From: SAR202 cluster bacterium
GTDB taxonomy: Bacteria > Chloroflexota > Dehalococcoidia > Lucifugimonadales > Lucifugimonadaceae
Direction of reading: 5' to 3'
DNA length: 64,000 bases
Assembly: GCA_009392285.1 (NCBI GenBank)
Contig: VFGU01000012.1
Span: 100,045 to 164,044 of the forward strand
Part shown: piece after piece, positions 1-64,000 of the stretch
Numbering within the stretch: the stretch's first letter is position 1
Layout of the letters: each line of letters starts with the position of its first letter
Translations under genes and position numbers: made by a program
The notes under the pieces: generated by a model
Told to the model about the DNA's origin: nothing
The model's input: only the letters and a program-made list of their open reading frames with translations
Databases searched by the model: none

Positions 1-192
1 TATTTTCTTTAATATATTTTTTCTAGAAGGGATAGATTCTATAATTTTTGATCTATTTTCTGCGGTCATATAAAACCATTTTGCAATTTCATTAGGTGTT
101 CTAAAACATCCTGTGCAGTAACTGTTGGACTGGTCATACTCACAAATATTAATACAGGGAGATACAATTTTTTCAAAAAAATCGAAAGTCAT
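1..192 (-). CDS. DUF1289 domain protein, partial (runs off left edge)
   Basis: Own translation of the minus strand: MTFDFFEKIVSPCINICEYDQSNSYCTGCFRTPNEIAKWFYMTAENRSKIIESIPSRKNILKKI; SPCxxxC...CxGCxRTxxEIxxW pattern of DUF1289. Confidence 0.8.
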   Translation of the reverse strand, partial: MTFDFFEKIVSPCINICEYDQSNSYCTGCFRTPNEIAKWFYMTAENRSKIIESIPSRKNILKKI

Positions 193-1161
193 TTAAGATT
201 TTTGAACTGCCTCAATTAATGCTTGAATATAACCCATCGCAAATGCTCTTCCTCTGTGCCCAAATGAGGTATCTTGGAATGTAGCAGGAACATGGTCGTC
301 TATGAAAAAACTATCATATCCAACTTCATGGTATATTTTCATGGCTTTATACATATCAACATAGCCTGTATTCACAAATTCTTCTTTAAATTTTGGAACT
401 TGCCCTGATACATTTCTAAAGTGAACATAAAGTATCTTTTTTCTTTCTCCAAAATATTGAATCATTTCGTAAATATCATCATTCATCTCTGAAAATGTTC
501 CTTGGCAAAATTCTATAGCGTTAGAATCTGACGGATAGATTTCTATCAACCTTTTATAAGCGTCAAAACTTCTAAACAGTTGAGGAATTCCACCCAAAAC
601 CGGCACAGGGGGGTCACATGGATGTATTCCAAGCCTAATTCCCTCTTCCTCTGCAATTGGAGTTATAATTTTAATCCAATATTCAAGGTTCTCCCACATT
701 TCTTCTTCGGTGTATTCTCTATTATGTGTAAGTGGATAATTTTGTGCTACATCATTATCAAATGCTGTTGCTTCTGCCTCACCTCTTATATATTCTGGTT
801 CAGTTCTCCAAACTTGAGATGGCATCCAGTTGTATCCAAAAATAGGAATGCCTGCCCTAGCAATATTTTTTATTGTATAGATCATGTTTTCTATTTGTTC
901 ATCTCTTTTGGGTCCATTTAGCATTACATCTTCATAAAATTTCGTAGGTACATTTTCAAGAGCGCTCAATTTCATTCCGTAGTTTTCGACAGATCTTCTT
1001 AATTTGACCAAGTCTTTTAATTCCCACCTGTTGTTGTAGTCGGGAAGATGATTTTCCTTATCATTATTTTGGTTAAGTAAAATATCTGTAGCTCCATATT
1101 GCTGAGCAAACTTCAAAAATTCTGGCAATGGTTGATGAAATTGACCTAATCCACATCTCAT
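193..1161 (-). CDS. Mannonate dehydratase (UxuA)-like TIM-barrel protein
   Basis: GIHPCDPP, FCQGTF and YVHFRNV motifs; paralogous to the ORF at 46131..47195. Confidence 0.75.
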   Translation of the reverse strand: MRCGLGQFHQPLPEFLKFAQQYGATDILLNQNNDKENHLPDYNNRWELKDLVKLRRSVENYGMKLSALENVPTKFYEDVMLNGPKRDEQIENMIYTIKNIARAGIPIFGYNWMPSQVWRTEPEYIRGEAEATAFDNDVAQNYPLTHNREYTEEEMWENLEYWIKIITPIAEEEGIRLGIHPCDPPVPVLGGIPQLFRSFDAYKRLIEIYPSDSNAIEFCQGTFSEMNDDIYEMIQYFGERKKILYVHFRNVSGQVPKFKEEFVNTGYVDMYKAMKIYHEVGYDSFFIDDHVPATFQDTSFGHRGRAFAMGYIQALIEAVQKS

Positions 1162-1184
1162 AGATTCTCCTTGACTGATTTTTT

Positions 1185-1880
1185 TTATTTTAAACTTAAT
1201 GGGTCTTTTTGGGGAGTTCCTGGCTTTCTAGGATATTTTTTAGGAGTAGAGCAAACTTTTTTCCATCCTACAATTGAAGAATATTTTGTTGTAGTTATAT
1301 AGAAAAATAAATCACCGCCAAGTAATTTAACACTATACTCAGATGTAATAATTTCTTTAGATATGTTAAGCCCTTTTATAGAAATTATTGAGCCTCCTGT
1401 TTTGGCAAATGGGATTGTAATTTCAGCTAATGTTGATAAATTGGCGACCCCCCTAGACAAGACAAGATCAAATTTTTCTCTGTAGGACTTTTCATGAGCT
1501 ATTGTTTCAGCCCTATCATTTATAATATCTACTTCTAGACTTAAGTCATTGCATGCGGAAGCAATAAATTCACATTTTTTTGTATTCGATTCGATAAAAG
1601 TGAGATGGAAATTAGAATTAATTATTTTCAAAGGAATCCCTGGTATTCCTGCTCCACTTCCTATATCTACAACACTTAAACTTTTCTTGCTTGAGGATAG
1701 ATTTATTATATCCAAAGATTTTATACTTTCGTATGCCAGAATGTTTTTTATGCTTTCTAGGTCTTTTAATCCAGTCAGATTAAATTTCTTATTTGATTCA
1801 TAAATCTTCTTTGAAAAAAGAGTTAATTTTTTTTCTTGATCGGTTGTTAAAGGGATATTTAAATTCTTTTCTATTATCAT
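1185..1880 (-). CDS. rsmG: 16S rRNA (guanine527-N7)-methyltransferase RsmG
   Basis: VVDIGSGAGIPGIPLKI SAM-binding motif, LSRGVANLSTL, family length. Confidence 0.9.
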   Translation of the reverse strand: MIIEKNLNIPLTTDQEKKLTLFSKKIYESNKKFNLTGLKDLESIKNILAYESIKSLDIINLSSSKKSLSVVDIGSGAGIPGIPLKIINSNFHLTFIESNTKKCEFIASACNDLSLEVDIINDRAETIAHEKSYREKFDLVLSRGVANLSTLAEITIPFAKTGGSIISIKGLNISKEIITSEYSVKLLGGDLFFYITTTKYSSIVGWKKVCSTPKKYPRKPGTPQKDPLSLK

Positions 1881-1888
1881 TACACTTA

Positions 1889-1900
1889 AATTATATAATT
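1889..1900. promoter_or_regulatory. Palindromic bidirectional -10 element between rsmG and the FGE gene
   Basis: AATTATATAATT is a perfect 12-bp palindrome giving TATAAT on both strands, within 31 bp separating divergent start codons. Confidence 0.45.
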
Positions 1901-1911
1901 TTGGTAATTTT

Positions 1912-2841
1912 ATGTCTGATGCATGTTGTGCTCCTGATGAGCAAAATAGAAATAATTCAATAAATACTTCTCCTAATAACTTTAAACCATCAGAAGAAGT
2001 TGAAATATTAACGAGCCATATTAAAGGTGGATGGTTTTCAATGGGGTCAGATGCTAAAAATGTTTTTCCTGGAGACGGAGAGGGGCCAGTTAGAGATATA
2101 TTTGTTGATGATTTTGATATATCTACATTTGCTATCTCAGTAAAGGAGTTTGGTGAATTTGTAGATAAAACAAGTTACTTAACAGATGCAGAAAAATATG
2201 GCTGGTCTTTTGTTTTTTTTGATCAATTAAAGTCAACTGATTATGATCAATCTGTCAAAGATGCTCCATGGTGGATCAAGGTAGAGAATGCTTATTGGAA
2301 TAAGCCAGATGGGAGTACTGATGCTATAGAAAGTATCCCAGATCATCCAGTAACTCATATATCTTGGAGTGACGCTAATGCTTATTGTGAGTGGAGTAAC
2401 ACAAGATTACCTACTGAAGCAGAGTGGGAATATGCCGCAAGAGGAGGTTTAAAGCAGAATATATTTCCTTGGGGGAATGAATTTTTAGTTGATGGTGAAT
2501 TAGCATGTAATATTTTTCAAGGAAACTTTCCTGATCAAAATACGGATCCGGAAGATACTAAATTTACAGTTCCTGTGGACTCTTATGTACCAAATAAATA
2601 TGGTCTTTATAATGTAGTAGGAAATGTTTGGGAATGGACCCAAGATTGGTTTTCTAGGTTCCATAATTTAGAAATAAATGTTAATCCTCAAGGTCCAAAT
2701 GAAGGAAGCACTAAAGTTATAAAAGGCGGTTCTTTTTTATGCCATGATAGTTATTGTAATAGATATAGGGTTTCTGCAAGAACTAGCAATTCTGTAGATT
2801 CTTCAACATCAAATATGGGATTTAGAGTTATAAAAAATTGA
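1912..2841 (+). CDS. Formylglycine-generating enzyme / SUMF1-family protein
   Basis: GGWFSMGSD, TEAEWEYAARGG, GNVWEWTQDWF and C-terminal GGSFLCHDSYCNRYRVSAR with both active-site Cys. Confidence 0.9.
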   Translation: MSDACCAPDEQNRNNSINTSPNNFKPSEEVEILTSHIKGGWFSMGSDAKNVFPGDGEGPVRDIFVDDFDISTFAISVKEFGEFVDKTSYLTDAEKYGWSFVFFDQLKSTDYDQSVKDAPWWIKVENAYWNKPDGSTDAIESIPDHPVTHISWSDANAYCEWSNTRLPTEAEWEYAARGGLKQNIFPWGNEFLVDGELACNIFQGNFPDQNTDPEDTKFTVPVDSYVPNKYGLYNVVGNVWEWTQDWFSRFHNLEINVNPQGPNEGSTKVIKGGSFLCHDSYCNRYRVSARTSNSVDSSTSNMGFRVIKN

Positions 2842-3854
2842 AAAGACTTTTTACCTTTTTAATCATAATTAATTTATCAATTTATTCATGTGGCATAGAG
2901 AATGAAAAGAATTTAAATAATTTTGTTTCAGATAAACAGAAGTTCAGTATATTTTTATATGAAGTTAATTCAATTTACGATCTTTTTAAAGAAAGATATG
3001 GCTTTTCTAAAATTAGCGAGGAACATAAACTAATAAAAGATTTATTATTAGATGAAATTTACAATAATGATTTAGATTATATTTTTGATATTGTATTTCC
3101 TTTGCCGGAATTTACTGTTGGTTACTCACCAAAACTTTTGGTTATATCTCCTAGGGACAGGATATATAGAGAGGATGAGTTGCTTCTAGTCCACGATCTA
3201 TCCTTAGAAGAGATTGAAAGCATTGAATCAGCGGTTCAAGAAAAAATTGATTATTCATCTGTTGTAGTTAGTATTGGAGGAGTCGCTGCATACCCATCAA
3301 TTATTAAAGAAACTAATAATTATGGGAATTTATTTAAATCACATGCTCATGAGTGGTTGCATCAATATTTAATTTTTTTTCCTTTAGGAAGAGCTTATTT
3401 CGATGATCCGAAAATGAAAACTGTAAATGAAACTTTAGCAAATATTTATTCTGAAAGACTTTTGTTAAGCATATGCAGTAAGGATATTAGGTTAAAAGAC
3501 AAGATATGTGATGATAATAAACTGACCAGCGATTTCAATTATGGTTCATTCATAAGAAATTTGCGACTTGAAGTCGATAAGTTACTCGAATCGGGGAAAA
3601 TATCTGAGTCAGAAGAATTAATGGAATCTGCAAGAATGAAACTAGAAAATGAGGGATATTATATAAGAAAAATAAACCAAGCTTGGTTTGCTTTCAATGG
3701 GACTTATGCAGATTCACCTACCTCATCTAGCAATATAGACCTTGAGATCGAATCATTTATAGAATCTCAAGAATCTATTGGTGTCGCCATAAAAAAACTA
3801 AGGAAAGTAAAAAATTTTCAAGAATATGAAGTTCTTATTTCTCAAAAAAAATAA
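2838..3854 (+). CDS. Putative lipoprotein with HExxH metallopeptidase-like motif
   Basis: Signal/lipobox-like N-terminus (LIIINLSIYSCG), SHAHEWLH followed about 21 residues later by NETLAN; TTG start overlaps the stop of the upstream gene. Confidence 0.65.
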   Translation: MKRLFTFLIIINLSIYSCGIENEKNLNNFVSDKQKFSIFLYEVNSIYDLFKERYGFSKISEEHKLIKDLLLDEIYNNDLDYIFDIVFPLPEFTVGYSPKLLVISPRDRIYREDELLLVHDLSLEEIESIESAVQEKIDYSSVVVSIGGVAAYPSIIKETNNYGNLFKSHAHEWLHQYLIFFPLGRAYFDDPKMKTVNETLANIYSERLLLSICSKDIRLKDKICDDNKLTSDFNYGSFIRNLRLEVDKLLESGKISESEELMESARMKLENEGYYIRKINQAWFAFNGTYADSPTSSSNIDLEIESFIESQESIGVAIKKLRKVKNFQEYEVLISQKK

Positions 3855-3892
3855 TCGCGAAAAAAAATGAATCTTAGTGATATAATGATTTT

Positions 3893-4996
3893 ATGATTAT
3901 TAGATCAGCAATTTCAAAATTAAAAAATAGTTTCGTCTATAGGCCACCCTCAGGTGACAAGAACGAAGAGCCTTCTTTAGAGGAGTTGCTCGGAAAACTT
4001 AATTTTAAGATTCCTAAGATACCTGGCCTAGGAGGCGGTTCTCCTTTTCTAGGGTTGATTATTATTGCTGTGATAGCAGTGTTATGGATTGCCTCTGGTG
4101 TTTATACAGTTTCTCCTGACGAAAAAGCGGTATTAAGAACTTTTGGTAGATATGTCTCAACTACTGATCCAGGATTGAGGTGGCATTGGCCAGGCCCGAT
4201 TGGGAATACTGACATAGTTGCTGTTACTAAGACTAGAAGAATGGAACTAGGTTTTAGAGGATCTGAAGTACAGGCAGGTATTTTTCAAGAGGTTCCTGCT
4301 GAAGCAAATATGATTACAGGAGATGAAAATATTGTTAAAGCACAGGCAGTAATCCAATATCGAATTAGTGACCCAAAAGCATACCTCTTTGATGTAGATG
4401 ACCCAGGTGAAGGGGATAGGGATATTAACGAGGGCCAACCGGATGGTAAGACTCTTAGAGATATTGCTGAAACTACCTTGAGACAAGTTGTAGGTTCTAG
4501 AAATATTGACGATATTTTAACTACTGAAAAAGAAGCAGTTCAACAGGAAGTTTTAACTAAAATGAGAGAGATAAATGCTGCATATAAAACTGGAATAGAT
4601 GTCCAGCAGGTTTTATTACAGAATGTAAATCCTCCTGCCGAAGTGCAAGATGCCTTTGAAGATGTGGTAAGGGCACGAGAGGATAGAGATAGGATTATCA
4701 ATTTGGCTGAAGCATACCAAGCAGAACAAATTCCATTAGCTCAAGGTAAAGCAGCAAGAGTTGTTGAGGCAGCAGAAGCATACAAAGAAGGAAGATTACA
4801 GATTGCTCAAGGTGAAGCTGCAGGATTTGAAGAATTATTAAAAGCTTATTCCCTTTCTAAGGATGTAACTAGAACAAGGCTATACCTTGATGCAATTGAT
4901 AATATTTTGCCGAGAGTAAAGAAGTACATTATTTCTGACTCAGCGTCTGCACTACCACTTCTTCAACTTGATGGTAAATCTGGAGGTATTGAATAA
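3893..4996 (+). CDS. hflK: HflK-like SPFH/band-7 membrane protein
   Basis: Single TM followed by YTVSPDEKAVLRTFGRYVSTTDPGLRWHWPGP; directly followed by hflC. Confidence 0.88.
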   Translation: MIIRSAISKLKNSFVYRPPSGDKNEEPSLEELLGKLNFKIPKIPGLGGGSPFLGLIIIAVIAVLWIASGVYTVSPDEKAVLRTFGRYVSTTDPGLRWHWPGPIGNTDIVAVTKTRRMELGFRGSEVQAGIFQEVPAEANMITGDENIVKAQAVIQYRISDPKAYLFDVDDPGEGDRDINEGQPDGKTLRDIAETTLRQVVGSRNIDDILTTEKEAVQQEVLTKMREINAAYKTGIDVQQVLLQNVNPPAEVQDAFEDVVRAREDRDRIINLAEAYQAEQIPLAQGKAARVVEAAEAYKEGRLQIAQGEAAGFEELLKAYSLSKDVTRTRLYLDAIDNILPRVKKYIISDSASALPLLQLDGKSGGIE

Positions 4997-6061
4997 ATGA
5001 GAAAGACATTGATTCCAATAGCTGTAGTTTTGGTCTTCCTTTTCATAGGATTGCCTCAAGTATTTTTCGTAGTTGATGAAACTGAATTGGCTATTGTGAC
5101 TAGATTCGGTGCGTTTCAAAGAGACTATCAAAGTCCGGGATTAAAGATAAAAACTCCAATAATTGAAAATGTAACTAAATTTGATAAAAGATTATTAAGG
5201 ATTGATGCTCCACCAACTAGTTTGCTAACTAAAGATAAGAAAAATCTAGTAATAGATGCTTATGCAAGATATAAAATTGTTGACCCTCTATTGTTTTTTC
5301 AAGCAATTGGAAATGAGTTGCAGGCAGAATCAAAATTAGGAGATATAGTTAATTCAAGATTGAGGGATGAGGTTGCGCAAGATGACCAGGAAGAAGTAAT
5401 TTCTGAAGTTAGAGAGTTGATTATGAATAGAGTAACAAAAGCAAGCAATCTTGTTGATATAAGCAGGCAAGAAGCAATTAATTTGGCAGGAGGATTAACT
5501 GACTCTTCTCTAAAGATTGAACTTATTTCTAAATCTAATGTATCTGATTCAAGGCCAGCAACTAGCCAGGAAATTGAACAGATGAAAACATCTCCATCGC
5601 CCTCTGAATTAGAAGGATTTGAAATTAGATATAAGTTGCCTCTAATAGATGTTTTTGGTGCAGAGATTATTGATGTAAGAATAAAAAGAGCCGACTTTCC
5701 AGATGCAATTCAGAATTCTGTGTTTGCTAGAATGCAAGCCGAACGAGAGAGAATTGCTAGTGGTCTTAGAGCTGAAGGAGCACAAAGAGATGCTGAAATA
5801 AGAGCTAATGTTGATAGACAAGTTACTGTGCTAGTTGAAACTGCCGAGGGTACTTCTGCAAGATTAAGAGGTGAAGCAGAATCAGAGGCTATAGCAGTTT
5901 TGGCAGAATCTCTTAACAAAGATCCTGAGTTGTATGCATTTAAGAGATATTTAGAGACCTATGCTAAGTCATTAAATGAGGAGGATACAATTGTTCTATC
6001 GTCTGACAGCCCTTTATTTAAATATCTAAAAGATCAAAGTTATGCAGAGATTTTAGAATAA
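4997..6061 (+). CDS. hflC: HflC-like SPFH/band-7 protein
   Basis: FFVVDETELAIVTRFGAFQRDYQSPGLKIKTPI and band-7 organisation. Confidence 0.88.
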   Translation: MRKTLIPIAVVLVFLFIGLPQVFFVVDETELAIVTRFGAFQRDYQSPGLKIKTPIIENVTKFDKRLLRIDAPPTSLLTKDKKNLVIDAYARYKIVDPLLFFQAIGNELQAESKLGDIVNSRLRDEVAQDDQEEVISEVRELIMNRVTKASNLVDISRQEAINLAGGLTDSSLKIELISKSNVSDSRPATSQEIEQMKTSPSPSELEGFEIRYKLPLIDVFGAEIIDVRIKRADFPDAIQNSVFARMQAERERIASGLRAEGAQRDAEIRANVDRQVTVLVETAEGTSARLRGEAESEAIAVLAESLNKDPELYAFKRYLETYAKSLNEEDTIVLSSDSPLFKYLKDQSYAEILE

Positions 6062-6092
6062 TCCTAACGTCACTAACATAGTAAAAATCAAT

Positions 6093-6716
6093 TTATTTTT
6101 TAGATAACTCTAAAAATTTTTTAATCTTTTCTATATCTTTAACTCCATTAGTTTCTACGCCTGATGAGGTATCAACACCATATGGTGAAAAATCTTTGAT
6201 AAGGGATTCTATATTCTTTATATCTAGTCCTCCAGATACTAATACATTAGTTAGGCCTATAACATTTTTTGCTTTATTCCAATCAAATTTATTCCCTGTA
6301 CCTCCAAGTTTTTTATCATGGTAACTATCCAAAACTACATAGTTATGCACCAATAAAGCTTTTTGTACGTAGTCTAAGATTTGATCTGAACTATCTGATT
6401 CTCTTATTCTTATTTGTCTTATAGAAGGAATGCTTACATCAAAATCTCTGTCTCCACAAAGTTGTATCATGTCTAAATCAGTTTCATCTAAAATCCCATC
6501 AATTTCAGATAAATCTTGATTGCCAAATAATCCAACAGACTTCACTTTTGATTCTGGAAATTTATTTTTTATATTATTTGTTATTTCTAAGCATTCTTGT
6601 GTCCCTATTTCTCTTTTTGATCCATTTACAAATATAAACCCAATATAATTTGCACCATATTTAACAGCGGCTTCAGCAGCCTCTATACTCCTGATCCCAC
6701 AAATTTTTACTTGCAT
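6093..6716 (-). CDS. trpF: Phosphoribosylanthranilate isomerase
   Basis: VKICGI N-terminus, LVSGGLDIKNI, GVDTSSGVE. Confidence 0.93.
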   Translation of the reverse strand: MQVKICGIRSIEAAEAAVKYGANYIGFIFVNGSKREIGTQECLEITNNIKNKFPESKVKSVGLFGNQDLSEIDGILDETDLDMIQLCGDRDFDVSIPSIRQIRIRESDSSDQILDYVQKALLVHNYVVLDSYHDKKLGGTGNKFDWNKAKNVIGLTNVLVSGGLDIKNIESLIKDFSPYGVDTSSGVETNGVKDIEKIKKFLELSKK

Positions 6717-7510
6717 TTTTTTACACTTGATAATTGCTTAATATGGCTCTGTATATTGTTATTAATCAGTATAGATTCTCCAATCAAAACAGCATCGGCT
6801 CCTGCATTAGCCATTCTTTTAACATCATCAATATTCTTTAATCCGCTTTCTGCGATTAGAATTTTATCTTTAGGGACTGCAGGAGCTAATTTTTCAAAAA
6901 CATCCAGAGATGTTTCAAGATTATTTAAATTTCTATTATTTATTCCGATGATATTCGCTCCATGGTTCAAAGCGATATCTAATTCTTTTTCGTTAAACAC
7001 TTCTACAAGAGGTGCAATAGAAATCTCTGAGCACAAATTTAATAATGATTTCAGTTTATGTTCTTCTAATATTGAAACTATAATCAAAATCGCTGATGCA
7101 CCATTTGTGGCTCCCTCTAAAATTTGATATTCATCGATTACGAAATCTTTTTGTAAAATCGGTGTATTCATTTTTCTACCTATTTCACTTATTTTCTTTA
7201 GATCAGATATTGAGCCACTAAACTTTGTTTTTTCAGTTAAGATTGAAATCGCTGATGCACCATTATTTATATAATCTAAAGCAAATTCTTCAAGATCAAT
7301 ATTTTGATTAATTTCTCCCGCTGAAGCCGAAGATCTTTTAATTTCTGCAATTAGAGCAACATTCGAAGAATCGAATATTGATAAAAAGTCAGATGCCGAA
7401 TAATTTTCTATAGATTTATCAAGAACACTAATCGGTGATTTAACTTTATTTTCCTCAACTAGTTTCTTTTTGTAATTTAATATTTTTTCTAGAACGTCTC
7501 CGTATTTCAT
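6707..7510 (-). CDS. trpC: Indole-3-glycerol phosphate synthase
   Basis: ALIAEIKRSSASAGEI, LQKDFVIDEYQI, GINNRNLNN, LIAESGL. Confidence 0.95.
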   Translation of the reverse strand: MKYGDVLEKILNYKKKLVEENKVKSPISVLDKSIENYSASDFLSIFDSSNVALIAEIKRSSASAGEINQNIDLEEFALDYINNGASAISILTEKTKFSGSISDLKKISEIGRKMNTPILQKDFVIDEYQILEGATNGASAILIIVSILEEHKLKSLLNLCSEISIAPLVEVFNEKELDIALNHGANIIGINNRNLNNLETSLDVFEKLAPAVPKDKILIAESGLKNIDDVKRMANAGADAVLIGESILINNNIQSHIKQLSSVKKCK

Positions 7511-7513
7511 TAA

Positions 7514-8566
7514 CTAGTCCATTTTGTTGCTCAAATTTATTAGTTCTAATAATTTTGATTGAGCAGCGCCGCTATCAATAGAGATTTTTGCCATTTCAGC
7601 TGCGTCATGAAAACTATCAGTTTTACCAGAAGCAACTAATGCCGAAGCAGAATTAATCACTACCGCATTTCTTCTTGATGCAATTGGACTATTATCTAAA
7701 GGGTCAGAACCTTTTCCATCAAATATATCTTTTATAGTTTCAGCGCTTTCAGAAATACTATCAACAACTAAATTGGTTAAATTTGATTCTGGAAGCCCAA
7801 AGTCAGATATTCTTGCTCTCCTTCTCTTTACAGAGTCTCCTGACACTTGCCATATGGTTGTATTTCCTTCAATACTTACTTCGTCAAGATTATTATGACC
7901 ATTTACAACTAATGAATTTTTAGTGCCAAGAATTTTTAAAGCCTCTGCTACTTTTTCTGCAGCTTCATAATTAGATATTCCTATCAACTGATTAGATGCG
8001 CCTGCAGGGTTTGTAAGCGGTCCTAATATATTAAAAACAGTAGGAACTCCCACCTCTCTTCTTAATGGTGATGCAAATTTCATTGCTGGGTGAAACGATT
8101 GAGCAAAAATAAAACCTATACCAATATCTTCAATACATTTTTTAACTGAGTATGGAGATAGTGTTATTTTTACACCCATTTCTTCAAGGACATCAGCGCT
8201 TCCTGATGATCCAGATATTGCTCTGTTTCCGTGTTTAGCAACTTTAACTCCAGCACCAGCAACCACAAATGCAACAGATGTAGATATATTGAAAGTCTTT
8301 AAACCATCTCCGCCTGTTCCGCATGTATCTAGTAAAGGCTCATCAAGTTCTACTTTTAATGATTTCTCTCTCATCCCTGTGGCAAGCCCTGCTATCTCAG
8401 TGGAAGTCTCACCTTTCATTTTGAGCCCCATAATAAATGATCCAAATTGAGCAGGAGTAACATCTCCTCTCATTATCTCATCCATTGTAGAGTTAGCTAA
8501 TTCAAAAGATAAATCTTCATTTTTTGAAATCAATTTTATTGCTTCTATTATATTTTTGTTTTCCAT
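7514..8566 (-). CDS. trpD: Anthranilate phosphoribosyltransferase
   Basis: DTCGTGGDGLKTFNIST, KHGNRAISGSSGSADVLE, FNILGPLTNPA. Confidence 0.96.
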   Translation of the reverse strand: MENKNIIEAIKLISKNEDLSFELANSTMDEIMRGDVTPAQFGSFIMGLKMKGETSTEIAGLATGMREKSLKVELDEPLLDTCGTGGDGLKTFNISTSVAFVVAGAGVKVAKHGNRAISGSSGSADVLEEMGVKITLSPYSVKKCIEDIGIGFIFAQSFHPAMKFASPLRREVGVPTVFNILGPLTNPAGASNQLIGISNYEAAEKVAEALKILGTKNSLVVNGHNNLDEVSIEGNTTIWQVSGDSVKRRRARISDFGLPESNLTNLVVDSISESAETIKDIFDGKGSDPLDNSPIASRRNAVVINSASALVASGKTDSFHDAAEMAKISIDSGAAQSKLLELINLSNKMD

Positions 8567-9129
8567 TATTTACCTAGAAAATTTTTTATCATTTCCATGC
8601 CAAACTCTGTAAAAATTGACTCAGGATGGAATTGTATGCCTTCTACGTTGTATTCTTTATGTCTAACACCCATTATAACTCCACTATCACTTCTTGCAGA
8701 AACCTCTAATTCTTCTGGCAAGGTTTCTTCTTCTATAGCAAGTGAGTGATATCTTACTACTTTAAGAGGGTTTTTTATATTTTTAAAAATACCTTTTCCG
8801 TCATGTGTAATTATTGAAGTCTTTCCATGTTTTATTTCGCCTGCATATCCGACCTTTGCTCCAAATGTTGAGCCAATACATTGATGTCCTAGGCAAACTC
8901 CTAATATAGGAACTTTATCTGCCATATGTTTAATTAATTTTTCCGAAATTCCTGCATTTTCTGGATTTGAGGGGCCAGGAGATATGACTATTTTTTCAGG
9001 ATTTAAAGACTGAATTTCTTTGATACTTATTTCGTCGTTTCTGAATACATTAACTTCTGCGCCAAGATCAATCATGTATTGAAAAAGGTTATAAGTGAAA
9101 CTATCGTAATTATCTAATAAAACAATCAT
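8566..9129 (-). CDS. trpG: Anthranilate/aminodeoxychorismate synthase glutamine amidotransferase
   Basis: DNYDSFTYNLFQY, ISPGPSNPENAG, GVCLGHQCIG, GIQFHPESI. Confidence 0.94.
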   Translation of the reverse strand: MIVLLDNYDSFTYNLFQYMIDLGAEVNVFRNDEISIKEIQSLNPEKIVISPGPSNPENAGISEKLIKHMADKVPILGVCLGHQCIGSTFGAKVGYAGEIKHGKTSIITHDGKGIFKNIKNPLKVVRYHSLAIEEETLPEELEVSARSDSGVIMGVRHKEYNVEGIQFHPESIFTEFGMEMIKNFLGK

Positions 9130-9131
9130 AT

Positions 9132-10559
9132 CTATATAAAAGCCCTCATTTTGTCTAAGGTTTCTTGATATTCTACCTCAGGAACAGAGTCGAATACTAT
9201 TCCTCCTCCACCATTAAATGAAACTTTGCCATCTTTTTTTATTATCGTTCTTATTATAGTACTGGTATCAATATTGCCATTTTTTGAGAACCATCCTATT
9301 GCCCCACAGTATGGCCCTCTTCCTTCTGGTTCCAGATCATTAATAAGTTCTGATGCTCTAATTTTTGGTGCACCAACCAATGTTCCTATTGGAAATGTTG
9401 ATGAAAATGCATCGAGAGAATCTTTATCATTTGTTATAATTCCGGTTACTTCTGAAACAAGGTGGATCACATTATTATATATTTGAGTTTCCATTAAACT
9501 TTTTACTTTTACTGTCCCTTTTTTTGATACTTTACCTAGATCATTTCTTGCTAAATCTACAAGCATTATGTGCTCGGCTTTATCTTTAATGCTGGATTTT
9601 AATTTAATTTCTAACTCACTACTATCTATATTGGGATTGTTCCCGATTGTTCCTGCAACAGGTCTTATGGTTGCAATATTCCCTTTAACTGATAGAAACA
9701 TCTCAGGTGAAGAACCCGTAATTGAGAAATCAGGACAAACCAATTGATATAAATACTCTGATGGATAGTTCTTAGACAGATGGTATATCAAATTAGCATT
9801 CTCTATTTCTATAGATTTTTGAAACCTCTGAGTTAATACACATTGAATAAGTTCGCCTTCAATAATTTGGTTTTTTATATTTGATATATTTTTTAAATAG
9901 TCTTTTTTTTCTACAATTGGAAGACTTTTAGTATTTAAAAATCTATCAATTTCAGCATTGATTTTATTTAGATTAAAATTAAAGGAATATATATTTTTCG
10001 CCAAATCTTCTAGTTTATTTTTGCCTTTTTCATAAGAATCTATTTCTTGGGATGACGATACAATTGTAGATAATGTTAATGTATTTTGGTCATGGTGAAT
10101 TGTAGCAATTGTTTTAGGGACTAAAAATAGAGATTCAGGACACCCCAATGGGTCTGCCTTGAAGTTAGGCGTTTTTTCAAAGTATTTAAAACATTCATAT
10201 GATACGTATCCAAATGCGCCAATATGATCAATAGTTTCTTCACAATAAATATTATTTCTTTGATCCATTAATATCTTTCTTAACTTTGTCATAGGATTCG
10301 CGTTGTTGATAGTTATTATTTTTTCTATTTCAATGCCAATCATGGTTTTGGTTGGATGTTTTTCCCCTGAAGATATTCTTTGGAAAATAAAACCTGGGCT
10401 TTTTTGATCAGAATTTAAATGACTCAATAATAATACTCCGTCACTATTAAAATTAGGGATTTCAATTGATATGACTATCGACTTATATTGTTCAGAAAGT
10501 CTTTTATATTTATCTATGTCAGGAAAAATATGGTTATGGATTTTTTGATCTTTCTGCAT
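9132..10559 (-). CDS. Chorismate-utilising enzyme, TrpE/PabB-like (second copy)
   Basis: GSSPEMF, PVAGTIGNN, DLARNDLGKVS, FPIGTLVGAPKIRA; divergent from the adjacent TrpE. Confidence 0.82.
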   Translation of the reverse strand: MQKDQKIHNHIFPDIDKYKRLSEQYKSIVISIEIPNFNSDGVLLLSHLNSDQKSPGFIFQRISSGEKHPTKTMIGIEIEKIITINNANPMTKLRKILMDQRNNIYCEETIDHIGAFGYVSYECFKYFEKTPNFKADPLGCPESLFLVPKTIATIHHDQNTLTLSTIVSSSQEIDSYEKGKNKLEDLAKNIYSFNFNLNKINAEIDRFLNTKSLPIVEKKDYLKNISNIKNQIIEGELIQCVLTQRFQKSIEIENANLIYHLSKNYPSEYLYQLVCPDFSITGSSPEMFLSVKGNIATIRPVAGTIGNNPNIDSSELEIKLKSSIKDKAEHIMLVDLARNDLGKVSKKGTVKVKSLMETQIYNNVIHLVSEVTGIITNDKDSLDAFSSTFPIGTLVGAPKIRASELINDLEPEGRGPYCGAIGWFSKNGNIDTSTIIRTIIKKDGKVSFNGGGGIVFDSVPEVEYQETLDKMRAFI

Positions 10560-12003
10560 ATTCCAAAGCCTTTATCAAGGCTCCCATCTTAGCTAAACAT
10601 TCGTTATGTTCTGTTTCAGGGTCAGAGTCAGCTACAATCCCTGCTCCTGCTTGAATGATTGCAGTATTTTCTTTCAATACAATCGTTCTTATAGCTATTG
10701 CTGTATCCATACTTCCATCAAAAGAGAAGTATCCTACTGCGCCAGAATATGGGCCACGTTGGAATGGCTCTCTTTCTGAAATTTGCTTCATTGCCCTAAC
10801 CTTAGGGGCCCCGCTAACAGTACCAGCAGGAAAAGCAGATCTTAGAACATCAAATGCGTTATAGTTATCTGATAATTCTGCCTCTACATGAGATACTATG
10901 TGCATAACATGAGAGTACCTTTCTATTTCCATTTGTTGGGTTACATTAACTGTTCCAGGTTTAGCAATTTTACCTAGATCGTTCCTTCCCAAATCTAAAA
11001 GCATTAAATGCTCCGATATTTCTTTTTCGTCACTTAATAAGTCTTTTTCATTATTGCGATCCTCTTCATCGGTTTTACCTCTTGGCCGGGTACCAGCTAT
11101 AGGGTGAACAGCGATTTTATTGTTATCTAGTTTAACCAGTAGTTCAGGAGATGAGCCGATTATTTGAAAATTTTCGAAGTCCAATAAAAACATGTAGGGT
11201 GAAGGATTTATATTTCTTAATGAATTAAAAATATCTATTGCTGATGACTCGGTTTTAACTTTTAACTTTTGAGATAAAACTGCCTGAATCATTTCTCCTT
11301 CGTAAATTAATTTCTTAGTATCTTCTACTGATTCCATAAATTTTTCTTTTGGGGTTATATGTTCTATTTCCAGATTATTTTTTTCAGGTTTATTTTTTTC
11401 ATCTTCAATATTAGATTCAGTTATTTGAGAAATTATATGTTCTATTTCTGTTAAACAATCATTGTATTGTTTTTCAAAATTTGCCCCATCTCTTAAGTCT
11501 GCATTACTTACAACAAAAATACTTTCCTCTTCATGATCAAAAATAATCAGAGAACTTCCTATGAGAAAAATACTTTCAGGAAAATATGCTAAAGAATCTT
11601 TAATTTTTTTTACACTTGGTTCAAAATAACTTACTGCTTCATATGACAGGAAACCTACTGCCCCTCCACTGAATTGAGGAAGATCTATTATCTCAGCCCT
11701 TTTTATGTTACTTATACTTTTTTCAAGAATTATAAGTGGATCAGCATTCGCTATATTTTCATTCTTTCCTGTTTTTATAATTTCTTTGGGGTTTATTCCA
11801 ATAAAACTATATCTGGCAAATTCCTTATTCCCTTCCACTGATTCAAGCAAGAAAGAATTTGATTTGTTATTTAAGTTTTTATACACAGATACAGGAGAAA
11901 ACTTCCCTTTATTAATCTTAATAAATATTGGAATGTAGTTATAAGATTCTGATAGTTCCTTAAAATTATCAAAACTTGGAGAAGCAGGATTTTGTACTAC
12001 CAT
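10534..12003 (-). CDS. trpE: Anthranilate synthase component I
   Basis: GSSPELLVKL, HPIAGTRPRG, DLGRNDLGKIAKPGTV, FPAGTVSGAPKVRAM, GGPYSGAVGY-like core. Confidence 0.93.
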   Translation of the reverse strand: MVVQNPASPSFDNFKELSESYNYIPIFIKINKGKFSPVSVYKNLNNKSNSFLLESVEGNKEFARYSFIGINPKEIIKTGKNENIANADPLIILEKSISNIKRAEIIDLPQFSGGAVGFLSYEAVSYFEPSVKKIKDSLAYFPESIFLIGSSLIIFDHEEESIFVVSNADLRDGANFEKQYNDCLTEIEHIISQITESNIEDEKNKPEKNNLEIEHITPKEKFMESVEDTKKLIYEGEMIQAVLSQKLKVKTESSAIDIFNSLRNINPSPYMFLLDFENFQIIGSSPELLVKLDNNKIAVHPIAGTRPRGKTDEEDRNNEKDLLSDEKEISEHLMLLDLGRNDLGKIAKPGTVNVTQQMEIERYSHVMHIVSHVEAELSDNYNAFDVLRSAFPAGTVSGAPKVRAMKQISEREPFQRGPYSGAVGYFSFDGSMDTAIAIRTIVLKENTAIIQAGAGIVADSDPETEHNECLAKMGALIKALEYAERSKNP

Positions 12004-13007
12004 TTTGACGTGTATGAATCTATCTTCATTGCTGCTCTGACCATTTTCATAGTTTCGCTAGCTATTTCTCTTGCCTTACTTGTCCCAGACATTAGGGCAT
12101 CTTCCACTTCTTTAGGGTTATTTTCATAATATTCTCTCTTTTCCCTTATAGGCGAAAGGAAATTGTTTAAAGACTCAGCTAGATCCTTTTTTACTTCGAC
12201 ATCTCCTACTTTTCCTTCTCTATACCTTTTCTTAAAATCATCTACCTTTTCTTTATCTGGATTGAATGCATCATGATATTGAAATAAAGGGTTTCCTTCT
12301 ACTGTACCTGGGTCTGTTGCCTTTAATCTTTTTGGATCAGTGTACATTGACATTACAGCCTTATTTACTTGCTCCTCTGAGAATCTTAGCTCAATAACAT
12401 TGCCTTTAGATTTGCTCATTTTATTATTGCCGTCTATACCTTTAAGTCTAGGAACTCTTCCTATTTTAGTATCAGGTTCCTTAAAAATCGGTTCAAAAAT
12501 TCTATTGAATTTTCTTACCACTTCTCTTGTCATCTCGATGTGGGGAGCTTGATCTTCTCCAACTGGCACAAGATCTGCTCTAGGTAAAAGGATATCTGCT
12601 ACCTGACTCATAGGGTAGTTAAAAAATCCTACTGTTCTCTTTTCAATAGATAGCTGATCTAATTCACCTTTTAAAGTTGGGTTTCTTTCAAGCATTCCTA
12701 GTGGAGTTACAAAACTTAACAGCATAGTCAATTCTGCATGCTCTGGTACATAACTTTGGATCACAAAATTGCTTTTTGAAGGGTCTAATCCAACTGAAAG
12801 CCAATCAATTGTTACTTGTTTAACCGAGTCTGTAATTTTATCAATATCATCAAAATTATCTCCAAGTGCTTGGTAATCAGCTATCAAGAAGAAGCATTCA
12901 TAAGAATCCTGAAATTCAAGCCAAGTTTCTAGGGCCCCAGCATAATGGCCTAAATGCAACGCCCCGGTTGGTCTAATACCCGTTAAGATTCTTTTCTTGT
13001 TAGACAT
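11997..13007 (-). CDS. trpS: Tryptophanyl-tRNA synthetase
   Basis: GIRPTGALHLGHYAGAL, GEDQAPHIEMTREV, KMSKSKGN. Confidence 0.96.
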   Translation of the reverse strand: MSNKKRILTGIRPTGALHLGHYAGALETWLEFQDSYECFFLIADYQALGDNFDDIDKITDSVKQVTIDWLSVGLDPSKSNFVIQSYVPEHAELTMLLSFVTPLGMLERNPTLKGELDQLSIEKRTVGFFNYPMSQVADILLPRADLVPVGEDQAPHIEMTREVVRKFNRIFEPIFKEPDTKIGRVPRLKGIDGNNKMSKSKGNVIELRFSEEQVNKAVMSMYTDPKRLKATDPGTVEGNPLFQYHDAFNPDKEKVDDFKKRYREGKVGDVEVKKDLAESLNNFLSPIREKREYYENNPKEVEDALMSGTSKAREIASETMKMVRAAMKIDSYTSKW

Positions 13008-13922
13008 TTATGTTCTTTGCTCCCAGTCTTTACCTAATTTATCGTATCTTTCACAAAGTTCATTAATTGTTTTTTTACTTATAGGCAGAGAATTGTTGAA
13101 TGTATCTACATTATTTTTTAAATGACTAGGGTTTTGAGTTCCAATTATTCCTACATTTACTTCTTTGAAACCAAATACGAACCCCATTGAAGTTAATATT
13201 CTATCATCAGGCTCATCTTCTAATATGCCTGTTTCGCCAATGATTTGCGCTCTTTTATAGTATTCTTCTGCATAATTTGAAGGAGCAGAATGAACATGCG
13301 GATTTTCTAAGGCTCTCCATGCTCCGTTTGCTATAGGTCGTTTTGCTATTAGCCCTATATTGTTATCTTTTATGATTTGAAAAAGTTCGTACCGAGCTTT
13401 TTGCTCTACTAGATTAAAACTCGTTTGGATCGTTTCAAAGAGACCGCTTTTTGCAGCCCAAATTGCTGCTTCGTTATCTCCGCTAAAACCTAAATGCAAT
13501 ACCTTTCCTTCTTCTTTGGCTTCACTCATTGCTCGGAAAGTTTCTCCCTCTTCCAATTCTTTAAGTGTGCATGAATGAATCTGTATCAAATCTAATCTGT
13601 CAGTCCTTAATAGTTTTAAACTTCTTTCAATGCTTAATTTAACCCCCTCATAACTCCAATCTTCTAGGCTGCTATCAAATTTTGAGGCATGACCACATTT
13701 TGAAGCCAAAATTATCTCATCCCTATTAGAAGACATCGCTTTTCCAAAAAATTCTTCACTTCTGTTATAGCAAGAAGAGGTATCGAAAAAATTTATTCCT
13801 GAATCAAATGCATTGATTAATACCTCTTTAGCAACAGATTCATCGCTTGACCCTATTTCTGATAGACCTATTCCTAGTCTACTGACATTTAAACCTGTGT
13901 TTCCTAATTGAACTTTTTCCAT
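13008..13922 (-). CDS. Aldo/keto reductase
   Basis: LGNTGLNVSRLGIGLSEIG, NFFDTSSCYNRSEEFFGKAM, LASKCGH, LRTDRLDLIQIHS. Confidence 0.9.
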   Translation of the reverse strand: MEKVQLGNTGLNVSRLGIGLSEIGSSDESVAKEVLINAFDSGINFFDTSSCYNRSEEFFGKAMSSNRDEIILASKCGHASKFDSSLEDWSYEGVKLSIERSLKLLRTDRLDLIQIHSCTLKELEEGETFRAMSEAKEEGKVLHLGFSGDNEAAIWAAKSGLFETIQTSFNLVEQKARYELFQIIKDNNIGLIAKRPIANGAWRALENPHVHSAPSNYAEEYYKRAQIIGETGILEDEPDDRILTSMGFVFGFKEVNVGIIGTQNPSHLKNNVDTFNNSLPISKKTINELCERYDKLGKDWEQRT

Positions 13923-13943
13923 AACAACTACAAATTAAACAAT

Positions 13944-13974
13944 AAAGCGACTCACTTGAACAGTGAGTCGCTTT
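13944..13974 (-). terminator. Rho-independent terminator, probably of the DUF5679-like gene
   Basis: Perfect 13-bp stem AAAGCGACTCACT / AGTGAGTCGCTTT with 5-nt loop. Confidence 0.75.
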
Positions 13975-14001
13975 TTATTGTAAGGTAATAAATAGATTTA
14001 T

Positions 14002-14184
14002 TTAACTTATCTGCTTTTCAACCTCTGCAACATCCTTGTCGCTTAGTATTCTGAATACTTTTGAAGACGGGTCTTCTGCAGCCACACCCTGAACGGCTTT
14101 TCGTCCATTCTTCATAGTAACTATTTTTGGATTTGCAATTTCTACAACCTTCTTTAATTTAACGCTATAAGCTGTTAACTTCAT
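14002..14184 (-). CDS. DUF5679-like small protein lacking all zinc-ribbon cysteines
   Basis: AYSVKLKKVVEIANPKIVTMKNGRKAVQGVAAEDPSSKVFRI matches the DUF5679 framework, but no Cys anywhere in the 60 aa. Confidence 0.65.
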   Translation of the reverse strand: MKLTAYSVKLKKVVEIANPKIVTMKNGRKAVQGVAAEDPSSKVFRILSDKDVAEVEKQIS

Positions 14185-14367
14185 TGAAGCCTCCTAATTT
14201 GATACTAGAGTAACAAAAAATTACATCTAATTTAATATAAAGATTGTACTTAAATAAACTTGATTGTTCAACTATAATAGATAAAATTCAACTTAAATTT
14301 ATATACAGTTCCTAATTTTTAAATAAATATACCCAAATAAGGAATTATAGGAAGGCTAAACAATTAA

Positions 14368-15363
14368 TTGCTAGAAAAGTTAAAAAAATTACAAAAACAG
14401 GCTAATTTAGGTTTAAAATCGTGTAATTCTAGATCCGAATTGAATAATTGGAAGATAAAATATTTAGGAAGAAAGTCAGAATTATCCTTAATTTTAAAAG
14501 ATATTAAAAATTTAGATCCTAATATGAAAAAAGAGGTAGGAATGTTGGGGAATAAATTAAGATTGGATCTAGAAGGGATATATGATGCCCATTTAGAGGG
14601 TTTAGAATTAGGAAAAAGTGATCAAAGTTCTAGTTTAGACTATTTTTTGCCTGGAAGAGAAGAAAAAATCGGAAAACTTCACCCTGTAACCCAAACTCTT
14701 AGAGAGATAAAAAAAGCCTTTTCTTCTTTAGGCTTCCAAATAGCCGAAGGTCCTGAGATTGAATGGGATAAATACAATTTTGATATGTTAAATATTCCTG
14801 AAGATCACCCTGCTAGAGATATGTGGGACACAATGTGGATTGACGAGAAAATGAATGATAATGGCGAAAAAATGCTTTTAAGGACTCACACATCACCTGT
14901 TCAAGCAAGAATAATGGAAAGCCAAGAACCCCCAATAAGAGTTATTGTCCCCGGTAAATGTTATAGATATGAAGCCACAGACTCTACTCATGAGTGGCAT
15001 TTTTATCAAGTCGAAGGTTTGGCGGTAGACAAGAATCTCACTTTTTCTGATTTAAAGGGGACTCTTTATGAATTTTCAAAAAAAATGTTTGGTAGTGATA
15101 CGAAAATTAGATTTAGATGTGATTATTTTCCTTTTGTAGAGCCCGGTGTAGATATGTCCATATTTTGGGAAGGTAAGTGGTTAGAAATTCTTGGAGCTGG
15201 AATGGTTCATCCAAAAGTTTTTGAAAAAGCTGGGTACACGGATGCTAATATCTCTGGCTTTGCCTTTGGAATGGGGCCTGAGAGAATAGCAATGATAAAA
15301 CATGACATTGACGACATTCGACTATTTTATTCAAATGATCTCAGATTTTTAAACCAGTTTTGA
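14368..15363 (+). CDS. pheS: Phenylalanyl-tRNA synthetase alpha subunit
   Basis: HPVTQTLREIKKAFSSLGFQIAEGPEIE, LLRTHTSPVQAR, FAFGMGPERIAMIKH; TTG start. Confidence 0.96.
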   Translation: MLEKLKKLQKQANLGLKSCNSRSELNNWKIKYLGRKSELSLILKDIKNLDPNMKKEVGMLGNKLRLDLEGIYDAHLEGLELGKSDQSSSLDYFLPGREEKIGKLHPVTQTLREIKKAFSSLGFQIAEGPEIEWDKYNFDMLNIPEDHPARDMWDTMWIDEKMNDNGEKMLLRTHTSPVQARIMESQEPPIRVIVPGKCYRYEATDSTHEWHFYQVEGLAVDKNLTFSDLKGTLYEFSKKMFGSDTKIRFRCDYFPFVEPGVDMSIFWEGKWLEILGAGMVHPKVFEKAGYTDANISGFAFGMGPERIAMIKHDIDDIRLFYSNDLRFLNQF

Positions 15364-15373
15364 AAAAGGAATT

Positions 15374-17785
15374 ATGAAGGCACCTATAAATTGGTTAAAA
15401 AAATATGTTGATATAGATTTAGGTAATATTGATGATCTTGTACATAAACTTACCTTGGCTGGAACTGAAGTTGGCTCAGTTCATAGGCAAGGGAATTGGG
15501 AAGGCGTAGTGGTAGGAGAAGTCTTAGAGGTATCCAAGCATCCTAATGCAGATAGGTTAAATTTAGTATTAGTAAATGATAGAGGAAATCAGGTTAAAGT
15601 AGTCTGCGGAGCAAATAATTTATATGAAAAGCAGAAAATTGCTTTTGCACCAGTAGGATCTAAACTTTACAGCCCTAAGACCAGTCGAATGGAAGAATTG
15701 AAAAAAACTAAAATTAGAGGCGAAGTTTCAAATGGCATGATTTGCTCGGCGTTGGAGTTAGGTCTTGGCGATGATCATGATGGAATAATGGATTTGAATA
15801 ACGATTTAAGAGTCGGTCAAGATTTAAAAGAGATTTATAATGATGTCATAATAGATTTAGAGCTTACCCCAAACCGACCTGATTGTCTTGGAATGTATGG
15901 AATCGCAAGAGAAATTGCTGCAATTACTGGAAACCCATTAAAAGAGAATATTTATACGAATAAAATCAAAAAAAGCAACAAATTAAATGATAATTTAAGT
16001 GTTGAAATAATTGATTCTGATCTTTGCCCAAGATATATGGGGGTCGTTATAAGCGATCTAAAGATTGAAGAGTCCCCTGAATGGCTAAAGAATGCTCTAA
16101 TTTCTATTGGAGAGAACCCTATAAATAATATTGTTGATATAACAAATTATGTCATGTTTGAACTTGGTCAACCATTGCACGCATTTGATTATGAAAAAGT
16201 AAAAAATAACAAAATTCAAGTAAGAAGAGCTAAAAAAAATGAAACTCTAGTAACCCTTGAAGGCACCAAGAGAGATTTAGACACAACAATGTTGGTTATT
16301 GCAGATTCTGCTTCTCCGATGGCTGTAGCTGGAATAAAGGGAGGGATGGAATCTGGTATATCTGAGTCAACAAATTCAATTGTATTAGAATCTGCTTGCT
16401 TTGAAGGTGGAAACAATAGAAATACTGCATCTAAATTAGATCTAAAGAGTCAGGCTACTTTAAGATTTGAGAAAAATCTAAAACCTGAACTATGTGAAGT
16501 GGCTTTTTATAGGGCGATTGATATGATTCTCGAAATATGCGGAGGTAAAGTTTCATCAGAAATAGAAGATGAAGGAGGGCCATGGAAAGATAATACTAAC
16601 TTGGCAATATCTGAAAGCAGAATTAACTCGGTTTTGGGTATGAATTCTAACTTAGATATTGACGGCATATTTACCCGCCTTGGATTTACTTATAAAAAAG
16701 ACAAGAATGGCGATACAAGTTGGACTGTTGATGCACCTTATTGGAGGCCAGATTTAAATATTCCAGAGGATTTAATTGAGGAGATTGCAAGAATAGAGGG
16801 TTATGATTCAATTCCTGCCAAACCTTTGTCTGGCGTCATACCCGAGTTTAAAGAAAATCCAATATTGGATTTTTATGAAGACCTGAAAGATATATTGGTT
16901 TCCGCAGGCTTTAATGAAGTAATTAATTATTCTGCAGATTCCTATCAAAATATTAAATCTGTGTGCCCCTCTATCAAAGACTCAGAGATGATAAAAATTT
17001 TAAACCCTATGTCTCGAGAAGTTGAGTATATGAAGCCTACTTTAAAGTCAGGGTTAATCAAATCATTAAATTTCAACCTTAGAAATTCTTCAGAGGATAT
17101 TAGGCTATTTGAGTTAGGAACTTCTTTTATTAGATCTAAGAATGGCGAATTGCCAATTCAAAAAAAATTACTCACCTGCGGGATCATAGGGAGGCTTGAG
17201 AAGACTCTTTGGGAATCTGGCAGAGAAATAGACATATATGATGCTATTGGGCTTATTGGGAGCCTATTTAATGCATTAAGAATAGATTATGAAATTTCTC
17301 CTATGAAAGATCCTATTTTTAATCAGGACAAGAGTTTCAAAATTATTGCAGATAAAAATGAGGTAGGTGTTTTTGGAGAAATATCCAAATCAGTTTTGAA
17401 TAATTTCGAAATCAAAAATCAAAAATTAATTCTAATAGAAATAGATGCGGAGAAACTTTTTTCAAAATTTATACCAAAAGGTGAAATAAAATTCACTCCT
17501 ATAAGTAAATACCCGGTGTCTAATAGGGACATTAGTTTTGATATAAGTAATAATGTTACTGTTAATTTAATAATTGAAACATTTAATGAGAATCCTTTAG
17601 TTTTAGAATCCCAAGTAATAGATATTTATAAAGATGAATCTATAGGCTTGGATACTAAATCTGTCACAGTAAGGATCACATATGGGTCATTTGAAAAAAC
17701 ATTGTCAGGCAATGAGATTGACCAGTGTGAAAAAAGCATATTAAATTCTCTAAAAAATAAAATAGATTTTCAAATAAGATCTTAG
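15374..17785 (+). CDS. pheT: Phenylalanyl-tRNA synthetase beta subunit
   Basis: PINWLKKYVDI, VVCGANN tRNA-binding domain, LTPNRPDCLGMYGIAREIAA, C-terminal FDX-ACB domain. Confidence 0.96.
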   Translation: MKAPINWLKKYVDIDLGNIDDLVHKLTLAGTEVGSVHRQGNWEGVVVGEVLEVSKHPNADRLNLVLVNDRGNQVKVVCGANNLYEKQKIAFAPVGSKLYSPKTSRMEELKKTKIRGEVSNGMICSALELGLGDDHDGIMDLNNDLRVGQDLKEIYNDVIIDLELTPNRPDCLGMYGIAREIAAITGNPLKENIYTNKIKKSNKLNDNLSVEIIDSDLCPRYMGVVISDLKIEESPEWLKNALISIGENPINNIVDITNYVMFELGQPLHAFDYEKVKNNKIQVRRAKKNETLVTLEGTKRDLDTTMLVIADSASPMAVAGIKGGMESGISESTNSIVLESACFEGGNNRNTASKLDLKSQATLRFEKNLKPELCEVAFYRAIDMILEICGGKVSSEIEDEGGPWKDNTNLAISESRINSVLGMNSNLDIDGIFTRLGFTYKKDKNGDTSWTVDAPYWRPDLNIPEDLIEEIARIEGYDSIPAKPLSGVIPEFKENPILDFYEDLKDILVSAGFNEVINYSADSYQNIKSVCPSIKDSEMIKILNPMSREVEYMKPTLKSGLIKSLNFNLRNSSEDIRLFELGTSFIRSKNGELPIQKKLLTCGIIGRLEKTLWESGREIDIYDAIGLIGSLFNALRIDYEISPMKDPIFNQDKSFKIIADKNEVGVFGEISKSVLNNFEIKNQKLILIEIDAEKLFSKFIPKGEIKFTPISKYPVSNRDISFDISNNVTVNLIIETFNENPLVLESQVIDIYKDESIGLDTKSVTVRITYGSFEKTLSGNEIDQCEKSILNSLKNKIDFQIRS

Positions 17786-17786
17786 T

Positions 17787-19043
17787 ATGAAACCTCAAAG
17801 AATATCTTCTGAACTTCTAGAAGTAAAAAAAGCTCAAGATATAATTTTTTCGAATTTTTCCAAACTCGATTCTACTGAAGTATCTTTAATTGATGCTCAA
17901 AATTTTGTATTGAGTAAAGACATATTAGCCCCTTTTGATTTACCTGAAAAAGATAATTCTGCAATGGATGGTTTTGCTGTTCAGCATAAAGATATTGTTG
18001 AAGAAAAAATAACTGAGTTGGAAGTAATAGGGAGAGTAGGAGCAGAAAATAGGGCAGAAATTTCTTTGGGTAAAGGGCAGGCAATTAGAATAATGACTGG
18101 CGGAGAAATACCTAAAGGGTCTGACTGTGTAGTGCCTTTTGAAAATACTAATAGTGGACCTATGAGAGGAATAGACTATCCCAAAAAAGTAACTATAAAT
18201 GAAGCTGTGAATTTAGGGGATAATATTAGGAAGTCAGGTTTGGATTACAAAAAGGGTTCATTGGTCTTGAAAGCAGGTACTTTGCTCAATCCGCCTGCTC
18301 TAGGAGTTATTGCTTCATTTGGTATAAATAAATTATCTGTAATTAGAAAACCTATTATCTCGGTTATATCTACAGGGAACGAAGTAGTTATGCCTGGAGA
18401 TGATAGAAAGCCCGGACAAATATATGATTCAAATTCATTTATTATATCTTCTGCTGTTAAAGAGGCAGGCGGAGATGTGAAACTATTAGATATTACTGGC
18501 GACAGAAAAGAAGACATAGAAGCAGCTATTTCATCTTGCAAAGAGAGTGACCTTGTTATTTCCATAGGAGGAGTATCTAAGGGTGATTTTGACTTAATAA
18601 AGGATGTCTTGTCAGAAAAAGGAGAGATTAATTTCTGGGGCATTAATATGAAACCAGGAAAGCCTCTAACTTTTGGAAGTTTGGATTTAGAAGATAATAA
18701 TGTTTTTCAATTAGGATTGCCAGGGAATCCTGTAAGTGCATATGTTTGCTTTGAATTATTTGTTAGGCCAATTATCTTAAAAATGATGGGTGTTAATGAA
18801 ATTATGAGAAAAAAAATTAAGGCCAGAATAACAGAAGATATTACCAATCATGATGGAAGAAGAATGTATGTAAGAGTCAGGATAATTGAGAAAAAAAATG
18901 AATATATTGCTGAGATTTACAAAAATCAAAATTCAAACATACTTAGTTCTTTGGTATTTGCAGATGGGCTTGCAATTTGTCCTGAGGACTGTAAAGTAGT
19001 TAAGTCAGGAGACGAGTTAGAAGTATTATTATTGAGAGGTTGA
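17787..19043 (+). CDS. moeA: Molybdopterin molybdenumtransferase
   Basis: DNSAMDGFAV, IMTGGEIPKGSDCVVPFE, STGNEV, GLPGNPVSAYVCFELFV. Confidence 0.94.
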   Translation: MKPQRISSELLEVKKAQDIIFSNFSKLDSTEVSLIDAQNFVLSKDILAPFDLPEKDNSAMDGFAVQHKDIVEEKITELEVIGRVGAENRAEISLGKGQAIRIMTGGEIPKGSDCVVPFENTNSGPMRGIDYPKKVTINEAVNLGDNIRKSGLDYKKGSLVLKAGTLLNPPALGVIASFGINKLSVIRKPIISVISTGNEVVMPGDDRKPGQIYDSNSFIISSAVKEAGGDVKLLDITGDRKEDIEAAISSCKESDLVISIGGVSKGDFDLIKDVLSEKGEINFWGINMKPGKPLTFGSLDLEDNNVFQLGLPGNPVSAYVCFELFVRPIILKMMGVNEIMRKKIKARITEDITNHDGRRMYVRVRIIEKKNEYIAEIYKNQNSNILSSLVFADGLAICPEDCKVVKSGDELEVLLLRG

Positions 19044-19044
19044 T

Positions 19045-19440
19045 ATGCCAAAAAGTAGCAATAAGAAGGAAAAAGTTTACAGTATTGATTTTAAAAAATT
19101 AGAGAGACAAGGCTTTTCTTCTGAATTTCTTATTTCAGAAAAACTTAAATCAGTTGGAGTAGATACTAAAAGTGGAGAAAGTCTAGATCAACTTCTTTCT
19201 AAGTGCTCAAAATTTAAAAAAGTTCCTTACGATTTTATATCACCTGAACTTAGTCTTTCTGAATCTATTATTAGGACATTATTGATAAGGAAAAATTCAA
19301 AAACAGGAATGCATCAAATCCAGAGCGACTTATCAGCAGTTTGGCTTGATCATTACAAATTGCCTTATAAAAATATCTCTGATTCTGGAGTTTTAGGCAT
19401 ATTAGAAAAAAGTGGCTTTTTTATTACTTCTAAGGCTTAA
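19045..19440 (+). CDS. Hypothetical protein, probably co-transcribed with moeA
   Basis: Intact 131-aa ORF starting 2 nt after moeA; no family recognised. Confidence 0.55.
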   Translation: MPKSSNKKEKVYSIDFKKLERQGFSSEFLISEKLKSVGVDTKSGESLDQLLSKCSKFKKVPYDFISPELSLSESIIRTLLIRKNSKTGMHQIQSDLSAVWLDHYKLPYKNISDSGVLGILEKSGFFITSKA

Positions 19441-19900
19441 TTGCAAGCAATATCAATAGAATAATGGATATTATTGTGGCCAAAACAAATCCTGAAGCAA
19501 ACATATAGGTAAATACTTTGTTGTCAAATCTAAGGTGCATAAAAAACCCTACTACCATCACAAATTTCATTAATGAAAGAATTAGCAGTATAGGGATCAT
19601 TAGGACACCTAAACTTTCAACATAAAAAATTCCAAACTCAATTAAAGTTATTATTGCCAACCAAAGCCCAACCCAAGTATAGAAAATAGGTGTTCCATGA
19701 CCATCTTTTTTCGTTATTTTATTAAATTTCTCTATTGAGTACTTTATTGTTCCTGCCCAGGGAGTGTCATTTTCTGGGTTAGGTAAATCTTGAGGGGTAT
19801 CAGGAACTCTAAAATAACCCTTGGTGTCATGACCTAAAAAACCGTTATACATACTAACTAATGAATCTTTCATTTTTCCTAAGTCAATTACTATCTTCAT
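19430..19900 (-). CDS. Cytochrome c oxidase subunit IV-like membrane protein
   Basis: Three predicted TM segments (LIPILLILSLMKFVMVVGFFMHLRFDNKVFTYMF); adjacent to coxC. The supplied ORF extends to 19960, but the likely start is the internal Met near 19900. Confidence 0.75.
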   Translation of the reverse strand: MKIVIDLGKMKDSLVSMYNGFLGHDTKGYFRVPDTPQDLPNPENDTPWAGTIKYSIEKFNKITKKDGHGTPIFYTWVGLWLAIITLIEFGIFYVESLGVLMIPILLILSLMKFVMVVGFFMHLRFDNKVFTYMFASGFVLATIISIILLILLAIKP

Positions 19901-20703
19901 AATAACGGCGCTCCATCTTTTGCAGATACTAGATAAACAACAGTAAATATAACAATCCATACTATGTCAACGAAGTGCCAATATAAACCTGCTAATTCTA
20001 AGTTTTCTTCTTCTTTAGACACTTTTGCTGGCTCAGTATCAGGCACTCTCAGCATATACAATGAGGCTATAACTCCCAGTATTCCAATTATAGTAACTGA
20101 AATTGCAAGAGAAAATGGCATATGAGGAATTACGTCTAAAGTTTCTGTCATCATTAAGCCTGCCATTGCGATAATCACACTTATAAAAGAAGCAAAAATT
20201 AGCATTTTTTGCTTGAAAGAACTAGCTAATCTTGAGAAGGCAAGTATTAATAACCAAATAACTCCAAATGTTACGTGAGCCCCATGAAATCCTGTCATTG
20301 TAAAGAAAGTGGTTCCAAATATATTAGTTCGAGGAGTTAAGCCAATGTGAGCAAAATGAGAAAATTCATAAACCTGAAAACCTAAGAACACCATACCCAA
20401 TAGGGCTGTTGCTAATGTCCAATACCTACCAAGAACTTGCCTTCCTTGCTGTACATAACTTAACCCCATAACCATAGCTAATGAACTCATTAGTAATACG
20501 AATGTACTTACTGTAGTAATTGGAATATCAAGTATTTCGTTTGGGTAAGGTCCTGCTAAGCTCCTATTCCTATAAACCAAATAAGTTGCAATAAAAGAGC
20601 CAAAAAATAGGCAATCTGAACCTAAAAAGATCCACATCATCAGTTTTCTATTATCAACTCCTGTGCTTGTGTAGTGATCTTCTGTAGCTGCAATATTAGA
20701 CAT
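19897..20703 (-). CDS. ctaE: Cytochrome c oxidase subunit III
   Basis: MMWIFLGSDCLFFGSFIATYLVYR, TGFHGAHVTFGVIWL, YWHFVDIVWI. Confidence 0.93.
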   Translation of the reverse strand: MSNIAATEDHYTSTGVDNRKLMMWIFLGSDCLFFGSFIATYLVYRNRSLAGPYPNEILDIPITTVSTFVLLMSSLAMVMGLSYVQQGRQVLGRYWTLATALLGMVFLGFQVYEFSHFAHIGLTPRTNIFGTTFFTMTGFHGAHVTFGVIWLLILAFSRLASSFKQKMLIFASFISVIIAMAGLMMTETLDVIPHMPFSLAISVTIIGILGVIASLYMLRVPDTEPAKVSKEEENLELAGLYWHFVDIVWIVIFTVVYLVSAKDGAPLL

Positions 20704-20711
20704 AAAACCCC

Positions 20712-22577
20712 TTATCCATTCACTGGTTCATAGCTCCAGCCTAAGAAAGACCAGATAAAAATTACTAAACCTATAGCGCATACGACCCAATGGCCAGCGA
20801 ATGGAATAAATCCGCCCACCATTATTGCTAATCCTAGGCCTAGGAAAAAAGGATAGTAAGATGGATCAGGCATATGAATATCTGCGTGATCAACTTCATG
20901 ATTTTCTTGAATTTCCGAATCTGACCCTCCACCATGTGTATCATGAGCTAATTCTGGATACTTTTTATACCAGAAATCATCTCTGTATTTAACTTCAGGA
21001 ATTGCATCAAAATTATAATGTGGTGGTGGAGAAGGTATTGACCATTCCAATGTCCTTCCATCCCAAGGGTCATTACTAGCTGTTTTAGGCATTCTTAAGT
21101 TTGAATAGATCACGTTATAAATAAAAACTATAACTGCAACCCCCAACATTAAACTCCCAATCGTTGAAACTAGATTAGATATATCCCATCCCATCCCTTC
21201 TGGGTATGTAGCCACTCTCCTCGGCATGCCGTCCAGCCCTAACCAATGCATTGGAAAAAACGTTAGGTTAAAAGCAAAAAATGTTAACCCAAAATGCCAA
21301 TACCCTACTCTCTCATTTAAAAATCTTCCAGTAAATTTTGGCCACCAATAATATATTCCTGACCACAGCCCAAGCAGAGAGCCTCCAAATAGGACATAAT
21401 GGAAGTGTGCGACTACGTAGTAAGTATCTTGCTGCTGAGCATCAGAAGGAGGCGATGCATGAGTCACTCCGCTTAGCCCTCCGATTACAAACATTCCAAT
21501 GAATGCGACAGCAAATAATAATGATGTGGTTATTTTGATTGAGCCGCCCCACAATGTGCCTATCCAATTGAATATTTTGACTCCCGTTGGCACTGCTATC
21601 AGCATCGTTGATACTGCAAAAGCAGAGTTAGCTGCAGGACCTAGTCCAACTGTAAACATATGATGACTCCAAACGAACCAACCCAAAAAACCAATCGCAA
21701 TTCCTGAAAATACTATGAAAGTGTAGCCAAAAATAGGTTTCCTAGAAAAAGTAGGAAGAACTTCAGACACAATTCCCATTGCAGGTAGTATCAATATGTA
21801 TACTTCAGGGTGACCGAATAACCAAAACATATGTTGCCACATTACTGGGTCACCACCCATTGCAGGGTTGAAAAAGTGCGTTCCATATAGCCTATCAAAT
21901 TGCAATTGAATTAGAGCTACGGTGATAATTGGAAAAGCTAATACTATTAAAACGTTTACTACTGCAGTCATCCATATGAAGACCGGCATTTTCATAAAAG
22001 ACATGCCAGGTGCTCTCATATTTATTATGGTTGTAAGGAAGTTAAAACCTGCAGCCAAAGAAGCTATACCTAAAAGTTGAAGACCCAGTATCCAATATGT
22101 AACTCCATTTCTAGGATTGTATGGAACCTCTGTATTGGGTGCATAAGCAAACCATCCCGCGTTAGGAGCATCTCCAGTCAGCCAAGATAAATTTAGAAGT
22201 ATTCCTCCAAAAAGAAAAGCCCAGAAACTAAATGCATTTAACCTTGGAAATGCAACATCTCTAGCACCTATTTGTAATGGTACAAGCCAATTAAAGAACG
22301 CAGCACTTAATGGCATTATTACAAGAAAAATCATTGTTGTGCCATGCATGGTAAATACTTGATTGTAAACTTCAGGAGACAGAAGAGATGACTCTGGCTG
22401 TGCTAACTGTAGCCTAATTAATAAAGCTTCTATCCCACCCACTAAAAACCATAAAAATGCTGTAACCCCATATAAGGTTCCTATTCTTTTATGATCAACA
22501 GTAGTTATCCATCCCCAAATACCTGATACATATTCATTTGGTCTGCGTATAAATGTTGGATATGAAATTGTTGTCAT
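20712..22577 (-). CDS. ctaD: Cytochrome c oxidase subunit I
   Basis: TTVDHKRIGTLYG, HGTTMIFLV, WLFGHPEVYILILPAMGIVSEV, VAHFHYVLFGG. Confidence 0.97.
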   Translation of the reverse strand: MTTISYPTFIRRPNEYVSGIWGWITTVDHKRIGTLYGVTAFLWFLVGGIEALLIRLQLAQPESSLLSPEVYNQVFTMHGTTMIFLVIMPLSAAFFNWLVPLQIGARDVAFPRLNAFSFWAFLFGGILLNLSWLTGDAPNAGWFAYAPNTEVPYNPRNGVTYWILGLQLLGIASLAAGFNFLTTIINMRAPGMSFMKMPVFIWMTAVVNVLIVLAFPIITVALIQLQFDRLYGTHFFNPAMGGDPVMWQHMFWLFGHPEVYILILPAMGIVSEVLPTFSRKPIFGYTFIVFSGIAIGFLGWFVWSHHMFTVGLGPAANSAFAVSTMLIAVPTGVKIFNWIGTLWGGSIKITTSLLFAVAFIGMFVIGGLSGVTHASPPSDAQQQDTYYVVAHFHYVLFGGSLLGLWSGIYYWWPKFTGRFLNERVGYWHFGLTFFAFNLTFFPMHWLGLDGMPRRVATYPEGMGWDISNLVSTIGSLMLGVAVIVFIYNVIYSNLRMPKTASNDPWDGRTLEWSIPSPPPHYNFDAIPEVKYRDDFWYKKYPELAHDTHGGGSDSEIQENHEVDHADIHMPDPSYYPFFLGLGLAIMVGGFIPFAGHWVVCAIGLVIFIWSFLGWSYEPVNG

Positions 22578-22608
22578 TTATTAATCTCCTATTTGTTTAT
22601 TCTATCAT

Positions 22609-24105
22609 TTACTTGATCGTTATTAAGTATGAAACAAGGGCATCTAACTCTTCTTCGCTTAGGTTTATAAATATTTGAGGCATTACGTTAGCTGCGTACC
22701 CATCAACTATGTATTCATTCGGATATGTTATGGATTGGTATATATATTCTTCTGCAGATAGCCCCTCTACTCTTGATGAGGACCTATCGATTAGGCCATA
22801 CATACTTGGCCCTACAATCACCTCATCTTGGCTAAGTGAATGACAACCAGCGCAACCTTGATTAGTAAATAAATACTCTCCTTGTTCTTCAGGTGTATTC
22901 CAAACCATTACCTCAGTTTCCTCTAAACTTTCAGTGCCAGCAACAACAGATCCCCATCCTTCTGGAATTTGAGAGAGAAGATAATCAGCAATAGCTTCAA
23001 CTTCATGTTCTTTCAAATTAGCAGCTCCATCCTTATAAACACTTCCAACAGATTGCATTCTTGTACCTTGTTTTATATCTGAAGGATTTTTTATCCAAGC
23101 AATTAAATTTTCTCTAGTCATATCTTTTTGACCAGCTGCAAGCATAGTTCTTATCCCTAAATGTGTAAGATTGGGAGCAGATACTCTTACCGATTCTTCT
23201 TGTTTATCATACCAATCCGCCCACCTTTCATCTTGTACAGTTATTTCTTTTTCGTAAGATCCATCCATATAACTATCTATAGAGTGGCACATACTACAAT
23301 GGGCTAGAAATAAGCCATACCCATCTGATGCTGTTGCTTTAGGAGGAGTTTTCATGGCATTCAACCACACATTAAAATCTGCTTCGTCCTCAGCTATAAC
23401 TCTAAATCTCATTCTTGCATGTGCTACTCCGCAGAATTCAGCACATTGACCAGAATAATTTCCTGGCTCATCTACCTGAAACCACATTTGATTAGTATTT
23501 CCAGGTACAGTATCTTTTTTACCAGCAACTTGAGGAATCCAAAAACTGTGAATTACGTCTTGACTTTCAAGTATTACTTTAACTGGCCTGTTAGTCGGCA
23601 CCCTTAGTTCATTTGCTGTAACTATACCTTCGTTCGGATACCTAAACTCCCACCACCACTGGTGACCCATTGCGACAATTTCTAAAGGATCTGAGTCTTC
23701 TGGAGGCTCATAAGTTGAATAGATTGTCTGAACTGTAGGAACCATGATTACTACAAGAATTAAAGCAGGAATTATCGTCCACAGGATTTCCAACTTTGTA
23801 TTTCCATGAACCTGCTTAGGAGGTATATCAGGTAATTTAAAATCACTACCTGGAATAGGGTGTTCTTTTCTTCTAAAATTTAATACAGCAAAAATCAATG
23901 CGCCTTGGACAATTACGAAAATAACTCCCGCTATCCAAAACATTAAATAAAAAAGTTCTGATTGTGCCTGAGCTACTGGGCCGGCATTCGCAAACGTGCT
24001 TTGTTCATGATGAGGGCTACAACTCGATATAAACAGCAATAACAAAGAAGAGAGTGAAAAATATTTAAATAACTTTGTTATCATTAATTTATGTGATTTA
24101 TTCAC
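22609..24105 (-). CDS. ctaC: Cytochrome c oxidase subunit II fused to two cytochrome c domains
   Basis: CuA motif GQCAEFCGVAHARMRF, plus CSMCH and CAGCH heme c sites; lipobox LFISSCS. Confidence 0.92.
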   Translation of the reverse strand: MNKSHKLMITKLFKYFSLSSLLLLFISSCSPHHEQSTFANAGPVAQAQSELFYLMFWIAGVIFVIVQGALIFAVLNFRRKEHPIPGSDFKLPDIPPKQVHGNTKLEILWTIIPALILVVIMVPTVQTIYSTYEPPEDSDPLEIVAMGHQWWWEFRYPNEGIVTANELRVPTNRPVKVILESQDVIHSFWIPQVAGKKDTVPGNTNQMWFQVDEPGNYSGQCAEFCGVAHARMRFRVIAEDEADFNVWLNAMKTPPKATASDGYGLFLAHCSMCHSIDSYMDGSYEKEITVQDERWADWYDKQEESVRVSAPNLTHLGIRTMLAAGQKDMTRENLIAWIKNPSDIKQGTRMQSVGSVYKDGAANLKEHEVEAIADYLLSQIPEGWGSVVAGTESLEETEVMVWNTPEEQGEYLFTNQGCAGCHSLSQDEVIVGPSMYGLIDRSSSRVEGLSAEEYIYQSITYPNEYIVDGYAANVMPQIFINLSEEELDALVSYLITIK

Positions 24106-24232
24106 TTCAACCTTGGTTCTGTCTATAAAGCAGACTTTAGTTTAAGTTTGCTAGAGAAAATATAGCATCAACCTCGATTGAAATCAACGAAATTGTGAGC
24201 TTTATTAAAGTAGTATTTAGAATAACCGACCT

Positions 24233-24856
24233 GTGAATATAATTTTAGCAACTCAAAATAAAGGAAAAGTAGAGGAATTTAATAGAATTTTTGCAGACTA
24301 TTCTGTTGAATTGTCTAGTATTTTTGATTATGGAATTACTTTAGAGCCTGAAGAAACCGGTAATACCTTTTCTGAGAATGCACAAATCAAACTAGAGTAT
24401 TATCTAGAAGCTATTCAAAATAATAAGGCTTATGACAGTTCTCAAAAAAATCTTCTTCTAGCAGAGGATTCCGGCATAGAAATAAAAGCCTTAAATGGTG
24501 AGCCGGGTGTATTATCAGCACGATATGGGGGAGAAGGTTTAAATAGTACAGATCGAAATAATCTTATATTAGAAAAAATGAAAGATGTTGTTCCCGAGAA
24601 TAGAAAAGCAAGATTTGTATGCTGTATAAAGATTGTAGATATTGAAGAGAATATAAAATATGAATTTATAGGATATTCGGAAGGGTTGATCATGGATAAT
24701 ATTTATGGGTCAAGAGGTTTTGGATATGATCCAATTTTTAAGCCATTGGGTTACAATGTCTCAATGGGTAGTTTAGAGCCTCAAGTTAAGGATAAAATTA
24801 GCCATAGAGGTTTGGCGAGTAAAAAATTAATTAAAAAGATTTTAGATGAAAGATAA
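24233..24856 (+). CDS. rdgB: XTP/dITP diphosphatase (RdgB/HAM1)
   Basis: ILATQNKGKVEEF, LLAEDSGIEI, GEPGVLSARYGGEG, GFGYDPIF, SHRG; GTG start. Confidence 0.93.
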   Translation: MNIILATQNKGKVEEFNRIFADYSVELSSIFDYGITLEPEETGNTFSENAQIKLEYYLEAIQNNKAYDSSQKNLLLAEDSGIEIKALNGEPGVLSARYGGEGLNSTDRNNLILEKMKDVVPENRKARFVCCIKIVDIEENIKYEFIGYSEGLIMDNIYGSRGFGYDPIFKPLGYNVSMGSLEPQVKDKISHRGLASKKLIKKILDER

Positions 24857-25850
24857 ATTAAATAGAAAATTGACTGATTTGAGGATCTCTGTAACTGACA
24901 GGTGTAATTTTAGATGTCGATATTGTATGCCTGAAGAACTTTATGGGGAAGCTTACGAGTTCCTAAAAAAAGATCAAGTGTTGTCTTTTGAGGAAATAGT
25001 TAGGTTGACCAAAATATTTATTAAATTAGGTGTTAATAAGGTAAGACTTACAGGAGGAGAGCCCCTAGTAAGAAAAAACATTGAAACATTGATTTCGTCG
25101 ATTTCAAGTTTAGATGAGAGTGTTGATCTAGCAATGACAACTAATGGGTACCTTCTTAATAAATTTGCAAATATATTATTTAGCTCAGGATTAAAAAGGT
25201 TAACAATTAGTTTAGATTCTTTAGATAACGATATTTTTCAAAAAATGAGTGGAAAAAAGTTTAATGTGGATGATGTTTTAATGGGGATAAGTAGTGCTAA
25301 AAAAGCTGGATTTAAAAATATAAAAATTAATTCCGTAATTAAAAAAGGTATCAATGATGAGGGAATAATTGACTTGGTTGATTACTGTAAAAGAGAAGGG
25401 CACATTTTAAGATTCATAGAGTATATGGATGTTGGAACGCTGAATTCTTGGAACAGAGGATCTGTTTTAGATTCAAAAAAAATAATAGATATAATCTCGA
25501 AAAAATATCCAATTCATCCAGTAAGCAAGAACTATTCATCTGAGGTTGCAGATAGATATAAATTTGATGACGGAGAAGGAGAATTAGGATTTATATCATC
25601 GGTATCCAATCCATTCTGTATGTCTTGCACAAGATCTAGGATTACTGCTGACGGAAAATTTGTGACCTGTCTTTTTTCAAACAAGGGGTTAGATTTAAAG
25701 AAGCATTTGAGAAGTAGAGCCACAGACGAAGACATTTTAAATTTAATATCAGAAAATTGGTTAATTCGAAATGATCAGTATTCTTTGGATAGGTCTTTAG
25801 AAAAAGGTAAAGTTAAGGATAAAATTGAAATGTTCCAATTAGGAGGTTAA
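24846..25850 (+). CDS. moaA: GTP 3',8-cyclase MoaA (radical SAM)
   Basis: LRISVTDRCNFRCRYCMPEE, RLTGGEPLVRKNIE, C-terminal PFCMSCTRSRITADGKFVTCLF. C-terminus GG normal. Confidence 0.95.
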   Translation: MKDKLNRKLTDLRISVTDRCNFRCRYCMPEELYGEAYEFLKKDQVLSFEEIVRLTKIFIKLGVNKVRLTGGEPLVRKNIETLISSISSLDESVDLAMTTNGYLLNKFANILFSSGLKRLTISLDSLDNDIFQKMSGKKFNVDDVLMGISSAKKAGFKNIKINSVIKKGINDEGIIDLVDYCKREGHILRFIEYMDVGTLNSWNRGSVLDSKKIIDIISKKYPIHPVSKNYSSEVADRYKFDDGEGELGFISSVSNPFCMSCTRSRITADGKFVTCLFSNKGLDLKKHLRSRATDEDILNLISENWLIRNDQYSLDRSLEKGKVKDKIEMFQLGG

Positions 25851-27085
25851 TCTTCCATTGGGTTATCAATTAAATCATTTTTCACCGACAAGAATGCATT
25901 ATCTAGAGCTTTTTTATTTATATAATTAGGTAGAACTATATCCTTCTCCCATCTTAAGACCGTTGCTCTTGATACGCCAACTTTTTTCCCAAAGTTAGTC
26001 CTAGAAAGATTTAATGATTTCCTCAGATTTGTTATTGAATTGGAGGTCCACTTAAAAATTGGAGTTATTTCAGTATTTTCCTTCACTTTTTTCTTTCCGG
26101 TAGTCATATGTTCTAGAAAATTATTAACATCCGATTTTGAACCTATTATTAAAGGAGTTCTTTGATGAAAATTCTCTGGCTCTATATCTAATATTTCTTT
26201 TTCAAGGTCAACAGCACTTCCGCCAGCAGATGTAAAAATAAGCGCAAATGGATTTGCCTCATACATTAATCTCAGTTTTCCATTTTGATTATTTTTATCC
26301 GAAGGGTAGACAAATATACCTCCATTAATTAGGGTCCTATGAGCATCAGCAACAAGAGAGCCAACATATCTTAATTTCTTATTTTTTGCGGAGGTGCCAC
26401 TCGGGTTTTTTGTATTAAGTAACCATTTTTTTATTTTATTATCCCAAATAGAAAAGTTTCCTTCATTTACCGAGTATATTGACCCTTTGTTTGGAACTTT
26501 AATTTCTGACCTTGATAGAAAATAATCATTTTTTTGGGGGTCCAGGGTAAATTCCGCGACTTTATTATTTGCGCATATTACGAATATATCTGAAGGACCA
26601 TAAAGTGAATAGCCTGCACTTATATAATATCTGCCAGATTTTATGAAACTAGATTTTCCATAATCTGTGTTTCTGATGATCCCAAAAATTGTACCTATAG
26701 GCATATTGACGCTAATATTGCTTGATCCATCTAAAGGGTCTGCTACCACCATAAATCTAGCACTAGAATTAAATATTTTGGGGTCTTTTAGTTCTTCGCT
26801 TGCATATCCAGCACAGGATGAATTTTTTGCTAAAATATCTACCAGTTTATCATTTGAAATTTGGTCTAATATTTGTACCTGCTCTCCTTGCACATTGGTT
26901 TTATCTAAAGAGCCTCTGATTTGCTTCAATCCGGTTACTCTAGTGTCCATTGCAATAAGTTTTGTTGCATCAGCGATTGATTTGATCACACTTGCAAGTT
27001 CATCGTTCTCTTCATTATTATCTTTTAATTCAGATTTAAGATAACTCTCTAGGTTTATATTTCTCATCTCTTGTCTTGGGCACAA
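25847..27085 (-). CDS. fbp: Class I fructose-1,6-bisphosphatase with C-terminal XRE/Cro-type HTH domain
   Basis: VVADPLDGSSNISVNMPIGTIFGI, RYVGSLVADAHRTLINGGIFVYPSD, then ITNLRKSLNLSRTNFGKKVGVSRATVLRWEKDIVLP. Start may be the internal Met at about 27067. Confidence 0.88.
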   Translation of the reverse strand: MCPRQEMRNINLESYLKSELKDNNEENDELASVIKSIADATKLIAMDTRVTGLKQIRGSLDKTNVQGEQVQILDQISNDKLVDILAKNSSCAGYASEELKDPKIFNSSARFMVVADPLDGSSNISVNMPIGTIFGIIRNTDYGKSSFIKSGRYYISAGYSLYGPSDIFVICANNKVAEFTLDPQKNDYFLSRSEIKVPNKGSIYSVNEGNFSIWDNKIKKWLLNTKNPSGTSAKNKKLRYVGSLVADAHRTLINGGIFVYPSDKNNQNGKLRLMYEANPFALIFTSAGGSAVDLEKEILDIEPENFHQRTPLIIGSKSDVNNFLEHMTTGKKKVKENTEITPIFKWTSNSITNLRKSLNLSRTNFGKKVGVSRATVLRWEKDIVLPNYINKKALDNAFLSVKNDLIDNPMED

Positions 27086-27147
27086 TTTGTCTTATATATT
27101 AAAGTTAAACTATATTTCTGAATAATGCATCTAGTAAGAGGTGATAG

Positions 27148-28068
27148 ATGAATGCAACAGACAGAGTCAATGAAATACTTTCTTGGTACCAACATGAGAA
27201 TGGAGGCACTTTAGGAAACATTGAAAGATTATTGATGTCAGGTTATTTGTCCGGAACCGGTAAGTTAGTGATATTGCCAGTAGATCAAGGCTTTGAACAT
27301 GGTCCGGCTAAATCTTTTGCGCCTAACCCCGATGGATACGACCCTGAGTATCATTTTAAATTTGGTATTGAGGCTGGGTGCAATGCCTATGCTGCGCCTC
27401 TTGGTTTTTTGGAACACGGCGCTAAAAAATATGCTGATAAGATTCCATTAATTCTTAAGTTAAATAATTCAGATTCATTATATTCAGGTGATCCTACTCA
27501 GACCATGACTTCGACTGTCGAAGATGCCGTAAGGATTGGTTGTGCAGCAGTAGGTTTTTCTATATATCCTGGGTCAAATTCTTCTCCTCAAATGTATAGC
27601 GAGTTAAGAGAAATAACTAGAGAAGCTAAATCAAAAGGATTGGCCGTAGTAGTTTGGAGTTATCCAAGAGGAGGGTCATTAAAAAAAGAAGATGAGACTG
27701 CTATAGATGTGGTTGCATATGCTGCTCATATAGCTGCCCAGATGGGAGCAGATATTATAAAGATTAAGCCTCCTTCTGATTATATAAGCAACGATGAGAT
27801 GAAGGCTGTATACGAGAAAAATAATATTCCAATCTCCACTTTGTCTGACCGAGTAGCCCATTGCATAAAATCCTCTTTTAATGGGAAAAGAATAGTAATT
27901 TTTTCAGGCGGTCCTGCTAAGGGGACAGATGAAATAATGAAAGAAATTAAGGAGATCTCTGAAGGTGGTGGTTTTGGATCTATAGTCGGAAGAAATTCTT
28001 TTCAAAGACCTTTTAATGAAGGAATTTCCTTGATGAAAGATATTATGAATATCTATAAAGACAATTAA
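27148..28068 (+). CDS. Class I (DhnA-type) fructose-bisphosphate aldolase
   Basis: LVILPVDQGFEHGPAKSF, GADIIKIKPPSDY, VIFSGGPAKGTDE, GSIVGRNSFQRP. Confidence 0.9.
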   Translation: MNATDRVNEILSWYQHENGGTLGNIERLLMSGYLSGTGKLVILPVDQGFEHGPAKSFAPNPDGYDPEYHFKFGIEAGCNAYAAPLGFLEHGAKKYADKIPLILKLNNSDSLYSGDPTQTMTSTVEDAVRIGCAAVGFSIYPGSNSSPQMYSELREITREAKSKGLAVVVWSYPRGGSLKKEDETAIDVVAYAAHIAAQMGADIIKIKPPSDYISNDEMKAVYEKNNIPISTLSDRVAHCIKSSFNGKRIVIFSGGPAKGTDEIMKEIKEISEGGGFGSIVGRNSFQRPFNEGISLMKDIMNIYKDN

Positions 28069-28082
28069 TTTTTATTTATAAG

Positions 28083-28958
28083 ATGATAACAATTTATACA
28101 GACGGGGCATGCTCTGGAAATCCAGGTTTAGGTGGATGGGGAGCTGTGATAATAAAGGAAGACGGAGAAGAAAGTTATTTCTCGGGATCCCAAGAAGATA
28201 CGACAAATAATCGTATGGAAATCCAAGCCGTCATTGAGGGTTTAGAGAATTCAAATTCTGATGAAGAAATAAGAATATTTTCGGACAGCACCTATGTAAT
28301 AAATACTCTAACAAAAAATTGGAAAAGAAATGCAAACCATGACCTGTGGTCAAGGCTAGATGATTTAGTTAAAGGGAGAAATATTAAATGGAATTGGGTC
28401 AAAGGTCACTCTGGGGATAAATACAATGATCTCGCAGACGAACTAGCAGTGAAAGCTATCGATTCTAAAAAAAAAGTAACTCAAAATAACCTAACTCATA
28501 TTGACGATTCTGGAAAATTGAAGATGGTTGATGTTTCTGAAAAAGAAATATCTGAGAGGTTGGCTATTGTTCAAGGTTTCGTTGTGATGAAAAAAGAAAC
28601 ACTAGAGATAATTAAGCAAGGAGAGTTAGATAAAGGAGATATAATAACTCTTGCTAGAACAGCGGGTATAACAGCCGCAAAATCTACTCCTACGCTGATT
28701 CCTTTGTGTCATACTATACCACTTTCTGAGATAAAAATTGAAATAGAATTTGAGGATAATTTACCTGGATTAAAAGTTACATGTATCACAAGAGCTGAAT
28801 GGAAAACAGGAGTAGAAATTGAAGCGTTTAATGGTGTGTCCATTGCGTGTGTGACTATTTATGATATGTGCAAAGCCATAGATAGATCAGCCTATATTTC
28901 TGAAATTAAGTTAATTAAAAAATCCGGTGGAAGTAGTGGGTTATTTGTTAGAGAGTAA
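28083..28958 (+). CDS. Ribonuclease HI - MoaC (cyclic pyranopterin monophosphate synthase) fusion
   Basis: Residues 1 to about 130: IYTDGACSGNPGLGGWGAV, NRMEIQAVIEGL, WVKGHSGDKYNDLAD. Remainder: LTHIDDSGKLKMVDVS, AGITAAKSTPTLIPLCHTIPLS, KTGVEIEAFNGVSIACVTIYDMCKAI. One uninterrupted frame. Confidence 0.92.
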   Translation: MITIYTDGACSGNPGLGGWGAVIIKEDGEESYFSGSQEDTTNNRMEIQAVIEGLENSNSDEEIRIFSDSTYVINTLTKNWKRNANHDLWSRLDDLVKGRNIKWNWVKGHSGDKYNDLADELAVKAIDSKKKVTQNNLTHIDDSGKLKMVDVSEKEISERLAIVQGFVVMKKETLEIIKQGELDKGDIITLARTAGITAAKSTPTLIPLCHTIPLSEIKIEIEFEDNLPGLKVTCITRAEWKTGVEIEAFNGVSIACVTIYDMCKAIDRSAYISEIKLIKKSGGSSGLFVRE

Positions 28959-29005
28959 CAATATTTACAACAGGTTCAACTAAGTCTAGAATATTCAACT
29001 GTCTT

Positions 29006-29081
29006 GGCAACGTAGCTCAGGGGTTAGAGCGGGGTCTTCATAAGGCCTAGGTCGTAGGTTCAAATCCTACCGTTGCCACCA
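29006..29081 (+). tRNA. tRNA-Met (CAT), elongator-type
   Basis: Acceptor GGCAACG/CGTTGCC, anticodon loop TTCATAA, T-arm GTAGGTTCAAATCCTAC, encoded CCA; paired G1-C72 argues against initiator. Confidence 0.93.
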
Positions 29082-29083
29082 TT

Positions 29084-30571
29084 CTAATCTATCAGTTTGA
29101 TTATTCTTTCCGTTATTCTCTCTGAAGAAAGTTTTTCAAAAAAACCGGCGAAATTATCTTTGATAAGATTTCTTCCTGATGACTTTAAGTCAGGCTGAGT
29201 TAAATACGAAGCAATCTCTTTATCTAAAGATGGAAAGTCTTCGATAACACTTGTCCCATCCATTGATATTAGTTTTTGATAATGGTCAACATTATACCTA
29301 TTTTTTACTGATAAATTGTTATCTATTTTTATGTCACCATCAAAAGAAATATTAATTACAGGAGTATCTGTACATGCAGAGTCAATAGCGAAGGTGCTTT
29401 GTCCGCATATAACCAATTTACTTCTTTTTAAGAGCAGACTAACTTTTATCATGTCATTTCTAAATTCTGCTGGGTTAAAGGTAGATAGATCAGGAGACTT
29501 AAATAATTTGACAAAAGGGTATTCATCGAATTGTTTAAACCTCTCATTAAAAGTATTGTCATAAGGATGAGATCTGAGAATTAAGTTTATTTTTTTATCA
29601 GGGTATTTTCCTAATGCAATGTTTTCGCATATATGGCTAATTATTGATTCCTCTCCAATTCCCCTATGAGATCGATTTGTAGCAAAAAAAATTAATTCAG
29701 CGTCTTTATCTAAAAAGAATTCTTTATCAGGTCTTTTTATTTTGAAATAGTCAATTAGGTTTTCTTCATTAGTTTTGCTAAAGAAATAGTAATCAAATTG
29801 AGGGGAGCCAACTTCAAATATTTTATCTTTTGAAATTCCATGGAATTCTTCCAACTCTTTCCTCATTATAGGGTTCCATACCCAATATTCATCAAGTTTA
29901 GGAACTACAGGCCCATTTTTTGTTAGGTGATCCCAAGTTCTTACATTTCCTGCGATTTTTATCTTAAATTTTTTAGCCAATGCAACATAATTAAAACTTA
30001 TAGGAGATTGTATATCTCCCAGTAAAAGCAAATCTGGTTTGATTTCTCTTAAATGTTCACTTATTTGCTGATTTTGAGAAGTGATAGAAGATGAAAGCAA
30101 TCTTATTATTATTTTTAAAATTAATTTAGATTTTGAAAAAGGAAAGCCAAGATATTTTGGCCATATATCAGTCTTCCATAAAAATTTATTTTTAATTTTT
30201 AATTTAGTTATTTCTTTGTATCTTTTATGGGTAATAAAATCATTGATCTCATTAAATCTGTATGTTGCAGTTTTGTGTAGAAAATTATTTTTTATATACC
30301 ATGTAAATCTTCCTATAATTGATTTTGGCCTATCCATTAATGGAATAAAAATCATATTGTAATTACTTTCAAAGTAGTTTTTAAGAGATTTGAAGTATTC
30401 TAGTCCTATTGGATTACTCTCGACTCCAGCTATATAGATTGTGATTTTTTCTTTAACAGAAATTTGCTGCAAATTTTCAATTAAAGGTGATGAAAAATAA
30501 TTCCTAGAAACAAAAAAATTCCCTGGAACTATAATAATTTTTTTTATTTCTTTGTTGTTTTCTGCTTGCAT
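29084..30571 (-). CDS. Putative glycosyl-/glycerophosphotransferase-like surface polysaccharide protein
   Basis: GNVRTWDHLTKNGPVVPKLDEYWVWNPIMRKELEEFHGISKDKIFEVGSPQFD, VICGQSTFAIDSACTDTPVINISFDG; resembles the CDP-glycerol glycerophosphotransferase/GT-B fold pattern. Confidence 0.55.
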   Translation of the reverse strand: MQAENNKEIKKIIIVPGNFFVSRNYFSSPLIENLQQISVKEKITIYIAGVESNPIGLEYFKSLKNYFESNYNMIFIPLMDRPKSIIGRFTWYIKNNFLHKTATYRFNEINDFITHKRYKEITKLKIKNKFLWKTDIWPKYLGFPFSKSKLILKIIIRLLSSSITSQNQQISEHLREIKPDLLLLGDIQSPISFNYVALAKKFKIKIAGNVRTWDHLTKNGPVVPKLDEYWVWNPIMRKELEEFHGISKDKIFEVGSPQFDYYFFSKTNEENLIDYFKIKRPDKEFFLDKDAELIFFATNRSHRGIGEESIISHICENIALGKYPDKKINLILRSHPYDNTFNERFKQFDEYPFVKLFKSPDLSTFNPAEFRNDMIKVSLLLKRSKLVICGQSTFAIDSACTDTPVINISFDGDIKIDNNLSVKNRYNVDHYQKLISMDGTSVIEDFPSLDKEIASYLTQPDLKSSGRNLIKDNFAGFFEKLSSERITERIIKLID

Positions 30572-30650
30572 TAGTTATTTCATAGGATAATCAAATTTTA
30601 ATTTATCTAAAAGAGTTGGTATCATTCATTGATTAAAACTAGATACATCA

Positions 30651-31385
30651 ATGTTAATTATAAATAAAATTTATCCGCCTGAGATAAGAAGCCGAGAGAT
30701 ATTAAGCCCTCTGTTAATATTAATAAGAATTGTTTCTTTGCCAATATTTTTGGTGTCTATGTTATTTAGACTCAGTCCAAATTTTGTAACTTTTCTATCA
30801 TTTATTACTTTGATTTTTTCTGGTATTTTTGCATTTTTAGGGGATTTTTTTATCTCAAGTATTTTTATGCTTATAACCCTTTCTTTAGATTGTGTAGATG
30901 GTCAAATAGCGAGATATAAAAATAAGACCAGTGTTATGGGGTTGAAGATGGAAGCTATTCATGCAGACCTCACATTAATCTTTTATCCATTAAGTGTATC
31001 TGTAGGATTATTTAATGCAGATTTGATTTCAATTTGGACAATTTTATTGGTGGCAGTATCTTCTGGAATTTATATTAACTGGAGGGCTATATTAAGTACT
31101 TCATCAATCAATGATGATCCTTCTGAATTATCATCTATAAAGAAAATTATTTATTCTCAACAGAAGCCGAATGAAAATATAAGGAATAATTCTTTATTAG
31201 GTAAGATTATATTTGTTATAAGAATGAATATGGCTACTCAGGCAGGAATTCCATTCTACTTAATTATGATATTTTTATTCTTTTCTCCATCAAGTGCAGT
31301 GATTCCACTTCAATTGATGGTCATATCTCAATTATTGATAGGCTTGTCATTAATGGTCGGCAAGATCGTTATGAATAATGAGTAA
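30651..31385 (+). CDS. CDP-alcohol phosphatidyltransferase-family membrane protein
   Basis: DCVDGQIARYKNKTSVMGLKMEAIHAD resembles DxxDGxxAR(x)8GxxxD; several TM segments. Confidence 0.78.
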   Translation: MLIINKIYPPEIRSREILSPLLILIRIVSLPIFLVSMLFRLSPNFVTFLSFITLIFSGIFAFLGDFFISSIFMLITLSLDCVDGQIARYKNKTSVMGLKMEAIHADLTLIFYPLSVSVGLFNADLISIWTILLVAVSSGIYINWRAILSTSSINDDPSELSSIKKIIYSQQKPNENIRNNSLLGKIIFVIRMNMATQAGIPFYLIMIFLFFSPSSAVIPLQLMVISQLLIGLSLMVGKIVMNNE

Positions 31386-32678
31386 TTATAAAGAAGGGCT
31401 AATTTGAAACTCTCTTAGTTTATTTTCATCTATCTCTATCCCGAGCCCTGGCTTCTCACTTAATTTAAATTCACCATCTTTTGCTTCAAAATTTTCAGAT
31501 AATATCATTGCTTTTACTGCGTGACCTTGTTCTGAATGTTCCATGATAAGAAAATTTGGAGTATTTAATGAAAATTGTAAAGTTGCAGCAACTGACACAA
31601 TTCCTCCCCCCCCAACATGAGGTGAGATTGGTATGTTATAGAGTTGAGCCAAAGATGCAATCTGTTTACCTCCAGTTAGGCCGGTTCTAGCAATATCAGG
31701 CATCGATATGTCGTATGCTCTTTTTTCGAATATTTCTCTCATCTCATATTTAGTTCTAGTCCATTCTCCATTCGCAATAGGTATATCTAACGCTCTTGAT
31801 ATTTCGCACAAACCAGGAATGTCTGTTGGATCTGAAGGAGACTCTATCCAAAGTAAATTTAATTTTTCTAGCTCTTTGCCTAGTTTTATAACATTGAAAG
31901 TATCGAAACCCATATGAACGTCTATCATTATTCCGATTGAATCCCCAACCCTTTCTCTTACCTTTCTTGCAATCTCGATATCCTTTTCAAGATTTTCCTT
32001 TAGGTGCATTTTTACAAATTTATAGCCTTTACTTACTGACCATTCAGCTTGATCCGCAACTTCTTCTGGTTCAGTTCCACCTATTCCATTGTATAAAGCG
32101 ACACTTTTTCTATGAGCGCCTCCCATAGCTTTGCAGGTAGGCATATTTTGAGATTTTCCAATTGCATCCCAAATCGCGATATCCACTCCACATATTGCAT
32201 CAATATAAAATCCTGTGTAATGACCCCTTTCACGCTTAGACGAATAATTATTATGCCAAATTGATTCGACATCATATATATCTTTTCCAATAGTAAGAGG
32301 TTCTACAATATCTTTAATTATTGTGGCTGTTGTATTTGGGCTAACAGGAGATTGGGCTTCTCCCCAACCAATTATTCCATTTTCAGTTTCTATTTTTACC
32401 ACAGTTGTTTCGTGGGATTTTGAATATATTGATGTTGCAGAACCTTCATCTACGTAATATTCGCCCATATCTTTTATGTATGTTTCGTAATTACCAAGTG
32501 ATTTAGGCTCTAAATTCCTTTTTTCAGCATTGTTTTTGCCTCGAGAACCCTTTTGAGTTTTTTTCAGATTTTTTATCTCAAGCATAGCTGTATTTATATT
32601 TTTAGTATCCGCCTTTCTTCCAATATCAAAATCATTTTTAACTCTTATAGGAAAAGCCTCTATATTAACTATTTTCAT
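31386..32678 (-). CDS. Enolase-superfamily (mandelate racemase/muconate lactonizing type) protein
   Basis: TTVVKIETENGIIGWGEAQSP, GVDIAIWDAIGK, MIDVHMGFDT, WIESPSDPTDIPG, ISPHVGGGG. Confidence 0.88.
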   Translation of the reverse strand: MKIVNIEAFPIRVKNDFDIGRKADTKNINTAMLEIKNLKKTQKGSRGKNNAEKRNLEPKSLGNYETYIKDMGEYYVDEGSATSIYSKSHETTVVKIETENGIIGWGEAQSPVSPNTTATIIKDIVEPLTIGKDIYDVESIWHNNYSSKRERGHYTGFYIDAICGVDIAIWDAIGKSQNMPTCKAMGGAHRKSVALYNGIGGTEPEEVADQAEWSVSKGYKFVKMHLKENLEKDIEIARKVRERVGDSIGIMIDVHMGFDTFNVIKLGKELEKLNLLWIESPSDPTDIPGLCEISRALDIPIANGEWTRTKYEMREIFEKRAYDISMPDIARTGLTGGKQIASLAQLYNIPISPHVGGGGIVSVAATLQFSLNTPNFLIMEHSEQGHAVKAMILSENFEAKDGEFKLSEKPGLGIEIDENKLREFQISPSL

Positions 32679-33361
32679 TTATATCTCCTGGACTTTGTGT
32701 CAATAGATTCAAGGTGACTTGAGTCATTAATTCTAATCAATCTCCACCCATCCTTATTGTATTGAAATTGTGATATAGACGTATTGTCCATTGCCATCTT
32801 TTTAATATAACTTTGATCGTATTCTAGAATTGATTGAAAGTAACATCTTAGAGCCCATCCATGCACAACTATAGCGATATTTAAGTTCTTTTTAACTTTT
32901 TGTATTGCTTCATTAAAAATTATTTCTTTATCAATATAATCAGCAAATCTTCTCTGCATTTCATATTCAGACTCACCATCTGCCGGGGTATAATATTTAC
33001 CATTTTTACCCCATGAGGCCTCTACATCAGGAGTCATCATCTCTGATTTTTCTTTACCGCGCCATTTGGGAATTTGTAATTCGTTTAATTTGACAGATCT
33101 TTTAGTAGGAACTGATTTATGACCTGATGACAGCAATAAAATTTTGGCTGTTTCCATCGCTCTAGATAATTTAGAGGTAAATAATAAATCAATACTTATT
33201 CCTTCCCTTTTGAATCTTTCACCTAAGCATTTTGCTTGCAATCTTCCTTTTTCAGTTAAGGGCGCATCATAATTATATCCAGCCGCTAAATCCAAGACGT
33301 TAGATTCTGACTCTCCGTGTCTTATAAAAAAAATATTTCTGGTAGCTTTGTGAATAGGCAT
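32675..33361 (-). CDS. Histidine phosphatase (phosphoglycerate mutase-like) family protein
   Basis: IFFIRHGESESNVLDL, LTEKGRLQAKCLGERF, FTSKLSRAMETAKI, VVHGWALRCYF. Confidence 0.9.
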   Translation of the reverse strand: MPIHKATRNIFFIRHGESESNVLDLAAGYNYDAPLTEKGRLQAKCLGERFKREGISIDLLFTSKLSRAMETAKILLLSSGHKSVPTKRSVKLNELQIPKWRGKEKSEMMTPDVEASWGKNGKYYTPADGESEYEMQRRFADYIDKEIIFNEAIQKVKKNLNIAIVVHGWALRCYFQSILEYDQSYIKKMAMDNTSISQFQYNKDGWRLIRINDSSHLESIDTKSRRYK

Positions 33362-33399
33362 ATCAGTTGAATATTAACAAATAGAGATAACTAATCAAC

Positions 33400-34329
33400 T
33401 TATATTCTGTAAAAAATTATTAAAGAAGATATAGCAACCCATGCTACAAAATTTAAAATTAATAATTTGTACCTAAAAATTATAATTTCAGGCTGATCAC
33501 CTTGATTATTTTTTAATGTTAGATACTTGTAATATCTCATTCCAAAAATAACGAATGGCAAAGTAATTAATAATGAATAGTCAGAGGGCGTATTCGTATT
33601 AAGTGATGGAAAAAGACTAAAAGATAAACAGTAAAACAAATATGATAGGTAAGTTAAAATTTCAGAGGCATTAATTAATAGATTTAATTTCTTAAGACTA
33701 TATTTTTCAATTACATCTCTTTTAATATAACTTGAGTTTGCTTCTGAAAATCTTTTTATGAGCAAAACAAAAAGTGCCCCAAAGCCTGTGCAAAGCAATA
33801 GCCAAACGGGAATACTAATCTCGGAATTATAGAATTCAGAACTAGTAATTATTGTTACTCCGCATAATGCCCGAAGCATATAACCTATAGACACCGCCAA
33901 GACATCGACTAAAAAAAGTTTTTTTAACAATATGCAATAAAAGATCATTAAAAAATTGTATGAAAGAATGCATAGAAAAAAATTCATATTCAATTGTATT
34001 CCTAAGGCTAATGAGGAACTCAATAATATTAAACAAAGGGCAGCGACTGTTTTATTAGAAATACTTCCTGCAACAATTGGTCTGAGTGCTTTTTCAGGAT
34101 GACTAGTATCCTTTTCTCTATCAATAAAATCATTAATTATGTATATAAACCAAGATGAAAAAGCAAAACTTATAATTCCTATAAATGATTTGAACAATAA
34201 TATTGTTTTTATATTTGCCGTTTCACTCCACCAATAATTTAAGGATAGGAAAATTGGCACTAGAATTAATAAATTCTTAGTTTGTTGCTTTAATCTGGAC
34301 GTCTTTAATATATTTAAAAGTAATTTCAC
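33400..34329 (-). CDS. UbiA-family prenyltransferase, similar to decaprenyl-phosphate phosphoribosyltransferases
   Basis: YIINDFIDREKDTSHPEKALRPIVAGSIS; polytopic membrane protein. Confidence 0.8.
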   Translation of the reverse strand: MKLLLNILKTSRLKQQTKNLLILVPIFLSLNYWWSETANIKTILLFKSFIGIISFAFSSWFIYIINDFIDREKDTSHPEKALRPIVAGSISNKTVAALCLILLSSSLALGIQLNMNFFLCILSYNFLMIFYCILLKKLFLVDVLAVSIGYMLRALCGVTIITSSEFYNSEISIPVWLLLCTGFGALFVLLIKRFSEANSSYIKRDVIEKYSLKKLNLLINASEILTYLSYLFYCLSFSLFPSLNTNTPSDYSLLITLPFVIFGMRYYKYLTLKNNQGDQPEIIIFRYKLLILNFVAWVAISSLIIFYRI

Positions 34330-34423
34330 CTTATTAAATTATCAGATCGTATAAAAAATAACATAAATTTGCACTGAGATTTGTTTAATCTGTTCATAAA
34401 AATCCCTATAATTAATACTCAAT

Positions 34424-34624
34424 ATGACTAAGATAAGTAAAGTTATTTGTTTTTTATGTAAAGACATAAAGTTGGTCCATGATACAGATTGGAAGAGTTG
34501 TGTGGCGCATGGAAAAGAGCATGGAATTGATGTAAAAGATTTTAAGATATCCTCTCTAGATGGAAAGCAGGGAATTTCGCTAAAACTTCCTGACGGCAAT
34601 GTTTGGGCAGTAGTTGGAACCTAG
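34424..34624 (+). CDS. Small hypothetical protein with CxxC
   Basis: 66-aa ORF MTKISKVICFLCKDIKL...; plausible composition, no family recognised. Confidence 0.55.
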   Translation: MTKISKVICFLCKDIKLVHDTDWKSCVAHGKEHGIDVKDFKISSLDGKQGISLKLPDGNVWAVVGT

Positions 34625-34730
34625 AATTTATTAATCTCAGTATCATTCATATCTAAACTGTTTTTACGATTTAATTTTTTCTTAACACAAATTTAACCAA
34701 AATGGATTGACTAGGAATGTGGGTTGTGAG

Positions 34731-34793
34731 ATCGTAATCGATGTCTGGTGAAAAATGTTTTTAATTACATAATTTTCAGACATCGAAAACGAT
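34731..34793. promoter_or_regulatory. Imperfect 17-bp inverted repeat (29-nt spacer) upstream of pstS
   Basis: ATCGTAATCGATGTCTG (34731-34747) versus CAGACATCGAAAACGAT (34777-34793), 15/17 complementary. Confidence 0.7.
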
Positions 34794-34811
34794 ATATTGG
34801 AGTAAGGCCGA

Positions 34812-35777
34812 ATGATATCAAAACATTTTTTTGGGCGCAAATTTTTTAGACTAGTGGCTACCTTATCTATATTAAGTTTAATTAGTATTGCTGGATGTTC
34901 TAGCGAAGATAACTCAGGAGGGGCTGTTTCCACATCATCAACAATAGAGATTGATGGGTCATCAACTGTATTTCCAATCACGCAGGCTGTTGCTGAAGAA
35001 TATATCGCTATAAACCCTGATGTCAGAATTCCTGTAGGGGTTTCTGGAACTGGAGGAGGATTTAAGAGATTTACAGTGGGGGACACTGCAATTTCAAATG
35101 CCTCAAGGCCAATCAAAGATGAAGAAGTTGCCACTGCTAAAGATAATGGTATCTCTTACACAGAACTTATAGTTGCTTATGATGGGATCTCAGTAATTGT
35201 TAATCTTGATAATGATTGGGCGGAATGCTTAACTGTTGAGCAATTAAATAAAATTTGGAATCCAGAGAATCCAGCTGAAAACTGGAATGAAATAGACCCT
35301 TCATTTCCAGATGCTAAGTTAAGTCTTTATGGGCCAGGTACTGACTCAGGAACATTCGACTACTTTACTGATGAAATCAATGGAGATGAAGGTGTAAGCA
35401 GAGCTGATTATGTTGCAAGTGAAGACGATAATGTATTGGTAATGGGTGTATCCGGAGATAAAAACTCTCTTGGTTACTTTGGGTATGCTTACTACATTGA
35501 AAACAAAGACAAACTTAAAGTAGTTAAAATTGATGGAGGAGAAGGATGCATTGAGCCAAGTATTGATACAATTGCAAATGGTTCTTATTCTCCTTTAGCT
35601 AGACCAGTATTTATCTACGTAAATAATGATGAATATAGTTCTAGACCAGAAATTGCAGCTTTCATTGAGTTCTTTCTTACAGACGGAACTCAGTATGTTG
35701 ATGAAGTAGGATACGTTCCAATAGGAGATGCTAACTACGAAAAAGAATTAGAAAAAATCTCACAACTACTTCCATAG
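34812..35777 (+). CDS. pstS: Phosphate ABC transporter substrate-binding lipoprotein PstS
   Basis: LISIAGCSS lipobox, [58 protein letters not shown]. Confidence 0.93.
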
Positions 35778-35846
35778 TTTTTCTCCTTCTCATAGTTTAT
35801 AGTCTCCGTTAAGATTAAAGGAGACGAGTTTATGGGGGTAAATTAA

Positions 35847-36551
35847 ATGTCTAAATTTTTAAACAACAATATTGACCTTAGAGACAGCATTGTTGAGATG
35901 GTAGCAGTTTTTGGCTTAGTTTTTTTTGGCTTAGGTGCAGTTGCTCTAGGTAGTTTTTATTTTCTAGGTGGAATTGATTCAGGATTTAATATACTAAATA
36001 CTTTCATTATTGCTTTTGCTCATGGATTTTATATCTTTGTTGCTATTGCTAGCTTTTCTAGAATATCTGGAGCCCATATTAATCCTGCAGTGACAATTTC
36101 AATGTGGGTACATAAAAAAATTTCATCTAAAAAGGTATTATTTTATTTAGTTGCTCAATTTATAGGCGGAATTTTAGGCGGAATTGTTTGGGGTTTAATA
36201 TTTAATTCACCAGTAGGTGTCCATTCTTTATCTTCTGAATTATTTACAACATCTGTTATAGCAGGATTGTCATTAGAAATAATTTGCACTGCTTTTCTTA
36301 CAGCCGTAATTTTTTCTACAATAGATAATGAATCACATTTTATGACAGCATTAGCAATTGGTGTAACTGTATGTTTGGGTATAATTGCATCACTACCTTT
36401 TACAGGAGGAAGTTTGAATCCTGCTAGATCTTTAGGACCTGCAGTCGCTTTTGGAGAATACAAAGATATATGGATCTACTTTGTTGGCCCAATTATTGGA
36501 GCGATTATTGGATCGTTTATAGGAAATTTATTTAATCCAAATGAAAATTAA
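35847..36551 (+). CDS. Aquaporin / MIP-family channel
   Basis: First NPA SGAHINPAVTI, second LNPARSLGPAVAFG; six TM. Confidence 0.93.
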   Translation: MSKFLNNNIDLRDSIVEMVAVFGLVFFGLGAVALGSFYFLGGIDSGFNILNTFIIAFAHGFYIFVAIASFSRISGAHINPAVTISMWVHKKISSKKVLFYLVAQFIGGILGGIVWGLIFNSPVGVHSLSSELFTTSVIAGLSLEIICTAFLTAVIFSTIDNESHFMTALAIGVTVCLGIIASLPFTGGSLNPARSLGPAVAFGEYKDIWIYFVGPIIGAIIGSFIGNLFNPNEN

Positions 36552-37084
36552 TTAGATATTTCTTCTATTAAGTTCCAGCATATTTCCAAGGCTATTTCTT
36601 CAGTGCCCTCGCAAAGCATTACTACATTTCCATATATTGCATAATTTCCATATCTAGGAAAGGTTCCGCTTCTCCCTCCTCCACTACTTCCAGGCCCACC
36701 AATCTTTCTTCTATCTTTAATGCCTTCCTTCCATGATGAAGCCGAACTCTTTATTATTGCATCATTTCCTGTAACTTCTTTAGCAAAACTTTCTCCTAAA
36801 GAAACAGCATCTTCGTGAGATTTATAGATCCTAATTTCGTAAGTCTTCGATTCACTCTTAGTCTTGCCCCAAAACCCAAAAACAGCATCTGATGCTCCCG
36901 GTAGTTCTGAAACATCATAACTTCTATTATCTTTAAAACCTACTGAATAAAAATCTTCCATCGAAAATATTTTTTCTGAATTAGTTACAACATCTAGACT
37001 TTCAGAATTAGATTCACCTTCTGCGGATGAGCATGAAATTAAAATCAAAGTTATTATCAAAGTTGTAATATATATTCTTAACAT
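36548..37084 (-). CDS. Putative lipoprotein, member 1 of a local three-member family
   Basis: Lipobox LILISCSS; shares YEIRxY..H..A, W.EG.KD.R..GG and GN...LC.G with 47256..47840 and 48352..48930. Confidence 0.7.
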   Translation of the reverse strand: MLRIYITTLIITLILISCSSAEGESNSESLDVVTNSEKIFSMEDFYSVGFKDNRSYDVSELPGASDAVFGFWGKTKSESKTYEIRIYKSHEDAVSLGESFAKEVTGNDAIIKSSASSWKEGIKDRRKIGGPGSSGGGRSGTFPRYGNYAIYGNVVMLCEGTEEIALEICWNLIEEISN

Positions 37085-37120
37085 AATTCAATTCTACAAA
37101 TTAAGATTTTATGTTTCAAT

Positions 37121-37196
37121 GCGCTTGTAGCTCAAAGGATAGAGCGCAGCCCTGCGAAGGCTGAGGTTGGTGGTTCGATTCCACTCAAGCGCGCCA
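37121..37196 (+). tRNA. tRNA-Arg (GCG)
   Basis: Acceptor GCGCTTG/CAAGCGC, anticodon stem CAGCC/GGCTG with loop CTGCGAA, encoded CCA. Confidence 0.9.
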
Positions 37197-37267
37197 CATT
37201 ATTTGCAAATAATCGAGTAAATATCTAGGGTTAACTCATATTATATAAATCGATCGGGAGGGAATTT

Positions 37268-37924
37268 ATGAATATAAGTACAAGAAAATTAACGAGTATC
37301 CTGATGATAGCTGGCCCTATTGGAGTGTTTACAATATGGGGGATTTTGACTGAAGCTATTGTTGGTTCAAATGATGTTGATGGAGTATCAAATGCAGGAT
37401 TATTTTTGCAAAATGCAAGTAGTGCTGGCAGTATTGCAGGATTTCTTGAACTATTTGGATTACTATTTTTTGGAGCTCAAATAATTGGTCTAGTTCTTTT
37501 TGCAAGACAACTTTCAGTAGAAGGATCTGCAGGTGCAGCGTTTGCTAATTTATCTGCAATTTTAGGGATAGTTCTATTGGCAATGATAACTTGGGGGACA
37601 GACTTAGGTCTTTCAGCATTAGCGCTTGGCGATAAGGGATTAACTGCTGAGGCAATGGCACTAGCTCAAGTGTCGCTTGGATCTGGAGCAACATTTGGCA
37701 TTATCTTTTCATTGGCTAATGGTCTAGTAACCATACCTATGATTGGTCAAGCATCTACAAGTATTAAAAAGTATCTAGGCTTTACTTTCGCCTTATTGAT
37801 GATATTACTTTTTATTACTGAACTCCTTGGTGTATCACTTGGTGAAATAGTAGAAATAATAATTTGGCTTGGCGCATCTCTTGTATTTGTTGCAGTAGGT
37901 GTACTGAACTATAGGGGCGACTAA
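37268..37924 (+). CDS. Polytopic membrane protein, tandem copy 1
   Basis: MNIS..KL.S N-terminus, multiple TM, aligns with 38095..38739; SD GGGAGG. Confidence 0.75.
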   Translation: MNISTRKLTSILMIAGPIGVFTIWGILTEAIVGSNDVDGVSNAGLFLQNASSAGSIAGFLELFGLLFFGAQIIGLVLFARQLSVEGSAGAAFANLSAILGIVLLAMITWGTDLGLSALALGDKGLTAEAMALAQVSLGSGATFGIIFSLANGLVTIPMIGQASTSIKKYLGFTFALLMILLFITELLGVSLGEIVEIIIWLGASLVFVAVGVLNYRGD

Positions 37925-37943
37925 AAAAATATAAATAAATTTT

Positions 37944-37975
37944 AGGGAGGCATTGTTTAATGCCTCCCTTTTTTT
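37944..37975 (+). terminator. Rho-independent terminator (copy 1)
   Basis: AGGGAGGCATT-GTTT-AATGCCTCCCT followed by a T-run. Confidence 0.88.
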
Positions 37976-38094
37976 ATCAAAATATTTTAATAATGGAGTA
38001 AATTAGATAAGACCAAGATAGGTTTTAATTTGCAAATTAATTAATAATGCTTCATGGTTAATTAAAAGTTAATAAATTTATCGGGAGGAAATTT

Positions 38095-38739
38095 ATGAAT
38101 ATAAGTAATAAAACTCTATCTAGCTGGTTACTGATTTTGGGCGCTATTCTGACTTTAGTAATTTGGGTAGGATTAGAGCCAGTGATAGTTGGAGATTACA
38201 CTAGTCCACAAGAATTTTTGGGGATGATGGGCGAGGCAGGAGATGTAGGAGCATTATTGGGCTTATTAGGTGGGGTGTTTTTTCTTACTCAAATAGTAGG
38301 AACAGTAATGTTTGCACGCCAACTTGGTGAAGGAGACTCTGGAGCTGCATTCGGAAATATTGCAGCTATTCTCGGGATAGTGCTTGGTGCTGCTATTATG
38401 GGTTCAAATGACTTAGGTCTTTCAGCTCTTGCAGCTGGATCTGCAGGTGATGCGGCTAGTGCAATGGTGGGGGCTCAAGTGTCATATTACAGTGGAGCTT
38501 CTTTTGGAATGCTCTTTGGGCTTACATACCTTTGTTTAAGCTTACCTATGATTGCTCAAGCAAGTGATATGTTTCAAAAAGTATTGGGTTACTTACTAGG
38601 ATTACTAACTCTAGTAATGATTATCTCAACGTTAGCAGGTGTAGACTTAGGTACTAGCGTTATTGGGATAATAGTATGGCTTGGCTTGGTTCTTGTTTTA
38701 GTTTTAACTGGTGTCGCTAATTTAAGGTCATCAGAATAA
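38095..38739 (+). CDS. Polytopic membrane protein, tandem copy 2
   Basis: MNISNKTLSSWLLILGAILT...; same architecture and SD as copy 1. Confidence 0.75.
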   Translation: MNISNKTLSSWLLILGAILTLVIWVGLEPVIVGDYTSPQEFLGMMGEAGDVGALLGLLGGVFFLTQIVGTVMFARQLGEGDSGAAFGNIAAILGIVLGAAIMGSNDLGLSALAAGSAGDAASAMVGAQVSYYSGASFGMLFGLTYLCLSLPMIAQASDMFQKVLGYLLGLLTLVMIISTLAGVDLGTSVIGIIVWLGLVLVLVLTGVANLRSSE

Positions 38740-38764
38740 GTTTATTAAAATTAACTTAGATTTT

Positions 38765-38798
38765 AGAAGGCATTCATTAGTGAATGCCTTCTTTTTTT
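38765..38798 (+). terminator. Rho-independent terminator (copy 2)
   Basis: AGAAGGCATTCA-TTAG-TGAATGCCTTCT followed by a T-run. Confidence 0.88.
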
Positions 38799-38833
38799 GT
38801 CAAAATATCTAAATAATGAAGTACAATTAGATT

Positions 38834-39625
38834 ATGGCTAAAATAGATTTAAATTTGCAGTTTTTATTTAACGAATATGAAATTCTAGACAGATATAAGA
38901 AGTCTCATGAATTAGGTTTTAAATTTGTTGAATTGCAACATCCATATTCTTTAGATTTAAATTTATTATCATCTTTAATTACTGACTTAGATATGCTTCA
39001 GGTCCTTATTAATATTGATGTAAATAATAATGAAACAGGCAAAATGAATCTGGCTATTGACCCTAGAGGAATAGATAAATTTAAATTAAGTGTTGATAAT
39101 TCTTTAATGTACTGTGCTGAGTTGGGTGTAAAGGTAATTAACTGTACCCCTGGCCCCTCGATTGATGATTTGGAAAGGTCAGTGCAATATCAAACTCTTA
39201 TAGAAAATCTTTCATATGCCGCACCTTTGTTTAAAGAATCTGGCACCAAGTTGCTTATTGAGCCAATAAATACTTTTGATCAGCCAGGCTTTTTTATATC
39301 AAATTCTACTGATGGTGCAAAAGTTGTCTCAGATGTTTCTGATGATAATTTTGGACTCCAATACGACGTTTATCATATGCAGTTAATGGAAGGCAATATC
39401 ATGAATAATATCAAGAAGCATATAGATATTATTGGTCACTTTCAAATCGCAGATGTTCCAGGAAGACTGGAGCCAGGAAAGGGAGAAATTGGTTATTCAA
39501 ATATATTTAATTTCATTGATGATTTGGGCTATGAAGGGTTTATTGGTGCTGAATACAAGCCTGAAAAAACTACCGAGGAAGGCTTGGAATGGATAAAACA
39601 ATATGCTGGATTGGAAATTGCTTAA
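38834..39625 (+). CDS. Hydroxypyruvate isomerase-like TIM-barrel protein
   Basis: NCTPG, LLIEPINTFDQPGFFI, LQYDVYHMQLMEGN, HFQIADVPGRLEPGKGEI. Confidence 0.85.
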   Translation: MAKIDLNLQFLFNEYEILDRYKKSHELGFKFVELQHPYSLDLNLLSSLITDLDMLQVLINIDVNNNETGKMNLAIDPRGIDKFKLSVDNSLMYCAELGVKVINCTPGPSIDDLERSVQYQTLIENLSYAAPLFKESGTKLLIEPINTFDQPGFFISNSTDGAKVVSDVSDDNFGLQYDVYHMQLMEGNIMNNIKKHIDIIGHFQIADVPGRLEPGKGEIGYSNIFNFIDDLGYEGFIGAEYKPEKTTEEGLEWIKQYAGLEIA

Positions 39626-40784
39626 AAAATATTTATCCATATTAATTTTGGCAGCAATTTTATTTTCTTGCTCGGAAGATATTAAGTCTGAGCCTGAAAT
39701 ATACATTACTCCTCAACATGAGATTCCAAACTATGAAAACACAGAATGGATTAATTCTGACCCAATTTCTATTGGTGGCCAAGTGGGCGAAGGCAAGATT
39801 GTTTTGGTAGATTTTTGGACTTATACATGTGTTAATTGCATAAGAACCTTTCCTTTTATTAATGAGTGGAATAGTAAGTACAAGGATGATGGCTTAGTAA
39901 TAATTGGCGTTCACACTCCTGAGTTTGAGTTTGAGAAAAAAATCAAGAATATAAAAAAATCAGTTGAAGAAAATAATTTAGATTATCCAATAGTTCTAGA
40001 TAATGATTTTGACATTTGGAACGAGTTCAATAACAGATATTGGCCAGCAAAATATTTATTTAATTCTGAAGGCCAGGTTGTGTACGCTCATTTTGGAGAG
40101 GGTGGGTATATTGAAGCTGAAAAAGAAATCCGAAAACTTTTAGAAGAAAAAAATAAAGATCTATCAAATAAGGAATTAGGAAAGATTGAGAACCAAGAAA
40201 TAGACGAATCTGTTTTCGGTGGCTTTTATGCTGAAAATTCTGGAATGAATGATAAGAACGCAGATGGTGAGAGGCCATTTTATAGAATGACTAGAGAGTT
40301 ATATATGGGAAGTGAGAGAAATCTTTCTTACGGAGGTGTTTATTGTGGAAATATTGATTATTATGACAACATAGGAAGCCCCCATAACTATATTGATGAC
40401 TATGAATATTCTCATAATAAATTTTATTTAAGTGGAAATTGGAATAATGATTTTGAGAGTGTAATTTCTGGAAGTAATTCTCCTTCTGAAAACGAATATT
40501 TATCTTTTAAATTTAGATCTAAGAGTGTTAATGGTGTTTTCTCAAGCGACAATGAATCTAAACTTTTTGTTAAATTAGATGGAAAATTTTTGGAAGAGAA
40601 TGAAGCTGGTTTGGATATTAATTTTGATAACAAAGGAAGGAGTTATATAAATATTAACGAGCCCAAAATGTACTCCCTTCTAATTCTTCCAGAATATACC
40701 GAGAAAGTGATCACTTTACTTCCACAAGATAAAGGAATATCTGTTTTTGCTTTCACATTTGGTTCTTATGAGGAAGGATTTTAA
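39603..40784 (+). CDS. Lipoprotein with thioredoxin-like (redoxin) domain and DipZ-like C-terminal region
   Basis: ILFSCSED lipobox, LVDFWTYTCVNCIRTFPFINEW, VIGVHTPEFEFEKK. Confidence 0.8.
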   Translation: MLDWKLLKKYLSILILAAILFSCSEDIKSEPEIYITPQHEIPNYENTEWINSDPISIGGQVGEGKIVLVDFWTYTCVNCIRTFPFINEWNSKYKDDGLVIIGVHTPEFEFEKKIKNIKKSVEENNLDYPIVLDNDFDIWNEFNNRYWPAKYLFNSEGQVVYAHFGEGGYIEAEKEIRKLLEEKNKDLSNKELGKIENQEIDESVFGGFYAENSGMNDKNADGERPFYRMTRELYMGSERNLSYGGVYCGNIDYYDNIGSPHNYIDDYEYSHNKFYLSGNWNNDFESVISGSNSPSENEYLSFKFRSKSVNGVFSSDNESKLFVKLDGKFLEENEAGLDINFDNKGRSYININEPKMYSLLILPEYTEKVITLLPQDKGISVFAFTFGSYEEGF

Positions 40785-41587
40785 TGAAAATATATATATT
40801 ATTAATATCATTCGTTTCATTATTTTTATTCTCATGCTCAACCCATGAAAATGTACAGATTTTTATAGCGACAGAAGATCTTCAGTTAGGTACAAATAGG
40901 TTTTCTGTTGCTTTTGCAGATACTAATGGATTAGTAAATGAAGAGTCTCTAGAAGTTTCATTTAGCGGAGCAGGAGGGTACCCAAAATTTAAGAAAGAAC
41001 TAATATTTGTTCCCTTCCCAGACTATTACGATGCAGGATTAAATAACGGTTTATATACTGAAATAATTGAGTTTGAAAAAAGCGGAGAATGGAAAATCAG
41101 TTTGGGTGATGGAGATGCAAGTTTTTCTGTGAAAGAGATTTCTGAATCCCTAAGAGTAGGTGATAGAGCGCCGGCATCAAATAACCTAACTATTGATGAT
41201 ACATCTATCGAAAATCTTTCAACTGGGACTCCGCTAAATGATTCATTTTATAAGAACAAAGTTAGTGAACTTTTAAAAGTGAATGAGTTATTCATTGTAT
41301 CTTTCATGAGCCCAGCTTTTTGTATAGATCCTACTTGTGGACCTCAAATAGATACTCTCTATGAGTTAGGTGATAAATATAGATCTTTGCCGATAGTTCA
41401 TATTGAAACTTATTTGAATCCTGTTGAGTTGAAAAATGATTTTGATAAGAAAAAGATTAATCCAGTTATTAGAGAATGGGGCGTCGATGAAGGTCAGTGG
41501 TTATATGTAGTATCAAAATCAGGTATGATCATTGCTAAATTTCAAGGTTATGCTTCACTTGAACAGATCGAGGAATATATTAATTAG
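40784..41587 (+). CDS. Putative lipoprotein with thioredoxin-like domain (CX4C)
   Basis: LFLFSCSTH lipobox; FIVSFMSPAFCIDPTCGPQIDTLYELGDKY; overlaps the upstream stop. Confidence 0.65.
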   Translation: MKIYILLISFVSLFLFSCSTHENVQIFIATEDLQLGTNRFSVAFADTNGLVNEESLEVSFSGAGGYPKFKKELIFVPFPDYYDAGLNNGLYTEIIEFEKSGEWKISLGDGDASFSVKEISESLRVGDRAPASNNLTIDDTSIENLSTGTPLNDSFYKNKVSELLKVNELFIVSFMSPAFCIDPTCGPQIDTLYELGDKYRSLPIVHIETYLNPVELKNDFDKKKINPVIREWGVDEGQWLYVVSKSGMIIAKFQGYASLEQIEEYIN

Positions 41588-41643
41588 TTAACTTGCTATA
41601 GTAATATTTTTAACAATAGTTATAATTAGAGTTTGCAAATTAA

Positions 41644-41719
41644 GGGCGATTAGCTCAGTTGGTAGAGCATCTCGTTTACACCGAGAGGGTCGGGGGTTCG
41701 AGTCCCTCATCGCCCACCA
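41644..41719 (+). tRNA. tRNA-Val (TAC)
   Basis: Acceptor GGGCGAT/ATCGCCC, anticodon stem TCTCG/CGAGA with loop TTTACAC, encoded CCA. Confidence 0.94.
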
Positions 41720-41721
41720 CT

Positions 41722-42159
41722 CTAATTAATCCCTTTCTTCAAATCTGAAGATGAAATCCCTTCAGTGTAGGGAACATCAATAACTTTTCCTCCCCATTCT
41801 GACATAGCCGATATGGCGTTTTGTCTAGATTCTTTTTGCACCCCTTGCTTCCAATCATCTCCGTGCAGAAAGTACTCAAACTTGTATTCTTTTAGATAGG
41901 GTACAAAATCAATACTTTCAACTGGAATAATTCCAGATACTGATCTTAATTCAGATAAAACTTTTGATCTTTCTTTAAATGATGACAGTGGCTCTCCTTT
42001 ATAACTTTTCATAGCATCGTCTGTCATTAATCCTACAATTACAGATCCATATTTTTTTGCCTCATGTAGTATATTTATATGTCCATGATGTATTGGGTCT
42101 GCGCACATGGTTACAAAAGCAAATGGCCTATTATTATTTTTTAAAAATTCATTTTTCAT
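41722..42159 (-). CDS. Cytidylyltransferase-like protein of the type found fused to PEP mutases
   Basis: CADPIHHGHINILHEAKKYGSVIVGLMTDDA, FEYFLHGDDWKQGVQKESRQ, VPYTEGISSSDLK. Confidence 0.85.
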   Translation of the reverse strand: MKNEFLKNNNRPFAFVTMCADPIHHGHINILHEAKKYGSVIVGLMTDDAMKSYKGEPLSSFKERSKVLSELRSVSGIIPVESIDFVPYLKEYKFEYFLHGDDWKQGVQKESRQNAISAMSEWGGKVIDVPYTEGISSSDLKKGIN

Positions 42160-42719
42160 AATATTTTGGATTTAAAATTATTTGTAATTTCATGTGGCAA
42201 GTGGCTAACTCTTGGAATGTTATGAGTGTCTTCAGTAGACACATGAATCCTATACATAGAAAGACTATTAGTTGAAATATTTATTACATCTAAATCTTCC
42301 TCTTTAAATTCAGGAAAATCTTTAACCATTTGGTATCCTGAAGCAGTCGCTATTCCGCAAATATCTATGGACTTGGATATCGAAGGCTGGTCTCCTGTTG
42401 ATTGATAAGAATAATTATCAAGTATAATATGAGTTAGATTTTTTGGAGCATAATATCCAGTACATGCAACAGAACCTAAATTCATTAATAAACTGCCATC
42501 GCCATCGAAAATTACCACATTCTTTTTAGGGTTAGAGATTGCTACTCCAGTGGCGAAAGAATTTGCAAGCCCCATAGAACCGATCATATAAAAATTACTA
42601 TTCTTGTCTTTGCATGAAAAGATTTCTCTAGATATCATCCCTGTAGTAGAAATCACAAGATCTTCATCTTTTAATTTGTTCATTATTAATTTTATGACTT
42701 CATTCCTAGTGATCATCAA
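42156..42719 (-). CDS. Phosphonopyruvate decarboxylase, C-terminal (TPP-binding) half
   Basis: MIGSMGLANSFATGVA, VVIFDGDGSLLMNLGSV, LDNYSYQSTGDQPS. Confidence 0.88.
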   Translation of the reverse strand: MMITRNEVIKLIMNKLKDEDLVISTTGMISREIFSCKDKNSNFYMIGSMGLANSFATGVAISNPKKNVVIFDGDGSLLMNLGSVACTGYYAPKNLTHIILDNYSYQSTGDQPSISKSIDICGIATASGYQMVKDFPEFKEEDLDVINISTNSLSMYRIHVSTEDTHNIPRVSHLPHEITNNFKSKIL

Positions 42720-43231
42720 ACAATTACTCCTGATTTAAAAATTAGAGCTTTAGTATTTGGTGATTTGTCGTATGAATTTAGTTCAGAATTTAACTTTTCA
42801 CTTATCTTTTCAGGGTCTTCTTCAGAATTTTCAAATGTGCAAATAGGAATATCGAGCATTTTAAAATATTCTTCAGTTTTTTCTCCCATTATCCAATGTT
42901 CTGGAGCATCATTTGGCTTTCCTCCATATCCTCGCCATCCGATTATCAGCAACACCGGAATATTATAAAGAAGATTAAAAGATGTTAGAGGATTGATGAT
43001 GTTTCCAATCCCAGAATTCTGCATTAATACACAACAATTTTTATTTGATATAGAAATTCCTGATGCTATACCAAGTGCAGTATCTTCTCTATTTGCTCGG
43101 AAATAATTTATTTCAGAATCTCTATCAACTTTATTAAATAGTCCGCCGAAAGTTGAATCGGGCACCCCTGCTACATTATAAAATGAGTGATTTTTTAATG
43201 ATGTAATAAAGTTATCAGCACTAATACTCAA
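42716..43231 (-). CDS. Phosphonopyruvate decarboxylase, N-terminal half
   Basis: YNVAGVPDSTFGGL, REDTALGIASGISIS, VLMQNSGIGNIINPLTSF, GWRGYGGKPNDAPEHW. Confidence 0.88.
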   Translation of the reverse strand: MSISADNFITSLKNHSFYNVAGVPDSTFGGLFNKVDRDSEINYFRANREDTALGIASGISISNKNCCVLMQNSGIGNIINPLTSFNLLYNIPVLLIIGWRGYGGKPNDAPEHWIMGEKTEEYFKMLDIPICTFENSEEDPEKISEKLNSELNSYDKSPNTKALIFKSGVIV

Positions 43232-44882
43232 GGTTTAGTTCCTCTTCTGCCATTTTGAAATCGTCTTTAGTATGCAACTCAATCCATCCGCCATCAAACT
43301 CCATAGAATTTATTTTTATTCCTTCTTTTATCATGAAATTTAATATATCTATTAATAAGCCTTCTGAAGTCCCCATCTTGTTCATTTTTGAAAAAGATTC
43401 CTTTAAATCTTTTATTCCTTTTGGTGAAAAATAAGCTACACCAATAAACTCTGCTTCTGCAGATTCTAAATCAAGATTTTTTCCAAGTTTTGAAACTTCA
43501 TACAATTCTGACATTCTTAATTGACGCCTATTGTTTGGAGATTTTTTTTCAGAATATGAAACTAATTCTAATTTTTTATCAACATTATGTTTGTGATATC
43601 TATAAGAAGAATCTACAGCAATTACTATATCTTCATTACTAGAAATTAGGCTTGAAACAATTTTTTCATTAAACAATATGTCCCCATATGTTATTAGAGT
43701 ATGTTCGCTTAAATATTTATCAGCTGACATAATTGAATGAAGCAATTTCTTCTCTTCTGGAAAATTAGACTCGATAAGTTTAGCACCAGAATTTTCAATA
43801 TCTTTGAATTTATCTAAATCGTTAACAATGATAACAATATCTTCTATTCCAACTTTTCTTAAAGTTTCAATTTGATGATGTGCAAGAGGTTTTCCAGAAA
43901 TACTTACGAGTGACCTTGGCTTTTCATCATCTGACTGATTTCCTGCAGATGCAATTATTGCAGATATATTGGTTGTTTTTTCCGAATCCCTCTCGAGTAT
44001 CTTGTCATAACCAACTGCAGCAAAAAGTTCTTTAACTGTAGCGATATTCTCGTCTGATTCCAAACTTCTTCCAGATTCAGAGATTAGGTTGGCAGTATCA
44101 AGCATAGATTGAAATGATGCTCTACTCAAATGATTTGCGTGAATTATTATATCTACCCCAAGATCTATTAACTCTTTATCAGAAATTGAATTATAAGTCG
44201 TAGGAACGGCTATTAAGTATGGTCTTCTTCCAATTTTTGAACACAATTGTTCATATTTAGGAATGAACTCTATTATTTCATCAGGAGTTTTTAATTTTGA
44301 GTGAATCATGATCCCATCCACCCCAGAATCAATATACTTTTCTGCCCTAGACATAGTTTCTTTCATGCCTAAACCCGCAATTAGGCTCTCGAGTCTAGCA
44401 ATTATCAAGAAATCAGAGGTAGACTTTGTCTCCATTCCAACCGATAATTTTTTAGAGAAAATGTCAGGGTCTTCCATGCCTGCTCCAACTGTTCCACCAA
44501 AACTATTTCTTTTAGGGAATATTTTATCTTCTACAATTACCGCTGAAACGCCTTGATTCTCTAATCTTTTTACTAGAAATCTAAAATTATCTTCATCTCC
44601 GCCAGTATCTCCATCAACTATCATTGGTTTGGTGGTTACATTTAATATTTCCTCGATAGTATGAAGTCTGCTTTCATTACTAACAATTGATGCATCTGGC
44701 AATCCCTTGCTTGCGGAGTCAGTAAGACTACTTTCCCATACAAAATCAAATGCAGATTTTTCAACAACTATTCCACTAAGACCGCTATGAGCTTCTAGCC
44801 CAATTGCATTTCCTTTTTTATCTAAAATTTTTTTAAGGGAAGAAATCCTGTCTCCAGGCAACTTCTTTGATTCAAAAGTCAT
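43221..44882 (-). CDS. pepM: Phosphoenolpyruvate phosphomutase fused to a nucleotidyltransferase
   Basis: MIVDGDTGGDEDNF, PepM signature EDKIFPKRNSF (EDKx5NS); C-terminal LVSISGKPLAHHQIETLRKVGIEDIVIIV...YGDILF. Confidence 0.92.
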   Translation of the reverse strand: MTFESKKLPGDRISSLKKILDKKGNAIGLEAHSGLSGIVVEKSAFDFVWESSLTDSASKGLPDASIVSNESRLHTIEEILNVTTKPMIVDGDTGGDEDNFRFLVKRLENQGVSAVIVEDKIFPKRNSFGGTVGAGMEDPDIFSKKLSVGMETKSTSDFLIIARLESLIAGLGMKETMSRAEKYIDSGVDGIMIHSKLKTPDEIIEFIPKYEQLCSKIGRRPYLIAVPTTYNSISDKELIDLGVDIIIHANHLSRASFQSMLDTANLISESGRSLESDENIATVKELFAAVGYDKILERDSEKTTNISAIIASAGNQSDDEKPRSLVSISGKPLAHHQIETLRKVGIEDIVIIVNDLDKFKDIENSGAKLIESNFPEEKKLLHSIMSADKYLSEHTLITYGDILFNEKIVSSLISSNEDIVIAVDSSYRYHKHNVDKKLELVSYSEKKSPNNRRQLRMSELYEVSKLGKNLDLESAEAEFIGVAYFSPKGIKDLKESFSKMNKMGTSEGLLIDILNFMIKEGIKINSMEFDGGWIELHTKDDFKMAEEELNLEY

Positions 44883-44976
44883 ATAAAATAAAAACTAATA
44901 ATATTTTGGTTAAAATTCTAAGAGAAATTATACACACATTTAAACATAAAAGATAAAAATAGAAAGCCAAGTTAAC

Positions 44977-46128
44977 TTAAGAATTACTTATTCCATTTAT
45001 AGATCTTTTTATTATATTTTTTATATCTTCGATTTCAGCTTTTACTGGATTATTATTTGCTCTTGAAGTGTTAGTAGTTAAAGGCAAAATTCTGTCTAGA
45101 TTTTGCTCCAAATCTTTTTTATAAATTTGTAATTGTTTTCCAAAATTTATTCTTCCGAGTATATCTTCAATTTCATTAATTAATTCTTCTGAATCACCAT
45201 GATTTGTTGCCTGTAAAGTGTTTGTTAAGAACTTATCTTCTTCTATCGAATTAAATCTTATAGTCTCAATTAAAGTTAATCCGCACGCTAATCCATGAGG
45301 CATTCCTAACAATGCAGTTAGGGGGTATGAAATTGAATGGCATAGGGTAGTGTTGGCTTTAGATATCGACATTCCGCTTAAATAACTAGATATCAACATA
45401 GATAATTTTGAATCTTTATTTTTAGGATTATTAATAGCATTGGTTATATTATTTTTTAAGATTTGGTAGCCTAGTTTTGCAGATTTAATAGAAAATTTAT
45501 CTGCCTTTTTGCTCCATGTAGATTCCAATAATTGGCATAATGCATCAATGCTTGTTGATATTCTTATTTCATTTGGTAGTGTTAAAGACACCTCTGAATC
45601 TAAGATAATTACCCTATTTAATTTATTAGATACTATTGAATATTTTAATCCTTCTCCTTTATCCCAAATTGTCGAGAATTGAGTTGTCTCTGCGCCAGTT
45701 CCAGCTGTTGAAGGTACACAAATTATCTTAACTTTTTCATTTAATTTAGAATCGTTAGATTTTTTTAAGGCATCCATTGAAGTTTTTATGTTATTGCTTA
45801 ACATTAGAGAGAGGATTTTTGCAGTGTCTATAACACTTCCTCCTCCTAAGGCAATTAATATCATTTGATCTTTCTCTTGGTTTGCTTTCTTATATATTGG
45901 ATAAATCTCTTCTAATGATTTATCTACAGATTGGAAAGTAGGCTCTCCCCTTACTTCTAATACCTTTTCTGAATCGATATCTGATAAATATTTTTTACAA
46001 CTTTTACTAGTTATTATTACTGTTTTAGTTAAATTTTCTTGTAATTTTTTTTTATACTTGGACCATTCATTAATACCAATTCTTGCACTGGTACCATCCT
46101 TAATAAATTCGTCTATATTGACAGTCAT
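44977..46128 (-). CDS. Iron-containing alcohol dehydrogenase (candidate phosphonoacetaldehyde reductase)
   Basis: ALGGGSVIDTAKI, VPSTAGTGAETTQFSTIWD, CHSISYPLTALLGMPHGLACGL. Confidence 0.85.
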   Translation of the reverse strand: MTVNIDEFIKDGTSARIGINEWSKYKKKLQENLTKTVIITSKSCKKYLSDIDSEKVLEVRGEPTFQSVDKSLEEIYPIYKKANQEKDQMILIALGGGSVIDTAKILSLMLSNNIKTSMDALKKSNDSKLNEKVKIICVPSTAGTGAETTQFSTIWDKGEGLKYSIVSNKLNRVIILDSEVSLTLPNEIRISTSIDALCQLLESTWSKKADKFSIKSAKLGYQILKNNITNAINNPKNKDSKLSMLISSYLSGMSISKANTTLCHSISYPLTALLGMPHGLACGLTLIETIRFNSIEEDKFLTNTLQATNHGDSEELINEIEDILGRINFGKQLQIYKKDLEQNLDRILPLTTNTSRANNNPVKAEIEDIKNIIKRSINGISNS

Positions 46129-46130
46129 AT

Positions 46131-47195
46131 TTATTCTTCTTCTTCGACTCTTTCAACTAAAGCCTTCATATACCCTATTGCAAATGCAGTTGGAATTCTA
46201 TTTGCCACACCATACTTTTCTTCTTTGTGATGCCAATGAGGATCTGTTGAGTTTCGGTCTGCAAGTGATCCCATTGTTGGATTATGATCAGGTATGATTA
46301 TTCCATCAAAATCAACTTCTTTTAGTACTTTTATAATCTTATACATATCCATATAACCATCGTCTAAGAAGGTTTCTTTAAAATGAGGAAGCGGTTTATC
46401 AACATTCCTAAAATGAATCTTGAATAATTTATTTTGATCTCCAAAATATTTTGCCATTTCAGTTACATTTTTTTCTGTCGTATCTCCGCCTTCAAGCCAA
46501 GTTCCTGCGCATAAGCAAATTCCTATATTAGGACTATCTGCAATTTCTAAAGCTCTTTGATATCCACTAAATGTGCTAAATATGCAACGAGGAACTCCGC
46601 CTAACTTTAACCCAGGAGGATCATCAGGATGAATCCCTATTTTTACTCCTGACTCTTCAATAGTTGGCTTAACAGCCTTGATGTAATATTCAAAATTTTC
46701 CCATAACTCCTCCTCAAAATATTCTCTTGAATGAGTTAGTTCTCCTTTTGAGATAGTTCTTGGTCCTTTTCGGTCGTTAAGATAAAAAGTTTCAGCATTT
46801 ACATTAAATGATCTTCCAAGGGCTCCTCCTCTTGTTGGCTCCTTTGCAGTACTCCAAACTCCACTGGCCATGTGTGCGTAAGTAGAATAAAAAATTCCTG
46901 CTTTACTCAAATCTCTAATATATTGTTTATAATCTTCTATTACCTGATCCCTATCATTTAAATTTAAAACTAAAGAATCATGATTATGTATACTTGAATT
47001 CCCAAATCCATATATTTTTAAGTCATGAGGCTCAAATATCTCTCTTTGCTTCATAAAAAAGTCGTAACTTGCTTCTCCTCTCCCTGCAAAAAGAGTCACA
47101 TAATCAAGCCCTAATTCTTTTATAAATGCAATGTCTTCTTCACTGGGGTTAGGACTTACTTGTGCAGCAATTTTTATTTTTGATTTATTTGTCAT
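46131..47195 (-). CDS. Mannonate dehydratase (UxuA)-like protein
   Basis: GIHPDDPPGLKLGGVPRCIFS, GICLCAGTW, KIHFRNVDKPLPHFKETFLDDGYMDMYK, IIPDHNPTM. Confidence 0.82.
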   Translation of the reverse strand: MTNKSKIKIAAQVSPNPSEEDIAFIKELGLDYVTLFAGRGEASYDFFMKQREIFEPHDLKIYGFGNSSIHNHDSLVLNLNDRDQVIEDYKQYIRDLSKAGIFYSTYAHMASGVWSTAKEPTRGGALGRSFNVNAETFYLNDRKGPRTISKGELTHSREYFEEELWENFEYYIKAVKPTIEESGVKIGIHPDDPPGLKLGGVPRCIFSTFSGYQRALEIADSPNIGICLCAGTWLEGGDTTEKNVTEMAKYFGDQNKLFKIHFRNVDKPLPHFKETFLDDGYMDMYKIIKVLKEVDFDGIIIPDHNPTMGSLADRNSTDPHWHHKEEKYGVANRIPTAFAIGYMKALVERVEEEE

Positions 47196-47255
47196 TTTTA
47201 TTAAATAAATTATGAGTGATAAAATATTAATTAATTTTTATTTTGGGGGATATTT

Positions 47256-47840
47256 ATGAGAATTACAATCACATCTATATTATTTGTCCTGACGCTAGGA
47301 CTATTTGCCTGTGGCGGAGAAGACAGTTCGGACGTAGCTTTTACACAAATTAATCCATCAGAAAAGGTTTATACGTTAGAGGATTTGAAAAGTTTAGGCG
47401 TAAAAAAGGGGAAAACTTACAAGGTTAAGGATCTGCAAGATGCAGAAAGCGCATACTTTGTTTTTTACAAGAAACCTGGGGCAAAAGAAGCAATTGAATA
47501 CGAGATAAGATTTTATCCTAATCATGATTTAGCTATGTCGCCTGGGTTAGACATAGCTAAAGAAAGAGTTGGGCCATATGCTAAATTAAAGAAAGATGAA
47601 GCAACGTGGGCTGAAGGCTTGAAGGATGCTAGGCAGTGTGGTGGAGCAGGAGGAGGAGTTAGTGGTGGTGGAGTAGGTGCAGCCGGAGACCATGCAGTTG
47701 GAAGTTGTTCTTCGCCAAAATACAATGAATTTTTTGTTATAGGGAATATGATTGCATTATGCCAAGGTGAAAATGAAACTGAATCTAGAATTCATTGTGT
47801 TGACCTCCTTTCTTTGATCCAAGGCACTGAAGTTGAATGA
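47256..47840 (+). CDS. Putative lipoprotein, member 2 of the local family
   Basis: LTLGLFACGG lipobox; Gly-rich GGAGGGVSGGGVGAAG; conserved family blocks. Confidence 0.75.
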   Translation: MRITITSILFVLTLGLFACGGEDSSDVAFTQINPSEKVYTLEDLKSLGVKKGKTYKVKDLQDAESAYFVFYKKPGAKEAIEYEIRFYPNHDLAMSPGLDIAKERVGPYAKLKKDEATWAEGLKDARQCGGAGGGVSGGGVGAAGDHAVGSCSSPKYNEFFVIGNMIALCQGENETESRIHCVDLLSLIQGTEVE

Positions 47841-48315
47841 TTTTTTCAAACAAATAAGAATAGTCTTATTTGAAAAAACTTTTGATTTTTCAGGCAGAGC
47901 TTCCAGGAAAGAGTATTGGAGTTTTTGGCTTTTTACACAATTAACGTCTTTAATTTTGTTAATCATGTCTCTTAGAGCAAAACCGTTAGTAATATTTTTT
48001 ATTATTTATATCTTAATACTTTTAATTCCCTCTATGGCTGTCACTGTAAGGAGATTGCATGATGTGAATAAGAGCGCTTTATGGCTTATTGGGTTTGCCC
48101 CTTTTGTTTTAATAGCATACATGTCAATTTTCTTGCTATCTTTGATTTCTCCAGGTAATCAAACTTCTGTGCAGATGGATATTTTCCAAATTTTTCTAAT
48201 TTTGACATATGTGTTTGGTATAGTTGCAACCGCATTGTGGTATTGCTTTCCAATATTTATGTTTTTAGTTCAAGAAGGCAACCAAGAAGAAAATCGTTTT
48301 GGTTCAAATAAATAA
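47833..48315 (+). CDS. DUF805 membrane protein
   Basis: FDFSGRASRKEYWSFWLFTQL, VTVRRLHDVNKSALW. Confidence 0.88.
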   Translation: MNDFFKQIRIVLFEKTFDFSGRASRKEYWSFWLFTQLTSLILLIMSLRAKPLVIFFIIYILILLIPSMAVTVRRLHDVNKSALWLIGFAPFVLIAYMSIFLLSLISPGNQTSVQMDIFQIFLILTYVFGIVATALWYCFPIFMFLVQEGNQEENRFGSNK

Positions 48316-48351
48316 AATTCTTAAAAAATGTAGAATAAGGAAATAATAAAA

Positions 48352-48930
48352 ATGAATAATATATATAAAACAATTTTAATAACTTTTAGCCTTATATTAA
48401 TTATAGGATGTTCTTCGGGTAACGATGATGCGCCTGTAGGAGTTGGAAAAATTGTCACTAGCGACGTAATTTATAGTTTGGATGATTTTACTGGATCTCC
48501 TGTTAAGTTTAAGAAATCAAAAGAATATTCTGTTGAGCAATTAACATATGCAAAACAAGTTTTCTTTGGATTCAGGAAATTTGAAGAGCCTGTAGATTAT
48601 GAAATTAGATTTTTTGACTCTCATGATGATGCCCTTAATGGTGAAACTCTAGTTAGAGAAAGGGCGGGAACGGAAGAAGAGATAAAACTTAAAAAAGACG
48701 AAGCTGTATTCACTGAAGGTTTGAAAGATGTTCGAGAATGTGTTGGTTCTGGTTCCCAAAGAGGTATGGGGGGTGATACTAGTGGAGGAGCCGGTGTAGG
48801 TGGTCATTGCTTAAATTCTAAGTATAAAAATTATGTGATTCAAGGCAACTTTATTCTCCTGTGTCATGGTATTGACCCAAAAGACTCTTTAGAAAACTGT
48901 GAAAAGTTATTGGCACTTTTAGAAAAATAA
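48352..48930 (+). CDS. Putative lipoprotein, member 3 of the local family
   Basis: LILIIGCSSG lipobox; VIYSLDDF, DYEIRFFDSHDDAL, FTEGLKDVRECVGSG, YVIQGNFILLCHG. Confidence 0.75.
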   Translation: MNNIYKTILITFSLILIIGCSSGNDDAPVGVGKIVTSDVIYSLDDFTGSPVKFKKSKEYSVEQLTYAKQVFFGFRKFEEPVDYEIRFFDSHDDALNGETLVRERAGTEEEIKLKKDEAVFTEGLKDVRECVGSGSQRGMGGDTSGGAGVGGHCLNSKYKNYVIQGNFILLCHGIDPKDSLENCEKLLALLEK

Positions 48931-49029
48931 AGCCAAAAGTCTTGATCAAATCATCATTACGTGGATAATAACTATATGATTGGTAATTAATTGAAATTTC
49001 CATTTAAATTGAATTGACGGAGGTCACAT

Positions 49030-49893
49030 ATGCATCCATTTAATTATTATGCTCCAGAGACAATAAATGAGGCTACTGAGATACTGAAGAAATACGGTGA
49101 TAGGGCTAGGTGTCTTGCCGGCGGAACTGATGTGCTTGTTCAGGCTAGAGGAGAAAAGTTTGAACTTGATGCAATAGTTGATGTAAAAAAGATTCCTCAA
49201 CTTACAAAATTAGAATGGACTGATTCTCATTTGATTATTGGCGCAGCCACTCCTTGTCATGTTCTATATGAAGACTCTAAGGTTTGCGATTTATTCCCAG
49301 GCATAGTTGATTCAGCATTCTTAATTGGAGGTATTCAGATTCAGTCTAGAGCCAGCTTAGGAGGAAATTTATGTAATGCCTCTCCAAGCGCTGATGCAAT
49401 TTGCTCTTTAATTGTTCATGAAACTACCTGCGAAATTGCTGGACCTAATGGAACAAGAGAGATTCCAGTTGAAGATATGTGTACAGGACCAGGTAAGAAT
49501 GCATTAGAAAATGGAGAATTCTTAGTTTCTTTGAAGATACCATTAAAAAAAGGTGAGTTCTCTGCTTCTTACGAAAGATTTATTCCTAGGAATGAGATGG
49601 ATATAGCAGTAGCAGCAGTTGCATCATCTCTTGAATTAAGTAATGGAAAAGTTTCATCCTGTAGGGTTGCATTAGCTGCTGTGGGACCAACTCCAATATT
49701 TGCAAAAGAAGCTTCTGAATTATTAGTTGGTAAAGAGCCAACAGATGAAAATATAAAAAAAGTTTCTGAAAAGGCTAAGGACATTGCTAGTCCTATTGCT
49801 GATATGAGAGGAACAGTTGAACATAGAAAAGATTTAATTGAAGTTCTTACTAGAAGGACAATATCAAAAGCACTAGAAAGAGCAGGAGGATAA
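49030..49893 (+). CDS. Molybdenum hydroxylase FAD-binding (medium) subunit
   Basis: MHPFNYYAPETINEA, LAGGTDVLVQARG, IGGIQIQSRASLGGNLCNASPSAD. Confidence 0.93.
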   Translation: MHPFNYYAPETINEATEILKKYGDRARCLAGGTDVLVQARGEKFELDAIVDVKKIPQLTKLEWTDSHLIIGAATPCHVLYEDSKVCDLFPGIVDSAFLIGGIQIQSRASLGGNLCNASPSADAICSLIVHETTCEIAGPNGTREIPVEDMCTGPGKNALENGEFLVSLKIPLKKGEFSASYERFIPRNEMDIAVAAVASSLELSNGKVSSCRVALAAVGPTPIFAKEASELLVGKEPTDENIKKVSEKAKDIASPIADMRGTVEHRKDLIEVLTRRTISKALERAGG

Positions 49894-49894
49894 A

Positions 49895-50380
49895 ATGGCT
49901 GAGAATAAAGTAAAGAAGGTTGCAGTAAATACAACAATTAATGGGGAAGAGATGGATATACTTGTAGACCCATACGTAAGTCTTTTAGAAACACTACGAG
50001 AAGTGATTGGGATTACAGGAACCAAAGAAGGTTGCAATGACGGAAACTGTGGAGCCTGTACTGTTAACTTAGATGGAAGAATTGTAGATTCTTGTCTTGT
50101 TTTAGGAGTAGAGGTAGAAGGTAAAAATGTTGAAACAGTTGAAGGTATGGCAACTCCTGATGGCCTTCATCCTCTTCAGCAGGCATTTCTAGAAGAAGCT
50201 GCTCTGCAGTGTGGGATCTGTACTCCAGGTTTTCTTGTTTCAGCCAAAGCCCTACTAGATAATGAACCTGACCCCTCTGAAGAAAGAATAAGGCACTGGC
50301 TGGCAGGTAATTTATGCAGATGTACTGGTTATGACAAAATCGTGAAAGCAGTGTCTAAAGCTTCAAAGAAATCAAAGTAA
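49895..50380 (+). CDS. Molybdenum hydroxylase 2Fe-2S (small) subunit
   Basis: GTKEGCNDGNCGACTVNLDGR, ALQCGICTPGFLVSA, GNLCRCTGYDKIV. Confidence 0.95.
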   Translation: MAENKVKKVAVNTTINGEEMDILVDPYVSLLETLREVIGITGTKEGCNDGNCGACTVNLDGRIVDSCLVLGVEVEGKNVETVEGMATPDGLHPLQQAFLEEAALQCGICTPGFLVSAKALLDNEPDPSEERIRHWLAGNLCRCTGYDKIVKAVSKASKKSK

Positions 50381-50391
50381 AGGAGTAAGAA

Positions 50392-52665
50392 ATGGTATCA
50401 ACTTCAGAGAATAAAAATTATAAAGTAATTGGCACAAGGCCTATAAGGCATGATGGTTATGACAAAGTTACTGGAAGAGCACAGTATGGTGCAGATATTA
50501 AACTTCCTGGAATGTTAATAGGGGCAGTTCTTAGAAGTCCTTATGCACATGCAAAAATTAAATCAATAGATACTTCTGAAGCCGAGAAGATGGATGGAGT
50601 TTTCGCAGTTATGACTTCAAAAGATTTACCTAGGTTGGGTGATGTAGTTAGAGGAAACTCAGAAGAATCGGGATCAGAAAAACATCTAAGTGAAAATGTT
50701 ATGGCCTTCGATAAAGTTTTATATAAAGGTCATGTAGTGGCAGGTGTTGCCGCAAAAGATCAAAATACTGCATTTGAAGCAGTAAAAAAAATTAAGGTAG
50801 ATTATGAAGTTTTAAAACCAGTTATAAATGTTGACCAAGCAATGGCGAAAGATGCTCCAATTTTACACGAAGATTACTCTGGAGATCATTTAGGAAAAAA
50901 AGTAAAAAATAGTAATATTGCTGCTCATGCAAGGCATGAGATTGGAGATATTGATGATGGCTTCAAGAAGTCAGATTTAGTAGTGGAAAAAGAAGTTGAT
51001 ATGCAGACTGTTCATCAGGGTTATATAGAACCTCATACTGGTACAGCAGTGTGGGATGAGGAGGATAGAGTTAAAGTTTGGACAAGTACCCAAGGATCAT
51101 TTTCTGTTAGAGATAGTGTATCTAAAGTATTAGAATTAGATGTATCTAGAGTTAAAGTGACTCCTATGGAGATAGGAGGAGGTTTTGGCGGAAAAATTCC
51201 TATTTACTTGGAGCCAATAGCAGCTGTGCTTTCAAAAAAGACTAGAAGACCTGTTAAAGCAATGATGAGCAGGACGGATGTATTCGATGCCACTGGCCCT
51301 GGCCCTGGCGGTAAAGTAAAAGTAAAAATTGGAATTGACTCAGAAGGAAAAATTTTAGCAGCATATGCTGATATAAGACTTGAAGCAGGTGCATACCCTG
51401 AAGCATTCATTGAAGCGGCAGCTAAGTGTGTGTTTTCTTGCTATGATGTTCCTTCTATGAAGATTGATGCTTATGATGTTTTAGTAAATAAGCCAAGTTC
51501 TGCCCCTTATAGAGCGCCAGCCTCCCCTCAAGTTGCATTTGCTACTGAAACAGTTGTTGACGAAATTTGTGAGATCAAAGGTTACGATCCTATTGACTTT
51601 AGACTCAAGAATGTTGCAGAGAAGGGCACAAGAACAGCTTTAGGCCCTAAATACAGAACTATTGGATTAAAAGAGTGTTTAGAGGCTGCAAAAAACTCTG
51701 ACCATTGGAAATCAAATCTAGATTCAAACCCAAGTCCGGGCAAGAAAAGAGGAAGAGGTATAGCAAGTGGCTATTGGTTTAATATCGGATTCAAGTCTTC
51801 CGTAAATCTTTCACTTAATCCTGACGGCAAAGTAGCACTTACTGAAGGATCAACTGATATTGGAGGATCAAGAGCTTCGATTGCTATGCAGGCAGCTGAG
51901 GTGTTGGGAATTCCCGCGGAAGATGTAAGACCTTCTGTTGTAGATACAGATAGCATTGGGATTACTGATGTTACTGGAGGCAGCCGTACTACTTACGCAA
52001 CAGGATATGCTGCATACAATGCTGCCCATAAATTAATAGAAGAGATTATTGAGAAAGCTGCTTTGAAATGGGATATTAGCAAAGATCATATAGAATATTC
52101 TGATGGAATTGTGAAATCAAAAACTGATTCAGAGTTAAAAATGACATTGAAGGAAATTGCTGATGACCCTCCTGGAGGACCTATAGTTTCATCAGCATCA
52201 GTTGACTTAGAAGAAGCCGGAGGTGGTTTTGCAGTTCATATTGCAGACCTAGAAATTGATGAAGAAACTGGGAAGACAGATGTCGTAAACTATACTGCCA
52301 TTCAAGATGTTGGAAAAGCAATTCACCCTTCTTATGTTGAAGGTCAGATGCAAGGAGGGGCTGCTCAAGGAATAGGATGGGCCTTGAATGAAGAATATTT
52401 TATGAACGAAGATGGAGTAATGCTTAACTCAAGTTACTTGGATTACAGAATGCCTATAGCACTAGATCTTCCTATGATTGATACTATTATGATTGAAGTA
52501 CCAAGCGAGGAACATCCTTATGGAGTTAGAGGAGTAGGTGAACCTCCTATTGTTCCGCCAGTTCCAGCTATTGGAAATGCAATCAATGATGCTTTAGGGT
52601 TGAGGCTACTTAGCACTCCTATGAAACCTTCTAAGATTACAGAAGCTTTAAAAAGAAAAAAATAA
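50392..52665 (+). CDS. Molybdenum hydroxylase molybdopterin-binding (large) subunit, xanthine dehydrogenase family
   Basis: RHDGYDKVTGRAQYGADI, GGGFGGKIPIYLEP, active-site loop SAPYRAPASPQ, GGSRTTYATG, GVGEPPIVPPVPAIGNAI. Confidence 0.93.
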   Translation: MVSTSENKNYKVIGTRPIRHDGYDKVTGRAQYGADIKLPGMLIGAVLRSPYAHAKIKSIDTSEAEKMDGVFAVMTSKDLPRLGDVVRGNSEESGSEKHLSENVMAFDKVLYKGHVVAGVAAKDQNTAFEAVKKIKVDYEVLKPVINVDQAMAKDAPILHEDYSGDHLGKKVKNSNIAAHARHEIGDIDDGFKKSDLVVEKEVDMQTVHQGYIEPHTGTAVWDEEDRVKVWTSTQGSFSVRDSVSKVLELDVSRVKVTPMEIGGGFGGKIPIYLEPIAAVLSKKTRRPVKAMMSRTDVFDATGPGPGGKVKVKIGIDSEGKILAAYADIRLEAGAYPEAFIEAAAKCVFSCYDVPSMKIDAYDVLVNKPSSAPYRAPASPQVAFATETVVDEICEIKGYDPIDFRLKNVAEKGTRTALGPKYRTIGLKECLEAAKNSDHWKSNLDSNPSPGKKRGRGIASGYWFNIGFKSSVNLSLNPDGKVALTEGSTDIGGSRASIAMQAAEVLGIPAEDVRPSVVDTDSIGITDVTGGSRTTYATGYAAYNAAHKLIEEIIEKAALKWDISKDHIEYSDGIVKSKTDSELKMTLKEIADDPPGGPIVSSASVDLEEAGGGFAVHIADLEIDEETGKTDVVNYTAIQDVGKAIHPSYVEGQMQGGAAQGIGWALNEEYFMNEDGVMLNSSYLDYRMPIALDLPMIDTIMIEVPSEEHPYGVRGVGEPPIVPPVPAIGNAINDALGLRLLSTPMKPSKITEALKRKK

Positions 52666-52672
52666 TTTTCTA

Positions 52673-52939
52673 ATGATAAAAATCTTTCTTCCTTATAAGA
52701 TAAGAGAAACTCTTGGCGTGCCTACAGAGATAGAAGCTGATGGTTCTAATCTTAGGAATCTTATTGACCATATAGAAGATGCATATCCAGGTGTTAAAGA
52801 TTATTTAGTTGATGAAGGGAAATTGAAACCAGGGATGTCTGCAGTAATTGATGGAAAAACAACAAGATTAGGTTTAATTCATAAATTGGATGATGTGTCT
52901 GAAATACATTTTCTTCCCTCTATAGCTGGTGGATCATAA
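52673..52939 (+). CDS. MoaD/ThiS-like ubiquitin-fold protein ending GGS
   Basis: IKIFLPYKIRETLG..., FLPSIAGGS C-terminus; overlaps ileS start. Confidence 0.85.
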   Translation: MIKIFLPYKIRETLGVPTEIEADGSNLRNLIDHIEDAYPGVKDYLVDEGKLKPGMSAVIDGKTTRLGLIHKLDDVSEIHFLPSIAGGS

Positions 52940-55900
52940 TGAAGGATAATAAACAATTTCCTGATTTAAATTCTAAACCTAATTTTTCCGAAATTGAAGA
53001 AGAAATATTAAAATTTTGGGGTAAGGACGAAACTTTTAATAAAACACTCAATAAAGGCCAATCTTCAGAGTTTGTTTTTTATGACGGACCCCCATTTGCT
53101 AACGGATTGCCTCATTACGGACATTTGTTGACTGGATTTGTTAAAGATATAATTCCTAGATTTCAAACTATGCTTGGCAACAAAGTTGATCGCAGATTTG
53201 GCTGGGATTGTCATGGCTTGCCGGCTGAAATGGAATCAGAGAAAGAATTAGGAGTTTCTGGAAGAGCCGAAATAATTAAATTTGGAGTAGGAAACTTTAA
53301 TGATCATTGCCAAAAATCGGTTATGAAATATACCCAAGAATGGGAAAAGTCAGTAAATAGACAAGCAAGATGGGTTGATTTTGATAACGACTATAAAACT
53401 ATGGATATATCTTATATGGAATCTGTAATATGGGCCTTCAAAGAATTGTGGAAAAAAGGTTTGGTCTATGAGAAAGACAGGGTGATGCCTTACTCTTGGA
53501 AAGCTGAGACTCCTATATCAAATTTTGAAACAAGACTTGATGACTCATATAGAGAAAGGGAAGATCCTGCGGTTACTGTTAAGTTTAATTTATCTGAAAA
53601 ATCAGAATACCCTAATACCAGTATTTTGATTTGGACTACCACCCCTTGGACATTACCTTCAAATTTGGCAGTTGCTGTAAATAAGGAATTAGATTATTTA
53701 CTTATTAGCAATGGATCTGAAAATTTAATAATAGGAGAATTTGCATTATCAAAATATGAAAATGAATTAACTGAATTTAAAATTGAAAAGAAAATGGTTG
53801 GATCTGATCTTGTTGGTTTAGAGTATAGCCCTGTATTTAAATATTTTGAAAAACAACCCAATGCATTTAGGATACTTCCCGCAGAATTTGTAAATACAGA
53901 GGAAGGAACTGGAATTGTTCATATGGCTCCTGGGTTTGGAGAAGACGATCAAACTATTTGTGAAGAAAATAATATAAAAACAGTTTGTCCAGTTGACTCT
54001 AGAGGTCAATTTACATCTGAAGTTTCTGACTATTCTGGGCAACTAGTTTTCGATTCTAATCCTAAAATTATAAAAAAATTAAAATTGGAGGGATATCTAG
54101 TTAAGCACGAAAATTATAAACATAATTATCCTCATAGTTGGAGAACAGATGAACCTTTGATTTATAAGACTCTCAATTCTTGGTATGTAGAAGTATCAAA
54201 ATTCAGAGACAATATGGTAGAAAATAATCAAAAGATTAATTGGATACCCGATCATATAAAGGAAGGAGCATTTGGTAACTGGCTTGCTGGCGCAAGAGAT
54301 TGGTCTATTAGTAGAAATAGATTTTGGGGGACTCCTATACCTGTTTGGAAAAGTGATGATCCAAATTATCCAAGAATTGATGTTTATGGGAGCCTTGATG
54401 AAATAGAGTCAGATTTCGGAGTAAGACCAAAGAATTTGCACAGACCATATATTGATGAATTAACTAGACCAAACCCTGATGACCCCTCAGGAAAGAGTAC
54501 TATGAGACGAGTCGAAGAGGTTTTTGATTGTTGGTTCGAGTCTGGATCAATGCCTTTTGCTCAAGTTCACTACCCTTTTGAAAATAAAGAATGGTTTGAG
54601 TCTCATTTTCCTGCTGATTTTATTGTTGAGTACATAGCTCAAACCAGAGGCTGGTTTTATACACTTATGGTTTTATCAACAGCATTATTTGATAAACCTC
54701 CTTTTTTGAATGCAATTGGGCATGGAGTAGTTGTTGATGAAAAAGGATTAAAATTATCTAAGAGATTAAATAATTATCCAGAGCCTGAAGCAGTGTGGAA
54801 AAATTTTGGAGCCGATGCTCTTAGATGGTTTTTAGTTTCATCCCCAATACTTAGAGGGCAAAATTTAATGATGGACAGCACTGGTTCTGGGATAGATTCT
54901 TCTTTGAGGCAAGTGATAGTTCCTCTGTGGAATTCAGTATACTTTTTTAATCTTTATTGTAATTTAGAAAATTACAAGCCTAATATAATTTATAAGGCAA
55001 ATTTACCTATTGATAAATATATTTTATCTAAATCTAAAAGAGCTTCTTTGGATGTAAAAGATTATTTAAGCAACTATGATATTACAGGGGCATGTGGCGT
55101 TATTTCTGAATTTATTGATACATTAAATAATTGGTACATAAGAAGATCTCGTAATAGATTCTGGGCCAAAGCAGACACTGCATCAGCGACTGATGCTTAC
55201 GATACATTATATACAGTATTAAATATATTATTGAAAATAATCGCTCCTCTATCTCCTCTTGTTTCAGAGAAATTATTTATGAATTTAAATGATGGTAAGT
55301 CTGTTCATTTGGAGGATTGGCCCGATGTTTCAGGAATTGAACCAAACGATAAATTGATAGAAGAAATGGATATTATACGAAAGGTAGTTTCTACTTCATT
55401 ATCCATAAGAAAGATAAATAAAATAAGAGTTAGACAACCTTTAAATATGCTTAAAATTCAATCGGATGAAGGTGAATGGATAGAGAATTATTTTGAGTTA
55501 ATAAAGGAAGAAGTAAATATAAAAAACATAAATATTGAGAAAATAAAAAATAGTGAGAATTCTGTTCAATTGAAGATAAATCCAAGGATGCTTGGTCCTC
55601 GGATTGGCAAGAAAGTTCAAGAATGTATCCAGTTGGCAAAAGCAGGAAAGTGGAAGGAAGAAAACGGAGTTGTGATTGTTGGTGATTTTGAACTTGAAGA
55701 AGGGGAATATGATATCGAAACAATGATTAATGATGACCCTAGTTCTCAGCTAATAGAAGGGACTAATTTTATAATTGAACTTGATCTTTCAATCGATGAA
55801 GTTTTGAGAAAAGAAGGTATAACTAGAGATTTAATAAGGGCTGTGCAAAACACTAGAAGAGAAAAAGGGCTTGATGTGTCTGATTTTATTAGAATTAATA

Positions 55901-56067
55901 TATCTGGAGATAAAGATCTAATTGATTCTGTAAATCAGAACTTAGAGTTTTTTAAAAATCAGATTCTTGCTAAAGAAGTAATATTCGATGGCAAAGACAA
56001 TGAATTTGATTTTGAAGAAAAACTTAATGGAATCATGTCTTGCTTCAAAATAATTAAGTTAAATTAG
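52939..56067 (+). CDS. ileS: Isoleucyl-tRNA synthetase (type-2/eukaryotic-like)
   Basis: [58 protein letters not shown]. Confidence 0.96.
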   Translation: [1042 protein letters not shown]

Positions 56068-57131
56068 TTTTTATCTAACACTAGTGAAACTTCTATTTCC
56101 TCTTGACCTCTGATTATATTTAATCTGATAGTATCTCCAGGCCTAAAGTTGTAAGTCCAACTTATGTACTCTCCATAACTTCTAACAGGCTTGTTTTCTA
56201 TTGAGATAATTATATCTCCAGGCAATAATCCTGATTTAACTGCTGGACTATCTGTGGCTATTTCTAGAATTGCCACTCCTTTGAAATTTTCATCTAGTTC
56301 ACATAAATTGTATCCAACTTCACACAAAGTATTAATAAAATTAGGATCCAAAGTCCTGCCCTCTATTCCATCTCTAGGAATTTGAACTTCTCCAAATTCT
56401 AATAAATCGTTTATGTATCTAAGTACAAGGTCAGAACTTATGGCAAAACCTATCCCTTCAGCACCTCTCATAATGGTACTATTTAGTCCTACTAATTTTC
56501 CTGAAAGATTAACAAGAGGTCCGCCCGAATTCCCTTCATTAATTGCAGCATCAGTTTGAATCATATCTGTTAATGTTCTGTCATCTTCAGTTTCTATTAC
56601 CCTTTCTTTAGCACTAACGATTCCGGCTGTAACAGTAGGTGTTCCAGCCAATCCGAAAGCATTGCCTAAAGCAATAACCCAGTCACCAACCTTTAATTCT
56701 TTAGAACTACTAAATTCTATAGGTACTAATTCTTGTTCGGTATCTATTTTTATTAGAGCAATATCACTATAAGGAACTCTTCCGATAATTTTACCTTGAT
56801 ATACTGACTCATCATTCAAAATAACTGAAATTTCTCTAGCATCTTTTATTACATGATCATTGGTAACAATGTATCCATCTTCAGAAATTATCACACCACT
56901 TCCATCAGCAGACCTGATCCTTGGTATAAAAAATCTATCCAACGCTACTGTTGAAATATTTATAGCTACTACAGAAGGAGAAACATATTCAATAGTTTTG
57001 CTTAAACTTGGAAGGTATATCTCAGGTTCTGGAGTAGTTGTGGGCACCTCTTTGTCTATATTAGAACTACATGAAAATACTAATAAAAATAGTAGAGTTA
57101 TAGGCAATAAACTTTTTTCTATCTTATTCAC
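56064..57131 (-). CDS. HtrA/DegP-like trypsin-family serine protease with PDZ domain, lipoprotein
   Basis: GSGVIISEDGYIVTNDHVI, SDIALIKID, INEGNSGGPLVNLSGKLVGLN, PDZ-like GLLPGDIIISIENKPV. Confidence 0.92.
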   Translation of the reverse strand: MNKIEKSLLPITLLFLLVFSCSSNIDKEVPTTTPEPEIYLPSLSKTIEYVSPSVVAINISTVALDRFFIPRIRSADGSGVIISEDGYIVTNDHVIKDAREISVILNDESVYQGKIIGRVPYSDIALIKIDTEQELVPIEFSSSKELKVGDWVIALGNAFGLAGTPTVTAGIVSAKERVIETEDDRTLTDMIQTDAAINEGNSGGPLVNLSGKLVGLNSTIMRGAEGIGFAISSDLVLRYINDLLEFGEVQIPRDGIEGRTLDPNFINTLCEVGYNLCELDENFKGVAILEIATDSPAVKSGLLPGDIIISIENKPVRSYGEYISWTYNFRPGDTIRLNIIRGQEEIEVSLVLDKN

Positions 57132-57188
57132 TGCTATATTTTACCATAGAGAATTACGAATATTTAAGGAAAATCATATAATGTTATT

Positions 57189-58664
57189 ATGCCTTCAAAA
57201 TCATCAAAATCATCAAGTATTAGGCCAAGAGATACTAATCTAAAGCCCATTAAAATAAAAAGTGAAGTTAGAAGTGCTTCAGAGAGAGGTGCTTCATCTC
57301 CTCTAATAGTGGTTTATGGATTCTTGGCTTTAATATTATTTGGAGCAATCTTACTTTTCCTGCCTTTTTCTCATAATGAACCTATCTCATTTATTGATTC
57401 TTTATTTACGGCGACGTCTGCATCGACTGTTACTGGTTTAACTGTTTTGGATACCTCAACTAGTTGGTCTTTATTTGGTCAGATTGTTATAGCTTTTTTA
57501 ATTGTAATTGGAGGGATTGGATTTATGACTGGGGCTGCATTTTTTCTATTAGCTGCAGGGCAGTCTCTTGGGCTTAGAAGAAGTGTTCAAATCGGAGAAG
57601 GCTTAGGTGCTGATAATCTAGGTTCTATTGGAAATTTGGTTTGGAAAGTTGTTTTATCTTCTCTATCATTTCAAATAGCAGGAATATTTATTTTCTTTAT
57701 TTTATTTTCTTATTCTTATGGTTTTAGTAACATTCAGCAAAACGCTTGGTATTCCATATTTCATTCAATTTCCTCTTTTAATAACGCAGGTTTTACAATT
57801 TTTGGTTTTGGTAACAATCTTGAACCTTTTTCTAGAGGTGCAGTCAATAATATAGTTTTGATTGTGACAACAGTAATGTTCTTTTTTGGCGGAATTGGAT
57901 ATTTTGTCATGAATGATCTGGTTCATCACCGCAGAATATTGGGTAGTAAAGGTTTTAGAAGATTTAGAGTACTTCTTAGTTTGGAGACAAAATTGATACT
58001 AGTAGGTTCTTTGGTTCTTGCATTTGCTGGTGCTATTTTAATTTATCTTTTTGAGTTTTCTAATCCTAATACCTTGGGCTCTATGACATTAACTGAAAAA
58101 ATTATAAACAGTATTTTTACCTCTATGTCTACAAGGACGGCTGGCTTCAATTCATTTGATATGTCGCAATCCAATGATTATACGAATTTAGTGTGTACTT
58201 TTTTAATGTTTATAGGCGGAGGGCCTGCATCAACAGCAGGAGGGATAAAAATTACTACTTTTATACTGGCAGTGTTAATGATAATGAGCCACATAAGAGG
58301 ATCTAATAATATTTCATTCTTTGGAAGAGAAATTCCTTATGATATTGGAGTAAGGGCTATGGTTATATTGATTTTGAGTATTTTTATAATTGGAGTTGCA
58401 GTGTTAGTGACTTTATTTATTGAGTTCTCTAATTCAACTAGAGATCATTATTTTGTACATTTAGTTTTTGACACAATTTCAGCTTTTAGTACTAATGGAA
58501 TGTCTACTGGATCTAGTCAAGATATTAGCAACACCTCAAAGATATTATTTTCATTTATTATGTTCGTAGGGAGACTAGGACCTATGACATTAGCATTATT
58601 GTTAGCCGGATCGCAAAAGCCTGTTGATTATAGATTTTTTCAAGAGAAGGTTAGAATAGGGTAA
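57189..58664 (+). CDS. TrkH/KtrB-family potassium transporter
   Basis: ATSASTVTGLTVLDTS, SSFNNAGFTIFG, TSMSTRTAGFNSFDMS, FSTNGMSTGSS; GGGPASTAGGIKITTF. Confidence 0.94.
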   Translation: MPSKSSKSSSIRPRDTNLKPIKIKSEVRSASERGASSPLIVVYGFLALILFGAILLFLPFSHNEPISFIDSLFTATSASTVTGLTVLDTSTSWSLFGQIVIAFLIVIGGIGFMTGAAFFLLAAGQSLGLRRSVQIGEGLGADNLGSIGNLVWKVVLSSLSFQIAGIFIFFILFSYSYGFSNIQQNAWYSIFHSISSFNNAGFTIFGFGNNLEPFSRGAVNNIVLIVTTVMFFFGGIGYFVMNDLVHHRRILGSKGFRRFRVLLSLETKLILVGSLVLAFAGAILIYLFEFSNPNTLGSMTLTEKIINSIFTSMSTRTAGFNSFDMSQSNDYTNLVCTFLMFIGGGPASTAGGIKITTFILAVLMIMSHIRGSNNISFFGREIPYDIGVRAMVILILSIFIIGVAVLVTLFIEFSNSTRDHYFVHLVFDTISAFSTNGMSTGSSQDISNTSKILFSFIMFVGRLGPMTLALLLAGSQKPVDYRFFQEKVRIG

Positions 58665-58678
58665 AAAGGGAGGATTAA

Positions 58679-59362
58679 TTGAAAATAACTCAAGTAGCTG
58701 TAATAGGATTAGGTAGGTTTGGCATTACTGTGGCTACTACTTTGTACCAAATGGGACATGATGTGCTAGCTATTGATGTTAATCCTGATAAAGTTCAAGA
58801 GTTGGCAGGTCAAGTAACTTATGCAGTTGCAGCTGATGCTACTGATGAGTCTAGTTTGAAAGAATTAGGTATAGAAAAATTTGAATATGCTGTGGTCGCA
58901 ATTGGGTCTAATACCGAAGCAAGTATTATGGTAAGTGTTTTACTTAAATCTCTTAATATTGGGGTAGTAATAGCAAGAGCTGTTTCAAAACTACAAGGAG
59001 ACACACTGGAAAGAATTGAAGTGGATAAGGTTGTTTATCCAGAGAGTGAGAGAGGAAGAGCATTAGCCCATGACTTATTTTTACCTGGGATCCAACAGTA
59101 TATGGAACTTACATCCACTTATGGAATAAGTAAAATTAAAGTTCCTGCAAGGTTCATTAGTCAAACCTTAAAGAATAGCAATTTTAATAATTTAAGAGAT
59201 AGATATGGGGTGGCACTAATAGCTATTCAAAGAGGAGAGGATATAATCTTAAATCCTGATGAGAATCAAACATTAACATCTAACGATACACTTATAATTG
59301 CAGGCCCTGATGAAAAAATTTCAGACATTGTTGGCCCAACAAATATTAATCCTAGTGAGTAA
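58679..59362 (+). CDS. TrkA/KtrA-type RCK regulatory subunit
   Basis: VAVIGLGRFGITVATTLYQMGHDVLAID, RCK_C domain; TTG start. Confidence 0.93.
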   Translation: MKITQVAVIGLGRFGITVATTLYQMGHDVLAIDVNPDKVQELAGQVTYAVAADATDESSLKELGIEKFEYAVVAIGSNTEASIMVSVLLKSLNIGVVIARAVSKLQGDTLERIEVDKVVYPESERGRALAHDLFLPGIQQYMELTSTYGISKIKVPARFISQTLKNSNFNNLRDRYGVALIAIQRGEDIILNPDENQTLTSNDTLIIAGPDEKISDIVGPTNINPSE

Positions 59363-59367
59363 TTTTT

Positions 59368-59808
59368 ATGGATAAAATTTTAGTTATATTAGACAAAATA
59401 GAAGTAAATAATAAATTGATGGCAGATGATATTCAGCCATTAATTAAAGTTAAGGGTCTAGAGATTTTTTATGCTTCCTTTGTTCAAATTCCTTTGCAAT
59501 ATCCTATTGATACTGAAGATAAGTATTTCAAAAAGGATTTTGAAATAGCAGAGCAGTCACTAAAAAGTTTTGAATCAGAGATGAATATAAAAAAAATTCC
59601 CAAATCAAGAAAAAGCGGGGGATTGTTTAAGGTTAGGGATGTGAATTATGGAATTATTGAGCAAACTTATTTAAATTCTATAGATTTAGTAATTGTGCCA
59701 AAGAAAATCATTCAATCTAATTCCAACAGATTTAATGACGAATCTTATTTAAGTAAGATAATAAATAGTTTAAATTCTTCAATTATGATTTGGCGAGGTC
59801 AAGAATAG
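59368..59808 (+). CDS. UspA-like hypothetical protein
   Basis: ILVILDKIEVNN..., LDLVIVPKKI-like C-terminal pattern; in the K+ operon. Confidence 0.5.
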   Translation: MDKILVILDKIEVNNKLMADDIQPLIKVKGLEIFYASFVQIPLQYPIDTEDKYFKKDFEIAEQSLKSFESEMNIKKIPKSRKSGGLFKVRDVNYGIIEQTYLNSIDLVIVPKKIIQSNSNRFNDESYLSKIINSLNSSIMIWRGQE

Positions 59809-60213
59809 ATGAGAGCATTAATTATTGGATCTAGTGTTGCCGCGAGACAGATTGGAGAATCTTTGATCGAAAAGGTTGATGAGTTAGTATTTTTAGACTT
59901 CGATTCTTATAAATTTCATTCTTGGGGTTTATTTAAAGGCGATAATGCTAGTTTTCAATCAGGTGATTTAGAAAAGATGAACACTCTATTAGATGCTGGT
60001 CTAGAAGAATTAGATATATTAATAGTTGATGCAGGGGATGATGCACTGAGTTTGTTTGTTGCTCAAAAATGCAAGATCAGTTTATCAACCGCTATATTTA
60101 TAGTTTTAGATGATATGTCTGTTGCAGATATATATGAGAGTTCAGGTTTTATAATATTAGATTCTCATAATTTAGGTTTAGATAAAATAATAAAATATTT
60201 AGAGAAATTTTAA
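59809..60213 (+). CDS. RCK_N (TrkA-N)-like protein, single domain
   Basis: MRALIIGSSVAARQIGESLIEKVDELVFLDFD; Rossmann-like, degenerate glycine loop. Confidence 0.65.
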   Translation: MRALIIGSSVAARQIGESLIEKVDELVFLDFDSYKFHSWGLFKGDNASFQSGDLEKMNTLLDAGLEELDILIVDAGDDALSLFVAQKCKISLSTAIFIVLDDMSVADIYESSGFIILDSHNLGLDKIIKYLEKF

Positions 60214-60905
60214 TGAAGAAAAATATTATTATTAATGGAATAAACGATGAGTCTCGAGCTTTATACGAGGACCTTTTGGATCATGATTTAAATGATGTGG
60301 TATTTATAGATTCAAATAGAGATTTAGTTAATGATTTAAACTATAAATCTGACACTCCAATTGCATATTTAGGCAATCCTATTTCTCCTGAATTTTTAGA
60401 ATTTGTTGGTATTAATAGAGAAGATTCTGAAGCTATATTTGTTTCCATGACAAATAGTGATCCAGTTAATCTAATTTCCTGTGAAATTGCAAAATTAAAA
60501 TATGAATTATCACAAGTAATATCTATTGTTAATAGTAAAGAAAACATTCCTCTTTTCAATGCTAATGGGATAAGTGAATTAGTATTGAGAGAAAAATCTA
60601 TAATAGAGATAATACTTAACACTGCCGGGGTGACATTGCCAGTACGACTGATGGATATACAGTCAAAAGGAACATCAGTATGGTCAATAAGAATACCTTC
60701 AGGATCAGAAATAATTGGCAATGACTTGTCTAAATTAAAAATTCCATTTAGGGCAATAATTTTAGGGAAAATAGATAGCAAAGGAAATCCTTATCAATCA
60801 ACCGAGAATGTAGATATCGAGGAGGACGATACTATATTAATTATTTCTTCAAACAGAAATGAAGAATCAATGACAAGATTTTTTCAAGGGAATGAAAATG
60901 GTTAA
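60213..60905 (+). CDS. TrkA-like RCK_N + RCK_C protein
   Basis: IIINGINDESRALYEDLLDHDLNDVVFIDSNRDLV, C-terminal IRIPSGSEIIGNDLSKLKIPFRAIILGK...EEDDTILIISS. Confidence 0.78.
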   Translation: MKKNIIINGINDESRALYEDLLDHDLNDVVFIDSNRDLVNDLNYKSDTPIAYLGNPISPEFLEFVGINREDSEAIFVSMTNSDPVNLISCEIAKLKYELSQVISIVNSKENIPLFNANGISELVLREKSIIEIILNTAGVTLPVRLMDIQSKGTSVWSIRIPSGSEIIGNDLSKLKIPFRAIILGKIDSKGNPYQSTENVDIEEDDTILIISSNRNEESMTRFFQGNENG

Positions 60906-61734
60906 TAGTTCAAATATTGGTTATCTTGGACCTAAAGGTACGTATAGTTCTAAGGCTTCAGAATTGTACTCCACAAAACTAAATCAAGTCCCTTTCAATT
61001 CTATAAATGAGGTTTTAGGCTCATTGAAAGATAAAACTTGTGACCTAGTTATAGTGCCTCTTGAGAATAGTATTCAAGGATCAATTGTTGAAGTATTGGA
61101 TTTTCTTGCAGATGAAGAAAATAATTATAATATTGTTGATGAACTTAATTTAAATATTAATCATTCAATATATACACTTAAAAGATTTAATAATCATAAT
61201 TTTGAAGTAATTTTCAGTCATCCTCAAGCTTTAGGTCAGTGTTATAAATATATAAATAATAATTATGCGAATGTAGAATTGAAAATTTCTAATAGTACAG
61301 CAGACTCTATTAATGATTTAGAAGAATATAATGCTCCAGGTGCATTTATAGGACCTCCTTGGTTGAAGGATAATGAGAAAGTCATCTTGATAGGTGAAAA
61401 TATTCAGTCCGTAAAGAATAATGTAACTAGATTTGTGATAATCAGTAATGATTTTCGCAAAGAAATAACTCATAATGATAAAACATCACTAGTAATATCC
61501 TTTAATGGTGATTCTCCTGGATCTTTATATAATGCCTTAGAACCTTTTGCAGTAAGTCAGATAAATATGACAAAGATAGAATCTAGACCAACCAAAGAGA
61601 AACTAGGAAATTATTATTTTTTCATTGATGTGGAAGGCAATGCAAAAGATGAAAAACTTTCTTCGTGTCTAAGTAAAATTGAAAAGATATGCAATTTAAA
61701 GATCTTAGGGTCCTACCCAATCTTTAAAGGTTAA
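60892..61734 (+). CDS. pheA: Prephenate dehydratase
   Basis: IGYLGPKGTYSSKASELY, VPLENSIQGSIVEVLDFL, HPQALGQC, NVTRFVIIS, ACT domain ESRPTKEKLGNYYFFID. Confidence 0.95.
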   Translation: MKMVNSSNIGYLGPKGTYSSKASELYSTKLNQVPFNSINEVLGSLKDKTCDLVIVPLENSIQGSIVEVLDFLADEENNYNIVDELNLNINHSIYTLKRFNNHNFEVIFSHPQALGQCYKYINNNYANVELKISNSTADSINDLEEYNAPGAFIGPPWLKDNEKVILIGENIQSVKNNVTRFVIISNDFRKEITHNDKTSLVISFNGDSPGSLYNALEPFAVSQINMTKIESRPTKEKLGNYYFFIDVEGNAKDEKLSSCLSKIEKICNLKILGSYPIFKG

Positions 61735-61985
61735 TCTTCTTCAAGTTCTTCTCTAAGAGAATCTGCAACCCTTTTACCTTCATTAGTCGCTTCTATTATT
61801 CTTTCTCTTGCAAATTCAGTTAAATCTTTAGCTTTATCTCGCCACTCATTACTTGCTTCAGTTAGAATTGCCCTAGTTTCATCTCCAGGCCTAGGGGCAA
61901 AAATCAAGCCACCAATCAGGCCCATTATACCTCCAATTATAAATCCACTCGAAAATCCTGAATCATTATCATTACTCATTATCAT
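61731..61985 (-). CDS. YtxH-domain protein
   Basis: GFIIGGIMGLIGGLIFAPRPGDETRAIL. Confidence 0.82.
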   Translation of the reverse strand: MIMSNDNDSGFSSGFIIGGIMGLIGGLIFAPRPGDETRAILTEASNEWRDKAKDLTEFARERIIEATNEGKRVADSLREELEED

Positions 61986-62298
61986 TACTCTTCTTTCCCT
62001 TTTTTGAATTTTTATTAGCTGCTTTTTTCCTCTTATTTTTACTTCTCTTTGATACTGAGTCAGTAAATTTTTTGAGTGTTAGAGCCCCATTAATAATACT
62101 TGCAAAAGGTTTTGGAACAGTTTCTTTTATCTTATTTTTTAAAGAATCAATCTCATTTATTGAGCCTTCTATATAGCCAATTATCTTTTTTACTCTAATA
62201 AAAATAATCAATATTAATATCGTCGTAGTAAACAAAAAGATAAAACTAGAAATTATTCCAAATATTATCAATATGTCTCTTATTGAAGCTATAGTCAT
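61972..62298 (-). CDS. Small membrane protein with one N-terminal TM and basic tail (DUF948-like)
   Basis: IIFGIISSFIFLFTTTILILIIFIRVKKIIGYIEGSI then KRSKNKRKKAANKNSKKGKK. Confidence 0.6.
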   Translation of the reverse strand: MTIASIRDILIIFGIISSFIFLFTTTILILIIFIRVKKIIGYIEGSINEIDSLKNKIKETVPKPFASIINGALTLKKFTDSVSKRSKNKRKKAANKNSKKGKKSNDNE

Positions 62299-62387
62299 TT
62301 CACAAATTTATTTATGATTAATTAAATTGATATTAACAATAAAAATTAATTTGGTAAATTATTTATAATTAATTATTAACTAATTAC

Positions 62388-63905
62388 TTAATAACTTTGA
62401 TCTATAAAATCTTTTAATTTCTTAGATCTAGTAGGATGTCTGAGTTTCCTAAGAGCCTTTGCTTCTATCTGTCTGATTCTTTCTCTGGTAACACCAAATT
62501 CTCTTCCTACTTCTTCAAGAGTTCTGCTCCTCCCGTCTTCTAACCCAAACCTTAATTGAAGAACTCTTTGTTCTCTAAGATTCAAACTTTCTAATACCAT
62601 TCCCACATGTGACTTTAGTAAATTATTGGATGCTGCTTCAACTGGAGACAGAGATTTTTCATCTTTTATAAAATCAGCCAAATGAGAGTCATCTTCTTCT
62701 CCTATAGGAGTTTCTAAAGAGACGGGCTCCTGTGAAATTTTTAGGATTTCTCTAACTTTAGATGGAGGGAGATCCATTTCTTGTCCAATTTCCTTTGTAG
62801 TTGGCTCTCTTCCATACTCTTGTACTAATTTCCTACTTACCCTTAGTAATTTATTTATGGTTTCTACCATATGAACTGGTATTCTTATAGTTCTTGCTTG
62901 GTCTGCAATCGCTCGTGTTATTGCTTGCCTTATCCACCATGTTGCATATGTACTAAATTTATATCCTTTTCTAAATTCAAATTTTTCCACAGCCCTAATT
63001 AATCCAATATTTCCTTCTTGGACTAAATCGAGTAAGGACATACCTCTTCCAATGTATTTTTTAGCTACACTTACCACTAATCTTAGATTTGCCTGAACTA
63101 AGTGCTCGCTGCACTGCTTGGCATTATATTCTAATTTAGATATGTGATTTTTTAGCAATCCTTCAAGATCTTCATCTGTAAAATTTCCTATAGGTATATT
63201 TTTTCTTTTAGTTTTCTTCTTTAATATTTTTATTTCGTCTTCATCATCAAACATATGCTCAAACAGCCAGTCCGGGAATATTTGTATTCCTGCTGATAGA
63301 TCAGAAATATTTGTATGTATTTCCTCCTCTGACATATTTAATGAGTCAGACATCTCTCTTATCATTTGTTCTTGTTCTTCGGATTTAGTGGCACTATTAA
63401 GAAAATCTTCAATTCCTCCGGTTAAAATGTTTTTTACATTCAAATCTGTAGCATCTTCGGGCTCTGTTTTTTGTTTTAATTCTTCTATTAGGTCAGTGTT
63501 GGATCCAATTTTTTTTAAGAAATCTTTTAACATAAAAATATTTGGATTATCCTGATCAGCATTCTCTCTAAGGAAATTTTTTATTATCTTCCCATTTTCT
63601 ACTTGCTTAGCTAAATCTTTTTCGCCTTGTGCATTTAATAAATTTACCTTACCTATTTCTCTTAAATACATTCTTACAGGATCATCAGTTATATCTGCTT
63701 CAGTAATGCTTGCTTCCCATGTTGGATCTTCTTCAATCTCGTTTACTTGATCTTGGGTTGGTTCGCCCCAAGAATCAGTGAATTCAGAAGTTGCTCCTGG
63801 AAGCAATTTCCTTAATACTCTTGAAGCATCTTGGTTGCTCTCATCATCATTAGAATCTGAAGTAAAAGATACTGATATTGAATTTAATGGATCGTCTTGT
63901 GTCAT
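62388..63905 (-). CDS. rpoD: Primary RNA polymerase sigma factor
   Basis: [109 protein letters not shown]. Confidence 0.97.
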
Positions 63906-64000
63906 CGGTTTTGGTTAGATTGCATTTCTTTTAATAATTTATTAGTAGTCAAACTATCTTTTATTACGTTGTCTATTGTGTCTGCATTAGATTCAAGACC
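63902..64000 (-). CDS. C-terminal fragment of the gene upstream of rpoD, possibly DNA primase (partial)
   Basis: Own translation [32 protein letters not shown]; stop overlaps the rpoD start (ATGA). dnaG identity is inferred from the common dnaG-rpoD order only. Confidence 0.45.

Follow-up and report, generated by a model that had tools for sequence, protein, structure and literature searches.

A C-terminal XRE-type helix-turn-helix domain on the class I FBPase of a genus of uncultured marine SAR202-type bacteria

The window analyzed here, a 64,000 nucleotide stretch of contig VFGU01000012.1 from a SAR202 cluster bacterium, contains a gene in which a gluconeogenic enzyme, a class I FBPase, is followed in the same reading frame by a helix-turn-helix (HTH) domain. 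This raises the question of whether the two parts form a genuine fusion, whether the protein is still an enzyme, and which DNA its tail might bind.

The fused gene and the state of the enzyme

The initial annotation had placed an open reading frame at 25847–27085 on the reverse strand and had described it as a complete FBPase core followed by a canonical HTH_3 pattern, and both the frame and the order of its domains were confirmed (Table 1). Pfam matched three domains over the gathering cut-off in the whole protein, the FBPase N domain PF00316 at residues 22–191 (3.6e-38, 131.5 bits), FBPase_C PF18913 at residues 197–325 (3.8e-42, 143.6 bits) and HTH_3 PF01381 at residues 353–387 (E 1.6e-5, 25.2 bits, cut-off 23). 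When the C-terminal 80 residues were searched alone the HTH_3 match reached 28.5 bits (E 1.5e-6). A sequence search of solved structures matched eukaryotic and bacterial FBPases to residues ~14–325 and the P22 C2 repressor to residues 351–398. AlphaFold modeling of the tail from six congeners gave four helices with a pLDDT of 93–97 over the domain, and Foldseek matched this predicted fold to HigA2 and P22 C2, so that the HTH assignment was upheld by profile, by sequence and by predicted fold. The full-length model from six sequences had a mean pLDDT of only 55 over the FBPase core, and the HTH_3 score of the most divergent congener was 21.4 bits, just under the cut-off. By sequence count the FKWTSNS...NKKA region contains 11 K/R and 2 D/E residues. 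An ordinary class I FBPase (PF00316/PF18913) shares the complete fold and active site with this protein, which differs from it by an extra tail of ~70 residues containing the HTH.

Table 1. Features of the FBPase-HTH locus, with positions in the window, and loci of the PanB-HTH proteins
Feature	Position	Strand	Remarks
FBPase-HTH gene	25847..27067	(-)	406 aa, read from the ATG at 27067; the longer TTG reading begins at 27085
Class I FBPase catalytic core	26111..27022	(-)	residues 22-325 of the 412-aa reading; PF00316, PF18913; mapped to porcine FBPase
XRE/HTH_3 domain	25907..26053	(-)	~residues 345-393 of the 412-aa reading; leading F-x-W, four helices; PF01381, AlphaFold, Foldseek, congener alignment
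Short conserved C-terminal tail	25850..25906	(-)	ends L[IL]xNP[LMF][ED]; N and P invariant, 9/9 aligned congeners
Divergent FBP/FBA promoter region, 80 bp	27068..27147	(.)	genes divergent wherever the contig of a congener covers the region
Conserved block AAGTTAAACTATATTTCTGAATAATGCATC	27102..27131	(.)	30 bp; candidate operator and/or overlapping promoters; seven-species alignment
DhnA/DeoC-type class I fructose-bisphosphate aldolase	27148..28068	(+)	NF006704 489.8 bits, PF01791; divergent neighbor, candidate target
PanB-HTH loci	L048 / L118 (G011:C15), L159 (G030:C477)

Translation almost certainly starts at the ATG at 27067 and not at the TTG at 27085, since in three congeners (G001, G004 and G009) a stop codon lies immediately 5' of the equivalent ATG. 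The gap to the ATG of the divergently transcribed aldolase gene (27148) is therefore 80 bp, the upper end of the 62–80 bp that had been claimed. At its 3' end the gene overlaps the convergent moaA by 4 bp.

To place the active site, residues were numbered as in porcine FBPase. D74, E97, E98, D118, D121, N212, R243, Y244, Y264, K274, R276 and E280 were all identical. Of the mapped residues for metal binding, catalysis and substrate, two were substituted, D68 by E and Y215 by N. Neither a GlpX-type FBPase (controls were detected) in the ten congeneric genomes nor a phosphofructokinase (PFK) over cut-off in the genus was found. The congeneric genomes are 55–89% complete, and these absences are nevertheless likely to be real because ten genomes were taken together. 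Since it retains the catalytic residues and the congeners yielded neither a GlpX-type FBPase nor a PFK, FBPase-HTH is, as judged from its sequence, very likely the working FBPase of the genus rather than a dead-enzyme regulator. With the predicted active site intact, the natural reading would be an enzyme that also binds DNA, and the phrase "metabolite-sensing regulator" used in the initial annotation is better worded as a probably active enzyme with a putative DNA-binding tail and a candidate target.

The residues T27, G28, T31, K112, Y113 and R140, which form the AMP pocket, were altered in five cases (T27N, G28D, T31A, K112R and Y113F), with R140 kept. An AMP site is a feature of many but not all class I FBPases, and since several relatives without the fusion have an incomplete one as well, it is no defining trait of the family. 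Loss of the pocket as a consequence of the fusion was rejected, and we do not tie the change to the HTH, because some unfused relatives have lost parts of it too. It may instead be explained by the lack of PFK, which would leave no futile cycle to guard against.

Distribution and origin of the fusion

The window comes from a MAG of the SAR202/Dehalococcoidia type, in a single genus of uncultured marine bacteria, and those relatives that carry names are MAGs of uncultured SAR202 and Chloroflexi. FBPase was present in nine of ten congeneric genomes and each of the nine proteins carried the HTH tail, at 55–95% identity. Some 60 class I FBPases sampled elsewhere in the class and phylum did not have the tail (48 from 393 genomes of the class and 13 from 400 genomes of the phylum, some of them shared); none of these sampled FBPases from outside the genus aligned into the HTH within its open frame and all ended at the FBPase core. 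Outside Chloroflexota the scan covered close relatives only. In the phylogenetic tree the fused proteins formed one clade with a support of 100/100 on a long stem (1.1 changes per column), and this clade grouped, with support, with FBPases of the same family.

Purifying selection acts on the HTH, whose dN/dS is ~0.05–0.13 compared to ~0.04–0.085 for the core in congener pairs with usable dS. The fusion is genuine and is due neither to chance nor to an assembly error: the tail is found in all nine congeneric FBPases, selection preserves the HTH, and the tree unites the fused proteins with full support. Within the sampled range it is a single genus-level innovation in which the HTH was gained once in the genus ancestor, since the fused proteins form one clade and the sampled FBPases of the class and phylum are without the HTH.

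Two ideas about related XRE genes were considered and rejected. A separate XRE gene beside FBP in unfused relatives was not borne out, as no HTH was found in 48 flanking loci. An origin of the HTH as a copy of the stand-alone XRE protein of the family was not supported either: a profile built from stand-alone proteins only scored these at 98–120 bits and the FBPase HTHs at 21–38 bits, no better than unrelated XRE domains, and the high scores of the FBPase HTHs on profile A1, which includes fused sequences, arise by construction. This stand-alone protein of ~120–200 aa is near-universal in the family (L039:3627-3977; L037-L047, L076-L099), its HTH (RQQT[VI]SEWE) is strongly conserved and its last residues are LPI or VPM, and in the genus of the window its gene adjoins, by eye, those of an M16-type peptidase and an oligoribonuclease-like protein.

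Elsewhere in the order the HTH profile also picked up long open frames, most of which were N-terminal-HTH proteins (by eye NYN-like, HsdM, Hsp20 and helicase) or mere frame extensions. N-terminal XRE-HTH proteins with an apparent NYN/PIN-like domain were seen by eye in other genomes of the order (L100-L104, L112, L113, L117, L125).

A second enzyme with a C-terminal HTH_3 was found in two genomes of the sister genus g3, where it is attached to PanB (ketopantoate hydroxymethyltransferase); the two proteins are 69% identical and the other PanBs of the family are without HTH. In PanB-HTH, as in FBPase-HTH, a biosynthetic enzyme is followed by a C-terminal HTH_3, with a similar F-x-W...IR-x-LR start, but the enzyme is a different one and its HTH bears no sign of a recent source common with the FBPase HTH. 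This suggests that C-terminal capture of an HTH by biosynthetic enzymes happened more than once in the family.

The divergent aldolase gene and the 80-bp gap

The divergent aldolase gene reported across a short gap proved to be conserved in every congener whose contig reaches it, in the order coxB, rdgB, moaA, FBP-HTH (opposite direction), divergent aldolase and RNase HI-MoaC. Ten clusters without the fusion were compared elsewhere in the order. Their FBP has moaA, rnhA-moaC and mostly rdgB nearby, co-directionally in 8/10 and divergent from moaA in 2/10, and a DhnA-type aldolase was found beside FBP in none of the ten. The only fully read unfused cluster contains a classical class I aldolase (PF00274) directly after FBP in the same direction (L163:3326-4357). 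The divergent FBP/FBA pair was seen only together with the fusion. Fusion, new divergent position of FBP and different aldolase type therefore go together and, because of the single origin, the fusion, the inversion and the aldolase change count as one correlated event and not as three independent supports. RNase HI and MoaC are themselves fused in one open reading frame (28083–28958), as in roughly half of 118 sampled genomes of the order; in the remaining genomes they are mostly separate genes, often adjacent.

The initial annotation had named the gap as an obvious candidate target of the protein, and its interpretation as a whole was supported in part. The gap contains a block that is strongly conserved in seven species, and gap conservation exceeded that of the nearby divergent coxB/rdgB gap (e.g., 0.72 versus 0.43 and 0.62 versus 0.52), although this control gap also holds a conserved promoter-like block. 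In the congeneric genomes exact matches to the 16-bp core of AAGTTAAACTATATTTCTGAATAATGCATC were found at the FBP/FBA locus only, and a regulon defined by the conserved block was rejected since this exact search returned no other conserved sites. A palindromic operator in the gap of the window clade was likewise rejected, as 257 of 300 shuffles scored as high. A sigma-70 scan of the region was uninformative, with 3 sites where 1.5 were expected. The conserved block could simply be two overlapping promoters of the FBP and aldolase genes. The gap is thus a candidate target with a conserved, genome-unique block.

In G006, the most divergent congener, both the recognition helix and the block differ from those of the other congeners. 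The helix reads EQSTVRKWE in the alignment in place of SRATVLRWE, the conserved block AAGTTAAACTATATTTCTGAATAATGCATC is missing, and the gap contains an inverted repeat, ATTAGAAAAGTAAATATTATTTTCTAAT, with a score reached by 9 of 300 shuffles. The different helix and the different gap, as a single case, would weakly fit co-evolution of the domain with its site.

A putative trigger enzyme, its alternatives and its precedents

The reading we prefer, to which we give slightly less than an even chance, is that of a working FBPase whose XRE tail, gained once in the genus ancestor, binds the FBP/FBA divergent promoter, so that the protein would act as a local autoregulatory trigger enzyme. Its DNA binding, target, ligand dependence and repression we infer as follows. 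FBPase tetramers, predicted here as in the family generally, would present the HTH tails as pairs, and these pairs would bind the divergent promoter. The bound protein would repress or adjust both the FBP and the aldolase gene, and occupancy of the promoter might depend on whether the active site holds substrate or product, or on how abundant the protein is.

Enzymes with DNA-binding domains and proteins that combine an XRE domain with an enzyme fold are already known. The DNA-binding domain of PutA is a ribbon-helix-helix, and NadR and BirA carry their HTH N-terminally. The putative role of FBPase-HTH would, by analogy, fit a PutA-like trigger enzyme acting on a shared promoter. PutA is likewise a metabolic enzyme (proline dehydrogenase/P5C dehydrogenase) fused to a DNA-binding domain, and the short putA-putP spacer separates its gene from a divergently transcribed, functionally linked neighbor; PutA itself binds this spacer as its only target (PMC8249747). 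It differs in that PutA moves to the membrane with proline, whereas FBPase-HTH has a C-terminal XRE-HTH on a phosphatase and its DNA binding is only predicted. PutA, NadR and BirA are all trigger enzymes, that is, enzymes that acquired a DNA-binding domain (PMC8249747); the Escherichia coli proteins NadR and BirA share this feature with FBPase-HTH but are other enzymes with other effectors. BzdR joins an XRE-type HTH to a central-metabolism enzyme fold, a shikimate-kinase-like domain (PMC3602430), but its HTH is N-terminal and its enzyme domain inactive, while in FBPase-HTH the HTH is C-terminal and the predicted active site intact. Searches of the open-access literature, which omits most subscription papers, turned up no bacterial FBPase with an attached DNA-binding domain.

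Other readings of the tail were weighed against local autoregulation. The HTH may no longer read specific DNA and may serve oligomerization, protein interaction or nucleoid tethering; we consider this unlikely, but it keeps some weight because the HTH and the linker diverge faster than the core (HTH 60–61% versus core 73–75% identity between the window and L006/L050, and 35% versus 60% for L005) and because the NP[LMF][ED] end is conserved beyond the HTH. The changed recognition helix of G006 and the lack of a palindrome in most gaps point the same way, while the XRE signature residues and the basic surface are kept and regulators that track their operators usually change faster too. Alternatively, the HTH could bind specific DNA but have its main target elsewhere, at other carbon-metabolism promoters, which would make the protein a wider regulator coupled to gluconeogenic flux. 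The XRE domain is basic, well formed and held by purifying selection, and nothing links it exclusively to the FBP/FBA gap. However, the sole conserved candidate site searched was matched exactly nowhere else in the genomes of the genus, a search that is blind to different sites, and trigger enzymes with a single target, PutA among them, control genes next to their own (PMC8249747), so that we hold a wider regulator to be about as unlikely.

That the fusion plays no part in regulation and is a near-neutral by-product of gene joining in a streamlined genome seems very unlikely: these genomes do contain other fusions, such as the adjacent RNase HI-MoaC, but the HTH has stayed intact, at a dN/dS far below 1, across species whose proteins share 55% identity. 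Least credible is an FBPase part that serves as a sensor only, catalytically dead like the enzyme domains of BzdR or MocR-type regulators. The very long stem on which the fused clade sits and the altered AMP pocket could be read in this way, but with the catalytic residues kept, no other FBPase in the ten congeneric genomes and a low core dN/dS we regard it as extremely improbable.

An extended version of the preferred trigger-enzyme reading, which we regard as doubtful, would make the FBPase at once enzyme, flux sensor and transcription factor of the FBP/FBA pair, replacing AMP allostery in a genus without phosphofructokinase, and one of two C-terminal XRE attachments in SAR202, together with PanB-HTH. 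FBPase is a committed step of gluconeogenesis and, if FBPase-HTH binds its own promoter region, the resulting circuit would be minimal, with one protein, one 80-bp promoter and two genes. Such a circuit, if true, could tie gluconeogenic flux to gene expression in uncultured marine bacteria with small genomes, and it would provide a testable case of an enzyme gaining a regulatory domain while still active.

Follow-up and report, generated by a model that had tools for sequence, protein, structure and literature searches.

An RNase HI–MoaC fusion gene of SAR202 bacteria (phylum Chloroflexota) and its conserved nine-adenine joint in one genus

The window analyzed here is a stretch of 64,000 nucleotides of contig VFGU01000012.1 (assembly GCA_009392285.1, positions 100,045 to 164,044 of the forward strand) from a SAR202 cluster bacterium, the genome of which comprises 751 kb and is 56% complete. 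The features of the window that bear on the present analysis are the following.

28083..28958, + strand: rnhA-moaC fusion gene, a single open reading frame of 291 amino acids with both Pfam domains above cut-off
28086..28460, + strand: RNase HI domain, residues 2-126, with D7/E46/D68/H109 kept and the basic protrusion absent
28467..28475, + strand: run of nine adenines (A9), codons 129-131 (KKK), a candidate slippage site present in 8 of 8 species in varying codon phase
28477..28479, + strand: TAA reached at once when one A is lost, giving the protein end ...DSKKK (read from the sequence)
28487..28489, + strand: TAA four codons on when one A is gained, giving the protein end ...KKKSNSK (read from the sequence)
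28491..28955, + strand: MoaC domain, residues 137-291, complete from LTHIDDSG (Pfam, NCBIfam and alignment with E. coli MoaC)
24846..25850, + strand: moaA, which acts with MoaC in the first step of the molybdenum cofactor pathway (Radical_SAM and Mob_synth_C)
17787..19043, + strand: moeA, a later step of molybdenum cofactor synthesis (MoeA_N, MoCF_biosynth and MoeA_C)
50392..52665, + strand: molybdopterin-binding oxidoreductase, a cofactor user (MoCoBD_1; match G000:C12:150952-151659 inside the open reading frame)

The fusion gene starts with an ATG and forms a single open frame from 28083 to 28958, in which residues 2-126 match the RNase_H family (PF00075, E=8e-36) and residues 148-283 match MoaC (PF01967, E=9e-50). 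The NCBIfam MoaC subfamily model TIGR00581 covers residues 134-290 with a score of 169.1 bits against a cut-off of 141.5, and the alignment with E. coli MoaC begins at about residue 135-136, where LTHIDDSG faces LTHINAAG; the N-terminus of MoaC, including the LTHI-D motif, is therefore complete. The RNase half contains the catalytic D/E/D/H/D set aligned with D10/E48/D70/H124/D134 of E. coli RNase HI, with D7, E46, D68, H109 and the last Asp all retained, and the MoaC half retains K184, H210, E245, E247, D261, K264 and K280, a set of K, H, E, E, D, K and K that is invariant across 38 fusions. Each half thus has the fold and the catalytic residues of its E. coli counterpart, although in E. coli the two proteins are encoded by separate genes and RNase HI possesses a basic protrusion. 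Both halves of the fusion are probably functional, and the MoaC part is predicted to form a hexamer and to synthesize cyclic pyranopterin monophosphate. In the AlphaFold model, both domains are well modelled (mean pLDDT 88.7), but how they are oriented to each other is uncertain (pTM 0.55); a helix from the RNase reaches residue 134, passing through the KKK at the joint.

The first-pass annotation had described this gene as an in-frame fusion of RNase HI with a complete MoaC that keeps the CHTIPL and KTGVEIEA core; both claims hold, given one open reading frame with both Pfam domains in eight species and a full-length MoaC domain with intact active-site residues. It had also pointed to 28470-28490 as the zone where a stop or a frameshift would undo the fusion. 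This zone overlaps the A9 run at 28467-28475, and the assemblies of all eight species stay in frame there. A sequencing or assembly error at A9 is ruled out by the agreement of these eight separate assemblies, one of which is the single-cell genome AG-893-A15.

The codons between the last RNase helix and LTHI in the window gene contain no ATG, GTG or TTG. The nearest alternatives are a GTG at 28449 (codon 123, within the RNase helix) and a TTG at 28518 (codon 146), both lost in the sister species, and an ATG at 28524 (codon 148), from which a MoaC would miss H139 and G144, residues that are invariant in the 38 fusions. The earlier statement that MoaC has no start of its own at the junction is thus upheld. 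Separate translation of MoaC from the internal ATG at 28524 or the TTG at 28518 would find some support in the presence of the ATG of MVDV in most relatives and in an ATG located right before the LTH motif in some other fused genera. However, the MVDV start comes at the cost of the two conserved residues, and most species of the genus lack any start that would keep the whole MoaC N-terminus while shedding most of the RNase, the exception being L007, with an ATG just after A9. An independent MoaC start is accordingly unlikely on sequence grounds, and we consider this alternative the least probable of those discussed here.

Among ten genomes of the genus, the gene was found in eight species, always as the fusion, and the other two genomes are incomplete. 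In the wider set, which the earlier proposal to map proteins combining RNase_H and MoaC on taxonomy called for, 70 genomes in all (that of the window and 69 others) encode the two domains in one frame. They come from many families of a single Chloroflexota class (Dehalococcoidia/SAR202), among them the majority of the families of the order and several from elsewhere in the class, and the fused type without protrusion spans 49 genera in 34 families. A profile covering the two domains, run against 399 evenly sampled Chloroflexota genomes, matched across both in eight members of the class and in none of the 339 genomes from outside it (very long linkers could be missed by this profile), which speaks against a distribution throughout the phylum; the 69 further fused genomes rule out a one-off event. 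The fusion is thus real, as the first-pass annotation held, but less isolated than assumed there, being a lineage-wide architecture. No RNase HI-MoaC fusion was found in the literature searched. A frameshift suspected inside rnhA of L173 and L220 was dismissed when the split profile hit proved to lie in one frame. Neither domain has a second match in near-complete genomes with the fusion, such as G011, G163, G055, G359 and G375, so that, as far as the genomes show, the gene would yield a bifunctional protein that is both the only RNase HI and the only MoaC of the cell.

The basic protrusion of RNase HI, an enzyme that removes RNA from DNA, holds the RNA/DNA hybrid. Measured against E. coli RNase HI, the RNase of the window has 14 amino acids where the E. 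coli enzyme has 27, and its model contains helices at 70-78 and 86-96 with no helix between them; the protrusion is absent. Two types of RNase are found among the proteins compared, one with the protrusion (28-31 amino acids in that stretch) and one without it (mostly 14). The type without the protrusion accounts for 64 of the 69 fused RNases and for 10 of the 33 unfused neighbours, the remaining 23 of which carry it. In a tree built without the protrusion columns, the protrusion type forms one clade that includes E. coli (support 100); with a single change of protrusion state over the whole tree, the association between protrusion and fusion rests on few independent events. The exception is genus g10, where an RNase of the protrusion type, nested among unfused ones, was fused separately. 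In the same genus (L178, L191, L207, L214 and L158), a protein with two RNase H-like domains is encoded directly upstream of the fusion, which makes three RNase H domains in a row, and in L178 the first domain of this upstream protein looks degenerate.

The closest parallel to this architecture is the RNase HI-CobC protein (Rv2228c, MSMEG_4305 and SCO2299; PRK07238), in which an N-terminal RNase HI is likewise followed by a C-terminal cofactor-pathway enzyme; it is confined to one lineage, has a variable linker and, in Rv2228c, also lacks the basic protrusion (PMC7466739). The partner and the lineage are different, CobC of the B12 pathway there versus MoaC of the molybdenum cofactor pathway here: the window protein scores 53.5 with the PRK07238 model, far below the cut-off of 326, and its C-terminal half is MoaC, with no histidine phosphatase (CobC) at the C-terminus. 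The RNase of Rv2228c is slower in isolation than within the full protein, and it has been suggested that CobC takes the place of the protrusion (PMC7466739); removal of CobC had little effect in vivo, and drift was argued (PMC7466739). MoaC itself is combined with a second domain in the MoaC/MoaB (PRK03604), MoaC/MOSC (PRK14499) and MoaC/MobA (PRK14500) proteins, but there the partner is a molybdenum-pathway protein or a related fold that follows MoaC, whereas here the RNase precedes it, and the window protein scores far below the cut-offs of all three models.

The fusion seems to derive from an rnhA-moaC gene pair that is conserved and in many cases overlapping. In the wider set, 34 further genomes encode rnhA and moaC unfused but close to each other on the same strand, and in such relatives the two genes are often adjacent, often overlapping at ATGA or TAATG, and in different frames. 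In the unfused L195, rnhA ends with A8, TAA and then TGG, with the moaC ATG overlapping, such that one more A would fuse the two genes. In L007, which belongs to the genus of the window, A9 is followed by TGAATG: read with nine A's, RNase and MoaC are fused, and read with eight, the RNase stops at TGA and MoaC can begin at the overlapping ATG. A TAA also lies directly 3' of A9, out of frame, in L005, L006 and L114. Taken together, these layouts make the fusion in the genus look like the result of a one-base change in the A-run. The adjacent, coupled pair would thus have merged in frame, most likely through such a change beside the rnhA stop codon, judging from the present sequences. As a separate observation, the arrangement in L195 is the reverse of that in the window, in that +1 slippage there would generate the fusion.

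A merger of this kind does not have to be useful. The stop codon might simply have been lost and the fusion fixed by drift, with the two domains working independently and A9 surviving because a slip still leaves a working RNase. Adjacent and overlapping genes merge easily, the linkers are poorly conserved, with about 4 to 75 residues separating the recognized domains, and the fused and unfused states require about 10 changes on the RNase tree; furthermore, RNase HI-CobC has been judged to be fixed by drift (PMC7466739). In addition, the fusion persists in two species of f7 g18 although their RNase domain appears to be dead, which indicates that such a loss is tolerated; the RNase reads A-E-D-P-W in L153:996-2037 and L157:974-1988 (reading-strand coordinates), where the His and both the first and the last Asp of the catalytic set are lost, and MoaC looks intact. 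Against drift stands the spread of the fusion over 34 families together with its second origin in g10. We regard neutral fusion as a serious rival, with a probability appreciably under one half; the adenine run at the joint bears on it as well.

Exactly nine A's occur at the joint in all eight species, in three codon phases and at varying distance from LTHI, and they are kept despite differing linker residues and protein identities among the eight species from 53 to 99%. No other A9 run is conserved between these species; for the other A9-containing genes with comparable orthologues, no orthologue keeps nine A's. We counted A-runs in the coding sequence of seven genomes of the genus (430 kb) and compared the counts with those in codon shuffles: 24 A9 runs were observed against 39 expected, and no run of A10 or longer against about 26. 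Seven of the 24 A9 runs are rnhA-moaC joints. In the coding sequence of the whole genus (L234-L253 and the window), runs of A6-A8 are more numerous than in codon shuffles (A8, 146 versus 94) and those of A9 and longer are depleted, with a sharp cut at nine; elsewhere, selection against A-runs commonly becomes visible from nine nucleotides (PMC1088944). A drifting run should also show A7, A8 and broken versions, yet A9 is found in eight of eight species, and a synonymous change of AAA to AAG, a codon that makes up 11-25% of Lys codons, would have ended it. Such constancy weighs against the neutral reading. It is tempered by phylogeny: the eight species with A9 perhaps represent only four independent lineages, and outside the genus A9 was seen once, in L114, whereas the sister of L114, L115, and all other fused genera looked at lack it.

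The nine-A joint closely resembles that of dnaX of Thermus thermophilus, where a coding A9 gives the full-length protein when read as nine, the other frames stop just after it, slippage makes about 50% of the product short, and the short N-terminal product is useful by itself (PMC1088944). The gene is a different one, and in the present case slippage is a candidate from sequence. In all eight species, both shifted frames stop within 0-14 codons, immediately in one direction, with the out-of-frame stop beginning 0-1 nt past A9 in 7 of 7. We dropped these immediate stops as strong evidence because an immediate out-of-frame stop follows 43-50% of A8/A9 runs in the background, which makes them only weak evidence of programming. 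The same stops would serve -1 ribosomal frameshifting at the in-frame A AAA AAA, present in every phase of A9, which would give a short RNase without any transcriptional slippage. On the other hand, RNA folding in four species (the L008 stretch began 9 nt later than the other three) revealed no consistent unusual structure downstream (z from -0.3 to -1.95), and a run of nine exceeds what a ribosome needs and equals the known threshold of transcriptional slippage (PMC1088944). Ribosomal frameshifting is hence quite improbable, if slightly less so than a separate MoaC start. Some slippage at A9 is likely, and selection for it seems just short of an even bet. The first-pass annotation implied a single product; this assumption may be incomplete, because slippage at the conserved A9 would end the protein right after the RNase.

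Besides moaA, moeA and the oxidoreductase of the window, molybdenum cofactor enzymes (the cofactor users) are encoded in 9 of the 10 genomes of the genus, and 7 of the 10 have RNase HII. The fusion gene is directly followed by tRNA-Met(CAT) (29006-29081, + strand). On the opposite strand, 25847-27085 is a single open reading frame combining fructose-1,6-bisphosphatase with a C-terminal HTH_3 DNA-binding domain, and an orthologue of equal length (1239 nt) occurs in G002.

The reading that we favor, with a probability of roughly 0.5, is that the gene encodes a bifunctional RNase HI-MoaC derived from a merged coupled pair, in which MoaC aids the RNase and slippage at A9 provides free RNase HI. 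MoaC is a hexamer, and the fusion should therefore carry several RNase domains per particle. By analogy with the proposal made for CobC of Rv2228c, several RNase domains on one particle could restore the grip on the substrate, which would be the benefit of the fusion. At A9, the RNA polymerase would slip, such that unslipped mRNA yields the fusion and slipped mRNA yields free RNase HI; one gene would then make RNase in excess of MoaC, as the conservation of the run suggests. The full version of this scheme, with programmed slippage that sets the ratio of free RNase HI to fusion and a MoaC scaffold that replaces the protrusion through oligomerization, seems to us on the unlikely side.

SAR202 is an abundant, uncultured group of the ocean, and the A9 at the joint is a clean candidate for dnaX-like transcriptional slippage in these bacteria, through which the cell may also make the RNase alone. 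The actinobacterial RNase HI-CobC was the first case in which an RNase HI without the protrusion is joined to an enzyme of cofactor synthesis; the present fusion adds a second one from an unrelated lineage, and as such it can be used to test whether fusions of this kind are fixed by drift or stabilize a weak RNase.
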